From Symbiodinium natans (Eukaryota > Sar > Dinophyceae > Suessiales > Symbiodiniaceae): a stretch of DNA of 64,000 nucleotides. The notes below the pieces were generated by a model. The model had not been told where the DNA came from. It made no database searches and was given only the letters and a program-made list of their open reading frames with translations. The stretch lies in NCBI GenBank assembly GCA_905221605.1, contig CAJNDS010002529.1, positions 270,160 to 334,159 of the forward strand, written 5' to 3'. The position numbers were made by a program, and so were the translations under genes. Shown here one piece after another: positions 1 to 64,000 of the stretch. Every line of letters begins with the position of its first letter. Position 1 is the first letter of the stretch.

Positions 1-2321
1 GTTCAGGGTGAGTGAGTGAGTGAGTGAGTGGACGGCCTGGGGTGCACTCCGGCCAACGGAAACGTTCCCTCCGCCATCTCTTCCCCCCTCCGCTTGCGTC
101 ATTGGAGAGATCCGGCAAGAGTTCGACGCTCCGAGCCCCTCAATCCGAGCTGGGAAAAACGCCACCCGAACCTCCATGGGCCCGCCCCCCCAAGCCGGGC
201 GGCTTGGGTTGGATTTGGGCACTTAGGCAAGACAGCCCACTTCACAGGAACAGAAACTCTTCCCCTTGCGATCCCTCACAAAGGTACTAAGCTGGGGGCA
301 TTGGCTCGGAGACAGGGCTTGGGGTGCGGGGTGGTCGTACCAAACACGCACACACGCACCGGCAGCAAGACTAAGGGAAAAAGCAAGTTCAGCTAATCCC
401 CTTTTGGCTGCACAAACTCCCACAGTATCCCCTTGGCATGCGGGGCAATGCCTGCAACTCAAGGCACCGCCCCCGACCAGAAGGGGGTAGGATTCAGGGT
501 TTCCGTGGCCCTAAACCCTAAACCCTAAACCCTAAACCCTACAAACCCTAAGTCCTAAGCCCTATTAAGCCCTAAGCCCTCTAAGCCCTAAGTCCATGCC
601 CAAAAGCGACCCGAGCCTCAAGAGCACCCATGGGCACTGACAAGAAGCGCCTGAGAAAACGTGTCGCACGCGAACTTCAGGGTTTTGGGGCTTAGGGGTT
701 GGGGTTTAGGGTTTAGGCTCAAGGGTGTAGGGTTTAGGGTTTAGGGTTTAGGCCTAAACCCTAAACCCTGAACCCTGAACCCTAAACCCTAAACCTGAAA
801 TTAGTGGGCTTTCATCGGGCTCTGGTTGTTGTTGGGCATCCGCAATTCTGAGGTTGGAGCTGTGCGCCCCTGGGTCCGGCACCTTACCCTTGCTTACATA
901 AGTCCCAAGGATGGTCCCTTAGGGTTTAGGGTTTAGGGTTTAGGGTTCAGGGTTTAGGGTTTAGGGTTTAGGGTTTAGGGTTTAGGACTAGGACCCAGAG
1001 TAGCTTATTCCCTTTTTTTAGGGTTTAGGTTCCCTTATAAGCCCCTTTAAACCAACAAGGGCTCCCTTTTCATCCCTAAGTTACGGGTCTAGATAGTGTA
1101 TTATAAGTATTTTCCAAGAGCCAAATTCAGGGCCCATACTTGAAACCCTAGAGCACACTCTGGCTCCTCAAGCCCTAAACCCTAAATCCTAAACCCTAAA
1201 CCCTAGACCATTATTTCAAGGAGGGGGGGGGGGGGGGGGGGGGCGTGATTGCGTTGAGTTCCGGGTTTAGGTCTCAGGGTTTTGGGGAGGGTTTGGGCTG
1301 GGCCCGACTTGCGATCCCGCAGGTTCCCGCTTGCTGGGGGTTTAGGCTTAGGGCTTTAAAGTTTAGGGTTTCGGGTTAGGGTTTAGGGTTTAGGGTTTTT
1401 TCCACTTTAGGGTTTAGGGTTTAGGGTTTAGGGTTAGGGTTTAGGGTTTTTTCCACCTTCTTGCCTCAAGAAGGGAAGGAGAAAGCATTCCAGTACCTGA
1501 CATCCCCCTCCCTTTCAGGGATCATATGGGGAGCTCTCAAAATCATGGTCCATTTCGGGATCCCTATTCTAACATGGAGCAAAGTGGACACCTAAATTCC
1601 CCAACCCCCCACGTGCTAAACCCTGAAACCCTTGGAGCTCGTTAACTCCCTGCAGTTGTGACAACCTCGGCGTCAGAAAACCTGAAGTTTGGCCACTTGC
1701 TGCTGGATCTCAGCAGCTATCTGCTCTGCCCCCCTTCTTCTTGACCGGACTGCTGTCCCGGGGTGTTTCCAGACCCTCTCCGCCCATTGCAGCGGGTGGG
1801 GAGCAGTTGGTGGCGGTGGCGGCTGGGGATAGGCCTTCGCGCGCCTTGTCTGGCTCGGAGTGTTGCTGTCGTCGCCGCTGCCGATTCTCGTTGGCCTTCT
1901 CTTCCTGACAGTCTGAAGAGGCCACGTGAGAACCCTTTAAACTCTTTAAGACCTCTAAAAACCCTACAAAAACCCCATAAAGCCCTAGAAGCCCCACAAA
2001 CCCTGCAAACCTTGAACCCTTTAAACCCTGTAAACCCTAAACCCTAAACACCCTGAACCCTAAACCCTTCAAACCTCCCACACCCTGAAAGCCCTGAACC
2101 TTAAACCCTTTAAACCCCCTGAACCCTAAACCCTAAACCCTAAACCCTAAACCTTAAACCCTTTAAACCCCCTGAACACTGAAAGCCCTGAACCCTGGGT
2201 GGCCGGCAGATTCATCGAGGGAGGATAGAGGCGGTCCGGGAGGGGAAAGTCCGGGTTGATCCGAGCGACTGCAACGCAGCTTGCGGGTGCGTTGTTTTTT
2301 TTTTGTTTTTTTTTTCTTTTC

Positions 2322-2394
2322 TGGGGTTTAGGGTTTAGGGTTTAGGGTTTAGGGTTTAGGGTTTAGGGTTTAGGGTTTAGGGTTTACAGTGGGG
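2322..2394 (+). repeat. TTTAGGG array, about 9-10 units
   Basis: Near-perfect tandem TTTAGGG units on the plus strand, preceded by a T-rich run at about 2294-2317. Further TTTAGGG units follow at 2394-2420 after a short interruption. Confidence 0.9.
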
Positions 2395-3399
2395 TTTAGG
2401 GTTTAGGGTTTAGGTTTAGGATTTGTGGGGCTTGCAGGGTTTACAGCGTTTAGGGCAGTCTGGTCCCTAAACGAAAAGGGTTCGCAGCTGCCAATAAGCC
2501 CTAAGCCCTAAACCCAACAAACCCTAAGCCCTAAACCCTAAACCCCAAACCCTAAACCGTAAACCTTAAACCCTAAACCCCTAGATCTAGGGTTGAGGGT
2601 TTTAGGGCCCAACCTGAACCCAACCCTGAGGCCTCAATATCCCTAAACTTCCAAGTCCACCTACAGAGCTGCATAAGCAGTTGGGTTTAGGGTTTAGGGT
2701 TCAGGGTTTAGGTTTTAGAGCTCAATATCGCTTTAGACGTGGCGCTCAGTGCACCAGCACCAACATCAAGACCACGACCCCAAGCTTCGTTGCCGTTTGG
2801 GACGGCTTCTCTTCCCAGACAATACACCATGATGTTCAGCATTGTCTCCAAACCGTCGAAACGAAACGCACCACAGTAGGCACTTTGGCAGCGTGTCCAT
2901 CTCTTTGTCAAAACATTTCCAGCACCGCATGTGACGTGCCCCTATGCATCCGTCACCCACTTCAACTCTGGACAGGGTCGCAAATGGTGCTGCTCTATCC
3001 TCTCCATCATTCTTCTCAAAGATGCGTTGGACTCTCTTCTTGATCTCCGGCATCTCTGGGTCTTCTCACGAGGTAGAGGGTTGCAGGCTCATGGTCGTAC
3101 TGTAAGTGGAGCACTCCTGGTAGGAGTTTAGGCTTTACGGGTCTAGGATCTAGGAACTTTTAGGCCTTATAGGGGTTAGTTCAGAGTTTAGGGTTTAGGG
3201 CTGTGCGTGGAGGGTCTACATCGACCCGAGTAAAGACCGCCTCAAACCCCAACCCCCTAACCCCCCTAAACCCTAAACCCTAAACCCTACAAAGGCCAGG
3301 GGCACCTCGCCTGTGACGTTTGCAGCGGTCTTCAGCTGAACCGCGGTCGATTCGCAGGTCGTGCGGACGGTGGGCACCGTGCCTTTAGGGTTTGGGGTT

Positions 3400-3545
3400 T
3401 AGGGTTTAGGGGTTTAGGGTTTAGGGTTTTAGGGCTTTAGGGGTTTTAGGGTTTTAGGGTTTTAGGGTTTTGGGGTTTTAGGGTTGGTTTAGGGTTCGAG
3501 GGTTTTAGGCGTTTAGGGTTTTAGGGTTTTAGGGTTTTAGGGCTA
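3400..3545 (+). repeat. Degenerate TTTTAGGG / TTTAGGG array
   Basis: Tandem units mostly of the form TTTTAGGG (one extra T relative to TTTAGGG), mixed with TTTTGGGG and TTTAGGG variants. It is one of several places where the unit drifts from the canonical heptamer to an octamer. Confidence 0.8.
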
Positions 3546-4077
3546 GTGTGCATCTCGGATGTAAGGCTTAGGGCTACAGCACCTCCACTGCTTCCACTCC
3601 TACTTCCGAGGGCAGCGCGAAGCCTCACTACAGCTTGGATTTACGAGTCTAGGAGTTCGGAGCTTGGGGTTCAGGGCTTAGGGTTTAGGGTTTAGGGCTT
3701 TAGGACTTTAGGGTTTAGGGTTTTGGTTGACATCCAGAGTTGGGAAGGCTTGGGAGGGGAGGTTTGGAGTGTTGTTCGCGCTTTCTGGCTTAAAGTTAAC
3801 AGTTTGCAGTCCCCTCAATCCCCTCTCAAACTCCCGAGCGGGCCTTGCTGTGTGCGCCCAGACTTCAAAGGGGGATAAGGAGGGGCCCCTTAGAAGGGAT
3901 CCTTAATCTTCTTCCACTATATAACCCCTATACATATACACCTTATGCAGTCCCTAGATGCCGAACTAACCCCCAAATGACCCAAAGAGCCTTCAGGTCC
4001 CTGATGCTGGGTCCCTCCTTGAGTCCCTTGGAGACTGCTCCTTCCCCACACCTACCTACGGCCCAGCAAAGCCACGA

Positions 4078-4208
4078 CTTGGTAGCCCGGTAGCCACATT
4101 ATCATAAGGGCACCTCTTTTTTTTTTTTTTTTTGGGGGGGGGGGGGGTGGCTACTTAACAAGGGAACCTTGTTCCAAAACAAGGGAAAGGGTACCGCCGG
4201 GCTACCCA
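4078..4208. mobile_element. Small inverted-repeat element, CTTGGTAGCC family
   Basis: The left end reads CTTGGTAGCCCGG and the right end CCGGGCTACCCAG, giving imperfect terminal inverted repeats about 130 nt apart. The interior has a T run followed by a G run (about 4117-4147) and a GGCTACTTAACAAGGGAACC block. The same termini and interior words recur at 8881-9015 (a spliced intron of the ankyrin gene), 11461-11515, 19231-19260 and 21977-22060, so this is a dispersed non-autonomous family. No target-site duplication is obvious for this copy. Confidence 0.65.
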
Positions 4209-5880
4209 GCCAAAACAAACCACAAAGCCAGAACAAAAAGCTTAAGGTTCCACTAGGGGCGGAGACAGGATTCTGAAAGGCCAGGTTCTGGGAGCTGCAG
4301 ATGTTCGGACCCAGCACTCTACCAGGGCCCGGCTAGTAAGTTGATGTTGCCCTATAAACCCTACACCCTAAACCCTAAACCCTAAACCCTAAACCCTAAA
4401 CCCTAAACCCTACCCCCCCCCCCCCCCAAAAAAAAAAAAAAAAAACCGAAACGGACCAGAGCTGGGGCGCCTCCGCACCCGATCTCCAGGATGAGGACTC
4501 TCATCATCCGGCCGTTGGAGACGGTCAAGGACCTCTTTTTTATTTTGCTTTTTTTCTTGGGGGGACATATGGGTTTAAGGTTTAGGAATGAGGGGGAATA
4601 GCATAAGGGATGAAGAGCATTTTTGGAGGGCTGAGGGTATAGAGTTCTCAAGGTTTAGGGGGTAACGGCATTTTTGTTGCAAGCAGACCGTGCACTGTCA
4701 GGGTGGCGAGGTCGACGAAGTGCCTGGCGATGCGCTGGTGGTCTCCGGGTGTGTCTGCAGACGGAGCCATGTTGCCCACGCACAGTACATGAGGATGTAG
4801 TGGCCCTGCGAGTGGATGACCCCACCTGCTGGTCGCGGATATGGCCCCGCCGAAGGAGGTGCAGGACTGCCCCCACCTGCCGGTCGTGGAGTTGGGCCCG
4901 TCGAAGGTGGTGGCCAGGGCCAGGTCCCGTGGCATCCACAACCTTGGGGTACGGCACACGTGGTTGGTTGGCCGGGGTCGGCGGCGGAGGTCCTCCTTCT
5001 AAACCCTAAACCCTAAACCCTAAACCCTACACCCATAGGAATGTGGGAATGACAAGTTCAAGGGTCAGGGTATATAAGGCTTCAGGGCTCCTGAACTTCG
5101 TAAACCCTAAACGCTAAAGCATCTTTTTGCTTCTGCGTCTAGGGTGCTTTCTCCACACGTCTGCCGCTTAAGGCCAAGTGCACGCCACCCCAAGCCCGCC
5201 CCCAAAGCCAAACTCCTTCCTGGGTGTTTCGGGTTCTAGGGTTTAGGACTCAAGGGGTTCAAAGTTTAGGGTTTATCGGGTTTATAGGGTTTACAGGGTT
5301 TTGTAGGGTTTATAGGGTTTACAGCCTTTATAGGGTGTATAGGCTTTATAGGGCTGATAGGCTGCTCTATAGGGTTTGTAGGGTTTACAGGCCTTCCCAC
5401 ATCCACGACGACTTCCTTCCACAGGTGGAAGCGGCGCTCCTGCCGATGCGTGCTTCTCCTTACACACTACTTGGGGGTGCGCATGGGTTACTCGTAACCC
5501 CAACTATGAGTTTACTTATAATATCCCTAAACCCTAAACTTAAACCCTAAACTTGAACCCCTTGAACCCTGAACCCCTGAGCCCCTAAACCCTACTTAGG
5601 AGAGTCTGAGAGGATTCTTAGGACTTAGCCTTCATCTAGGGGTTAGGGTGTGCGGCACGGCGGCAATCACGGGAGAATGGTTTGGGGTTAGGAAAGGCCA
5701 AGGAGCCCTTTAGAGCTCAAAACCTCTTGGTGACAGGTTTAGGGTTTAGGGTTTAGGGTTTAGGGTTTAGGGTTTAGGGCTAGCCCACATAGGGTTGAGG
5801 GTTTTGGGTTTAGGGCCCATTCTCTTGCACTCCAGCATCCTGAACTCGGCCTCCGAAAGCCTAGAAATGCCAGCAAGTCT

Positions 5881-5954
5881 AGGGTTTAGGGTTTAGGGTT
5901 TAGGGTTTAGGGTTTAGGGTTTAGGGTTTAGGGTTTAGGGTTTAGGGTTTAGGG
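5881..5954 (+). repeat. TTTAGGG array, about 10 units
   Basis: Ten or so uninterrupted TTTAGGG heptamers. This is one of the cleanest arrays in the left part of the window, with unique sequence on both sides, so it is interstitial and not a chromosome end. Confidence 0.95.
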
Positions 5955-6955
5955 CGAGCCCACTGCAGCTTCCTGCTCGGAGTCGCTCACCCAGTGCGTG
6001 TCATTGAACCTCACGTGTGTTAAGGGGCCCTAAACCCGAATTCCTAAACCCTAAATCCTAAACTCTAAACCCTAAACCCTAAACTCTAGGGCTTCGGAGG
6101 GGGGGGGGGGGGGGGGGAGGGTCGAATTCTACATGCGGGGGCGGAAGCTTTAGGCCTTGCTTTGACATCCATGGCTTGCTGCAAAAAAAACAAACCCCTA
6201 AACCCATCTCTTCAGCCAACTGAAAAGCACCCAAGTCTACCCTGCACCCCCTGCATCCGATAAAGCTCCAAACGTCGTGGAGCAGGGTCTTAGAGGTTCA
6301 GATGCTCCGGGTATTGCCGTTCTGGGTTTATGGGTCTATATACAATGGTCTACCCCCCCAAGCCCCCTAAACCCTAAACCCTAAACCCTAAACCCTAAAC
6401 CCTAAACCCTAAACCCTAAACCCCAATGAGCCCCCCCCCTTCCCTCCTCACATCCGAGCCAAGTGAGTCATGCCTGAGCTCCCGGACATCAGGACCCTGG
6501 GGCGGGCGTGGCCATTGCAAAAGGGGCAGCTTGGCCTGAGCTCGCAGTTTGCAAGACTTTGGAGGTTCAATTGGGAAGCTCTAGGTGTCCCTAAACCCTA
6601 AACCCTAAACCCTAAACCCTAAACCCTAAACCCTAAACCCTAGGTTGCCTTTTTGGAGTCATATAGGTCCTGGGCATAAGGCATCCGATGATTTGGGGTT
6701 TTTTATCAGGGGCCCCTTACTATCGCAAACGCCAGGTCTGCCCTTTTCGGGTACCTAACAGTAGGGGCCTCCCTGCAAAAAAAGGACCATAAATTAGAGA
6801 AGTGACCATACAAGTAAGTACCCTGAAGGTTACACAAAGCCAAGGGCTATGCTCGTTATCCTGCAATTAACCTCCAGGTCAGTCAAGAAGTTCAAGACCC
6901 GAGTTTGAGTTGGGATCCCAACCCGCAGGGTTTCGAGCTAAGCGTTTAGATGCGT

Positions 6956-7081
6956 CTACAGGGTGGGGCCCCCTTACTATACTAACTGTAGTTAAGGGAC
7001 TTATAACCTAACTTAGGGTCCTTATAACCCAATTTAGGGCCCTTATAACTCTACTTATAACTAGGGGGCCCCACCCTGTAG
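6956..7081. mobile_element. MITE-like element with 20-bp terminal inverted repeats (CTACAGGGTGGGGCC)
   Basis: The left arm begins CTACAGGGTGGGGCCCCCTT. The right arm is its complement, ending CCCACCCTGTAG, with about 19 of 20 positions matching. The 85-nt interior is made of repeated CTTATAACCnAATTTAGGG-like words. No coding capacity. I could not identify a clear target-site duplication. It lies outside any gene I could reconstruct. Confidence 0.75.
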
Positions 7082-7576
7082 GGCTTTGAAGTCGAGAGCC
7101 GACTCTTAGTTCCCGTGCAGCGGGATTATAGGCATTCCAGGACAACCCCCCCAAGGAGAATTCCCCAAGTCATGTCTGTCCGAAACCCCAAGCCCGAAAA
7201 CCCCTAAAAGCCTCAGACCGAAGAAGCCAAAGTTTTTTAGAAGCCTAAACCCTAAACCCGCCAACGGCAAAAGGCTCAACCAAAAGCCGGTCAGCCCTAA
7301 AACCCTATAATATTAATTAATAATATTATAAGCCCGACTTGAGCCCCATACGTTCGGACCGCAAGCCCTCTGCCCCAAACGTCATCAGCCCCGGCAATGC
7401 TGCATTCAGGGTTTACTGTTTAGGGATACCCAACAATTCCACCGCAAATTCCCTGAGAGGGTTGAAGTCTCAGGTGGTGTGGACGCTTTAGGTTTCAGAA
7501 TAACACTTGCAAAATAGATAAGTCCAAAGCACGACTTCAGCGATGAATCCGAAATGCCACAGAATGAAGCCCTGGT

Positions 7577-10500
7577 CTATACGCCCCTTCTCGGGGTGTG
7601 AGTCCTGTAACTGCAATCTACAAAACCTATAACCCTATAACCCCTCCGCCAACAAGGTTTAGGGTTCGGGGTTGAGGGTCGACGCAAGCTTGCTTTTCTC
7701 GCCCACTCCTCGAGCACGCGCCCGGCTTCCCGGCAGGGCTGCTCCGCGGCCGCCTGGCGGGCCGTCTTTCCCTGCCTTGGAGACCGACTGATTCATAATG
7801 CTTTGATAGTAATTCTAGTAGTATGGGGTCTATGAACCCTAAACCCTAAACCCTAAACCCCAAACCCTAAACCCTAAACCCTAAACCCTAAACTGCCCTA
7901 AACCAGAACCTACAAAGGTCATAAGAAGCCCTAAGCCCTCTCAGGGCTCATTTCGTCCCCAAGGTGCCGGTCGGCGATGTCTGGGTCGGCTCTGACCTGG
8001 AGCCTGGGTCTTCTTCAGGATAGGGGAATTAAATTTAGGGTTTAGGGTTTAGGGTTTAGGGTTTAGGGTTTGGGGTTTAGGGTTTAGGGTTTGGCCCAAG
8101 AATTCCCCAGAGTCAACCCGATAAGAAGGCGGGCCTAGAATCCCCACAATCAACCCCATACTTGGCTGCACTTAGCAGGGTAGCTATTAACTAAGTTTTT
8201 AGCTGCCTTGTTAAGAAACCCAATAAACCCAAAAAGGCTAAGGATGTAAAGTTAATCCCCATAATCAATCCGATCATGTCCCATAGTCTACCCTTTAGTC
8301 AGGGCATGTATAGGGTTTAGGGTTTAGGGTTTAAGGGGTGAAGGGGTTTAACAGCCCATGCTGGTCCCAGACTGCTGGGAGGATCCAAAACGTAGAACCC
8401 CCACCCCACAGAGTACCCGATGCTACCCCTAAACCCTAAACCCTAAACCCAAAACCCTCTACTACTACTGGGTCATTCTTATGGGAAGGATCCTTTTAGG
8501 GGTCTTCGAGGTTTAGGGATTCTGGTTGGGATTCTGTGTTCAGGCTCAATGCCCAGGGATGAACAAATGTACACACAAAGATTTGCGCTGTCTGCGCCTT
8601 GGAGACTTCCTACCTCTGTGCCGCAGAAGCGTAGATTTCAAGAAGCCTGCTACGAAAAAAACCCAAAGATGAAGAGACACAGGTCTTCTGACCCTAAACC
8701 CTAAACCCTAAACCCTAAACCCTAAACCCTAAACCCTAAACCCTAAACCCTAAACCCTAAACCCTAAACCCTAAGCCCAGCAGCAGCCTCCGGACAAGCC
8801 GGGCGCAATCGGCCAGGGTGGCAAGGTGGAGGGCCGTCCGGCCCTCCTTGTCCAGCAGATCAACGCCGGCCCCGGCCTTCCTTGGTAGCTTAGTAACTAA
8901 GGGTTTAGGGTTAAGGGTTTAGGGTTTAGGGTACTTTTTTTGGGGTTGGCTACTGTAGAAGGGAACCCTGAACCCCAACAAAAGGGGGCCAAAAGGGTAC
9001 CACGGGGCTACCAAGCTTCAGCAACTTTCGCACCATGCGTGGGTGCCGCCGACTCGCCGCGTAGTGAAGGGCTGTGCGGCCACGGCCGTCGGCTTTGTCT
9101 ACGCTTGCCTCGGATGGCCCCTGAAAGCACTCTGAAAAATATTCCCTGCATGTGATCCTCTTAAACCCAATAAGGGAACAGATGCAATGTCCCAAGGTTT
9201 ATAGGGTTTAGGGTTTTGGGTTTAGGGTAAACCCTAAACCCTAAATCCTAAACCCTAAACCCTAAACCCACCTAGTTGCCTTGGCAGCCAAGAGTGTGTG
9301 GGCGCTGGCTCCCGACTGCGCGAGGGCGGCGTGGTGGAGGGGCGTCATCCCGCCAGGTTCCGCGAAGTCCACGGAGTCCTTGGTCTGAGGGAAGCTTCAA
9401 TTTCTAAGGGTTTAGGGTTTAGGGTTTAGGGTTTAGGGTTTAGGGTTTAGGGTTCAGGGTTTAGGGGTTCAGGGTTTAGGGGTTAGAGGCTAGCAAAGCT
9501 GGCCGGCTCTTAGTAGGGAATGAGGGAAGGAGGGCTCTACATAATCCCTTAAAGGGTATATGTGGGGCCCTAATTAATTCCCTCATTCCCTACTAAGAAC
9601 CAGGGGCTACCAAAGGGCTCCATGGAGAATGAGGCCCATATAGAACTGTGAAATGTCTTCAATTCCAAGTCCTGCGGGGCCAAATGAACCCTCAAATTGG
9701 GACCATACACCTTGTACTACTCTGGAACCATCAACCCTTTCAGCCCTAAACCCTAAACCCTAAATCCTAAACCCTAAACCCTAAACCCTAAACTCTAAGC
9801 CCCAAACCAGGCCCAGGTGTCCCCTGCACCATCGAGCAAAAGCTGCACGATGGGCGCAATGTCGGCCCAGGAGGCCAAGTGAAGCGCCGCTTTGCCATCC
9901 GGCCCCGGTTGGTCCTTGTCCTTGGGATGTTCCCCCTTATACTAACAGTATAGGGTTTAGGGTTTAGGGTTTAGGGTTTAGGGTTTAGGGATGTTCCCCC
10001 TTATACTAAGTCCCTCATAGGGATTAGAAAAAGGGGTACCATAATGTCTACTAAGGGCTGTTAGTATAAGGGGGAACACCCCAACCTTGTCCTTGTCGTT
10101 TTTTTGGGTCGCCTAGGCCTAGGAAACAAATCTCAGGGTTTAGGGTTTAGTGCTTAGGGGTTCAGTTTGTTGGGGTTTGTATGCCCATGATTACATGTCA
10201 TTACGGCGTGCTGCTGAATGCTTTTCCAGTAAAGGGTGGGGGGGGGGGGGGTAGCAGGTAGGTTGTAGGGTCATAACGAGGGTACCCTTTTGTGAACCAA
10301 GAACCTTGGGAACCAAACGAAGCCTAAAATTGGGGTCATATACCATATACTGCCAAAATCACTATTAAGGTAAGATGAACCATAAACCCTTTTAGGGGTC
10401 ATGTCGTCCCCAAGGAAAGAAGGTCAACAAAAACCACCGCTCCTAAACCCTAAACCCTAAACCCTAATGTTAACCTAGTATTACTAAAGCCCCTAACATT

Positions 10501-13062
10501 AAAGTACGCCAGGTGTCCCGGCCGCAATAATAAAGCCCTGGAAATAAAGTACGCCAGTCGGGGCTTGTTTTTTTTTGGGGGGTCCGTTTTCCTTCTGATC
10601 CTCTCTGATTCTCTCTGATCCTCTCTAATTCTCTCTAAGGAAAGGAATCCTGAGTGATTCTCCTCTCTGATCCTCTCTCTAATTCTCTCTAAGGAAAGGA
10701 ATCCTTATTCAAAGGGGCCTCACTCTATTTGGGGGGGGTTTGATTGAAGGGGGGGGGAGGGGGGGGGGTTTATTACTAGGTCAACATTAAACCCTAAACC
10801 CTAAACCCTAAACCCTAAACCCTAAACCCTAAACCCTAAACCCTAAACCCTACCAGGCGTCAGCCCTGGCTTCTAAGAGCCAGCGCGCGATCTTCGCGTC
10901 GGAGCGGCCCCAGCCGAATCGCAGTGAGTGATGCAGCGCCGTCCTACCCCCGACATCGGTGACCTCGAGGATCACATGAGCCCTAAAAAGGATTAGGGTT
11001 TAGGGTTTAGGGTTTAGGGTTTAGGGTTTAGGGTTTAGAGTTTAGGGTTTAGGGTTCAAGGACCACATGTTAAACCCTAAGAGGGATTAGGGCCTCATAC
11101 ACCGGCCTCACTGCTTCTGAGGGGTTCATAAAACCGGACTTATGACAGGGCTTGTAGTAGAGGGTATACATGACCCCCAATTTTAGGATTCACTTGGGCG
11201 TTTACGAAAACAAGGGACCCCCAATATATACCCCGAAATAGTAGGACTCCCTTACAAACGGATCCCCAACAAGGTGCCCCTAAGTTCGGAAACCCCCACT
11301 TGGTCCCCGAGGGACATCCACCCGGGCGCGGGCGTCCAGCAACAAGCGCACAGCAGATACGCCTTACTTCTTCAATTACCAAGCAATTAAACATAAGTTG
11401 CAACTTTACTCTTCCTACTACAAAGGGCAGCCCGAGAAGATTAAAGACGATTGGCTAAGCTTGGTAGCCCAGTGGCCAGATTATGAACAAGGCACCCGTT
11501 TGGGGATTGGCTACCTTACTAGCTCATGGGTGGGATAGTATTACACATTCAAATGTATATTCCTGATTGGGTTCAGTACCCTTGAAAATGCAAAATATTA
11601 CTCAACTATGACAAAGTTCACCCTAAACCCTAAACCCTAAACACTAAACCCTAAACCCTAAACCCTTGAACCCCAAAACGGACACCAAGCAAGGCGCTGC
11701 GGTTCAAGGACGCCACGTGCAGGGCTGTTCCTTGGGGGCCAAATGAACCCTAAAGATGGGGTCATCTTCCCTATACTACTATAACTACGATTAAGGAACC
11801 CTAAACCCTAAACCCTAAACCCTAAACCCGAAACCCGACACCCCAAACCCTAAATCCTACTAAGGTAATATGAACCATGAACCCTTTCAGGGTTCATTTC
11901 GTCGCCAAGGCTCTCCCCATCTTGTCCGCGACGTCGGCCCCGGCACCCGCATCCAGCAGTCGTCGCACGATCATCACAGCGCCGCTCATACCTTAACTCT
12001 CCTAATGTGGTACCTTGTTTAGGGTTTAGGGTTAAGGGTTTAGGGTGGTCTACTAGAATCCAATGGAACGAACCCCAAAAAAATGAGCTGCAATAGGAGC
12101 CTTCAGAGGTACAAGCCAAATGCAGAGCGGTTCTTCCGTCGCAGTCGGCCAGATCTCTGGCGTACCCAGCCCGCAGCAAGGAGTCAGCAATTTCCGCACG
12201 GTTTGTGCGGGAAGCCACATGGAGTGCTGTCATTCTTCTGTAGTCGATCGCGTCCTTCTCCCAGCCACCCTCCAAAAGAAGCTGCGCCACGGCAACACGG
12301 TTCTGCAGAGTAGCGAAGTGAAGAGCGGACCAACCATTCGCGTCAGCCAGGTTGCCATCTGCACGAGCGTCCAAAATCATGCGGAAGATGTCGGGGAACC
12401 CAACACCCGCGTGCAGCGATGTCCGGCCAGCCAGGTCGGCTACGTTCACGCCCGCCCGGGCCTGCAGAAGCAGGCGCACCACGTCCGGGTGCGGCTCCCG
12501 AAAGCGTGCTCGACTGACAACTTGGAGAGCATGGTGGAGAGCTGTGCGGCCACTCTCATCAACAATGTCCGTGCCGGCCCCTGCCGACAGCAAGAAGCGC
12601 ACGATCTGGACCAGGCCTAAACTCGATGCGTCGTGAAGACACGTTGTGCCATGCGCGTCAGCAGTGTTGGGGTCTACGGGGCGTTGCAAAAGCTCCTCCA
12701 GACGGGCCTCGTTTCCATTACGTGCAAACTGACGCATCCGGCACTTCTCAGATTCCTCCAGGCCCACGAACGGGATCATGATCAGCTGCACGTCCGTGTC
12801 CGTCGTTGGACATACGCCCTCATCCCGCAAAATCGTGCCTTCGTGCAGGAGTCTTTGGGCAAAGCGTGGGAGCCCCCGAGCGGATTGAAGGTGGTCTTTC
12901 AAGGACCGCACGTCACTCACGGCCTCGGCAGGAAGGGCTGCCAGCTCTTCTCCGGATGCGCTCCAGACGCGCAAGGTCATTGCCGCAAAAAAAACGCAGG
13001 CAGCAAACCCTAACAGAACACCCTTGAGCCTAACTGCAACGAACATGCACGGCATTGTACAC
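7577..13062 (-). CDS. Ubiquitin-like plus ankyrin-repeat protein, about 606 aa, at least 11 exons
   Basis: Exons on the minus strand, chosen by splice signals, frame and the ankyrin consensus: 13062-12113 (ATG at 13055), 11991-11914, 11730-11698, 11362-11316, 10963-10862, 9920-9822, 9378-9280, 9108-9020, 8880-8785, 8003-7968, 7775-7577 (stop TAG). Coding length from 13055 is 1,821 nt and in frame throughout. Residues about 7-26 are hydrophobic (possible membrane anchor). Residues about 27-98 match the ubiquitin-like VWSASGEELA...DVRSLK...PRFAQRLL...DVQLIMIPF module that precedes ankyrin repeats in dinoflagellate proteins. About 13 ankyrin repeats follow (DGRTALHLA type); three exons are 99-102 nt, one repeat each. 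Role: probable protein-protein scaffold; no enzymatic motif seen. The last about 30 codons run into degenerate CCCTAAA sequence, so the true end may lie earlier or be spliced. The exon structure is inferred without transcript data, but the agreement of frame and consensus at all ten junctions makes it strong. Confidence 0.88.
7776..7967 (-). mobile_element. Intron 10: introner-like element, GC donor
   Basis: On the minus strand the intron reads GCA-CCTTGGGGACG ... GTCTCCAAG, and the next exon starts GCA. CCTTGGGGAC and GTCTCCAAG(G) are terminal inverted repeats; GCA is a 3-nt direct repeat. Removing the intron restores an ankyrin DxxGKTA motif across the junction. The interior has about nine CCCTAAA units on the plus strand. 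The same CCTTGGGGACGAAATGA end occurs in intron 2 and at 10304-10415. Confidence 0.8.
8004..8784 (-). other. Intron 9: 781 nt, GC donor, starts in a telomere array
   Basis: The intron begins GCTGCTGGGCTTAGGG and passes at once into about 12 TTTAGGG units (8692-8775 on the plus strand as CCCTAAA). It ends ACCCAG, and the next exon begins GCT, a direct repeat of the donor. A second array lies at 8035-8090, and further TTTAGGG/CCCTAAA units at about 8310-8330 and 8425-8450. The remaining interior is unique sequence with no recognised exon. Confidence 0.75.
8881..9015 (-). mobile_element. Intron 8: CTTGGTAGC introner element with 4-bp target duplication
   Basis: The element starts CTTGGTAGC (8881) and ends GCTACCAAG (9015) on the plus strand, and is flanked on both sides by CTTC (GAAG on the coding strand; 8877-8880 and 9016-9019). 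The intron is GAAG plus the element (9019-8881); the exon resumes with the second GAAG. Splicing restores an uninterrupted ankyrin helix, RKLLKAGAGVD. The interior contains TTTAGGG units and a GGTTGGCTACTGTAGAAGGGAACC block shared with other family members. This is the clearest case here of a transposon acting as an intron. Confidence 0.85.
9506..9600. mobile_element. MITE-like hairpin inside intron 6
   Basis: The left arm CTCTTAGTAGGGAATGAGGG and the complementary right arm CCCTCATTCCCTACTAAGAA match at 22 of 23 positions and enclose about 50 nt. The hairpin sits within intron 6 of the ankyrin gene (9821-9379) and so looks like a nested insertion in an intron. Confidence 0.75.
9921..10087. 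mobile_element. Inverted-repeat element CTTGGGATGTTCCCCC, nested at the end of intron 5, with a TTTAGGG insert
   Basis: Left end CTTGGGATGTTCCCCC; right end GGGGGAACACCCCAA. CTTGTC flanks both sides on the plus strand (GACAAG on the coding strand), consistent with a 6-bp duplication. The left terminal 22 nt is repeated exactly at 9988-10009, and the space between the copies holds TTTAGGG units. The left edge of the element is the AAG acceptor used for exon 6 of the ankyrin gene. Related copies lie at 20395-20493, 24967-25074 and, as a half, at 26657-26705. Confidence 0.7.
10304..10415. mobile_element. Element of the CCTTGGGGACGAAATGA family inside intron 5
   Basis: The left end is CCTTGGGAACCAAACGAAGC and the right end is the approximate complement, GGGGTCATGTCGTCCCCAAGG. 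Near-matching AAGAA occurs just outside both ends. It has the same termini as the elements that form introns 2 and 10 of this gene, but here it is nested in the 941-nt intron 5. Confidence 0.65.
10581..10712 (+). repeat. CT-rich tandem duplication (TCTCTGATCC / TCTCTAATTC)
   Basis: Two copies of a block made of repeated CTCTCTGATC and CTCTCTAATT words followed by TCTCTAAGGAAAGGAATCC, inside intron 5. It is followed by G-rich runs at about 10730-10770 and a CCCTAAA array at 10786-10852. Confidence 0.7.
10786..10853 (-). repeat. CCCTAAA array at the start of intron 5
   Basis: About nine CCCTAAA units. On the coding (minus) strand the array begins within about 12 nt of the exon 5 donor (GAC-GCCTGGTAGGGTTTAGGG), so the telomere-like sequence is almost contiguous with the splice site. 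Confidence 0.9.
11731..11913 (-). mobile_element. Intron 2: introner-like element, GA donor
   Basis: On the minus strand the intron reads GAG-CCTTGGCGACGAAATGA ... TCATTTGGCCCCCAAG and the exon resumes with GA. The two ends are inverted repeats over about 20 nt with three mismatches. Splicing A|GAG...AAG|GA restores the ankyrin motif GRTALHVAS. A TTTAGGG array and variants lie in the middle. Confidence 0.8.
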
Positions 13063-13154
13063 CTGGGACTCTTTTTACCTACCTACAGGTTAGTAGCAAC
13101 TACCCCTGAATTAGTAGGTATAACCCAGAAAACTGTAGGTAAATAGGGTCCCCC

Positions 13155-13245
13155 CTAAACCCTAAACCCTAAACCCTAAACCCCAAACCCCAAACCCTAA
13201 ACCCTAAACCCTAAACCCTAAACCCTAAACCCTAAACCCTACCAG
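13155..13245 (-). repeat. CCCTAAA array in the intron upstream of exon 1
   Basis: About 12 CCCTAAA or CCCCAAA units. On the coding strand the array begins 8 nt after the GT donor of the candidate upstream exon, the same arrangement as in introns 5, 7 and 9. Confidence 0.85.
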
Positions 13246-13249
13246 GCAC

Positions 13250-13349
13250 CTCATGCGGGAGTTTCCCCGGGCTCTGGGATGAGGCTCCAGCTTCTTTGGT
13301 GGCTCGGCTCTCCGAAGCTCGTGAGCCCCTGGAGCCCGGCATTCAAGTC
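13250..13349 (-). other. Candidate upstream exon (5' UTR or N-terminal) of the ankyrin gene
   Basis: The block lies between CTCAG|GACTTG (acceptor-like) and CATGAG|GTGCC (GT donor). Joining it to 13062 (CCCAG|GTGTAC) continues the reading frame of exon 1 and gives the same pattern as the other introns: the intron starts GTG, the next exon starts GTG. An in-frame ATG at the exon end would add four residues before the ATG at 13055. The intervening 187 nt contains a CCCTAAA array and an inverted repeat (about 13065-13152). The block could equally be the 5' UTR with a spliced-leader acceptor at its start. Confidence 0.5.
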
Positions 13350-14996
13350 CTGAGGCCCTTAATGCGCACTGAAAAACCCTAAACCCTAAACCCTAAACCC
13401 TAAACCCTAAACCCTAAACCCTAAACCCTAAACCCTAAACCCTCGCAAGGACCCTAAAAATTGTAAGCCGTAAACCCTAAAGCCCTAAGCCTTGGGAAGC
13501 CGTAAAGTGCGTCTGGGGTCCCCTTCTCGATTCCCCCAAGAGCCGCTTGGAAAAAATTAGGGTTGAGGTTTCCCCTGAGCCCTAGACCCTAGACCCTAGA
13601 CCCTAAAACCTAAACCCTAGCCCTAAACCCCAAAACCTAAACCCTAGCCCTAAACCTTAAACTCAAGCCCCTCACCCAGGGGCCCAGGCCAATTTGCATC
13701 CCTGCGGCGGAAGGCAGAGTCCACGTGGCTGGACGCCTCTCCGGAAGGATTTTGGGTTTAGGGTTTAGGGTTTAGGGCTTAGGGCTTAGGATTTAGGATG
13801 AATAGGGTTTAGGGCTCAGGATTTAGGGCTTAGGGCTTAGGACTCTTTGATCCCTATACCTGCAACTGTTTTGGGGCTTGGGGCTTCAGTGGTCGAGGGT
13901 TGCACTGCTTGTGCAGGGGAAGAGGGGGGGCAGGGGCAATCTCTGTGTGTCTGTGTGTCTGTGTGTGTGCGTGCGTGTAACCTGCAGGGTAAACCCCGCC
14001 CCAGCCCTACGGAAAGATCAACGATAAGAGCCCTGAAGCTGCATGGGCTCAGGGTTTAGGGTTTGGGTTCCTGGTCTTGTGTCCCAAAATGGGATTGGCT
14101 TTCGGATTCACGGTCCTAGGTTTAGGTAGACCCTGCAGGCACACGTCGAGAGTTTAGGGGTGTAGGCTTCGGGGACTTCCAAGGCAGTACTATACAACCC
14201 TAAACCGTAAATCCTACACCCTCAACCCTCAACCCTAAACGCTAAGCCCTAAACCCCACACCCCAAACCCTAAACCCTAAACCGTATCTTTCCCAAATTT
14301 GAACCATACTCAAGAATCCTTTCTCCATCTTCAGGCATCTCCTTAAAGTACAGAGTACTGGGCCCACTGGGGATTTGCATCCTAAACCCTAAACCCCAAA
14401 CCCAAAACCCCCAAACCCCAAACCGCAGACGCCAAACCCCAAACCCTAAACCCTAAACCCTGTAGGACACTCAGCAAGCCTGTCAACCGCGAGCCGGCTT
14501 TTTGTAACTCTTTGGTCTACACCCTAAGCCCTAAACCCTAAACCCTCAACCCTCAACCCTAAACCCTAAACCCTAACCCTAAACCCTAAACCCTGAAGGC
14601 TTTTTCTAACTCCCCCTTCTTCGGGCACAACGCATGGCTCCAAAAGGGGTCGGGGCGCGCAGGTGGGCAGTTTAGGGTTTAGGGTTTAGGGTTTAGGGTT
14701 TAGGGTATAGGGTTCAGGGTGTAGACAAAACACTCTAAAAACTCTTAAAGCCCTAGACAAAAATTCGGATGAAGGAGCTAGGGGTGATGGTGTAAAGATG
14801 TACGAGGGTGCTTCTCTAAATTCAGGTCCCTTTTGACTAGGGTTTAGGGTTGAGGGTTTGTGGCCCAAATTCTAGGAAAATGTGGAGCCCGGGTAAGTCA
14901 GTACATGGAGCTGCCGAGATCGCGACAAGTACATGCTCTAGCTGCTTCCTATAAACCTGGGGTTTAGGGCTTAGGGTTTTATCTAGGGTTTAGGGT

Positions 14997-15035
<39 letters not shown>

Positions 15036-16473
15036 GGTTTAGGGTTTAGCGTTTTGCCCCTAATGTTCAGTGGCGCAGGCCCACGATGCGCGTCCGAAAT
15101 TTGGGGGGGGGGGGGGGGGGTTGCTCTACATGTCGTTTTGAAGGCCCCTTTGCAAGGGGGCCCTAGGTGGAAAAGGCGCCTTCAAGCCCGAAGCCCTCAA
15201 GCCCTAAACCCCAAACCCTAAACCCTAAACTCTAACACCCCTAAGCCTAAACCCTAAACCCTAAACCCTAAACCCTAAACCCTACTTTGGAGCAACCCCC
15301 CCTTGTGTGGAAGGGTGAGACCGCTGCTTCACAGGGGCCCACGGCTGGTCCCCAAAGTTCATGGACCAACGCAGAGCTGCCACGATGAACTCCGACAGCC
15401 CTCAACCAGAAGCTCGGTAGGGTTTAGGGTTTAGGGTTTAGGGTTTAGGGTTTAGGGTTTAGGGTTCAGGGTTCAGGGTTTAGGGCCTCTGGAGTTTTTT
15501 AGGGTGTAGGGCGTAGGGTTCAAGGTTGAGAGGTTCGGGTATACCCTCGGAGTTTAAAGCCCTGACCCGTGAACCCCTAAACCCCCAAACAATCAGCTTC
15601 GGCCGTGTTTCTTGCCCCAATTTTCAGGGGGCTTTCTGCTCATGAGGAGATTTAGGGTTGCTTTGGTCAAATAGGGACCGCCTGAAACCTATCAGCCCAG
15701 TTATAAAGCCCTATGTAGGACATCTTGGGTCTATGTGAGCATCCCTTTCAAAGTGGCGTCAAGACTTTTTGTATTTCTCGTGTATAATAGGCCTTAGGGC
15801 CCCAAAACCCAAAACCCAAAACCCAAAACCCTAAACCCTAAACGGCTTATCAACCCTAGAGCCTAAAGCCTAAGCCTCAGTTGTTCATGGCAGCCGCTGC
15901 CAGGCAGCTCAGAATCTTCTGGACGCAGAGTTCCCACGGATCTTGTCGGCAGGGGATCTTGAAGCATGGCAAAAGAAACACGACACTGGGCGCCTAGGTA
16001 AGGCTTCGGAGGAGTGGCTTGAAAGAGCAGTGAAAACCCTAAACCCTAAACTCTGACCCCTGCAACCCTGAACCGATGACTGCGAAGCTAAATTTGACAT
16101 GGGAAGTTGTTCAAGCGTCATCAAAGCCGAATGCCGTTCTTTGATTCTTCTTCAATCTTTATGGCCCCTTCATGAAAAAAGTGTACTCTTAAACAGCAGA
16201 CATGCAAACCAACAACGCTATTTTGGCCGAAGGACAAGCGCTTGCAAAATGACAGGGCCGGGCTGGGTGTCTCCGGGATATTTACAACCCACATATAAGC
16301 CCCTCAACTACCCTAATATGGTTATAATTTGGTGATAAGTGCAATTACTATTTGGTTAGTAAGTACCATGAACCTCCAAGTACCCAACGTGCAGTTGCGT
16401 TTGCTTACGTCTTTGCTTTCTAAAACAGGGTGTAGGATGCAGGGTTTTGTGGTTGGGGCCAAGGATTTTTTTC

Positions 16474-16583
16474 CTAGACCCAAGAGCAACCTAGGAATGA
16501 AAAAGGGTGCCCTTTTTGGCTTACAGGTGTAAGGGAACCTAAACCCGGAAAAAAGGGGAATAAGGGCCTACTCCGGGTCCTAG
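16474..16583. mobile_element. MITE-like element, CTAGACCC...GGGTCCTAG, with TTTC duplication
   Basis: Ends CTAGACCCAAGAG and CTCCGGGTCCTAG are inverted repeats. TTTC occurs immediately on both sides (16470-16473 and 16584-16587), a probable 4-bp target-site duplication. The interior words GGTGCCC, TAAGGGAACCTAAACCC and GAATAAGGGCCTACTC are shared with 19111-19221. Confidence 0.75.
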
Positions 16584-16592
16584 TTTCTGACG

Positions 16593-16750
16593 TTGCCAGA
16601 TAACTGGCGACAACTCTCGTGAGCTCGTCTGGATACTCGCACGGGCTGGCTGGCCAGTGCTGCCGCGGTCGAGGCAAGAAGTCATATTACCAGTGTCACC
16701 TTACAACGCCGACAGCCACCGTAAGCCAGTCTCGTTTAAGACTTGTAACT
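16593..16750 (+). other. Candidate protein-coding exon, function unknown
   Basis: An open plus-strand frame without stops encodes a balanced, non-repetitive peptide (ELVWILARAGWPVLPRSRQE followed by a polar stretch) beginning just after the CTAGACCC element. It is followed by a TATA-rich microsatellite. The minus strand is also partly open here, so strand and limits are uncertain. It might belong with the exon-like block at 16898-17002. Confidence 0.3.
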
Positions 16751-16897
16751 ATGGTTGTACCTCTATATATGTATACATACATATATGTATATCGCCTGAA
16801 GTAGAGTACTTATGTCCTTACTTATGGCTATATATTTATATATATGACAGTAAGTACTTCTATCCTTACTTCTAGCTAACCACGAATCTTCAAGCAG

Positions 16898-17002
16898 GGC
16901 TGCTGGCACATCCTCTTCGCAGCCGGGATTGTCGGCAGCAGCGCTGCCCAGGCGTGGCAGGGCGTCTCACTGCTGGAAGCACGAAAGGCAGCAAGAGCTG
17001 TG
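16898..17002 (+). other. Candidate exon, 35 codons, AG|G to G|GT boundaries
   Basis: A stop-free 105-nt block lies between CAAGCAG|GGC and GCTGTG|GTAAACCC. It encodes a hydrophobic start (CWHILFAAGIVGSSAAQAW) then a helical KAARAV end. The 3' boundary passes straight into CCCTAAA-type repeats, as the confirmed introns of the ankyrin gene do on the other strand. No family recognised. Confidence 0.35.
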
Positions 17003-17007
17003 GTAAA

Positions 17008-17150
17008 CCCTAAGCCCAAAACCCTATGAACCCTAAACCCGAAACCCTATGAACCCTAAACCCGAAACCCTATGAACCCTAAACCCGAAACCCTATGAAC
17101 CCTAAACCCGAAACCCTATGAACCCTAAGCCCAATGAGTCCGAAACCCAA
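17008..17150 (+). repeat. About 22-nt tandem repeat built from CCCTAAA-like words
   Basis: About five copies of a unit combining CCCTAAACCCGAAA and CCCTATGAA. It is a higher-order repeat made from degenerate telomere units. Confidence 0.85.
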
Positions 17151-18177
17151 TGAATCCTAAACCCTGCGAGCCCTAAACGCTACTCCGACATGCAAGGAAC
17201 AGCGTTGACATTTGGGTCCAATACAAGGTGGGTAGTGCGGTGACACTGACATGGTGACAACACATCACACGCCCTCAACATCAACTCGACCGTGTGCCAC
17301 ATAACTCGCACACGTGTCTGCATCCCTAAACCCTAAACCCTGAACCCTAAACTGCCCTAAACCCTTAAACCCTTAAACCCTTAAAACCCTTAAAACCCTT
17401 AAAACCCTTAAAACCCTATAAACCCTTCAAACCCTATAAACCCTATAAACCCCATAAACCCTAAAACCTAAGCCCTAAACCAGCACTATCTGCCCATAAT
17501 TGGCATTGACGTCGGAAAGCGGGTGCTGTGGTATAACGAGGGGCATGCCTGGCTGCCTGGAAATACAAGGGGACCTTGCAACCAAAAGCAGTGAACCCTA
17601 TTCCCTAAACCAGGTTTAGGGTTTAGGGTGTATACTTGGGTTGAGGGGGTACCTCTATGTCGGGAAGTACCCGAAGTGCTAAAGCCCGTAAGGCCTGTAG
17701 CCTACCCAGCAGCCCGGCGGACACCAAAAAAGCTAGCAAAGCACCTTTCCGACATATGATCCCCTTCAAAACCCAAATGAATAAAACATTTCCCATCGGC
17801 CTACCTGGCCTCAACCCCTCAACCCTCAAACGCTCAGACCCTCCAACCCTCCAACCCTAAAACCCTAAAACCCTAAACCTTACAACCCCAAACCCTGAAC
17901 CCTCAAACCCTGAAACTTAAAACCCTAAAACCTGAAACCCTAACCCCCCTACAAGCCCTTTTGTCCTTGAAGCTTTCGGCTGACCCTAAACCCTAAACCC
18001 TAAACCAAAAACCCTAAACCCTACAGAGGCCCTCTTGCCCTTGAAGCTTTCGGCTCACAGTGTTGCCTGGCGACTTGCCAACGACTCACCGGGACCTGGG
18101 CAAGGGTCGCTGCACGGGTTGGGTTGAGGGTTTGGGGTTGAGGGTTTGGGGATTTCGGGTTTAGGGTTTAGGGTGTA

Positions 18178-18450
18178 GGGTTTTGGGGTTTTGGGGTTTT
18201 GGGGTTTTGGGGTTTTGGGGTTTTGGGGTTTTGGGGTTTTGGGGTTTTGGGGTTTTGGGGTTTTGGGGTTTTGGGGGTTTGGGGTTTTGGGGTTTTGGGG
18301 TTTTGGGGTTTTGGGGTTTTGGGGTTTTGGGGTTTTGGGGTTTGGGGGGTTTTGGGGGTTTTGGGGGTTTTGGGGGTTTTGGGGGTTTTGGGGTTTTGGG
18401 GTTTGGGGCTTGGGGTTTTGGGGTTTTGGGGTTTTGGGGTTTTTGGGGTT
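18178..18450 (+). repeat. TTTTGGGG tandem array (hypotrich-ciliate-type telomere unit)
   Basis: About 20 nearly perfect TTTTGGGG octamers, then TTTTGGGGG nonamers, then mixed TTTTGGGG and TTTAGGG-like words to about 18760. The unit equals the Oxytricha/Euplotes telomere repeat but lies inside a TTTAGGG landscape, so divergence and local expansion of TTTAGGG is the simplest explanation. Strong G-quadruplex potential on the plus strand. Apparent GFWGFGVLGF-type open frames across it are repeat artefacts. Confidence 0.92.
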
Positions 18451-19110
18451 TTGGGGTTTCGGGGTTTAGGTTTTGGGGTTTAGGGTTCGGGGCTCAAGGT
18501 TTTGGGGTTTAGGGTTTGGGGTTAGGCTTTTGGGGTTTAGGGTCTGGGGTTTAGGGTTTGGGGTTTAGGGTTTTGGGGTTTAGGGTTCTGGGTTTAGGTT
18601 TTTGGGGTTTAGGGTTTGAAGGTCAGGGCCTGGGGTTTAGGGTTTTGTGGTTTAGGGTTTGGGGTTTATGGTTTGGGCTTTAGGGTTTGAGGGTTTAGGG
18701 TTTGGGGTTCAGGGTTTTTAGTTTAGGGATTAGGGTTTCGGGTTTAGGGTTTGGGGCTGTAGGGTTTAATGCTAACAGGGTGTACCGACACAATAGGCCT
18801 GATTGCAAAGAAGCCTGAGACTAAAGTTGAAACAAAGCAAACTCTTCCACATTCAGGTTCGTTCACTAAGCTGCGTAGGCCAAGTGAAAACCATGGCTCA
18901 CAAACTAACCATGACGGCAATCTTTTGGAAACCAGCAATGTAGACCTTGGTCATGTAATCAGCAACCATGACATACAAGCAGCGGAGGAAAAAAACGAAC
19001 AATAAATGTACGAAACAAGCGAAGTAGCAGATCAGCTAATCGGAAGCTTCGCCACAACCGATGAAAAACATCCAGCATAGTTCAGACCACTCACGCCAAC
19101 AATACTTCAA

Positions 19111-19221
19111 CTAGACCCAAGAGTAGCCTAGGAACAACAATGGTGCCCCTTGGTGTAAACAAAAAAGATTATAAGGGAACCTAAACCCTAACAATGGGAA
19201 TAAGGGCCTACTCTGGGTCCT
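19111..19221. mobile_element. Second copy of the CTAGACCC...GGGTCC element
   Basis: Same termini and interior order as 16474-16583. TTCAA lies just before the left end and again just after the right end (about 19222-19226), a likely 4-5 bp target-site duplication. The start of a CTTGGTAGCCCAG-type element (19231) follows directly. Confidence 0.75.
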
Positions 19222-19433
19222 TTCAATACTTGGTAGCCCAGTAACCATATTATGGGTTGGATACTTTTTCAGGAAACCATGAACCTATACTGAACTTGGA
19301 ACCCTAGCAAAAATTAAAAATTCTGCAGTTTCTTAGGAATCATAGTACCCAAAATGAAAAATATTTCCAAGTACCCCTAAGGAACCAGAAAAGGGCAACA
19401 GCGTACCATTGGAATACCGAGAATATAGAGTAC

Positions 19434-19579
19434 CCTAAACCCTAAACCCTAAACCCTAAACCCTAAACCCTAAACCCTAAACCCTAAACCCTAAACCCTA
19501 AACCCTAAACCCTAAACCCTAAACCCTAAACCCTAAACCCTAAACCCTAAACCCACCCTAAACCCTAAACCCTAAACCT
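19434..19579 (-). repeat. Longest CCCTAAA array in the window, about 20 units
   Basis: About 17 uninterrupted CCCTAAA units, then a short CCCACCCTAAA interruption and three more. Unique sequence flanks both sides, so it is interstitial. Confidence 0.95.
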
Positions 19580-20394
19580 TAATGTCCGCCAACTGGGTTG
19601 GCGGCGAAGCTCGAGCGGCTTTGTCACTCCTGTTGGCGCTGCTGCTTTGCGTGTTTTTGGGGCCTGGGGTCAACCGAGGACCCCACACCCAAAACCCCAA
19701 ACCCCCAAACCCTAAACCCAAACGAAGCCAACAGAAGCTCTTTGACAAGACAACCTGCACCTTGTATCTGGCCCCTCTGTGAGGGGCCTTACCTCAAAAT
19801 TCTGCACGAAGGTCCTTGGGTTTAGGGTGTATACAGGGTCTAAGGTTTTAGGGTTTATAGCATAGGGCTTTATAGGGCTTATGGGTTTATAGTTTTTGTT
19901 ACATTCAGGGTTCGGTCCTGGGGCTTAGTCAAGGCCTAGGTCTTTGGAGGATTTTACCCTTCAGCCAAGCCGGGCGGTCCTTTGGCGAGCCTCCCCTGGG
20001 CATCGACGGCTCTTGCTATGGTACAGGGGGGGTTAAATGAGGGTTTAGGGCTTCATTTTTAGGCTTTGGAAGGATTCGGAATTGGTGTGGGCCGAGTTTT
20101 TTGTTTTTTTTTTGGTGGGGGGGGGGGGGACATTGCCCATTGTCCGAAAAATGCCAGAAGCCCCGGCCCTGGGCCCTCAAACCACTCTGAAGCCAAACAT
20201 GCGCAAAAACCCGAAATCCCAAACTCTATAACCCCTACAAGCCCTATGAACCCTGCAAACACCCCAGCCTCAAACTTCGCGGAACCCCTTCAAGCTGCTG
20301 CGGCCTCAAACCCCAGAATCCTGTTATAATTGGGGCTCAAGGTTTAAGGTTTCGGGGCTTAGGGCTTTGGAGCCTTTTTCATTAGAATGGGTAT

Positions 20395-20493
20395 CTTGGG
20401 ATGTTCCCCCTTATACCACAAGTAACAGTCCTTACAATCGGGGCTACTACAATCCCTATTAAGGACTGTTAGTACAAGGGGGGAGATCCCAAG
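20395..20493. mobile_element. CTTGGGATGTTCCCCC inverted-repeat element with GTAT target duplication
   Basis: CTTGGGATGTTCCCCCTTAT at the left and its complement (ending GATCCCAAG) at the right, with GTAT directly outside both ends (20391-20394 and 20494-20497). It is a 99-nt complete member of the family found at 9921-10087. On the plus strand the arrangement G|GTAT-CTTGGG...CCCAAG|GTAT is exactly that of the introners in the ankyrin gene, so it could be a plus-strand intron. Confidence 0.78.
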
Positions 20494-20653
20494 GTATCTT
20501 ACGCAACGCAGACCGATGTCTGTTGCAGCGAAGGTGAAACGAGAACGATTTGTACGCTCAATGAATGATAGTCCGCATGCTGTTGCACGGCATGCGAGTG
20601 TAGCAAGTAATAATGACATTAGAAGCAGATCAGAATTCCGTGAGAACCAGTAG
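20494..20653 (+). other. Candidate exon next to an introner-like element
   Basis: Unique sequence with a plus-strand frame of 52 codons ending in TAG at 20651-20653 and encoding a basic, non-repetitive peptide (MSVAAKVKRERFVRSMNDSP region). Another plus frame and a minus-strand frame (to 20835) are also open, so strand is unresolved. In the 52-codon frame the upstream sequence hits a stop, which argues against simple joining across the element. Confidence 0.25.
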
Positions 20654-20989
20654 AATTTGCTGCAGTATGCTGTCAATATGGGCACTCCAAGCTGCGAATG
20701 TGGAATCAGGAAGAGAGGACGGGTATCCAAGGTAGCCTGCATGATAAACATATCGGGCTTACGGGGGATGCTGTGGAGAAATTGTTTGGCCTCCTGCGCT
20801 AACACAGAAACCTCAAAAACCCGTGTACGCCCCAAAATGACACTTAAGCCGAAGTTTCATGAGACCTAAATGCAATCCCTAGAAATATGGTGACTTAAAC
20901 CCTAGACCCTAAACCCTAAACCCTAAACCCTAAACCCTAAGGTGTTGTGGGATTTCGGGTGCTCTGGGTCTGCGGTGAACTCCCGAACC

Positions 20990-21072
20990 CTAGATTGTCG
21001 CCTTGTAGATGCTTTTGAAGAACTCGCCGGCGCGGTAGGAAGATCGCACCTTGGCACTGGAGCGCGCTTGCC
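20990..21072 (-). other. Candidate terminal exon ending in a stop codon
   Basis: After TTTCTCAG|GGC on the minus strand, an open frame encodes SAKVRSSYRAGEFFKSIYK and ends TAG at 20992-20990. It is bounded on both sides by telomere-like repeats, as the proven exons are. No family recognised; a second frame is also open. Confidence 0.3.
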
Positions 21073-24000
21073 CTGAGAAAAACCCAGGGGTTAGGGTTAG
21101 GGTTTAGGGTTTAGGGTTTAGGGTTTAGGGTTCAGGGTTCAGGGTTCAGGGTTCAGGGTTTAGGGTTTAGGGTTTAGGGGTGTATTTAGGGTTTAGGATT
21201 AGGGTTTAGGGTTTAGGGTTTAGGGTTTAGGGTCAGTAGAGCCGTGTCACTTCTGTTTGGGGTTCATGCTTTGTTGACGCCTGAACATAAAATGTTCGAC
21301 CCTCCCAGCCAGGGAATGATGTAATGGAACGCTAGCATGTGTGTATGGATACGTCCAAGGGAAAGCATCGCACATCAACCGTAGCCAGCTGCTTTTTCAC
21401 TTTTTGCCTGCTAAGGACATGCTAGCTGAGGGCTCCACAGCTCCTACGAAGCGTAAGCCTCGAACTGAGAAGCAGCAGTTTCAATACGTTCGACGGGGAG
21501 CAGCGCAGCATTGCTTAGGACAAACCCACCAGGGCAACTCAACTTCTTTCAGGGTACCCTGAACCCTAAACCCTAAACCCTAAACCAACCCGATATTCCC
21601 AACACTCCCAAGAGCCTCCTAACACTCCCTTCCTCTATACCCCCCTTAGAACCTTAACAAACAATTCTATGCTTAATCGCCTCTTGGGTTATACATAAAC
21701 AGAAACCCCCCAATAAAAGTTTAACTTTTCGCTCCCTTCATATGAAATTAGGGGAACCCTAAGTCCCACCTCGAATTCCCAAGCACAATGAAAGGTTCGC
21801 TAGGTGCCGGGCTTGGGGGATTTAAAGGTTAGTGCTGGGGCGTCAGGGAGCCACACCCTAAACCCTAAATCCTAAACCCTGAATCCCAAAGTCCCACGCT
21901 AAAGCCTGCACCCTTCCACGCGGGCCCCAAGCCCGGACACGCCCACAACACCCGCAAACCCTCGCGTTAGAATCAGGGCATCCGTTTTGGGGTTGGTTAC
22001 TCCATTAAGGGAACCTTAGAATCGAAAAACAAAAAGAGAAAAAGGATACCACTGGGCTGCTAGGCCTCTACAAAGCCCCAAAGCACTGAAGCTTGAGCCC
22101 TCTGAGTCCCGCCGCCAACGGACCCGAGGCGACGTGAAGACCCAGGGCCTTAGGGAGCAGAGGGCCAGGGCCTATAGTTCTTGAGGGTTTAAGGGTTTTA
22201 GGGCTTTGGGGGTTGTTGGCTTTTTTGGGGTCTTTCGGGTTTAGGGTTTGTAGGGCTTAGAGGGCTTAGGGGGCATTTCGGGCAATTGGGATTTATAGGG
22301 AGTCGGAGATGTTTCATGATCTCAGTTCCTCAAGTCTGCTGAGCACCAGCAAGAGCAAAACACAGGAAAGCAGGGCCAACGGGGTGTCCTAGTGCTTTTT
22401 GGCTCATAGGGTCCCCCAAACGTCCCACCACCCTAAACTCTAAACCTGAACCCTGAGCCGAAGGTTGAGGGCCCCAAGCATCTACAACTCTGAAGCCTAC
22501 CATTGCAAGGAGTATTTGGGAGGCACCCGTTTGACTAAACAATGCTTGCCAAGACCTCATTTCGTGTCCAGCAACTTGGCCAAGAATATAGGTGTCGGAA
22601 TGAAGACGAATAATTTTCCCCTTGGGGCAGCCATGAGAGCTTAGGGTTCAGGGTTTGGTTGAGGGATTAGGGGACTCTACCGAGATTCTAATGGCAGTTA
22701 TTGGGGCCCCAAACGTGGCCCATTACTTCCTTGAAAGAATGGTAAGTCAGGGGTTTTCCCTTTTGAGGGCCCACACCAAGGAACCATGTAACTACCCTTA
22801 AGAGAGATGCCCCGGGCTTTCCCCTAACACACCAGGGTTAAGGCTAAGGGTTTACAGAGATGAGGGCTTTACAGGGTTTATGGATTAGGGTTCAGGATAA
22901 CATCTTAGACCCTAAACCCTAAACCCTAAACCCTAAACCCTAAACCCTAACCCTAAACCCCCAAACGCAGCACGCCCTCCACCTGTTTGACACCTCTGCC
23001 TCCGCGAGCTCCCAAGAGTTCAGATGAGAGCGTACGCAGCCAGGCACCAACTAGGGCCGACAGGGCTCTTAGGGCTCTCGTGGGGTGTTTGTTGGGGTTC
23101 TAGAGGGTTTTGCTTTTTTGTAGGGTTCTAGAGGGTTTTGTTTTTTGTAGGGTTCTAGAGGGTTTTATAAAGGATTTGTTAGGGATTGGACATGATGAGC
23201 TTTGCAGGTGTTTCATCGAGTTGTTATGAGTTGTCATAGGTTGCTTATAAAGCTTTGTAGGGTGTTAGGCGTTAATAGGGTTCTTAGGGTTTTTTGTTTG
23301 AGGGTTTCGGCTGTTTAGGGTTTAGGGTTTGGCTCTAGTGGGGGCATAGGGTCGAAGAAGCCGAGCGCGACGGCAGCGCGGAACTCTCCAGGGTTTAGGG
23401 TTTAGGGTTTAGGGTTTAGGGTTTAGGGTTTAGGGTTTAGGGTTCAGGTCCAAGAAAAAATCGAGGAGCTTCGAGGAAAGTTTCGTTTCTTGACTTTTGA
23501 ATAACTTCAAGTTACCACATTTTCACAGCAATACTTATCTAAATTCACCTTGGCATGCAATTAAAAAAAGAGGCACATTTAGGCTTTCGAGCTGCCTTTC
23601 CCATCCCGGAGCCTCCGAATACAAGAAATTATGGCCACGGATCCGGATCACGGTTTACGGTTTACGGTTTACGGTTTACGGTTTAGGGTTTACGGTTTAG
23701 GGTTTAGGGTTTAGGGTTTAGGGTTTAGGGTTCAGGGTTTAGGGTTTAGGGTTTAGCGGGGAGAGGGGGGAGGGGGGGGGGGTACTCTAACTTAGAAGGG
23801 AAATTTCACTTGTGCAGAGTCAGAAGTACAAGATAGCTACAGTTGTTTATGCATATAAACATGATCAGGGTTCTTCTGAGATGACGCTTTCAAGTAGGGA
23901 CCAAATTTCGAGAGCCGGCCGTATGGTGGAGGAGATGTCCCTCAGTACCCCTTTTTGCCCCTCTTTGAAGCTTGAGATTAACAGCGCAGGGTTCAAGCTT

Positions 24001-24153
24001 ACTTGGAGGTTCATGGTACTTACTAACCAATTATAACTGTACTTATAACCCTACTTATAATACCCCTAGAGGGCCTTATAGGGGCTATCCCACTTATAAG
24101 TAGGGTTATAAGTACAGTTATAATTGGTTAGTCAGTACCATGAACCTCCAAGT
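24001..24153. mobile_element. Large near-perfect hairpin element (ACTTGGAGGTTCATGG)
   Basis: Left arm about 60 nt (24001-24060) and right arm about 60 nt (24092-24153) are almost exact complements, around a 30-nt loop. A diverged right-half copy lies at about 16313-16385. Ends again contain CTTGG and CCAAG. It has no coding capacity and no certain target-site duplication. Confidence 0.8.
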
Positions 24154-24384
24154 AGGGTTCAGGGTCTTCTCGGGCTCGGAGTCATCGCGCTGTCACCATA
24201 ATCGGATGCCGGGAGCTTGGCTGTCAGCATCGTGCCAGGCAAGGGTGAAACGCTTCCAGGAAAATGGAAGAACTGGCCCTTTCGGCCCTAAACCTACTGA
24301 GCTTTGACGCGGCATGTCAGTCCCCGGTTTCAAGATATGGAGTTCGGAGTTTATACAGGCTTAGGGAGTCTGCCGAAGCCGCTA

Positions 24385-24490
24385 CTACGCAAGGCGCTCG
24401 ACTGCACTCATCAGGCGGCCTGCGCTGAGCTGCTGCTTACGCTTCTTGGGCTTCGGGGGAGCCGCAAGGCACAACGAGCGAGGGTTTACG
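24385..24490 (-). other. Candidate terminal exon with a basic nuclear-localisation-like motif
   Basis: A minus-strand frame encodes APPKPKKRKQQLSAGRLMSA and ends TAG at 24387-24385. The PKPKKRK stretch resembles a monopartite nuclear localisation signal. The upstream edge runs into degenerate telomere repeats and lacks a clear AG|G, so this remains a weak call. Confidence 0.25.
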
Positions 24491-24773
24491 GTTTAGGGTT
24501 CAGGGTTCAGGGTTTTGGGTTTATGGTTTATGGTTTAGGGTCTAGGGTTTAAGGTTTAGGGGCTTCGGCCCTATAAAACTCCCAGGCTTTTGAGGGTTCA
24601 CTACGTAGTTCATCACTAGCGTTCTTCACTGTAGGGAGCTTGAGAAGTCGGCACCTGGCTAAGTCCCTACGAAGAACCCGTGTTGAGGAACCCTAAACCC
24701 TAAACCCTGCACCCTAAACCCTAAACCCTAAACCCCCTTAAAGCCGGCAGCAGGGATTAGGGCTCAGGGTTTA

Positions 24774-24960
24774 GTATTCAGGGCTCAGTTTAGGGCTTAG
24801 GGTTTAGGGTTTAGGGCTCAGGGTTTAGTATTCAGGGCTCAGTTTAGGGCTTAGGTTTTAGGGTTTAGGGCTCAGGGTTTAGTATTCAGGGCTCAGTAGT
24901 TTAGGGCTTAGGGTTTAGGGTTTAGGGCTCAGGGTTTAGTATTCGGGGCTCAGTAAGGCT
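24774..24960 (+). repeat. About 55-65-nt tandem repeat, four copies
   Basis: Four copies of a unit containing GCTCAGGGTTTAGTATTCAG and then GGGCTCAGTTTAGGGCTTAG, with small length changes. It is a local satellite built on TTTAGGG-like words. Confidence 0.85.
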
Positions 24961-24966
24961 TAGTAT

Positions 24967-25074
24967 CTTGGGATTTTGGGCGGACAGTACTCACAGTCCT
25001 GAATAGGGATTGTAGTAGGGGTACTCTAATCCCATTATGGAATGTTAGCTTAAAGGGGAGCATCCCTTCCCAAG
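24967..25074. mobile_element. Diverged copy of the CTTGGGAT...ATCCCAAG element
   Basis: Left end CTTGGGATTTTGGG, right end GCATCCCTTCCCAAG, with internal AGTCCTGAATAGGGATTG matching the 20395-20493 and 26657-26705 copies. The left flank GTAT is like that of the 20395 copy, but the right flank differs, so no duplication is claimed. Confidence 0.6.
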
Positions 25075-26656
25075 GTTTAGGGGTTTTTAGGGAGGAACTG
25101 GTTCATACGCATTCTGTGCGATATCATGCCCCCCGTCTTCAAGACTCACAGAACCCGCAAGCCCGGGCAGCCCGGTAACCATACTTTAATGGGTCGAAGG
25201 AGGGACCCCTAGAAGTGGCCCTTACTCTCAATACCCTAGATAGGCCCTATGTATACCTTACCTAGTCCCTATATACCTAAGTAGCCCCAAAATAAGCCCC
25301 AAATAACCCCTCAAGGTCCCTTATAAGGGTCACTCCTTTAGTCCCTGCATATTTTAATCGGAGCACCCTGTTTTGGGCTGGTTATAAGTGAACCTAGGGC
25401 CACTAAGAAGCCTAAACCCTCATGACCCCCAACGCCCCAAATGCCCAGGAGCTATCAATCCTCGACCCGCCTTGCTCAGGGTTCAGGGTGTTGGCCTTTG
25501 GGGTTTCTAAGGTTAGGGGTTTAGGGAGAAACCCTATAAGCAATGTAAGCCCGCAGCCTGAAACCCACAAGCCCGAAGCCCCTAAACCCCAACAACCCGG
25601 AAAGCCGTAACCCCACAAACCCTAAACCCCAAAACCCCGAAAACCCAACCCATACACCCCTCAAACCCCAAACCCCGAAAGCCCTCAGCTCCGAAACCCT
25701 AAACCCTAAAAACCCGAAACCCGAGACCCCTAAAACCCTAAACGACGAAACCCTACTGATCTCTGCCAAAACCCCGAAACCCTACACCCTACACCCTAAA
25801 CCCTAAACCCTAACCCCTAAACCCCCCCCCCCCCGAAGCCCCTGATTCCCATCTCTGCCTCCTTCAGAGGCCAGACTTCGACACAGTCATCAGCACCCTG
25901 CGAGAGATTTAGGGTTTAGGGTTTAGGGTTTAGGGTTTTGGGTTTAGGGTTTAGGGGATTCAGAGCTGGGGCTGGACGCTGGAGATCTGGGGTTTCAGGT
26001 TTAGGGTGTAGGGTTTCAGGGTTTCAGGGTTTTTGGAGCTTGTGGCTTGAGGAGTTTAGGGTTTGAGGGTTTTGATGTTGTAGCAGTTTAGGACTTTAGG
26101 GTTTTCGGATTTCAGGGTGTAGCCAGCGCCTTCAACTGGTTTGGGCCCCACATGTTTCTACCCTCCCCATGTGACCCTTTAAAGACATCATATGGGGTCC
26201 TTATGGGGTACCTATATAAGTTCTTGGCATTTTCTTTTCACGGCAACGTTCACGACATGCTGGCTGTTTCCCAGGACCTGCTTTTCATACGTGTGGGCTC
26301 ATGTGGGGGGAGCTACTCGTTGCCTTATTCCCAAATTCTGTGAGACAGGGCGACTCAGACATGTGCGCCTAAGCCCAAAGCCCACGCCCCAGACCCTAGA
26401 CCCTAGACCCTAAACTGTAAACCCTAGAGCACTGAGAGTTGCCTCTGGCTTCGGTTGCTGTTTCTAAGGTTTGGGGTCAAGGTGAGCACTTAGATAGAGG
26501 CTCACTTTGGTTAGGGTTTCGGGGCTAGGGCTTAGGGTTTAGGTTTCTGCAGTATGGGCCCTTGGGTTTTGTAGGGTATGAAAAAGTTTTGAACGGCCCA
26601 TATGAAGGGACCAGGTATCTGCGTTACGACTAAACCCGAAGCCTACACCCTACACA

Positions 26657-26705
26657 CTTGGGATGTTCCCCTTCATACTAACGGTCCTTAATAGGGATTA
26701 GAATC
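26657..26705. mobile_element. Left half of a CTTGGGATGTTCCCC element at the retroelement boundary
   Basis: CTTGGGATGTTCCCCTTCAT and the following AACGGTCCTTAATAGGG match the left half of the 20395-20493 element. The complementary right half is absent; sequence of a different character begins here and continues into the retroelement block. This suggests the retroelement, or a later rearrangement, interrupted the element near its centre. Confidence 0.6.
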
Positions 26706-28223
26706 TGGGTAGTTTCTGTGCGAAGTGTCCAATCCAATGAAAACTTGCGCAACCCGTTCCAGTAACTAGCTCAGGCCACACGAGAAGAAAGAAGTTGTAT
26801 ATTTACAGTTGTAGGTTGTAATGTTGCACCAGAAGTAAGAGTATCCCTGTCAACGGAGAACTCAAGGTAGCTAGCCAATCGTTCCAAGCCACTCCCGACG
26901 TTAACTATCGGAAGGATCCCCAGAGTTGCTATCTCCAGGGGGTGGTAACCTATCGCTCTAGATGTATCCACTAGCCGTCCGGCTGCGTGTTGTACACCTA
27001 TCCCGATATTCACCTGAACAGCCACCTGCACTCAGTATCCTCCGGCCTCCGGCTATGAGTTGTAAAGAGAACAGATAACTATCCCGAGGTTAGGGAAAAG
27101 GATCTATTCCTCGTCAACGCCCGACCCTTTTGGCTCCTCTTTCCTCCGGATGCGAGTTGGCCAATCAAGTCCACGACGTACAGGAATACTATCCACGGGG
27201 GCGAAAACTGTACAGATTCGGCTGCTACAATACTAGAAGGGCCCTTCTTGAGCAGCTTACAGCTGCGAACGGACACAAAGTCTCGTCCTCTATTCCGGCT
27301 TGTCCACGAAGAAGTCGGCTTCTATCCCAGGCCCAAACCCAAAAGTTACATGTACATCTAAACAGCACCCCATGGAATTGACCTGACCTCTTTGTGCTAA
27401 ACACCCCCCGTTTTCGGGACGCACTCAGCGGTCAGAAAATCGATGAATTCGCGACTTCTATCCCGGTTAGCTTCAGGCAAAACAAGAACGCAGGAGGCAT
27501 AGCCGACCTGATCGCCAGCCCCTTTAGGGCGCCCACCACCACCCGCGATTACGGCGATCACTCCAGCTATCCTCGGAAGCAACACCGCCATCCGCTAACC
27601 TCGACATTCATCGCAGTAGCACAAACCACCAGTCCGTGGCTCTTGGCTACACTTCGTGCCCTCACGTCTATTCCACGTAGTAAAATTGTCTATCCGTCGC
27701 ATTCTTGGAAAATCAAGCGTCGCTTCTATCCATTTCATCACCCGGCTCAGTTCATCTTCTCCATAGCTATCCTGGGTAAGGCCTCACTCTTGATCAGTAC
27801 TCCTCGATGTCAATGTAGTTCCCACGCTTCTATCCCTTCACTCTTGTATGCGATCTTCTCCGTGGGGACTCACTGGTGATTAGCCATGCCCATTCTGTTC
27901 TTGTCTCCTCTTCTCGACTTTGTTTTCTGATCTCCTCATGTGAAGGTCTTATTGGTGGCGAGCCAGGCCTTCCCAGAAGCTTCCGCCGCAGGGTCTTATT
28001 GGTGGCTAGCCAAGCCCTGCACCAGAGTCTCACGACAGCCGTTCACCCACTCATCTCATCCTGCGCCATCCATCCGCTCTATCCCCCCGCGTGCGCCACC
28101 AGCCATGGCCCGGGCACATGACTTTGCATGTCCCATTCTATCCCTCACGCCGAGCCATTGGTGACTAGGCAGCTTTGTGCTTTCGTCCTATCCCCGCTCG
28201 TCGCCATTTCATCATGCTTCATC
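26706..28223 (-). repeat. 3' non-coding region of retroelement copy A, probably including its LTR
   Basis: It lies directly downstream of the second ORF, which stops at 28224-28226. It has no telomere repeats and no convincing ORF. It is rich in short degenerate direct repeats: TCCGGCTATGAGTTGTA-like words near 26975, 27045 and 27142, and ATTGGTGACTAGCCA-like words near 27870, 27948, 27994 and 28152. CTATCC or CTATTCC occurs roughly every 50-100 nt. The matching 5' LTR lies in the assembly gap, so LTR limits cannot be fixed by comparison. Confidence 0.5.
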
Positions 28224-31200
28224 TCATTGGCGATCACGTCGCGGTCTCCACATCAGCGGCCTTCCATGCTTTCCCTTTCCTTTCACAGGATCACCCGCAG
28301 ATGCATCACTTGCATCGTCACCTGTCTCAACGCCCATGTTTGCCCGGTTGGTTGATGTCGTCTCAGTGCCTCTGAATTCCGGGTTGAGCGCTTCGCTCAT
28401 CGCTGACTCGTCTTCTGTTTCGGGACCAGTGACGTGGCCACCTCTTTGTGCCCGAGTTCTCTCTAGCAAAGAGCTCTTTCCTCTTCCTCTATCCGCCATC
28501 TTCGTCCCTTCCGCAAACCTGGGTACAGCTGGCATCCATCCGTATCTGCCTCCTCGATCATCGGCTCTATCCCTATCCCGCCCTTTTCCCCATCCGCGTG
28601 ATGAGCTTCTCACCGAACTATCATCACTCATGGCGTACTTCGGCCACCTGATGATATCCCTTCTCTCCCTATCCAGAGGTGATCGGGTCCTCGCTTTGGG
28701 CTCAGCACCATCGGCTCTCGCCCCACCTCTCTCTTTCAGTTGTATTGGACTCGAACTTTCTGCCCTGGTCAGTGGCTCTTGTCTCTTCCCCGTCTCGTCC
28801 TTAAGCTCCACATCGACGGTTCTCGTACCTTTCGATTCTATCCTTCTTGGCCACCCCTTCTCGTTCAGCTCCACTAGGCTTACCCCGGCAATTGGATATG
28901 CCGTGCCCGCATTAGCCGCACGCGCCTCCGGCTGCGCCTCGTCACGAGAATGTCCGGCTACTCCCATCGAAGCCCAGTTCATCATCATTCCTCCCATCGG
29001 TACTGAACACCAGTATACCTCAGTCACCGGCCCTGTCTCCGATCTCTCCCTTCGTAGCCCTAGGTTCCGAATAGCAGATCCAGCAGCATGGCTATATCCA
29101 TGAAGTTTGTTCTTCTTCCCCTTAATCTCTCCCCATGTCGCGTTGAATGGTATCCCTTCGGTGTCAAACTTCATGTGCTTCGCCATGGGTTGAGTGGGAT
29201 CTCGCTTTGTTTCTGCAACTATCCTCTCCATGATCTCCAGACAACTATTCGCAGTCTGCACCATCATGTCCCTCGTGCTTTTCGCCCAAGCGTTGTTCCC
29301 CCATAACGGCGAGTTAAAACCTGCGGCCATAGCTATCAGCAGCTGATAACTCATAAACGGTCCTCCTCTCCTCAGACACCCTGCATGCATGGAGAAGAAC
29401 CTCTGCCTCGCTGTCACTACAGCGCGTGCCGCAACTGTCTCAAGGGCTTGCTGGAAATCTGACGCATCCACAATTCCCGAGTGATCTGTGCCACTCTGAT
29501 TGTACTCGAAGTTCAGAATCTTCCCGAACGATGTGGCCAGCTCTCTATCCAACATCATCGCATGAATCGCCGCCTCTTCCATAGCGAACCTGTATACCCC
29601 CGGTCGTGACGCTGCTATCTCGTACTCAGGCCACAATCCAGCCCTAAAACCTAAGTACCAGTCTTCTGCGGGGTTCAAGCTCGCCAGTATCCCTGCCACC
29701 ACGTCTCGTTCTATCATGTCTATCCTTTCGGCCACCATTCTGAACGAGATTTTAATCCCTGCGCGGTCGAGGGCTTCCTGTAGCTTGGTCTTCCACTTCG
29801 TCTTTCTTCCCATAGTCGCGTTTCTATCCGTGATTTCCCACAAATTCATCCCCATCAGGTAGTCCGGGTAGGATGGCATAGGCTTGCAACACATCGGGCA
29901 GATCACTATCCCTTTCGCCATTCTACAGTGGCATGCCAGGCAATGCACGCACTCCTCCGTCATTTCCGACATTATCCATCTCACTCTATCCCGGTATTCA
30001 TCTGTCCCCAATGTCTTTGATAGTCTATCCCTGTTCACTTGTGAGTCCCCTCTTTCATCGGCTAACATGTCCAGCTCGCAATCACGCATGTACAGAGCCG
30101 TGTATGTGTCCTCGAACCAAACTGCTTTCCAACATGCCATTGGTACGGGCCCGAGGAGCATGAAGCGCCCACTTCTTGTTACCACCACGTCGCCTCCGAT
30201 TAGTGTGAACATCCTCATGTCTATCGCTATTCCGATTCTCCTACCTCGCACAGCCGCCAATCTAAGCGAGTCGTATAGCCATTCTGGCATCCCTCCTTGT
30301 GGAAATTCTAGCCCATGCATGCTGCTCACGTCCGATGGCTCAACAGAGTACTTCGTCCAGTGTGCCTTGAGCGTCATCTGCGACCCTCGCAAAGGATTCC
30401 CCATGTCGTCCCGATGCCATCCTTCCACTATCACTCCACTATGCCCTGCCTCTGGCCAAACTATCCCGTCCTTCGCGTATTCTTGCCACTGTGCGTCACC
30501 CACCACCATGTATCCGGTGCATGGAAGATCAGCCGGGTGCAGCCTGAACCACAGAGATTCCCGCTCTTCTTTCTGTCCCTCCACTCTGTCTCCAGCCCAA
30601 CTCTTCAGCATCGCCACGTTCCTCGGCATCCTCATTCCACTCGTGGGTCTCACTGCCAATGGGATGCCCACCTTCAGCTCCTTGGTCTTCGGACATCTAT
30701 ACACTTTGCTGGTGATCTCTATCCCGTAAAACTGTGACAAGTAAGCGATTCTGTACTCGTCGCCTCTCCTGAGCCTATACGAAGATCTCTCGTCAACTTC
30801 TTTTCTGATCCTAGACCAGGCTATCCCTCCTCCGTGGTGTTGTTCCGCCCACAGCGCATACTCTATCCCGTTTCCCTTATCGATCGCTGATCCATCTATC
30901 ATCGCCTCCTGCGTGCTTCTTCTCACATTCCTCCTGTCGCCCCTTTGTACTGGGTACGCATCTCCTCCCCACGCTGCCAATTCCGCCACTATTCTTGCCA
31001 TCTCAATGTACACATTCGCAGGGTACGGCTTTTCTATCTCGGTCACTTCTCCTTTGATTCCTAGCTCATTCAGCGTAGCACCTGTCCACGTCGTTACCGA
31101 GTCATTAGATACTCCCGTCGCCGTAACTAGCTCCTCTGGCTTTCCCTTTTCTATCCCCATTACCATCCTCGTCTCATCTGCGAGCTGCGAGACTATCCTC

Positions 31201-34200
31201 TCAAGTACCATCTTGTACTTCTCTAGATTCTCCACCCCTGTTGTCTGCTCCACTATCGGCAATAGCACCACCTCCTCGTCACTATTCCTCATCATCTCGT
31301 TTCCGTCTGCATCGCGATTGCCCGTAGGAATCAACGTCAGCTCCCACCTTCCATGAGCCGGATCCCCCTTCACGGTGCGAGATGTCTGCAACATGACCTT
31401 CTTGTTGATTTCCCCCATTACTGCCGCATTCCTTCGTTGTATCTCTCGGAACCTCCTACTCATTCGGCTCATTCCGGGTTTGTCCTCGATGTCCCTCTTG
31501 TCTGCTTTGGCTCTCCTTATCAGGTCCTCTTGGAATCTCCACTCTGCCTCCTCGTCACCCTTGATCTTCTCGACTTGTTCTCGCTTGATTCCGGCCGAGT
31601 CCATAATTCCTTTTAAACTCTTCGACGCTGCCATTCCGTATCCCCGCTCCTCCGTACTGCTGGTGTCACGGCCCACCTCAAAGTTTTCTTTCACCTTGTA
31701 TATTCGGGCGCCCTTAACCGGGTTGTCAAGCTCCACCATGGCCGCTCGGCCTCCCAACGAATACTGTTCTATCGGGCCTCCAAAATTCCTCGCGCTCTCG
31801 GGAACTGCACTCTCATAGTTCGTCGTTCCGGCACTAGTCTTCGGGTCGACGATGTTCATACTAACATCAGCTGCAGCATGCTCGTCATCCATCTTGTCGG
31901 GCTCCCGACTATCCTTGGTCGGATCCGGATTTGTCTTCACGTCCGGCGTTGTCGCTCCTTTCTGGCTATCCTTCTCCGCTCCCTTGTCTTCGGTGTCCTT
32001 CTCCTTCTCGGTTTTCGGGAGCTGATCCTCAAGCTGCCTAATTCTATCCATCGCTTTCTTCATAGCCGCTTCGCTTTCCTGCGCACGACGTCGGCTCTCC
32101 TTAAGCTCGTCGTCCATGGTTTGGTAACCTCTGAGGCGCTCTTCGGCCCGTTCCAACTTGTCCCTCGCATCCTTCAGCGCGGCCTCTCTCTCCTCTATCT
32201 TTTGCAGGCTATCCCTAAGCTCACTCTCCTTGTCCTGGTACTTCTTGAGGTTCTCCTCGGCCTGCTTCCGCATTGTTTCTCTCTCTTTCTCTTCGTCATC
32301 CCTGAGTTTGGCAGTTTCCTGGAGCGTCTTCTTCAACTCCGAGAACTCTTGTCCCTGCTCTTGCCCAGCCTGCTTTGTAGCCTTGTATTCCTTCTTTAGC
32401 TCCTCCAGCTCGGACTCCAACTCTTTCACTCTTCTATCACCGGCAATCTTGCCCTCTTCGCTCGTGCCTTCACTACTGGTGGCTCCACTTCCGCTCGTCG
32501 CTGTCTTCTCCATTCTATCCCGGAGAGCCCTGAATTCGTCTCTCATCTCGTTGATGGCTCCGATTCTCCTCAGCTCCTCTTTCCTTTCCCTCAAATGTAC
32601 CTCGACTTCTGCGACTAGCTTCGCGTTGTTCTCCGCCACCCCCTCGAGCTCTCCGACCCTTCGTGCTAGTCGATCACGTTCATGAACGGCTACAGCGAGC
32701 TCCTCCTTCAGCTTGTGGTTTTCATTCTCAGCGTGCATACTTTCTATTCCCTTGTATTCATCAATGGTCCGTCCACCCCCTCGGGGCTCAACCTTCATAT
32801 CTTCGAGCTGCCTGCTGAGGTCCTCTATCTTTGTTTTGTCTTCTACCGCCCGCGCCCGCACCTCTGCCGCTATCCCTGCTTTGTCCATTCTCTCCTCTGC
32901 CATTCGGCCTATCACCCATTTGCACTTCTCAACCTCAGACACCTTGTCGGCCAGTTTTGCTATCAACCTGGCGACCACCTCCTCCCTCGGCATACCTCGC
33001 AGATCTCTCCTCCTCATTACTAGGATATCCCTTTCGCCCAGCTGTACTTCTGCCTCCTTGATATTCTTCCACTCTTCATCTGAGTAGTATTTCCTCCGCT
33101 CGTAGTCTTCGTCAAACTCCTCGCACAGCGGGTCATCCTCGTCCTCGTCTATCAATCCCACCATGACCAGTCTTACCGCAACGTTCGTCAGTCTAAACTT
33201 CAGTTGTTTGATTCTGTCCTCCGCTTCCTGGAGCCTCTCTCTGTCGGTCATGTTCTCCTTTCCCTTTTGTGTGCTGATCAGCGTTCCGTCTATGATTTTC
33301 GTCACCACACTCTCCATCGATGCTCTCATTCTATCGGCCTGTATCATGAAAGGCCTGTGGGTGGGCTCCGCCTCAATGTCGCCGGTCAGAAACCTATCGG
33401 CCCTCAACTCGCCTGGCACGTCTCTGCCATGTTCCACTCTATCGGATCTGATGTTTGCGGTCGGAGCACGATGGGCAGTTATCGGGTTCGCCGCCACCAA
33501 TGACATGTTCAGCATCACGGCCTTGGAGTCGTCTGGATCCTGTCGTATGACGGCGGTGTTGTACTTCCTCTCATGCCCCGTCATCGCTCTTTCTCGCATT
33601 CTATCCCATCCCATTCGTCTATCCTGTTCATCCATCTCCACAGCCGCCCTCTCTTGTCTATCTCTATATTCCGCCAGTGTCAGTCCCTCCCACGTTTCGG
33701 GCATCTCTGTGAGGATCAGAGCAGACGCCATCGACCTCATTACATCCCTGACATTCGTCGCCATCATTTCTGGCCTTTCCAGAGGGTGCATCGGCTCCTT
33801 CATTGATGCATCAGCAACTATCGTCCCCAGAGGTCGCGAGCCAAGTCCGTAAAATTCCGCCGCCTCTCTCATGGCCGCATAGAAATCCCTCAACTTCGTT
33901 AGCGTTGCTAATCCGTACATCATATGTGGGTGGACCATGGGCATCTGGTTGGCACTGCGTACAACTCCGTCCAACAGTACCTGCACTGCGTGCAGCTCAG
34001 CCATCAACCTATCCCTTCGTTCGAACTGTGGCACCCAGTTCTTGAATATCGCCGACGCACACAGCTTCGACGCTCTATCCGTAAGTGTCACTCTCAGCGA
34101 ATCCACCATGAGTGCGTTCACGAGCTCGTGGGCTGGAAAGTACTGCGTTCTCCCTCGTGCCACCTCCTCAGTATACAGGTTCGGATGGTAATCTCCCTCA

Positions 34201-37200
34201 GCCATGTCCTTTTCTACCATAGCCCTGATGGCCGCCTTCTTGGTCTGCGTGAGATAATCAATGGGGTTAAACACGGTCGCGCCTATTCCCTCACCTTCGT
34301 CCCGCGTCCACGTCACCCATGATGTGTTTCTAATCACAGCTCCTTCCGCCGAGTGTATCATCCAACTCTGTCCCGCCTCGGCCGCCTCGACTACAGCCTC
34401 CCATGTTGATCTACGCCTGGCTATCCGATAGTTCATCTTGTAATGAGGAATCATGATTTTCTCCTTCATCTCCTCCGGCTTGATCACCTCCTGCCAGTTT
34501 CTGCTCCTCTTCTTTACACCCCCTGCCTCTTCGTCCTCCGGCTCGTTACATTCTTCGGCAAGGGTGAAATCTATCAGCTGTAGATATGCGTACAATCGCC
34601 GTTCTATCCTTGACGGGTTCGCGCCCTTGTCCCTGATCCCTCCTAGGAGGATCCTTTGCATAGTACATCGTGCCCAAAGCGGAAGCTTCTTGATTTCTTC
34701 TCTCCTCCTATCCGGTTTCCACCTCTGGATGTCCTCCGGCCGGTACTTCAACTCAAGCTGTTCTTGATACTGTTTCCGGACCACCTCCCCCAGCTTCACA
34801 TTCATGATGTTCGCGAATTCCGGCCGCCTTCCTCGGTGCTGTTCTATCCTTTTCTTGATCTCTGCCGCTACCGTCCCAGCTCCGGCGCTGTTCAAACCTG
34901 CCATCAGGTCTTCTATCGTAACATCCTTCAGCACCTTGTACATCAAGTCCTCCAAGTTGAAAATGGAGAAATTCACTCCCCTTATCAACAGCCGGTCGCT
35001 CACCTCAGGGCCCAGGCGCTGCGTAACCTCCCTTACCCTTTGTGCTCGAAGTTCTCTATCCAGCTCCATCGGCCCCATACTGCTCGCTCTGCGTTCTATC
35101 GCTATTTCCGTAGCCCTCCTCCACTGTTCCCTCCTCACGTCAGGGTTCGCTCTCCAGAAACCCATTCCCTCAACCCTGTAGTCTCTGGCAATCGCTTGAA
35201 TCTCCTCACGCCATTGTGGTGACTCCCTCAAACTCGCGGCTGCCATTCTCAATCTTCTCCTAGCATCGGGTTCCACGCTATCCTCCATCAGCTCAGGTGC
35301 CTGTGGTCTTTCTAGACATCTATCCAGATTCCATTCCGGAAGAACTCCGCTTTCGTCAGTGGCGATCTTTCCCAACGTCATAATAACATCCATGAAGTCC
35401 AGTTTCGCCTCCGGTTTGTCCACGACCACTATTCCTGCGGCGACCATAAGCTCGTGTGGCTCGAAAAGGTCTATCTCTTCCCATGGCATCCCCTCCGCTG
35501 CTAGTCTCTCGGTCAGCCGTGCAACTATCCTCCTCGGATCGTATTCAGGTAGATATGAATTCTGCACGATCGCCGCCAACACCACCGATGGTGGCCTGCC
35601 CTTTACCAAGGTACTATACTTTCCCACTTGTCCCAGCTCCTTTTCGCAGACCGGGCACACAGCACCTTCACACGGAAATGCCTCGCCATTGCTATCTACC
35701 CCCGTATATCCCAACCACCAAGCAAAGCACGCATGACAATGGTATCCCCAGCATATCCTTCTAAGCCACTCGACCGGCTCGCTGAAACTATGTATTCCCG
35801 ACCCTCTCGTGTTGCTCTCCTCTATCGGGTTCTCCCGGGTGACCCGCTCATGCACCTCGTCCGTCATCTTTTTCACGAGCTCGTCCCTCTCCGCCCTCGC
35901 TTCGTCCAACCACGGGAATGGGAAGTTGTGCTTCTGGTTCCATACATCCTCCACGACTCGCCTATAAATCTCCGGGTTCTGTCGTGCCACATGAGTGCCA
36001 CATGACTATCCTCTTCCCTGTCAGCTATCGTATCAACACCGTGTCCAAACAACTCCGAGAACCCTTGACCTCTCTCGTTCTCACTATCTGGCTCCATCGC
36101 CTCATGAGCTTCCACGCCCTCCATCTTGCTATCCATCTCCGGACTCTCGGGCTCGTTCATCTCTCCCCCCGCATCTATCTGCATTGTGGCGTCCTTTGCT
36201 TCCCTCGCGTTCACCCCGTGCTCTTCAGCCTCGGCCACCGAGTCGAGCGGTTCAGGTCTTATCCCTGTTGCGCTCCTCCTGCCCTTGAGCGCCTCCTTGA
36301 GCGCATCCTCCTTGATTTCTTCTATCCACCGATAATAGTCTGCCGGATAGCCTTGGCCCATGCTCTCTATCCTTCTCATCGAACTGATGATCTCCTCGAA
36401 CAGCGTGCTGTCGTTCCCTATCATCTCCACAATATCAGTCTCACGCTTAACCAGCATCAGGTTCTGCGCTATCCACCATGCCATGGTGTTGGCCCATTCC
36501 CTCGGGAACTTCATGTCTTCAAGAATCATCGTCCTGACGAATTTGGCCAGCCATATTCTCACCACATAATTCGAAAACTCGATTTTATTCAGGGGAGTAG
36601 TGCCCCCCGTCTCGGATCCAAATCCTTGCTTTGTCACCTCCTCCACCATGTCCGCAACGTCCATGCTATCCGGATAGCCCCCGGTACCGGCTTCCATCCT
36701 CGTCATCACGCGATCTATCAAATGCTCCCCGGCCCTCTGGACAACCTCGAACAACTTCGTCTCCCACAGCATCTCGAGCTCTTCATAACCTAGGGAAAGT
36801 GTCTCTGGTTCTATCATTACGTTGTATATAGTCCACCGCATCTCCACCTCTATCTCATCCGCGTCGTTGGATGTAGGCTTTACTCTAGGCTCACTCGGCG
36901 GCGGTGAAATCGATGGAGGCTTGTGTCCAGGCCGGCCTAGTCTGCCTCCGTCAGCTCTCAACTCTGGCACGGTCCCCAATATTCCATTCATGCCCATCCA
37001 CACCCGATAGAATTGCTCTACCCACTTCCTCATGCCTCCGACGTTGCTCTCAACGTTCAATATCCTGCTTCTCATCAAAGTTCCCAAAGCTATCCCGGTG
37101 TATGACGGTTCGGCGCCAGGCCTCGTCCCCGACAGCACCTGCGAGTCATATATTCCCGCCTTTACAATGTCGTACACTTCTTTGGGTGTGATCTCATCGG

Positions 37201-40200
37201 TAACCTCCCTCGGGCACGTCGCTCTAATCATCCTGCGTATTACCTGTACCACTATCGTTGTCCATGCCATCGGTGGGGCTCCATAACAGCGAATCCAGTG
37301 CTGCATTTCTATCAAATGCCCCTCCCCCAGCACCTGTCCCGCCCTCGTATTCCTCGACCATGGGGCCTCTATCACAGGCGATCCCTCTTCTTCCATCCTC
37401 AATCTCAATATCCCCCCACTCTCTCCAGTACCCACGCATTCCACTCGATCCAGTTCTGTCCCGTCGGCAACCACTCCCACCGTGCCTCCAGATCCTATCA
37501 CCATCGGTCCTTCGCCACTGTCTCCGCTTCTCGTTGCCTGCAGCGTCTCTCTATCCGAATATTTCTGCTCGGACTTGAGGTCGCTCAGGGTCTTGATGTT
37601 GCTACCCGTCCCAGCACCACCCTTCCATCTGGGAGCCTGCATAACCGCCCCCTTGGTATCACCTCGTGTTGGCACCGGTGGAGCCGGCGGTCTATCCCCT
37701 TGATCACCTATCCCAGCGGTTCCCCTAAGTGCTCCGCCATCTCTGCCATCTCCCGCCTTTTCCCCGGCACTTTTTCTCTTCTCGTCTCTTGCTTGTTTCT
37801 CTTGTCGTTGGTTCGCGAGCTCCTGAGCACTCTCGAGCAGCTCCTTCCTCTTCTTCGCCTCCCGGTTTTCTTTCTTCGCCTTCTTTTGTTCTGACCGACT
37901 CCTCACGGTGGCGAAACCCTCGTCACTGCCTTCTTTGAACTCCTCAGTCATTGATGCGTCTCCCTCTCGAGCAGATTGGTTCTCCGGTCTATCCTCACCC
38001 ATAGCATCATCCTCTTCTCCATCCGACTCTGCATCGTCCTCCATCATCTCTGCGTCATCTGCCATTGCCTTCAGCTGCCCGATAGCCTCCATAGCCCTTA
38101 GAGCTTGGTATTCGGGGTCCTTCATGTGGAAGCCGGCCGCCGTGTAAATGATCACTTTCATCCGGTGCCAAGAACCCCTATCTCCGGCTGACACACAGTG
38201 AGCTTCGGACTTACCACACATCGTCTTCCACACCGACTCATCTATCCTGGCAGCCATCTCCGTATACACCCCTTGTCTATCCGATGTCCTAAGGCTCTCC
38301 GTGACTCCCGTGATCTTTGTCTCTGGCACAATTACTTTCGTTTTCAGTGACCGGTCTGCCTTCGCCACTTCTATCCAGCGTCTGAGCCAGACTCCAACCT
38401 CTCCAATGCTATCCCTGCCCTCCTCGCCGATCACCTCCCTAATAGCTGAAGTTTCTCTATCATATAACTCCATGTCTCGCGGGGTCGGCCACATCATTCC
38501 AAACATCGAGATGAACAGGATCTGCGCCCAGAAGCCGAACGTTCGCCCGGCACTGCAACTTTCCCGCGTCCACCCCTATTCGAGGAAACGCCGTACGCAT
38601 AACGTTCCAAGGCAGAGTGATGATTCCAGACTTCTTCATCAGTTTATCCATGGCTTCTCCAGCCCTTATCAGCTCCTTGGCCTCCTCCCTGACTCTGTAG
38701 TTAGTGGGGAATCCATTCTCTTCGAAATTTCCGGGCCCTACCCAGAGCACATTGGCATTGGCTTTCCTGATCGTCTCCCTCGTCTCCCTCGCCACCTTGG
38801 TTTTAGTGTCATCGTCCGTAGCCTCGAACCGTCTCACCTCTTCTATTGCTCGGCGAGCATTCCCTGCTGCCATTCCAGCCGGGGCCAATACCGCAATAAT
38901 GTTCGTCACTTGATTCCCTCCCATGCCCTTCGAGACGCATTCCTTGCACACTTCCTGAACCTTCTTGTACGCACCCTGGTAGGTCATCTCCTGCGTTCCT
39001 GTCAGTTTGTGTGTAATGAACGACATACTCTCCGCGGCCTTTCCATAGTCTCCGTGCGCCTTCAATAGCAATCCTATCCACTCCCGGACTTCCCCTGGCG
39101 ACGCCGGATTCTTTTTATTCGAGACGCCCTCTATCCCCTCAGGTATGATGATGTGCACGTAGGTCTTCTGATCCGCACTACATCGGAGCTGAAGTGGCGG
39201 CTTCATTCCCTCCGCCCACCATGTCACCAGCTCAGCCGCCTTGCGCTCATGGAATGCAGTAGCTATGTCAAACATCCACTCGTAGGTCTCCACCGCGGAC
39301 TCAAGCTCGCTCGAAAGCGCTGGCTCCATCAATCTCCCTCCAACTCCGCCCATTCCTATACCAATGATAGCCGCCCAGGCCTGAGCCTCGAACGCCCAGC
39401 TCTGGTCGACGTCCTCCGGTCTGTTCCACCCATGTTTCCTGGGTGCCTTTTCTATTCCCAACACTATGCTCCCCACGTCCGCCATTTCCAAAACCTTGCC
39501 CATGTGGTGCGTGGCCTTATTCGCCTCCTCCATGACTTTCTCCTCTATCCCGCTGCTCTCCACACACCGTCTGTAAATGGCTGGCCCCACAAACCTCCTC
39601 CACGGCATCTTCACGACGGCGCTATCGTGTCCCGTGGCCATTGGGGCCTCTATCCCCATATACTCCAATAAACGTATCACATTGGCCCATTCACTATCCA
39701 CCGGGTAGTAGTCCTTGTCTCGATCAGGCCCAGACACGCCCCCACCGCTAGGCAACTCCGCTATCCACCCCCTCATGAGCTCTATCAAACCACTTCTTGA
39801 GCCAGTTGGCTGTTCGACGACCTTCGTGGCATTTTCGTCACCTTCCCGATGCAGGAACTCACGTTCCATCTTCCAATCCACAGGGCGCTCAGGAAGAGGT
39901 CCTCGGGCCGGGCCTATGATTGCACGCTTTTTCAGGTGATAGCGCCAATACAGCCTCTCAACCCCCTGTGGATGCTTCTCCATCAGCGCCGACATCTCAC
40001 TCATGAGATGGCTATTCGCTCCTAAACCCGGGTGCTTCGGCCTACAGATAAGTGCTTGCCCGATGATCTTCGTGGCCCTCATAAAGCAGAACAATATCCC
40101 GTCTATCTCCACTCTATCCACATCCAGTCGGATCTGCCCGTCAGGCACCGACGATCTCCTTGTCCCCACATCCATCTTGACATTCTTGCCTATCCTTCTG

Positions 40201-42017
40201 AAGCCAGCCAGTACTCTTACTATCCATCCATTCCCTAACGAATGCCATGTAGAGTATGATGCTGTACCACAGATGCTCCGTCCAAACCAGCATCCCGCAG
40301 AGTCGTGCACACTGGGAGCGCCGGTCGTCCACGTGACCAGCGGATGGCTTCGATCTATCCCACCAGATGCTATCATCGACCACAACGCCTCTAGAGACGT
40401 TCCGTGGAAAATCCACCCGGGCACATTGAACTCCTCATTCCCGACCGACATCTCCTGATTCAGCTTTTCTGCTCCGGCGTATTCGGCCTTCGTGGGTACC
40501 CACATACATCGCGAATCCGTGAAATGTTCTTTCACATCCTTAATCCCCCCGTCTGCCTGGACCTCCGGAAATGTGATCACTTCTTCGGCCAGGGACCAGT
40601 GCAACAGGTGTAGAACTGACGTCGGTCCCCCTATTTGCCATGACAGTGTATCCAGATACTCCTTCATCTGCCCATTTGCTGCATTCGCCATAACTCCGTA
40701 TCCTTTTTCTCCCCCCTCGCTTCTCCGGAATTCCTCCATCACGTCTCTTCCTCTCTTCAAGTATTGGCTTTCGTAGGCCCCCATAATCTCGTCTGCCATG
40801 CCTATCACCTTGATCTTGGGCTGCGCCTCCGTCCATATCTTCAGCTTCTCCTCGCTCGACTTATGGCTGACCGCTATCCGCTCCGCAACCTGAGACGGTG
40901 GAATTGCATACTTCAATGGTCGCACGGCCAACCACGTCATCATGCCTTTGATCGCATCATCGAGCGGGCTCTTCTCTGTGTCGTCCATGTGGATCTCCGC
41001 CCAATCTAGGGTCTTTCTGCTGATCCCTCCCCAGCTAGCCCTGAACGGGTCCTTACTTCCGTTCGTGACGTCATACACCCCTCCCACAGAGATGGCTATC
41101 GGTGCCACACCAGCTATCATCCTCTCATATGATCTCCCCTTCTGGAAGGACTTCTCTGTCTCATCAGTCGCGCCGAGGAATTTAGGGGCCCATGGCGTAT
41201 CAACGTCTCCTCCCGTGCCCGCGGTGGGCATGGCACATCCCGGCACGTCCATCCCTCTGGCCAATCGCACCCCTATCAAGTCGTTCAGCTTCTCCTTCGA
41301 CAGGTTCCCGGCATCAGGACTCGCCTGGGGTGGCGGCTTCGTCGCCCCTCCATGCGACCTTGGCCTATCCCAGTTCGCTATCACCCTCTCCAGGTAGTCC
41401 GTGGCATCCGTCACAGTCGCAGCTATCAGAGGGATCTTCTCCCTTATCCATGCTTCAGGATTCCGCCTTGTACACCGTAGTACCTCCCAGAGATACATAA
41501 TCTTGTGTACTCGCATTCTATCCACATCGTATCCCACGGCTGAACGCTTACCTCCTTTCTTCGCCGTCTTGGCCTGGGCCTCTTCCGCTCGCACACCAGC
41601 TATCCCACTGCTCATCCATTTCTTGAAGTCTGCATCGTCCTTGAATGGGCTGGGGATAGCCCGTCTAGCCCATACCTCCTGCATCTCTAGATTTCCCTCC
41701 AACATCCAGTGTATTCTAGCCTGTTCTCTCTCCTTGGCTCCGACTGGCAGATACGAGTACGTCGTCACCCCTGGCACTCCATCCTCCGTCTCGGCCTTGA
41801 GGTACCTATCCGCGTCGGAAAACACCTTCTCCAGGAAGTCTATCATGGCCTGTGCTCGATCACATCGTTCCCTCTCTCCTGCATCCCTGGTCTGATGCTC
41901 TGGGCGTTGCCATCGTACCCCTACTGTCCTCGAAGACGAAGCTGTCCCAGGATCTTCACTGCTTCCGATATCTCTATCCCGCTCACTCAGCGACACCGAT
42001 CCGAACATCTCTCCCAT
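28224..42017 (-). pseudogene. Giant second ORF of copy A (about 4,595 codons without its two frameshifts)
   Basis: Three overlapping open segments (42017-38460, 38506-35873, 35990-28224) correspond to one continuous frame in copy B. Break 1: five nucleotides present in copy B at about 53396-53400 are missing after 38555. Break 2: an 11-nt tandem duplication at 35984-36005. Visible features in order: HGT motif at 40398-40409 (residue about 538) followed by a Gly/Trp-rich stretch resembling ADP-ribosyltransferase folds; low-complexity acidic/KR-rich region (about 37700-38050); Cys/His cluster with CxxC pairs (35640-35757); long heptad-rich coiled coil (about 32020-33260); second cluster CxxCxxC...CPMCC (29881-29955); basic C-terminus. 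It starts 78 nt after the pol stop, an env-like position, but no signal peptide or fusion-like segment is seen. Function unknown. The breaks may be real decay or read errors. Confidence 0.75.
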
Positions 42018-42095
42018 GGCTCCACGCTATGCAGGTCGCTAGAGCCCTCTTCTTCCTTATACCTGCATGCAACTCAAGGTCACACAAAATTCGCT

Positions 42096-45000
42096 CTAGT
42101 CAAGACGTCGTTGAAGAGCGTTACAAAGTTCTTCAATATTCACCATATTGCTATTATCTATCCGAGCCTTTGATTCTTCACTAATGTATATGGTGCATTG
42201 TACGTCCTCTCCTTTGTCGTGAAGCTCTCCTATCTTCGTCTTTCCCCGCATTCGAGCCAGTTTTCCACGTGCAGCAAGAATTCTCGCTATTCCCTCGGAT
42301 ATGGCGGCATCACTGCGATTGATCAGAACAATCCCAATGCCCGCAGCGATCACTCTGTCGACCAGTAAAGCTAGGCTATCAGCCGCACTTTGGTCCTTTC
42401 TTCCCAGCTTAAGCTCTGCTCCGCGGGCTAGTCGAGACGGCGAGTCAACTCGCTTCGGTGCTATCACAACTATCCCGTCGCACTCACCGACGATCGCCTC
42501 ATCGACCTCCAGAATTGGCGAGTGTTTGATATCCCACACCATTTCCCAAATTATCCATCTTCCCACTATGGACTTTGCTATCCCAACGCTATCCCTGATT
42601 TCATACTCGAGCTGATTTTGGGATACCCCCCGGCACGCGGGCATAGCTAAGATGGTTCCCGTTGATTTCCCGAACTCCTCTTCACCGAAATGTGCGGTAG
42701 TGTACATATCCCTTAACCACTCTCGTGCTTCATTGATGGCCTTGGTCATCATGTTGGCAGCCTGATACTCAGTAGGACAGTTGACAAACGTGAACATGAC
42801 TGCCTCGTAGAACTGGTTCAGCCTAGCTATGTCTATTCGTTGTGTTCTAGACAGGTACCTCATGTTCGGATTCTTGCCCGATACAATCACTCTAACAGCC
42901 GCCTCATTGTCCTCTGCCACTATCAAGGGTTCTATACTCTCCTTCATCATCTCCCATAGTGTCAACCCCGGTATTCCTTGTTTCGTGATGCCATCGTGCA
43001 GGGCTACTATCTCAGCTTCAGGGGTACTTTTGGAGCACGACGTTTGCTTCTTACAGTAAGCAGCTATAGGAACGAAAGTGTGCGGTCCTTGAAGACAAAG
43101 ATATACCCCCGACGTAGATCTATGGTCGTTCTTGTCGCTGGCAAGATCGGCGTCGCAGTATAGTACAAGACGGATGTCTCCTATCCTATCCCCGACCCAT
43201 CCGTAGAGGCTCGTTGTGGTCGTCTCGTTGATGTATGAGATCAGTCTATGCATTCTCTTGTCACAGAGATGTGTCCAGGTCGTCAGCCTCGACGCCAGAA
43301 CCTGTACTGGTCGCAGTAGGTCATACCTTCCGACTCTGGCCCCATACAAGATCTTCATGAGTACCGCAGGGGCGTGCTCTTTCAACACTCCCGGCCCCTC
43401 ATCCGGCAGCTCGTACTTGGCTATCCCCATAATTTCGTTCACCTTGTCGTCCACTGGGTTCTCGTCGAACTCTGGGCGGCTCTCGTCGAGATATGGGGTC
43501 TTAGCTTTATCCAGTGGCTTAGGATATGCCGTCGAGCACAACTCTTGATATCTATCCACACACTGCTTCATGAAATCGGTAACATCGTATCGAAGAATCC
43601 TGATTTCATCTGGACTATCTTCCTGCGCCTCGGCCTTTCCCACGAAGTTAGGCGGTTCCTTCTTGGGCTCGATGATCTTCGTCCACTCGTGTCTCGGCTC
43701 AAACGGCGACCGAAAAGGTATCGCGCTAGCCGTGTGCAAGCATCCCAAGTACCTGCCCATACTTCGTGGCTCTTCGAGCTTGATTCTCTTCGCCAGCTTC
43801 TCCCATCCTATCGCTAAGTTCTCTTTGGGCCCCGCAAGCTTGAAGTCGTCGACGTAGATCACCAGCATCAGCTTCAGCTCCTTATGGAAGAACACACTAG
43901 GCCAATCCGAGAGGAATTCAAAGCCGACCTCAGTCACGGCCTTTCGCAGTGCTTTTCCCAGAACCCCCCGGCATCCGGATGCCCGTATAAAGCTAGTCTC
44001 AGTGGCACCACGGGGTCGTCTATGCCCTCCCATTCATCTGGCCACCTATCCCTCGGGATCCGTATCCATGTTTTAGGCCCCCCCAACAGCGCCTGCGTGT
44101 ATGCCGACTCACCGTCCGACATCTCGATGTCGTGTCCTGGCAGCATCCCATAGGCATCCGCCATCTTGCCTGCCTCAAGTGTCGCGGGGCATGATGTGAT
44201 TTCTTGAAAGATGGCCCACTTTCCCTCCTGGTCTTTGACATGACATCCCTCAAACACAACTCTCCCCTTATACTTCCTAAGAGGATCGTCTTCAGCAAGC
44301 TCCCAGTTCTTTTCCACACAAATGTCGAAGATACGACCTACATGAGCTATTTCCCCTCTATCCATTGCCTCCCGTTGAACGTCCTTCCACGAACGCACCT
44401 CCTCCATTATCCAGACCACTTGATCCATCAGCTTTTTCCATTCCTTATCAAGCGCTGCCCGAGCCTTGGGGTTGATCGCCCTCTCAGCTTTCGTCACGGG
44501 TCTAGCGACAAGTCCGAACACTTCCTCGATGTCTTCCTCTTCGTCCTCTATGATTGTGGCCATCAGTGGCTCAAATTCTCCTACTGTCTCGTCGATGCTA
44601 TCACACACTTCATTTTCCGCAACCTCTTCCCAACTATCCTCTTGATCTGCATCCACCTGTATAGCAGGGACTGCGACTATTCCATCTCCATACTCCTCGT
44701 CTTCAGTCTGATAACCCTGCCGGATCAAATTATCAACGGGCGTAGTATGCTTGTTCATGAAGCATGCGAAGCATAGCGTCATCGACGTGAGGATCAAACT
44801 AGGTACCTTGGCTTTTCCCTCCAGCAGTCGTCGACATTCTCGGCATCTGTATGCCCTATCCGAGACATGCTTGACGCCGATTCGCCGCCTATCCTCATCT
44901 CTATTCCTCCCTGCTCTCAGTCCATGACCCGCACTATCCCTGTCTCTTTCCCTCGCACGGGCCTCTCTTGCCCAGATTGCTTTCTTGCTCTCCCGATGTG

Positions 45001-48000
45001 CCCTACGATGTCTCACTTCCTTCACATTCTCAGGCATCATGCACCCGCGCATCCTCGGTCGCAGACATACTCCCTTAGCGAACTCCATTCTCATGATTGG
45101 CCCCCCTCTTCCTCCAAACGTAATGGGAAAGCTATTCCTATTCTGTATAGCCACCAGGATTTCTCGCTCAGGTGATACCTCGTATCCTATGACGTCGCAC
45201 ATAGTTTCCGCCACAAGTTGTCCAAGCGCAGACACTCTCACACTTGTGCCAGGATCTTCCGGATATGCTATCCCAGTACGAACCCAGGTGTATCCTATCA
45301 ACGGAACATGGATGTCGTCCTTTAGTTCGAGGACCAGTGCATTCCTCTCTGCCTCCCACATGACTATGTCGCATTCGCCCTTCTCCATAGTCTCGAGGTT
45401 GATGGTTTCAGCGTGCCCGGCCCTGAAGAATGCCTCATCCACAGGTTCCCGTTCCTCCTCCAAGTCCGACAGCGTCCATCCTTCTGAATCAAACACATCA
45501 CTCTGGTCGTCAAATCCGGAGCTTTCCTCTCTATCTTGGTCGTGGCGTCGGTCTGTGTCGCTGCTCTCCCTCTCCCCGGTCAGCACTACTATCCATCCGT
45601 TGCAGTTCATGTCTCCCACCTCGAGCTCTTCTCCAGGGTAAGCTACTGCGGCCCCTCCGGTGCTATGTCTGGTGCGGCGACTGTTTGGCTTCATCATCAT
45701 AACCTTGCCTACGTCGTCGCCGTCGACCAGGATCACGCGCAGGTCCTGTATGTGTCTCGCCCGGGGTCCGAAGACCTCCCCCATTGCCTCTCGGCCTGGA
45801 TTATTCATAACTATGCATCTTTTCCATCTGGGCTCCTCACGACTGATGTACGGTGCCCCATCCTCGGCAGCCGAAGCAGCATAGTTCCTCACCAGCGTCT
45901 GATCTTCTCTATCCGTAGCATCGTCGACGTGCTCGTCGTCTCCCTCCATGTCTATCACCCAATACGAGTTTCCTCCGTTCATTCTTCTCTTGGCTATCTT
46001 CAGCAGCTTCTCTAGTGATCCCCCAGTCTCGTCACCTCTAATCGTTCCCTTTTCCAGCTGTGCCAAGGAGTCCACGTCCAGTGTCACCATACCACTGCTA
46101 TATCCGAGATATTCTCCCTCGTGTTCTTCACATGCCATCGACACCGAGTCACCCTCTTCCTCGCCGCAGATGTTTACCACGTCCTCTATCACCTTGATCA
46201 TTTCGCGTATCGCTTTATGCTCCTGCTCTCGTTGTACGTCCATTTTCGTGTCCGATATCCTCACCATGTGCGACATTAACTCATGATCCCTTGGCATATG
46301 ATCGCATGCTAACATGTCCGCCGCGATCGCATTCATCATACATGGTGTGATCATTCCTATGTAACACGACGCGTCCACCCCGTCATTCATACCCAGCATG
46401 CATCCATCACTCCGTACTATCCACATGTCCCAGGCAAGCGCCATTCTAACAATGGTCTCGTCGGCCAATCGACTTTTGCCGCCTATCCAGATGGTCGTAG
46501 CCACTATTCCTCTGCTGTTGGCGTCGGTGATAACCTTTTCTATGTTACCAAACACTCTATCTCGAGCCTCTCGCGTACTATCTAGACCTTCCTCACGTCT
46601 CCAACCGGATGCCTTTCGATCAACTTCTACACTCATGCCCTCGCTAGACGCATCGATAGCGATGACCACATCCGTCACGCCCTCTCCTATCACACATCCT
46701 TCCCCCGATATCCAAGATACGTTCTCACCTCCGTTATCCCCTATTTCCTCTATTCCGACCCCCATGACCTGCACTTTAGGCTGCTCGCCCAACTCCCTCA
46801 TTATTTCCCCAATGATGTTGTCGGACGGCGTTCGCGCTATTCCAGCTGTGCTGCACAATTGATTGATGGTTTTCGCAACCTCCTCAGTATCTCCCATCCT
46901 GGATGCCGGTGCGGCAGGTTCTGCTGATTCTCCTCTATCCCTGATTCGTCGGTCTTCTCCTCCGTCGGGGATGTACCAGAACTCCGTGATGATGTCCCTG
47001 GGCACAACGAATCGGTATCTCCCTCTATGGCGCATCATCTCCGCCTGTATGCATGAGTCATATTCAATGGATTCTAAGACCTCTCCAGTATTGGCGCTCC
47101 GAGTGACCCTCCACCAGAGCTCGAGCCGTCTTTTGTCCCTTCCGCCATAGAATCGGTAGGATGTGGCGCGATTGTTTCTTACTGCCCACACTCGGCCACC
47201 CTCAGGCATTCCCGATGGAGAATCCCATCGGTACTCCTGCGGTGAGAAGTCCTGGCCATGGTCGGTGATTTTCTCCATCCATTCTCGAACTCCAATTTCT
47301 GCGGGACGCGGTCCTATTCCCTCTTGCCCTCGAACGGCAGAGGGAGGCCTCTCTCCTCTAATGATCCTCTCTTTGTCTCCCTCTATATAGCGCAGTCGCT
47401 GTCCCGGACTCATCCTATTCCACTCTGCCGACGAAATGGAGTTGGGTTTGTGAGATCTCGCGTACGGCCGTTCTATCCTGGGCATGTCCTGTTCGTAGTC
47501 TAAACCCACCCCCCGTATACCCGTCGCCTTCTCTCCCCGCGCCCGCTCCTTGGCTTCATCCTCTATCTCTCCCTCAGGCTCCCCCTTTTCCCAGAACGTA
47601 GTGCACCCCGTCCATTTCTTGGTGATCTTCTTCTTGCCCTTCATTCTATCCTCATCCAGTACCTCCGATGTACCATCGGCGTACACTATCCACGTTCGCC
47701 TCCTTGGACCCAGCTCTCTATCCCCGGGGCCACCTGTACCTTTGACCTCCTCGCCTGGGGTACACAGCTCCTTTCGGGGTAAGATGTGATGAAGCGTCCA
47801 CGAATGGTCTATCTCATCATGTTCCCAGAAATCCCCGTTTTGAAGATGCTTATCGTCGCACTTAATTTGTCTCATCACATCGGCTCGTACCCTTCTCTCC
47901 TCTGCGAAGATTTCCTCCGTCTCCTCTCCTTGCTGCCCCTCTCTCTCCAGTTCCAACCTGGCCAGGGCATCAGCTCGAGTTTTTCTGTCATGATTCTCGA

Positions 48001-49280
48001 CTTCCTATCAGCCACAGCTTGCATCGGGAAGTAGTTGGGCATCTCCTCGTCAAGTACTATCCTCTTCACGCGGTGTATCGACGGTACCGTCCATCCGTGA
48101 TATAGGTGCGCCAGCTCAACCACTATATAGTCTCCGCTCGGAACACCCCCTGGTTGGAGCGCGTAACCTAGGAACAATCCGGGTGATGTCGGAGTGTCGA
48201 ACTTTGCCTTGGATGCCATGGCATACGCTTGCTCTTCCTCGGCGTCGTGATCTACATATTCTTCCCCATCCCCACCGTTGTCTGCACACGCTGCCTGGCA
48301 TAAGCCATCCGCTAATGTCGCAAAGTGCTCATCCAATCTGAAGCCCAGCCTCATCAACTTCCACTTGTCGTCCACAGATGCCTTTTTACCCGCTGCCAGG
48401 GTATATCCCACCGCTATCACTCTATCCTCCGGCGCCAAGGCATCTTCGGTAGCATGCCAAACTCTTGGATTGAACTTTAGCCCACTATCAACCTTCCGAG
48501 TCCTTCCCCATATCCATTTTCCCGGAAGCACCTCTTTCTTTATCCCGGCGGCGTCGCCACTCTCATTCTCACACTGTTCCTCTTCTGTCCAGATCATAGC
48601 TTCACCCGCCCTCTCGCTTACCGGCACAACAAAGTTGTACGTCTGGCTCTCGTTAAACTTGTCCTTGTGAGGCCCCATCCTGGTTCCGACAGACACAATC
48701 ACCGTTGTAAAAGTAGCTTCTGGGAAACATTTTGCTATCAGCTCGCAGCACACCATGGCTATCCCCGGATATTCTTTGGCACTATTCGTAATGCCAACCT
48801 TTCCTCCGTACGCATACAGCCCCAGGACTATGAACCCTCTACCGGTGGCCATGCTCCGCGAATTCTTCGCTATTCCTTTTTCTATCGAAGTGAACTTCAG
48901 GATGAGGTCCTTTGCATGCTGCACATCAAAGTCCTGCGTCATGACCATATCGAGCGCACGTCTATCGATCTCTCTCAGCTCTTCCTCCCTTTGCGAGCGT
49001 TGTTCTTTGGTTTCCTTCGTTTCAGAGGGCAAGGCCATGCTCGAAACATCTTCATCAGCTCCGAGAATCTCAAGAGCGTCATTTTCAGGATCCCCCCGTT
49101 CGAGCAGGGCCGCGTCCTCTTTGCCAGCTTTTCTAGGCTTTTCGGCAATGGGGAGGTAGTTAACAAGTGCCCCGAAAGGAATCAGTTTCACTTTGTCTTG
49201 CTCGTTGCCATGTCTTTTCCCGTACGGGCTTACCCCGTCCACCTGTTGTACGTTCCTATGGAAGCAGAACGTCTGCACAG
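42096..49280 (-). pseudogene. pol of copy A: dioxygenase-like, RT and RNase H; two frameshifts, 5' truncated
   Basis: The frame enters from the gap at 49280, runs to about 47980, shifts (TTTTTC where copy B has TCGC), continues 47956-43934, shifts again at about 43944 (one T fewer than copy B), then 44033-42096 to the stop. Segments: post-integrase PFGALVNYLPI-type text (about 49150-49210); inserted HxD...H...R domain (HKD at 48661-48669); PGLFLGYALQPGG motif; Cys cluster CxxC...CFAC; reverse transcriptase with YVDD at 43845-43856; RNase H with CDADLAS, CSKSTPEAE and AEDNEA; about 200 extra residues after RNase H. These enzymes would copy element RNA into cDNA; gag, protease and the catalytic integrase core are missing from the window. 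Confidence 0.85.
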
Positions 49281-49380
49281 NNNNNNNNNNNNNNNNNNNN
49301 NNNNNNNNNNNNNNNNNNNNNNNNNNNNNNNNNNNNNNNNNNNNNNNNNNNNNNNNNNNNNNNNNNNNNNNNNNNNNNNN
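49281..49380. other. Assembly gap (100 N), probably hiding many kilobases
   Basis: Exactly 100 N. On the left is pol of copy A; on the right is the middle of the second ORF of copy B, equivalent to position 34531 of copy A. If both copies are full length, the gap must contain the 3' third of copy B (about 7.8 kb by comparison with copy A) plus the LTR, gag, protease and integrase of copy A. A round 100 is a placeholder for unknown length. Confidence 0.95.
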
Positions 49381-52300
49381 TTCGTCCTCCGGCTCGTTAC
49401 ATTCTTCGGCAAGGGTGAAATCTATCAGCTGTAGATATGCGTACAATCGCCGTTCTATCCTTGACGGGTTCGCGCCCTTGTCCCTGATCCCTCCTAGGAG
49501 GATCCTTTGCATAGTACATCGTGCCCAAAGCGGAAGCTTCTTGATTTCTTCTCTCCTCCTATCCGGTTTCCACCTCTGGATGTCCTCCGGCCGGTACTTC
49601 AACTCAAGCTGTTCTTGATACTGTTTCCGGACCACCTCCCCCAGCTTCACATTCATGATGTTCGCGAATTCCGGCCGCCTTCCTCGGTGCTGTTCTATCC
49701 TTTTCTTGATCTCTGCCGCTACCGTCCCAGCTCCGGCGCTGTTCAAACCTGCCATCAGGTCTTCTATCGTAACATCCTTCAGCACCTTGTACATCAAGTC
49801 CTCCAAGTTGAAAATGGAGAAATTCACTCCCCTTATCAACAGCCGGTCGCTCACCTCAGGGCCCAGGCGCTGCGTAACCTCCCTTACCCTTTGTGCTCGA
49901 AGTTCTCTATCCAGCTCCATCGGCCCCATACTGCTCGCTCTGCGTTCTATCGCTATTTCCGTAGCCCTCCTCCACTGTTCCCTCCTCACGTCAGGGTTCG
50001 CTCTCCAGAAACCCATTCCCTCAACCCTGTAGTCTCTGGCAATCGCTTGAATCTCCTCACGCCATTGTGGTGACTCCCTCAAACTCGCGGCTGCCATTCT
50101 CAATCTTCTCCTAGCATCGGGTTCCACACTATCCTCCATCAGCTCAGGTGCCTGTGGTCTTTCTAGACATCTATCCAGATTCCATTCCGGAAGAACTCCG
50201 TTTTCGTCAGTGGCGATCTTTCCCAACGTCATAATAACATCCATGAAGTCCAGTTTCGCCTCCGGTTTGTCCACGACCACTATTCCTGCGGCGACCATAA
50301 GCTCGTGTGGCTCGAAAAGGTCTATCTCTTCCCATGGCATCCCCTCCGCTGCTAGTCTCTCGGTCAGCCGTGCAACTATCCTCCTCGGATCGTATTCAGG
50401 TAGATATGAATTCTGCACGATCGCCGCCAACACCACCGATGGTGGCCTGCCCTTTACCAAGGTACTATACTTTCCCACTTGTCCCAGCTCCTTCTCGCAG
50501 ACCGGGCACACAGCACCTTCACACGGAAATGCCTCGCCATTGCTATCTACCCCCGTATATCCCAACCACCAAGCAAAGCACGCATGACAATGGTATCCCC
50601 AGCATATCCTTCTAAGCCACTCGACCGGCTCGCTGAAACTATGTATTCCCGACCCTCTCGTGTTGCTCTCCTCTATCGGGTTCTCCCGGGTGACCCGCTC
50701 ATGCACCTCGTCCGTCATCTTTTTCACGAGCTCGTCCCTCTCCGCCCTCGCTTCGTCCAACCACGGGAATGGGAAGTTGTGCTTCTGGTTCCATACATCC
50801 TCCACGACTCGCCTATAAATCTCCGGGTTCTGTCGTGCCACATGACTATCCTCTTCCCTGTCAGCTATCGTATCAACACCGTGTCCAAACAACTCCGAGA
50901 ACCCTTGACCTCTCTCGTTCTCACTATCTGGCTCCATCGCCTCATGAGCTTCCACGCCCTCCATCTTGCTATCCATCTCCGGACTCTCGGGCTCGTTCAT
51001 CTCTCCCCCCGCATCTATCTGCATTGTGGCGTCCTTTGCTTCCCTCGCGTTCACCCCGTGCTCTTCAGCCTCGGCCACCGAGTCGAGCGGTTCAGGTCTT
51101 ATCCCTGTTGCGCTCCTCCTGCCCTTGAGTGCCTCCTTGAGCGCATCCTCCTTGATTTCTTCTATCCACCGATAATAGTCTGCCGGATAGCCTTGGCCCA
51201 TGCTCTCTATCCTTCTCATCGAACTGATGATCTCCTCGAACAGCGTGCTGTCGTTCCCTATCATCTCCACAATATCAGTCTCATGCTTAACCAGCATCAG
51301 GTTCTGCGCTATCCACCATGCCATGGTGTTGGCCCATTCCCTCGGGAACTTCATGTCTTCAAGAATCATCGTCCTGACGAATTTGGCCAGCCATATTCTC
51401 ACCACATAATTCGAAAACTCGATTTTATTCAGGGGAGTAGTGCCCCCCGTCTCGGATCCAAATCCTTGCTTTGTCACCTCCTCCACCATGTCCGCAACGT
51501 CCATGCTATCCGGATAGCCCCCGGTACCGGCTTCCATCCTCGTCATCACGCGATCTATCAAATGCTCCCCGGCCCTCTGGACAACCTCGAACAACTTCGT
51601 CTCCCACAGCATCTCGAGCTCTTCATAACCTAGGGAAAGTGTCTCTGGTTCTATCATTACGTTGTATATAGTCCACCGCATCTCCACCTCTATCTCATCC
51701 GCGTCGTTGGATGTAGGCTTTACTCTAGGCTCACTCGGCGGCGGTGAAATCGATGGAGGCTTGTGTCCAGGCCGGCCTAGTCTGCCTCCGTCAGCTCTCA
51801 ACTCTGGCACGGTCCCCAATATTCCATTCATGCCCATCCACACCCGATAGAATTGCTCTACCCACTTCCTCATGCCTCCGACGTTGCTCTCAACGTTCAA
51901 TATCCTGCTTCTCATCAAAGTTCCCAAAGCTATCCCGGTGTATGACGGTTCGGCGCCAGGCCTCGTCCCCGACAGCACCTGCGAGTCATATATTCCCGCC
52001 TTTACAATGTCGTACACTTCTTTGGGTGTGATCTCATCGGTAACCTCCCTCGGGCACGTCGCTCTAATCATCCTGCGTATTACCTGTACCACTATCGTTG
52101 TCCATGCCATCGGTGGGGCTCCATAACAGCGAATCCAGTGCTGCATTTCTATCAAATGCCCCTCCCCTAGCACCTGTCCTGCCCTCGTATTCCTCGACCA
52201 TGGGGCCTCTATCACAGGCGATCCCTCTTCTTCCATCCTCAATCTCAATATCCCCCCACTCTCTCCAGTACCCACGCATTCCACTCGATCCAGTTCTGTC

Positions 52301-55300
52301 CCGTCGGCAACCACTCCCACCGTGCCTCCAGATCCTATCACCATCGGTCCTTCGCCACTGTCTCCGCTTCTCGTTGCCTGCTGCGTCTCTCTATCCGAAT
52401 ATTCCTGCTCGGACTTGAGGTCGCTCAGGGTCTTGATGTTGCTACCCGTCCCAGCACCACCCTTCCATCTGGGAGCCTGCATAACCGCCCCCTTGGTATC
52501 ACCTCGTGTTGGCACCGGTGGAGCCGGCGGTCTATCCCCTTGATCACCTATCCCAGCGGTTCCCCTAAGTGCTCCGCCATCTCTGCCATCTCCCGCCTTT
52601 TCCCCGGCACTTTTTCTCTTCTCGTCTCTTGCTTGTTTCTCTTGTCGTTGGTTCGCGAGCTCCTGAGCACTCTCGAGCAGCTCCTTCCTCTTCATCGCCT
52701 CCCGGTTTTCTTTCTTCGCCTTCTTTTGTTCTGACCGACTCCTCACGGTGGCGAAACCCTCGTCACTGCCTTCCTTGAACTCCTCAGTCATTGATGCGTC
52801 TCCCTCTCGAGCAGATTGGTTCTCCGGTCTATCCTCACCCATAGCATCATCCTCTTCTCCATCCGACTCTGCATCGTCCTCCATCATCTCTGCGTCATCT
52901 GCCATCGCCTTCAGCTGCCCGATAGCCTCCATAGCCCTTAGAGCTTGGTATTCGGGGTCCTTCATGTGGAAGCCGGCCGCCGTGTAAATGATCACTTTCA
53001 TCCGGTGCCAAGAACCCCTATCTCCGGCTGACACACAGTGAGCTTCGGACTTACCACACATCGTCTTCCACACCGACTCATCTATCCTGGCAGCCATCTC
53101 CGTATACACCCCTTGTCTATCCGATGTCCTAAGGCTCTCCGTGACTCCCGTGATCTTTGTCTCTGGCACAATCACTTTCGTTTTCAGTGACCGGTCTGCC
53201 TTCGCCACTTCTATCCAGCGTCTGAGCCAGACTCCAACCTCTCCAATGCTATCCCTGCCCTCCTCGCCGATCACCTCCCTAATAGCTGAAGTTTCTCTAT
53301 CATATAACTCCATGTCTCGCGGGGTCGGCCACATCATTCCAAACATCGAGATGAACAGGATCTGCGCCCAGAAGCCGAACGTTCGCCCGGCACTGATGTA
53401 CAACTTTCCCGCGTCCACCCCTATTCGAGGAAACGCCGTACGCATAACGTTCCAAGGCAGAGTGATGATTCCAGACTTCTTCATCAGTTTATCCATGGCT
53501 TCTCCAGCCCTTATCAGCTCCTTGGCCTCCTCCCTGACCCTGTAGTTAGTGGGGAATCCATTCTCTTCGAAATTTCCGGGCCCTACCCAGAGCACATTGG
53601 CATTGGCTTTTCTGATCGTCTCCCTCGTCTCCCTCGCCACCTTGGTTTTAGTGTCATCGTCCGTAGCCTCGAACCGTCTCACCTCTTCTATTGCTCGGCG
53701 AGCATTCCCTGCTGCCATTCCAGCCGGGGCCAATACCACAATAATGTTCGTCACTTGATTCCCTCCCATGCCCTTCGAGACGCATTCCTTGCACACTTCC
53801 TGAACCTTCTTGTACGCACCCTGGTAGGTCATCTCCTGCGTTCCTGTCAGTTTGTGTGTAATGAACGACATACTCTCCGCGGCCTTTCCATAGTCTCCGT
53901 GCGCCTTCAATAGCAATCCTATCCACTCCCGGACTTCCCCTGGTGACGCCGGATTCTTTTTATTCGAGACGCCCTCTATCCCCTCAGGTATGATGATGTG
54001 CACGTAGGTCTTCTGATCCGCACTACATCGGAGCTGAAGTGGCGGCTTCATTCCCTCCGCCCACCATGTCACCAGCTCAGCCGCCTTGCGCTCATGGAAT
54101 GCAGTAGCTATGTCAAACATCCACTCGTAGGTCTCCACCGCGGACTCAAGCTCGCTCGAAAGCGCTGGCTCCATCAATCTCCCTCCAACTCCGCCCATTC
54201 CTATACCAATGATAGCCGCCCAGGCCTGAGCCTCGAACGCCCAGCTCTGGTCGACGTCCTCCGGTCTGTTCCACCCATATTTCCTGGGTGCCTTTTCTAT
54301 TCCCAACACTATGCTCCCCACGTCCGCCATTTCCAAAACCTTGCCCATGTGGTGCGTGGCCTTATTCGCCTCCTCCATGACTTTCTCCTCTATCCCGCTG
54401 CTCTCCACACACCGTCTGTAAATGGCTGGCCCCACAAAACTCCTCCACGGCATCTTCACGACGGCGCTATCGTGTCCCGTGGCCATTGGGGCCTCTATCC
54501 CCATATACTCCAATAAACGTATCACATTGGCCCATTCACTATCCACCGGGTAGTAGTCCTTGTCTCGATCAGGCCCAGACACGCCCCCACCGCTAGGCAA
54601 CTCCGCTATCCACCCCCTCATGAGCTCTATCAAACCACTTCTTGAGCCAGTTGGCTGTTCGACGACCTTCGTGGCATTTTCGTCACCTTCCCGATGCAGG
54701 AACTCACGTTCCATCTTCCAATCCACAGGGCGCTCAGGAAGAGGTCCTCGGGCCGGGCCTATGATTGCGCGCTTTTTCAGGTGATAGCGCCAATACAGCC
54801 TCTCAACCCCTTGTGGATGCTTCTCCATCAGCGCCGACATCTCACTCATGAGATGGCTATTCGCTCCTAAACCCGGGTGCTTCGGCCTACAGATAAGTGC
54901 TTGCCCGATGATCTTCGTGGCCCTCATAAAGCAGAACAATACCCCGTCTATCTCCACTCTATCCACATCCAGTCGGATCTGCCCGTCAGGCACCGACGAT
55001 CTCCTTGTCCCCACATCCATCTTGACATTCTTGCCTATCCTTCTGAAGCCAGCCAGTACTCTTACTATCCATCCATTCCCTAACGAATGCCATGTAGAGT
55101 ATGATGCTGTACCACAGATGCTCCGTCCAAACCAGCATCCCGCAGAGTCGTGCACACTGGGAGCGCCGGTCGTCCACGTGACCAGCGGATGGCTTCGATC
55201 TATCCCACCAGATGCTATCATCGACCACAACGCCTCTAGAGACGTTCCGTGGAAAATCCACCCGGGCACATTGAACTCCTCATTCCCGACCGACATCTCC

Positions 55301-56863
55301 TGATTCAGCTTTTCTGCTCCGGCGTATTCGGCCTTCGTGGGTACCCACATACATCGCGAATCCGTGAAATGTTCCTTTCACATCCTTAATCCCCCCGTCT
55401 GCCTGGACCTCCGGAAATGTGGTCACTTCTTCGGCCAGGGACCAGTGCAACAGGTGTAGAACTGACGTCGGTCCCCCTATTTGCCATGACAGTGTATCCA
55501 GATACTCCTTCATCTGCCCATTTGCTGCATTCGCCATAACTCCGTATCCTTTTTCTCCCCCCTCGCTTCTCCGGAATTCCTCCATCACGTCTCTTCCTCT
55601 CTTCAAGTATTGGCTTTCGTAGGCCCCCATAATCTCGTCTGCCATGCCTATCACCTTGATCTTGGGCTGCGCCTCCGTCCATATCTTCAGCTTCTCCTCG
55701 CTCGACTTATGGCTGACCGCTATCCGCTCCGCAACCTGAGACGGTGGAATTGCATACTTCAATGGTCGCACGGCCAACCACGTCATCATGCCTTTGATCG
55801 CATCATCGAACGGGCTCTTCTCTGTGTCGTCCATGTGGATCTCCGCCCAATCTAGGGTCTTTCTGCTGATCCCTCCCCAGCTAGCCCTGAACGGGTCCTT
55901 ACTTCCGTTCGTGACGTCATACACCCCTCCCACAGAGATGGCTATCGGTGCCACACCAGCTATCATCCTCTCATATGATCTCCCCTTCTGGAAGGACTTC
56001 TCTGTCTCATCAGTCGCGCCGAGGAATTTAGGGGCCCATGGCGTATCAACGTCTCCTCCCGTGCCCGCGGTGGGCATGGCACATCCCGGCACGTCCATCC
56101 CTCTGGCCAATCGCACCCCTATCAAGTCGTTCAGCTTCTCCTTCGACAGGTTCCCGGCATCAGGACTCGCCTGGGGTGGCGGCTTCGTCGCCCCTCCATG
56201 CGACCTTGGCCTATCCCAGTTCGCTATCACCCTCTCCAGGTAGTCCGTGGCATCCGTCACAGTCGCAGCTATCAGAGGGATCTTCTCCCTTATCCATGCT
56301 TCAGGATTCCGCCTTGTACACCGTAGTACCTCCCAGAGATACATAATCTTGTGTACTCGCATTCTATCCACATCGTATCCCACGGCTGAACGCTTACCTC
56401 CTTTCTTCGCCGTCTTGGCCTGGGCCTCTTCCGCTCGCACACCAGCTATCCCACTGCTCATCCATTTCTTGAAGTCTGCATCGTCCTTGAATGGGCTGGG
56501 GATAGCCCGTCTAGCCCATACCTCCTGCATCTCTAGATTTCCCTCCAACATCCAGTGTATTCTAGCCTGTTCTCGTTCCTTGGCTCCGACTGGCAGATAC
56601 GAGTACGTCGTCACCCCTGGCACTCCATCCTCCGTCTCGGCCTTGAGGTACCTATCCGCGTCGGAAAACACCTTCTCCAGGAAGTCTATCATGGCCTGTG
56701 CTCGATCACATCGTTCCCTCTCTCCTGCATCCCTGGTCTGATGCTCTGGGCGTTGCCATCGTACCCCTACTGTCCTCGAAGACGAAGCTGTCCCAGGATC
56801 TTCACTGCTTCCGATATCTCTATCCCGCTCACTCAGCGACACCGATCCGAACATCTCTCCCAT
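49381..56863 (-). pseudogene. Giant second ORF of copy B, 5' two-fifths plus middle; one frameshift
   Basis: Starts at 56863 with the same MGEMFGSV start as copy A, 78 nt after the pol stop. An extra C at about 55374 (CCT where copy A has CT) shifts the frame; the continuing frame is then open from 55350 through 49381 into the gap. It lacks both breaks seen in copy A, showing that the ancestral frame was continuous there. The HGT motif lies at 55243-55254 and the first Cys cluster at about 50490-50610. An open frame that appears to run on through the gap into pol of copy A is an artefact of the undefined bases. Confidence 0.75.
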
Positions 56864-56941
56864 GGCTCCACGCTATGCAGGTCGCTAGAGCCCTCTTCTT
56901 CCTTATACCTGCATGCAACTCAAGGTCACACAAAAATCGCT

Positions 56942-59900
56942 CTAGTCAAGACGTCGTTGAAGAGCGTTACAAAGTTCTTCAATATTCACCATATTGCTAT
57001 TATCTATCCGAGCCTTTGATTCTTCACTAATGTATATGGTGCATTGTACGTCCTCTCCTTTGTCGTGAAGCTCTCCTATCTTCGTCTTTCCCCGCATTCG
57101 AGCCAGTTTTCCACGTGCAGCAAGAATTCTCGCTATTCCCTCGGATATGGCGGCATCACTGCGATTGATTAGAACAATCCCAATGCCCGCAGCGATCACT
57201 CTGTCGACCAGTAAAGCTAGGCTATCAGCCGCACTTTGGTCCTTTCTTCCCAGCTTAAGCTCTGCTCCGCGGGCTAGTCGAGACGGCGAGTCAACTCGCT
57301 TTGGTGCTATCACAACTATCCCGTCGCACTCACCGACGATCGCCTCATCGACCTCCAGAATTGGCGAGTGTTTGATATCCCACACCATTTCCCAAATTAT
57401 CCATCTTCCCACTATGGACTTTGCTATCCCAACGTTATCCCTGATGTCATACTCGAGCTGATTTTGGGATACCCCCCGGCACGCGGGCATAGCTAAGATG
57501 GTTCCCGTTGCGTTCCCGAACTCCTCTTCACCGAAATGTGCGGTAGTGTACATATCCCTTAACCACTCTCGTGCTTCATTGATGGCCTTGGTCATCATGT
57601 TGGCAGCCTGATACTCAGTAGGACAATTGACAAACGTGAACATGACTGCCTCGTAGAACTGGTTCAGCCTAGCTATGTCTATTCGTTGTGTTCTAGACAG
57701 GTACCTCATGTTCGGATTCTTGCCCGATACAATCACTCTAACAGCCGCCTCATTGTCCTCTGCCACTATCAAGGGTTCTATACTCTCCTTGATCATCTCC
57801 CATAGTGTCAACCCCGGTATTCCTTGTTTCGTGATGCCATCGTGCAGGGCTACTATCTCAGCTTCAGGGGTACTTTTGGAGCACGACGTTTGCTTCTTAC
57901 AGTAAGCAGCTATAGGAACGAAAGTGTGCGGTCCCTGAAGACAAAGATATACCCCCGACGTAGATCTATGGTCGTTCTTATCGCTGGCCAGATCGGCGTC
58001 GCAGTATAGTACAAGACGGATGTCTCCTATCCTATCCCCGACCCATCCGTAGAGGCTCGTTGTGGTCGTCTCGTTGATGTATGAAATTAGTCTATGCATT
58101 CTCTTGTCACAGAGATGTGTCCAGGTCGTCAGCCTCGACGCCAGAACCTGTACTGGTCGCAGAAGGTCATACCTTCCGACTCTGGCCCCATACAAGATCT
58201 TCATGAGTACCGCAGGGGCGTGCTCTTTCAACACTCCCGGCCCCTCATCCGGCAGCTCGTACTTGGCTATCCCCATAATTTCGTTCACCTTGTCGTCCAC
58301 TGGGTTCTCGTCGAACTCTGGGCGGCTCTCGTCGAGATATGGGGTCTTAGCTTTATCCAGTGGCTTAGGATATGCCGTCGAGCACAACTCTTGATATCTA
58401 TCCACACACTGCTTCATGAAATCGGTAACATCGTATCGAAGAATCCTGATTTCATCTGGACTATCTTCCTGCGCCTCGGCCTTTCCCACGAAGTTAGGCG
58501 GTTCCTTCTTGGGCTCGATGATCTTCGTCCACTCGTGTCTCGGCTCAAACGGCGACCGAAAAGGTATCGCGCTAGCCGTGTGCAAGCATCCCAAGTACCT
58601 GCCCATACTTCGTGGCTCTTCGAGCTTGATTCTCTTCGCCAGCTTCTCCCATCCTATCGCTAAGTTCTCTTTAGGCCCCGCAAGCTTGAAGTCGTCGACG
58701 TAGATCACCAGCATCAGCTTCAGCTCCTTATGGAAGAACACACTAGGCCAATCTGATAGGAATTCGAAGCCGACCTCAGTCACGGCCTTTTCGCAGTGCT
58801 TTTCCCAGAACCCCCCGGCATCCGGATGCCCGTATAAAGCTAGTCTCAGTGGCACCACGGGGTCGTCTATGCCCTCCCATTCATCTGGCCACCTATCCCT
58901 CGGGATCCGTATCCATGTTTTAGGCCCCCCCAACAGCGCCTGCGTGTATGCCGACTCACCGTCCGACATCTCGATGTCGTGTCCTGGCAGCATCCCATAG
59001 GCGTCCGCCATCTTGCCTGCCTCAAGTGTCGCGGGGCATGATGTGATTTCCTGAAAGATGGCCCACTTTCCCTCCTGGTCTTTGACATGACATCCCTCAA
59101 ACACAACTCTCCCCTTATACTTCCTAAGAGGATCGTCTTCAGCAAGCTCCCAGTTCTTTTCCACACAAATGTCGAAGATACGACCTACATGAGCTATTTC
59201 CCCTCTATCCATTGCCTCCCGTTGAACGTCCTTCCACGAACGCACCTCCTCCATTATCCAGACCACTTGATCCATCAGCTTTTTCCATTCCTTATCAAGC
59301 GCTGCCCGAGCCTTGGGGTTGATCGCCCTCTCAGCTTTCGTCACGGGTCTAGCGACAAGTCCGAACACTTCCTCGATGTCTTCCTCTTCGTCCTCTATGA
59401 TTGTGGCCATCAGTGGCTCACATTCTCCTACTGTCTCGTCGATGCTATCACACACTTCATTTTCCGCAACCTCTTCCCAACTATCCTCTTGATCTGCATC
59501 CACCTGTATAGCAGGGACCGCGACTATTCCATCTCCATACTCCTCGTCTTCAGTCTGATAACCCTGCCGGATCAAATTATCAACGGGCGTAGTATGCTTG
59601 TTCATGAAGCATGCGAAGCATAGCGTCATCGACGTGAGGATCAAACTAGGTACCTTTGCTTTTCCCTCCAGCAGTCGTCGACATTCTCGGCATCTGTATG
59701 CCCTATCCGAGACATGCTTGACGCCGATTCGCCGCCTATCCTCATCTCTATTCCTCCCTGCTCTCAGTCCATGACCCGCACTATCCCTGTCTCTTTCCCT
59801 CGCACGGGCCTCTCTTGCCCAGATTGCTTTCTTGCTCTCCCGATGTGCCCTACGATGTCTCACTTCCTTCACGTTCTCAGGCATCATGCACCCGCGCATC

Positions 59901-62900
59901 CTCGGTCGCAGACATACTCCCTTAGCGAACTCCATTCTCATGATTGGCCCCCCTCTTCCTCCAAACGTGATGGGAAAGCTATTCCTATTCTGTATAGCCA
60001 CCAGGATTTCTCGCTCAGGTGATACCTCGTATCCTATGACGTCGCACATAGTTTCCGCCACAAGTTGTCCAAGCGCAGACACTCTCACACTTGTGCCAGG
60101 ATCTTCCGGATATGCTATCCCAGTACGAACCCAGGTGTATCCTATCAACGGAACATGGATGTCGTCCTTTAGTTCAAGGACCAGTGCATTCCTCTCTGCC
60201 TCCCACATGACTATGTCGCATTCGCCCTTCTCCATAGTCTCGAGGTTGATGGTTTCAGCGTGCCCGGCCCTGAAGAATGCCTCATCCACAGGTTCCCGTT
60301 CCTCCTCCAAGTCCGACAGCGTCCATCCTTCTGAATCAAACACATCACTCTGGTCGTCAAATCCGGAGCTTTCCTCTCTATCTTGGTCGTGGCGTCGGTC
60401 TGTGTCGCTGCTCTCCCTCTCCCCGGTCAGCACTACTATCCATCCGTTGCAGTTCATGTCTCCCACCTCGAGCTCTTCTCCAGGGTAAGCTACCGCGGCC
60501 CCTCCGGTGCTATGTCTGGTGCGGCGACTGTTTGGCTTCATCATCATAACCTTGCCTATGTCGTCGCCGTCGACCAGGATCACGCGCAGGTCCTGTATGT
60601 GTCTCGCCCGGGGTCCGAAGACCTCCCCCATTGCCTCTCGGCCTGGATTATTCATAACTATGCATCTTTTCCATCTGGGCTCCTCACGACTGATGTACGG
60701 TGCCCCATCCTCGGCAGCCGCAGCAGCATAGTTCCTCACCAGCGTCTGATCTTCTCTATCCGTAGCATCGTCGACGTGCTCGTCGTCTCCCTCCATGTCT
60801 ATCACCCAATACGAGTTTCCTCCGTTCATTCTTCTCTTGGCTATCTTCAGCAGCTTCTCTAGTGATCCCCCAGTCTCGTCACCTCTAATCGTTCCCTTTT
60901 CCAGCTGTGCCAAGGAGTCCACGTCCAGTGTCACCATACCACTGCTATATCCGAGATATTCTCCCTCGTGTTCTTCACATGCCATCGACACCGAGTCACC
61001 CTCTTCCTCGCCGCAGATGTTTACCACGTCCTCTATCACCTTGATCATTTCGCGTATCGCTTTACGCTCCTGCTCTCGTTGTACGTCCATTTTCGTGTCC
61101 GATATCCTCACCATGTGCGACATTAACTCATGATCCCTTGGCATATGATCGCATGCTAACATGTCCGCCGCGATCGCATTCATCATACATGGTGTGATCA
61201 TTCCTATGTAACACGACGCGTCCACCCCGTCATTCATACCCAGCATGCATCCATCACTCCGTACTATCCACATGTCCCAGGCAAGCGCCATTCTAACAAT
61301 GGTCTCGTCGGCCAATCGACTTTTGCCGCCTATCCAGATGGTCGTAGCCACTATTCCTCTGCTGTTGGCGTCGGTGATAACCTTTTCTATATTACCAAAC
61401 ACTCTATCTCGAGCCTCTCGCGTACTATCTAGACCTTCCTCACGTCTCCAACCGGATGCCTTTCGATCAACTTCTACACTCATGCCCTCGCTAGACGCAT
61501 CGATAGCGATGACCACATCCGTCACGCCCTCTCCTATCACACATCCTTCCCCCGATATCCAAGATACGTTCTCACCTCCGTTATCCCCTATTTCTTCTAT
61601 TCCGACCCCCATGACCTGCACTTTAGGCTGCTCGCCCAACTCCCTCATTATTTCCCCAATGATGTTGTCGGACGGCGTTCGCGCTATTCCAGCTGTGCTG
61701 CACAATTGATTGATGGTTTTCGCAACCTCCTCAGTATCTCCCATCCTGGATGCCGGTGCGGCAGGTTCTGCTGGTTCTCCTCTATCCCTGATTCGTCGGT
61801 CTTCTCCTCCGTCGGGGATGTACCAGAACTCCGTGATGATGTCCCTGGGCACAACGAATCGGTATCTCCCTCTATTGCGCATCATCTCCGCCTGTATGCA
61901 TGAGTCATATTCAATGGATTCTAAGACCTCTCCAGTATTGGCGCTCCGAGTGACCCTCCACCAGAGCTCGAGCCGTCTTTTGTCCCTTCCGCCATAGAAT
62001 CGGTAGGATGTGGCGCGATTGTTTCTTACTGCCCACACTCGGCCACCCTCAGGCATTCCCGATGGAGAATCCCATCGGTACTCCTGCGGTGAGAAGTCCT
62101 GGCCATGGTCGGTGATTTTCTCCCTCCATTCTCGAACTCCAATTTCTGCGGGACGCGGTCCTATTTCCTCTTGCCCTCGAGCGGCAGAGGGAGGCCTCTC
62201 TCCTCTAATGATCCTCTCTTTGTCTCCCTCTATATAGCGCAGTCGCTGTCCCGGACTCATCCTATTCCACTCTGCCGACGAAATGGAGTTGGGTTTGTGA
62301 GATCTCGCGTACGGCCGTTCTATCCTGGGCATGTCCTGTTCGTAGTCTAAACCCACCCCCCGTATACCCGTCGCCTTCTCTCCCCGCGCCCGCTCCTTGG
62401 CTTCATCCTCTATCTCTCCCTCAGGCTCCCCCTTTTCCCAGAACGTAGTGCACCCCGTCCATTTCTTGGTGATCTTCTTCTTGCCCTTCATTCTATCCTC
62501 ATCCAGTACCTCCGATGTACCATCGGCGTACACTATCCACGTTCGCCTCCTTGGACCCAGCTCTCTATCCCCGGGGCCACCTGTACCTTTGACCTCCTCG
62601 CCTGGGGTACACAGCTCCTTTCGGGGTAAGATGTGATGAAGCGTCCACGAATGGTCTATCTCATCATGTTCCCAGAAATCCCCGTTTTGAAGATGCTGAT
62701 CGTCGCACTTAATTTGTCTCATCACATCGGCTCGTACCCTTCTCTCCTCTGCGAAGATTTCCTCCGTCTCCTCTCCTTGCTGCCCCTCTCTCTCCAGTTC
62801 CAATCTGGCCAGGGCATCAGCTCGAGTCGCTGTCATGATTCTCGACTTCCTATCAGCCACAGCTTGCATCGGGAAGTAGTTGGGCATCTCCTCGTCAAGT

Positions 62901-64000
62901 ACTATCCTCTTCACGCGGTGTATCGACGGTACCGTCCATCCGTGATACAGGTGCGCCAGCTCAACCACTATATAGTCTCCGCTCGGAACACCCCCTGGTT
63001 GGAGCGCGTAACCTAGGAACAATCCGGGTGATGTCGGAGTGTCGAACTTTGCCTTGGATGCCATGGCATACGCTTGCTCTTCCTCGGCGTCGTGATCTAC
63101 ATATTCTTCCCCATCCCCACCGTTGTCTGCACACGCTGCCTGGCATAAGCCATCCGCTAATGTCGCAAAGTGCTCATCCAATCTGAAGCCCAGCCTCATC
63201 AACTTCCACTTGTCGTCCACAGATGCCTTTTTACCCGCTGCCAGGGTATATCCCACCGCTATCACTCTATCCTCCGGCGCCAAGGCATCTTCGGTAGCAT
63301 GCCAAACTCTTGGATTGAACTTTAGCCCACTATCAACCTTCCGAGTCCTTCCCCATATCCATTTTCCCGGAAGCACCTCTTTCTTTATCCCGGCGGCGTC
63401 GCCACTCTCATTCTCACACTGTTCCTCTTCTGTCCAGATCATAGCTTCACCCGCCCTCTCGCTTACCGGCACAACAAAGTTGTACGTCTGGCTCTCGTTA
63501 AACTTGTCCTTGTGAGGCCCCATCCTGGTTCCGACAGACACAATCACCGTTGTAAAAGTAGCTTCTGGGAAACATTTTGCTATCAGCTCGCAGCACACCA
63601 TGGCTATCCCCGGATATTCTTTGGCACTATTCGTAATGCCAACCTTTCCTCCGTACGCATACAGCCCCAGGACTATGAACCCTCTACCGGTGGCCATGCT
63701 CCGCGAATTCTTCGCTATTCCTTTTTCTATCGAAGTGAACTTCAGGATGATGTCCTTTGCATGCTGCACATCAAAGTCCTGCGTCATGACCATATCGAGC
63801 GCACGTCTATCGATCTCTCTCAGCTCTTCCTCCCTTTGCGAGCGTTGTTCTTTGGTTTCCTTCGTTTCAGAGGGCAAGGCCATGCTCGAAACATCTTCAT
63901 CAGCTCCGAGAATCTCAAGAGCGTCATTTTCAGGATCCCCCCGTTCGAGCAGGGCCGCGTCCTCTTTGCCAGCTTTTCTAGGCTTTTCGGCAATGGGGAG
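56942..64000 (-). CDS. pol of copy B: uninterrupted dioxygenase-like / RT / RNase H polyprotein (5' partial)
   Basis: Open without stop from the window edge to 56942; 2,313 codons from the first internal ATG (63883), but the frame continues upstream. Numbering from that ATG: residues about 30-215 form a 2OG-Fe(II) dioxygenase-like unit with H124-x-D126, H195 and R206 (HKD at 63506-63514, distal His at 63299-63301). Residues about 285-350 hold the PGLFLGYALQPGG and HRVKRIV motifs typical of the region after integrase in dinoflagellate Copia proteins. Then a charged linker, a CxxC...CxxC cluster, reverse transcriptase (YVDD at 58691-58702), RNase H (CDADLAS near 57985-58005, then STPEAE and AEDNEA), and about 200 further residues of unknown role. 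Known for the class: reverse transcription of element RNA in the cytoplasm or in particles. The role of the dioxygenase-like insert is unknown. Confidence 0.88.
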   Translation of the reverse strand, partial: LPIAEKPRKAGKEDAALLERGDPENDALEILGADEDVSSMALPSETKETKEQRSQREEELREIDRRALDMVMTQDFDVQHAKDIILKFTSIEKGIAKNSRSMATGRGFIVLGLYAYGGKVGITNSAKEYPGIAMVCCELIAKCFPEATFTTVIVSVGTRMGPHKDKFNESQTYNFVVPVSERAGEAMIWTEEEQCENESGDAAGIKKEVLPGKWIWGRTRKVDSGLKFNPRVWHATEDALAPEDRVIAVGYTLAAGKKASVDDKWKLMRLGFRLDEHFATLADGLCQAACADNGGDGEEYVDHDAEEEQAYAMASKAKFDTPTSPGLFLGYALQPGGVPSGDYIVVELAHLYHGWTVPSIHRVKRIVLDEEMPNYFPMQAVADRKSRIMTATRADALARLELEREGQQGEETEEIFAEERRVRADVMRQIKCDDQHLQNGDFWEHDEIDHSWTLHHILPRKELCTPGEEVKGTGGPGDRELGPRRRTWIVYADGTSEVLDEDRMKGKKKITKKWTGCTTFWEKGEPEGEIEDEAKERARGEKATGIRGVGLDYEQDMPRIERPYARSHKPNSISSAEWNRMSPGQRLRYIEGDKERIIRGERPPSAARGQEEIGPRPAEIGVREWREKITDHGQDFSPQEYRWDSPSGMPEGGRVWAVRNNRATSYRFYGGRDKRRLELWWRVTRSANTGEVLESIEYDSCIQAEMMRNRGRYRFVVPRDIITEFWYIPDGGEDRRIRDRGEPAEPAAPASRMGDTEEVAKTINQLCSTAGIARTPSDNIIGEIMRELGEQPKVQVMGVGIEEIGDNGGENVSWISGEGCVIGEGVTDVVIAIDASSEGMSVEVDRKASGWRREEGLDSTREARDRVFGNIEKVITDANSRGIVATTIWIGGKSRLADETIVRMALAWDMWIVRSDGCMLGMNDGVDASCYIGMITPCMMNAIAADMLACDHMPRDHELMSHMVRISDTKMDVQREQERKAIREMIKVIEDVVNICGEEEGDSVSMACEEHEGEYLGYSSGMVTLDVDSLAQLEKGTIRGDETGGSLEKLLKIAKRRMNGGNSYWVIDMEGDDEHVDDATDREDQTLVRNYAAAAAEDGAPYISREEPRWKRCIVMNNPGREAMGEVFGPRARHIQDLRVILVDGDDIGKVMMMKPNSRRTRHSTGGAAVAYPGEELEVGDMNCNGWIVVLTGERESSDTDRRHDQDREESSGFDDQSDVFDSEGWTLSDLEEEREPVDEAFFRAGHAETINLETMEKGECDIVMWEAERNALVLELKDDIHVPLIGYTWVRTGIAYPEDPGTSVRVSALGQLVAETMCDVIGYEVSPEREILVAIQNRNSFPITFGGRGGPIMRMEFAKGVCLRPRMRGCMMPENVKEVRHRRAHRESKKAIWAREARARERDRDSAGHGLRAGRNRDEDRRRIGVKHVSDRAYRCRECRRLLEGKAKVPSLILTSMTLCFACFMNKHTTPVDNLIRQGYQTEDEEYGDGIVAVPAIQVDADQEDSWEEVAENEVCDSIDETVGECEPLMATIIEDEEEDIEEVFGLVARPVTKAERAINPKARAALDKEWKKLMDQVVWIMEEVRSWKDVQREAMDRGEIAHVGRIFDICVEKNWELAEDDPLRKYKGRVVFEGCHVKDQEGKWAIFQEITSCPATLEAGKMADAYGMLPGHDIEMSDGESAYTQALLGGPKTWIRIPRDRWPDEWEGIDDPVVPLRLALYGHPDAGGFWEKHCEKAVTEVGFEFLSDWPSVFFHKELKLMLVIYVDDFKLAGPKENLAIGWEKLAKRIKLEEPRSMGRYLGCLHTASAIPFRSPFEPRHEWTKIIEPKKEPPNFVGKAEAQEDSPDEIRILRYDVTDFMKQCVDRYQELCSTAYPKPLDKAKTPYLDESRPEFDENPVDDKVNEIMGIAKYELPDEGPGVLKEHAPAVLMKILYGARVGRYDLLRPVQVLASRLTTWTHLCDKRMHRLISYINETTTTSLYGWVGDRIGDIRLVLYCDADLASDKNDHRSTSGVYLCLQGPHTFVPIAAYCKKQTSCSKSTPEAEIVALHDGITKQGIPGLTLWEMIKESIEPLIVAEDNEAAVRVIVSGKNPNMRYLSRTQRIDIARLNQFYEAVMFTFVNCPTEYQAANMMTKAINEAREWLRDMYTTAHFGEEEFGNATGTILAMPACRGVSQNQLEYDIRDNVGIAKSIVGRWIIWEMVWDIKHSPILEVDEAIVGECDGIVVIAPKRVDSPSRLARGAELKLGRKDQSAADSLALLVDRVIAAGIGIVLINRSDAAISEGIARILAARGKLARMRGKTKIGELHDKGEDVQCTIYISEESKARIDNSNMVNIEELCNALQRRLD

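Follow-up and report, generated by a model that had tools for sequence, protein, structure and literature searches.

We consider it likely that most introns of an ankyrin gene of Symbiodinium natans were born as introners and that they later received polar telomeric arrays, with splicing as the likeliest filter on those arrays. The window (the whole 64,000-nt stretch of DNA analysed) carries the gene on its minus strand, with the ATG at 12980 and the stop codon at 7577. As the initial annotation had maintained, its ten introns can be joined in frame, and the predicted product is a 582-aa ankyrin protein, of which 547 aa are covered by Pfam Ank_2 (E = 7.6e-70). The exons listed below were placed by frame joining, and for each intron the first bases of the intron and of the next exon are given.

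12113..12980, minus strand: exon 1, from the ATG
11992..12112, minus strand: intron I1, GTA/GTA, 121 nt, CCCTAAA array in the 3' half
11914..11991, minus strand: exon 2
11731..11913, minus strand: intron I2, GAG/GAA (2/3 match), 183 nt, putative family A introner with a mid-intron TTTAGGG array
11698..11730, minus strand: exon 3
11363..11697, minus strand: intron I3, GCG/GCG, 335 nt, TTTAGGG array in the 5' part
11316..11362, minus strand: exon 4
10964..11315, minus strand: intron I4, GTC/GTC, 352 nt, CCCTAAA array close to the 3' end
10862..10963, minus strand: exon 5
9921..10861, minus strand: intron I5, GAC/GAC, 941 nt, telomeric arrays close to both ends
9822..9920, minus strand: exon 6
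9379..9821, minus strand: intron I6, GAC/GAC, 443 nt, arrays close to both ends (TTTAGGG at the 5' side, CCCTAAA at the 3' side)
9280..9378, minus strand: exon 7
9109..9279, minus strand: intron I7, GCAA/GCAA, 171 nt, array-free relative in locus L011 at about 1000-1095
9020..9108, minus strand: exon 8
8881..9019, minus strand: intron I8, GAAG/GAAG, 139 nt, inverted ends CTTGGTAGC (9/9)
8782..8880, minus strand: exon 9
8004..8781, minus strand: intron I9, GCT/GCT, 778 nt, arrays close to both ends (TTTAGGG at the 5' side, CCCTAAA at the 3' side)
7968..8003, minus strand: exon 10
7776..7967, minus strand: intron I10, GCA/GCA, 192 nt, putative family A introner with a TTTAGGG array
7577..7775, minus strand: exon 11, ending at the stop codon; it finishes in a telomere-like peptide, and the true 3' end is tentative
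about 13063..13249, minus strand: candidate upstream intron GTG...GTG, outside the tested frame, TTTAGGG array from about its position 13

The direct repeats at the intron boundaries (GTA, GA, GCG, GTC, GAC, GAC, GCAA, GAAG, GCT and GCA for I1 to I10), to which the initial annotation had also drawn attention, were confirmed. The first 3 nt of the intron equal the first 3 nt of the next exon in nine of ten introns, and at least 2 nt agree in all ten; a 3-nt match across introns was seen in 5.6% of cases, and none of 200,000 permutations reached nine. Identity at positions 1 to 4 was 1.0, 1.0, 0.9, and 0.3 within introns versus 1.0, 0.29, 0.26, and 0.21 across introns, so that position 4 is close to background. 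In a junction-choice test that held protein length constant and, within +/-24 nt, required a donor G together with AG|G, eight of the ten introns permitted a single junction, and I2 and I4 permitted two; the junction used was always among the candidates and had the longest repeat in every intron. The AG|G and donor-G rules were assumptions and therefore are no evidence in themselves. Whole-codon changes in length permit further junctions (counted up to 12 nt and listed for 3 nt), and a 3-nt repeat is present at just one of the listed 3-nt-shifted junctions, which belongs to I9. An artefact of junction choice was rejected as the source of the repeats, since most introns leave no choice and the junctions used carry them. 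These results support a near-fixed 3-nt boundary repeat at the junctions that is not due to junction choice. A search with the spliced protein provided no orthologue for intron comparison, because the best-ranked homologue among the matches listed (the best 120 of 6,741), the window's own frame apart, is only 35% identical.

Just inside the introns, CCTTGG- or CCTGG-like starts and CCAAG- or CCCAG-like ends had been described, and this description stood in part. I2, I5, I6, I8, and I10 (5/10) end in CCAAG and I9 ends in CCCAG, but I1, I3, I4, and I7 end in TTAAG, GTAAG, TCGAG, and CCGAG, respectively. CCTTGG directly follows the first three bases in I2 and I10, but the other starts are varied: CTTGG follows GAAG in I8, CCTGG lies one base later in I5 and I6, and I3, I4, I1, I7, and I9 have CCTTGC, CCTCGG, CCTCTG, CTAGG, and GGGCTT. 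Inverted ends scored 7.2 within introns versus 5.6 across introns (permutation p = 0.031), and the signal came mainly from I2, I8, I1, I10, and I4. They are clear in I2 (26 aligned columns, score 17) and I8, fair in I1, I4, and I10, and weak in I3, I5, I6, I7, and I9, which supports their presence in about half of the introns of the gene. Matching inverted ends (at least 13/18) were counted in 54/4006 near pairs versus 46/9187 far pairs, with both strands counted and mostly tandem or palindromic sequence contributing, and this signal too is weak. Blind scans for GNN-CCTTGG...CCAAG-GNN were set aside as support, their outcomes being weak and contradictory: 3-nt repeats accompanied 7/108 CCTTGG...CCAAG pairs (1.7 expected) and 2/462 CTTGG...CCAAG pairs, fewer than the 7.2 expected.

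Relatives of the introns were sought in 235 kb of sequence, and the similarities support at least two putative introner families in this one gene. Family A, CCTTGGGGACGAAATGA..., includes I2 and I10; its end has 833 + 846 = 1,679 matches genome-wide, and the reversed pattern has 0 + 0. Copies of intron ends in other genes, which the initial annotation had proposed to look for, were found for this family. In locus L033, a family A element separates exons of a BT1 transporter gene (GAG/GAA), where Pfam matches residues 6-59 across the junction (E = 1.5e-12) and the splice junction is predicted after residue 27. Reading frames are also open across the joined family A sites of L032 (GAT/GAT) and L037 (GTA/GTG), where the element probably separates exons too; open frames alone are weak evidence for these two, because chance open frames occur (102 aa in L035). 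Family A, and no other family so far, is seen in different genes at unrelated positions, with G as donor and AG|G as acceptor. In the orientation tested, four of seven family A copies examined (L031, L034, L035, and L036) are without a 3-nt repeat. I5 contains copies of both families (family B at about 9921-10085), and a further family B copy lies elsewhere in the window:

10302..10421, minus strand: array-free family A copy nested in I5, GAA/GAA on its flanks
20395..20493, plus strand: array-free family B copy, 99 nt, GTAT duplication on both sides, inverted ends 16/18

The 5' end of I8 has relatives in L022 and L018. The claim that every intron of the gene is an introner was not upheld: the 235 kb examined contained no relative of I1 or I9, and for I5 and I6, the middle of the latter holding a nested fold-back, part of the similarity sits in nested elements away from the intron ends.

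The most unusual feature of these introns, which had gone unmentioned in the initial annotation, is their telomeric arrays. All ten carry (TTTAGGG)n or (CCCTAAA)n with two or more units. Over the ten introns and the upstream candidate (taken as 13058-13247), the 10 TTTAGGG arrays have a mean relative position of 0.28 and the 9 CCCTAAA arrays one of 0.75 (p = 0.0009). CCCTAAA ends 25, 29, 30, 28, 33, and 30 nt before exons 2, 5, 6, 7, 9, and 10, respectively; arrays stand 25-33 nt before six 3' sites versus 7-28 nt past four 5' sites. In I5, I7, and I9 the arrays start about 13 nt into the intron and are immediately preceded by GTAGGG, GTGGG, or TTAGGG, in register with TTTAGGG. Exons 5, 6, 7, and 9 are ankyrin exons in CCCTAAA/TTTAGGG brackets, the array on either side being 7-33 nt distant; exons 1, 3, 4, 8, and 11 are without a full bracket. 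Exceptions to the polarity are the central TTTAGGG arrays of I2 and I10 (0.55 and 0.54) and a short CCCTAAA in I7 at 0.41, and in the L033 intron the array is mid-intron, with CCCTAAA in the gene sense.

The arrays are later insertions, since copies of one family have them at different sites or not at all. Family A has no array at 10302-10421 and has arrays in L031, L032, L035, and L037, situated after AAAAGGG in L035 and L037 and after CCTTAATAG... in L031 and L032, similarly to I2; the I7-type sequence in L011 has none. For the same reason, the array was rejected as an integral part of the element. Some arrays are accompanied by duplications of their flanks, at window position 17965, at L028 9344 (18 nt), and at L023 3765 (12 nt); the CCCTAAA array of I4 has a diverged direct duplication on its flanks, and a repeated flank beside the array was seen by eye in L031 and L034. 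Abutting 12-nt-word repeats were found beside 8/244 arrays versus 3.0 +/- 1.3 in control intervals. Looser tests gave no excess over random intervals (11 versus 40 expected; 9 versus 8.4), and duplication beside arrays is not supported as a general rule. At L023 3771-3847, a 77-nt, mostly telomeric insert lies within an apparent frame and is excisable exactly at its duplication; it is possibly a case of a telomeric insertion that, having produced a duplication of its own, turned into an intron. A search for a second copy of this reading frame found only itself, and the L023 exon stays putative. Loci L001-L008 and L030-L041 were left out of all array statistics; from the looser duplication tests onward, the counts also leave out the window beyond 27000 (retroelements). 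Islands or gaps containing N were left out as well.

Array polarity recurs across the genome at exon-sized spacing. CCCTAAA-(85-115 nt)-TTTAGGG has 107,320 overlapping matches and the opposite order 41,057; at a spacing of 300-330 nt the numbers are 143,516 versus 134,098 (ratio, 1.07). The telomeric 24-mer has 2.1 million overlapping matches in 759 Mb. Judging from these overlapping match counts, tens of thousands of exons may lie in telomere-repeat brackets. The ankyrin gene was excluded from the array motif profiles, the GC polarity test, and the island coding scores. Over the 276 arrays outside it, GC was 0.557 on the 3' side of CCCTAAA versus 0.514 (Wilcoxon p = 2e-10, a value that is too small because neighbouring arrays share an island), and of the 15 loci that have at least three arrays, again without the ankyrin gene, 12 were positive for polarity. 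The motif profiles outside the gene had no AG|G peak at a set distance from the arrays, only the GC difference.

We therefore favour a model in two stages. Most introns of the gene would have begun as insertions of small, nonautonomous inverted-repeat elements (introners), presumably moved by a transposase, and each insertion would have duplicated a short target, usually 3 nt starting with G. The left copy of the target would serve as the 5' splice site and the end of the element (...CCAAG or similar) as the 3' splice site, so that splicing, if it occurs at these junctions, would restore the original codons. Short telomeric arrays would have entered the introns later, at sites that differ among copies of one family, in a few cases duplicating the insertion site, as in telomerase repair of a DNA break. 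The surviving arrays are polar, with TTTAGGG towards the 5' splice site and CCCTAAA about 25-33 nt before many 3' sites. A sense TTTAGGG array would offer many TTTAG|G acceptors and be harmful close to the 3' end, where CCCTAAA is AG-free and may act as a branch or pyrimidine region. We think that splicing is the most likely filter on array polarity. AG avoidance cannot be the whole cause, because TTTAG|GG in I2 and CAG|GG in I7 persist just upstream of the 3' end, and the idea gives nothing to bar CCCTAAA from the 5' halves.

The polarity might instead come from the making of the arrays, if telomerase extended exon-attached ends while elements were cut or breaks repaired, leaving TTTAGGG on the left and CCCTAAA on the right, and exons were like rejoined miniature chromosomes. 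The order CCCTAAA-exon-TTTAGGG matches that of real chromosome ends and has strand symmetry, the genome-wide matches at exon-sized spacing are 107,320 versus 41,057, and the arrays of I5, I7, and I9 begin in register with TTTAGGG about 13 nt inside. However, array sites vary within one family, the asymmetric spacing (7-28 nt versus 25-33 nt) suits splicing better, and a simple intronic break gives no cause for a position-dependent orientation; we regard this origin as possible but rather unlikely. Somewhat less likely still, telomeric repeats would be regular in introns genome-wide, exons would be bracketed in chromosome-end orientation because telomerase-type addition at exon-attached ends is coupled to the birth or upkeep of introns, and the arrays would act in splicing, perhaps by sense/antisense pairing across long introns or with CCCTAAA as a branch region.

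It is improbable that the boundary repeat is itself a splicing signal, with dinoflagellate introns of any origin evolving a matching GNN that aids splice-site pairing or proofreading. The repeat is kept even in introns without clear inverted ends, as this would predict, but GTAT/GTAT flanks the family B copy at 20395-20493, where no surrounding exon is known, and GAA/GAA flanks the family A copy nested inside I5 at 10302-10421. Slightly more doubtful is staggered double-strand-break repair with filler DNA, telomeric repeats being one kind of it, and no transposon, the direct repeats being filled-in ends: arrays with flanking duplications do exist (window 17965, L028 9344, and L023 3765), one of them around the exactly excisable 77-nt insert of L023, but lengths vary in break repair and the repeat here is near-fixed (3 nt or more in 9/10), and a related element sits between exons of another gene. 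Equally implausible is that the CCCTAAA/TTTAGGG islands are a dispersed repeat with inverted telomeric ends rather than exons, for although their coding scores are not above composition shuffles (24/57 exceed them) and six peptides read or joined from them have no Pfam match, just 5 similar pairs occur among the 57 islands, their coding score is 6.05 versus 4.23 in +- gaps (p = 0.0065), and the brackets of exons 5, 6, 7, and 9 enclose ankyrin exons. Introner birth followed by array insertion, with splicing as the probable filter on polarity, remains our preferred reading.

Among proposed explanations for bursts of intron gain, introners are leading candidates, and dinoflagellate genes are very intron-rich. 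Repeated intron boundaries in dinoflagellates were reportedly noted by Mendez et al. in 2015. The introner mechanism itself is not new, having been published for Symbiodinium microadriaticum (Gozashti et al. 2022, PMC9860276). As excerpts of that paper describe them, its introners share with the ankyrin-gene introns a short target duplication and inverted ends; the duplication is 4 bp there and mostly 3 nt here, and this gene is distinguished, by that description, by its telomeric arrays and its putative families, at least two in number. According to parts of Farhat et al. (2021, PMC7789003), introner elements of Amoebophrya likewise have 3-5 nt boundary direct repeats and inverted intron ends, but with inverted repeats of 8-20 nt and very varied splice motifs, whereas here a donor G and AG|G could be assigned at all ten junctions. 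The dinoflagellate introners that Roy et al. described (2023, Curr Biol), as cited in excerpts of a review (PMC11453091), are also transposon-born, 12,253 introns of Polarella being traced to recent introners, and no telomeric arrays are mentioned in those excerpts. Mammalian interstitial telomeric sequences, in portions of PMC7215372, are short arrays inserted at breaks and resemble the present arrays in having been put into older sequence, sometimes with site duplication, which was the sole change at 3/66 horse loci; those 66 analysed loci compare with 2.1 million overlapping 24-mer matches here, with an orientation bias at exon spacing. In open-licence PubMed Central we recognised no report of telomeric arrays in dinoflagellate introns, and oriented telomeric arrays at intron edges are the unexpected part of this work.

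The ankyrin gene, with a boundary repeat in all ten introns, is a compact test case for introners. If tens of thousands of exons are indeed bracketed, then splicing acts as a filter on telomerase-made insertions, or else introns are made with the help of telomere addition, and either outcome would join telomere biology, break repair, and intron evolution. Oriented arrays may also serve as a simple gene-finding signal in such genomes.

The eleven exons (E1 to E11) of the minus-strand ankyrin gene were joined into a 582-aa open frame in translation (12980 to 7577). When 547 aa of this product were submitted to Pfam, Ank_2 was matched along them in seven stretches (E = 7.6e-70), with a sub-threshold ubiquitin match near the protein start. 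The ten predicted introns (I1 to I10) were 121 to 941 nt long; the reading frame allowed all ten to be given a donor G and AG|G as acceptor, and, so placed, each opened with 2 to 4 nt that recurred as the first bases of the following exon. When the repeat criterion was dropped and junctions within 24 nt had only to keep the protein length unchanged and to offer AG|G and a G as donor, a single junction was left in eight introns and two in I2 and I4, and the junction used was always among the candidates and had the longest repeat. By our reading of the translation, the 33-residue ankyrin period independently fixed the spliced length for I1, I2, I3, I7, and I8. Three positions matched within nine of the ten introns compared to 5.6% across introns, and 0 of 200,000 permutations attained nine such matches. 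The match did not extend past position 3 (at position 4, identity was 0.3 within versus 0.21 across introns), and a repeat of such near-constant length is the expected trace of a transposase. The initial annotation had described direct repeats at these boundaries, and junction choice was not their cause. It had also assigned CCTTGG...CCAAG ends to all of the introns; this held for about half of them, with CCAAG terminating five and CCCAG one of the ten. Local end-to-end matching scored 7.2 within versus 5.6 across introns (P = 0.031), and inverted ends were clear in I2 (26 columns) and I8 (9/9) and fair in I1, I4, and I10.

Relatives were sought in 235 kb, made up of the opening 27 kb of the window plus 21 stretches (207.8 kb) fetched from the same genome. 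Eight of the ten introns (I2 to I8 and I10) had relatives outside themselves at E ≤ 1e-3, and none was found for I1 or I9; the sole relative of I10 in this sample was I2, and the similarity of I5 and I6 was largely nested material. One putative introner family, family A (CCTTGGGGACGAAATGAACCCT...), covered I2 and I10; by our reading, I4 has ends that resemble a decayed version of it. Another, family B (CTTGGGATGTTCCCCC...), supplied the 3' end of I5 and was also present as a clean copy.

Clean family B copy in the window
20395-20493: 99 nt, GTAT on either flank

The family B copy in I5 (window 9921-10100) had repeated GACAAG(GAC) on its flanks; I5 could therefore comprise two introns, or the element could have landed at a 3' splice site that already existed.

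A whole-genome search with I10, in which 40 of 736 candidates were scored, gave at least 76 matches, of which many were owed to its telomeric array. Eleven of the matching places were fetched, and family A ends were recognized by eye at seven, three of which gave open frames when joined at a donor-G/AG|G junction.

Family A places joined in open frame
L032: junction repeat GAT/GAT; open frame and junction only
L033: junction repeat GAG/GAA; open frame and Pfam match across the junction
L037: junction repeat GTA/GTG; open frame and junction only

The joined L033 peptide matched the BT1 transporter family (Pfam, E = 1.5e-12) across the junction; the joined L032 and L037 peptides had no significant Pfam match. 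No 3-nt repeat was found in L031, L034, L035, or L036 in the orientation tested, and joining at repeat-less places also gave long open frames (102 aa in L035). A pattern made of a leading G plus the family A end had 833 + 846 genome matches at no more than one mismatch, and the reversed pattern had none. Family A is in more than one gene, and this, together with the boundary repeats, indicated that the introner mechanism first suggested for the gene was right in kind.

Telomeric arrays, short runs of TTTAGGG or CCCTAAA absent from the initial annotation's remarks, were present in all ten introns. The 24-mer CCCTAAACCCTAAACCCTAAACCC had 1,068,777 forward and 1,069,729 reverse overlapping matches in 759 Mb, compared to 25 and 30 for its reversed control. 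Array density was uneven (0 to 3.3 per kb across sixteen sampled stretches), and no arrays were found past 25.9 kb of the window. Window positions 28224-64000 held very long minus-strand frames (2593, 900, 1188, 645, 1356, and 2500 aa and more) and a run of N; by eye from the translation, they resemble giant retroelements of the copia type, present as two nearly identical copies, and this region accounts for the strong base skew. The family A copy at window 10302-10421 was array free, the family A array followed AAAAGGG in L035 and L037 and CCTTAATAG... in L031 and L032 (I2 was similar), and the L011 relative of I7 had no array at I7's array site. Since family copies exist without an array or with the array elsewhere, the arrays are insertions later than their host elements.

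Direct duplications flanking arrays
I5 at 9924: 22 nt
L028 at 9344: 18 nt
Window at 17965: 17 nt
L027 at 4136: 16 nt
L023 at 3765: 12 nt

Array-flanking duplications numbered 8/244, compared to 3.0 ± 1.3 in control intervals; looser tests gave no excess over random intervals, though one of them gave an excess over re-paired flanks (9 versus 0.3). As a general rule, duplication beside arrays is weakly indicated. In a mammalian study (PMC7215372) of telomeric repeats added at breaks, a duplication was likewise present at a minority of sites, being the sole change at 3 of 66 horse loci. In L023, a 77-nt mainly telomeric stretch (3771-3847) breaks an apparent frame, and excision at its 12-nt duplication gave a donor G and AG|G and restored the frame; a search for a second copy of the apparent exon found none. 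This stretch is an unproven candidate for a telomeric insert that could be spliced out exactly. Elsewhere, nearly pure TTTAGGG repeats at window 23389-23447 lie between two short open stretches, putative exons joinable in frame by possible GT...AG or G...AG|G splicing, and the joined stretches had no significant Pfam match. A long run of TTTTGGGG-like repeats adjoins TTTAGGG arrays at window ~18160-18512, a fold-back element with 18/18 matching inverted ends (CTTGGAGGTTCATGGTAC) and TA on both flanks occupies 24002-24152, and L028 (410-4300) has clustered palindromic repeats, perfect or nearly so, that end in CCCGGG and CCCGGC.

Across eleven introns, including the upstream candidate (~13063-13249), TTTAGGG arrays (n = 10) had a mean relative position of 0.28 and CCCTAAA arrays (n = 9) one of 0.75 (P = 0.0009). 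Of the 11 exons, 7 had CCCTAAA as their closest array upstream and 8 had TTTAGGG as their closest array downstream; a CCCTAAA array ended 25 to 33 nt ahead of exons 2, 5, 6, 7, 9, and 10, and E5, E6, E7, and E9 were tightly enclosed by four CCCTAAA-island-TTTAGGG brackets. Among 276 sampled arrays outside the gene, GC at 20 to 100 nt was 0.557 on the CCCTAAA 3' side versus 0.514 on the other (paired P = 2e-10, an underestimate, since adjacent arrays have an island in common), and the difference was positive at 12 of 15 loci with at least three arrays. Gaps of 80 to 140 nt, again excluding the gene, separated 42 of 81 CCCTAAA..TTTAGGG neighbours versus 12 of 77 neighbours in the reverse order. 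Genome-wide, counted as overlapping start positions and not loci, exon-sized brackets had 107,320 matches versus 41,057 in the opposite order, and 300- to 330-nt spacings had 143,516 versus 134,098. Array polarity at exon-sized spacing is genome-wide. Bracketed islands were mutually dissimilar (5 similar pairs among 57) and outscored the +- gaps in coding score; the scores of the 57 islands were not above those of their own shuffles, six island-derived peptides had no Pfam match, and motif profiles outside the ankyrin gene had no sharp AG|G peak near arrays.

In the mechanism that we propose, a transposase would have produced the 3-nt duplication, telomerase the arrays, and splicing would have filtered the latter. 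The filter is suggested because a sense TTTAGGG array would offer a series of TTTAG|G acceptors and CCCTAAA, which would end at the expected branch region, has no AG. Against the filter as sole cause, AG|G is retained shortly before the 3' ends of I2 and I7, and the filter gives no reason for the scarcity of CCCTAAA in 5' halves. Polarity might instead come from the mechanism of addition, with telomerase extending exon-attached ends, which we regard as rather unlikely. The three longest introns (I5, I6, and I9) are those with arrays of at least 40 nt at both ends, and, as a guess, paired sense and antisense arrays might aid splicing. Regarding precedent, Amoebophrya introns have direct repeats of 3 to 5 nt and inverted repeats of 8 to 20 nt, according to one report (PMC7789003), and the introner mechanism proposed here for S. 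natans is already published for Symbiodinium microadriaticum (PMC9860276).
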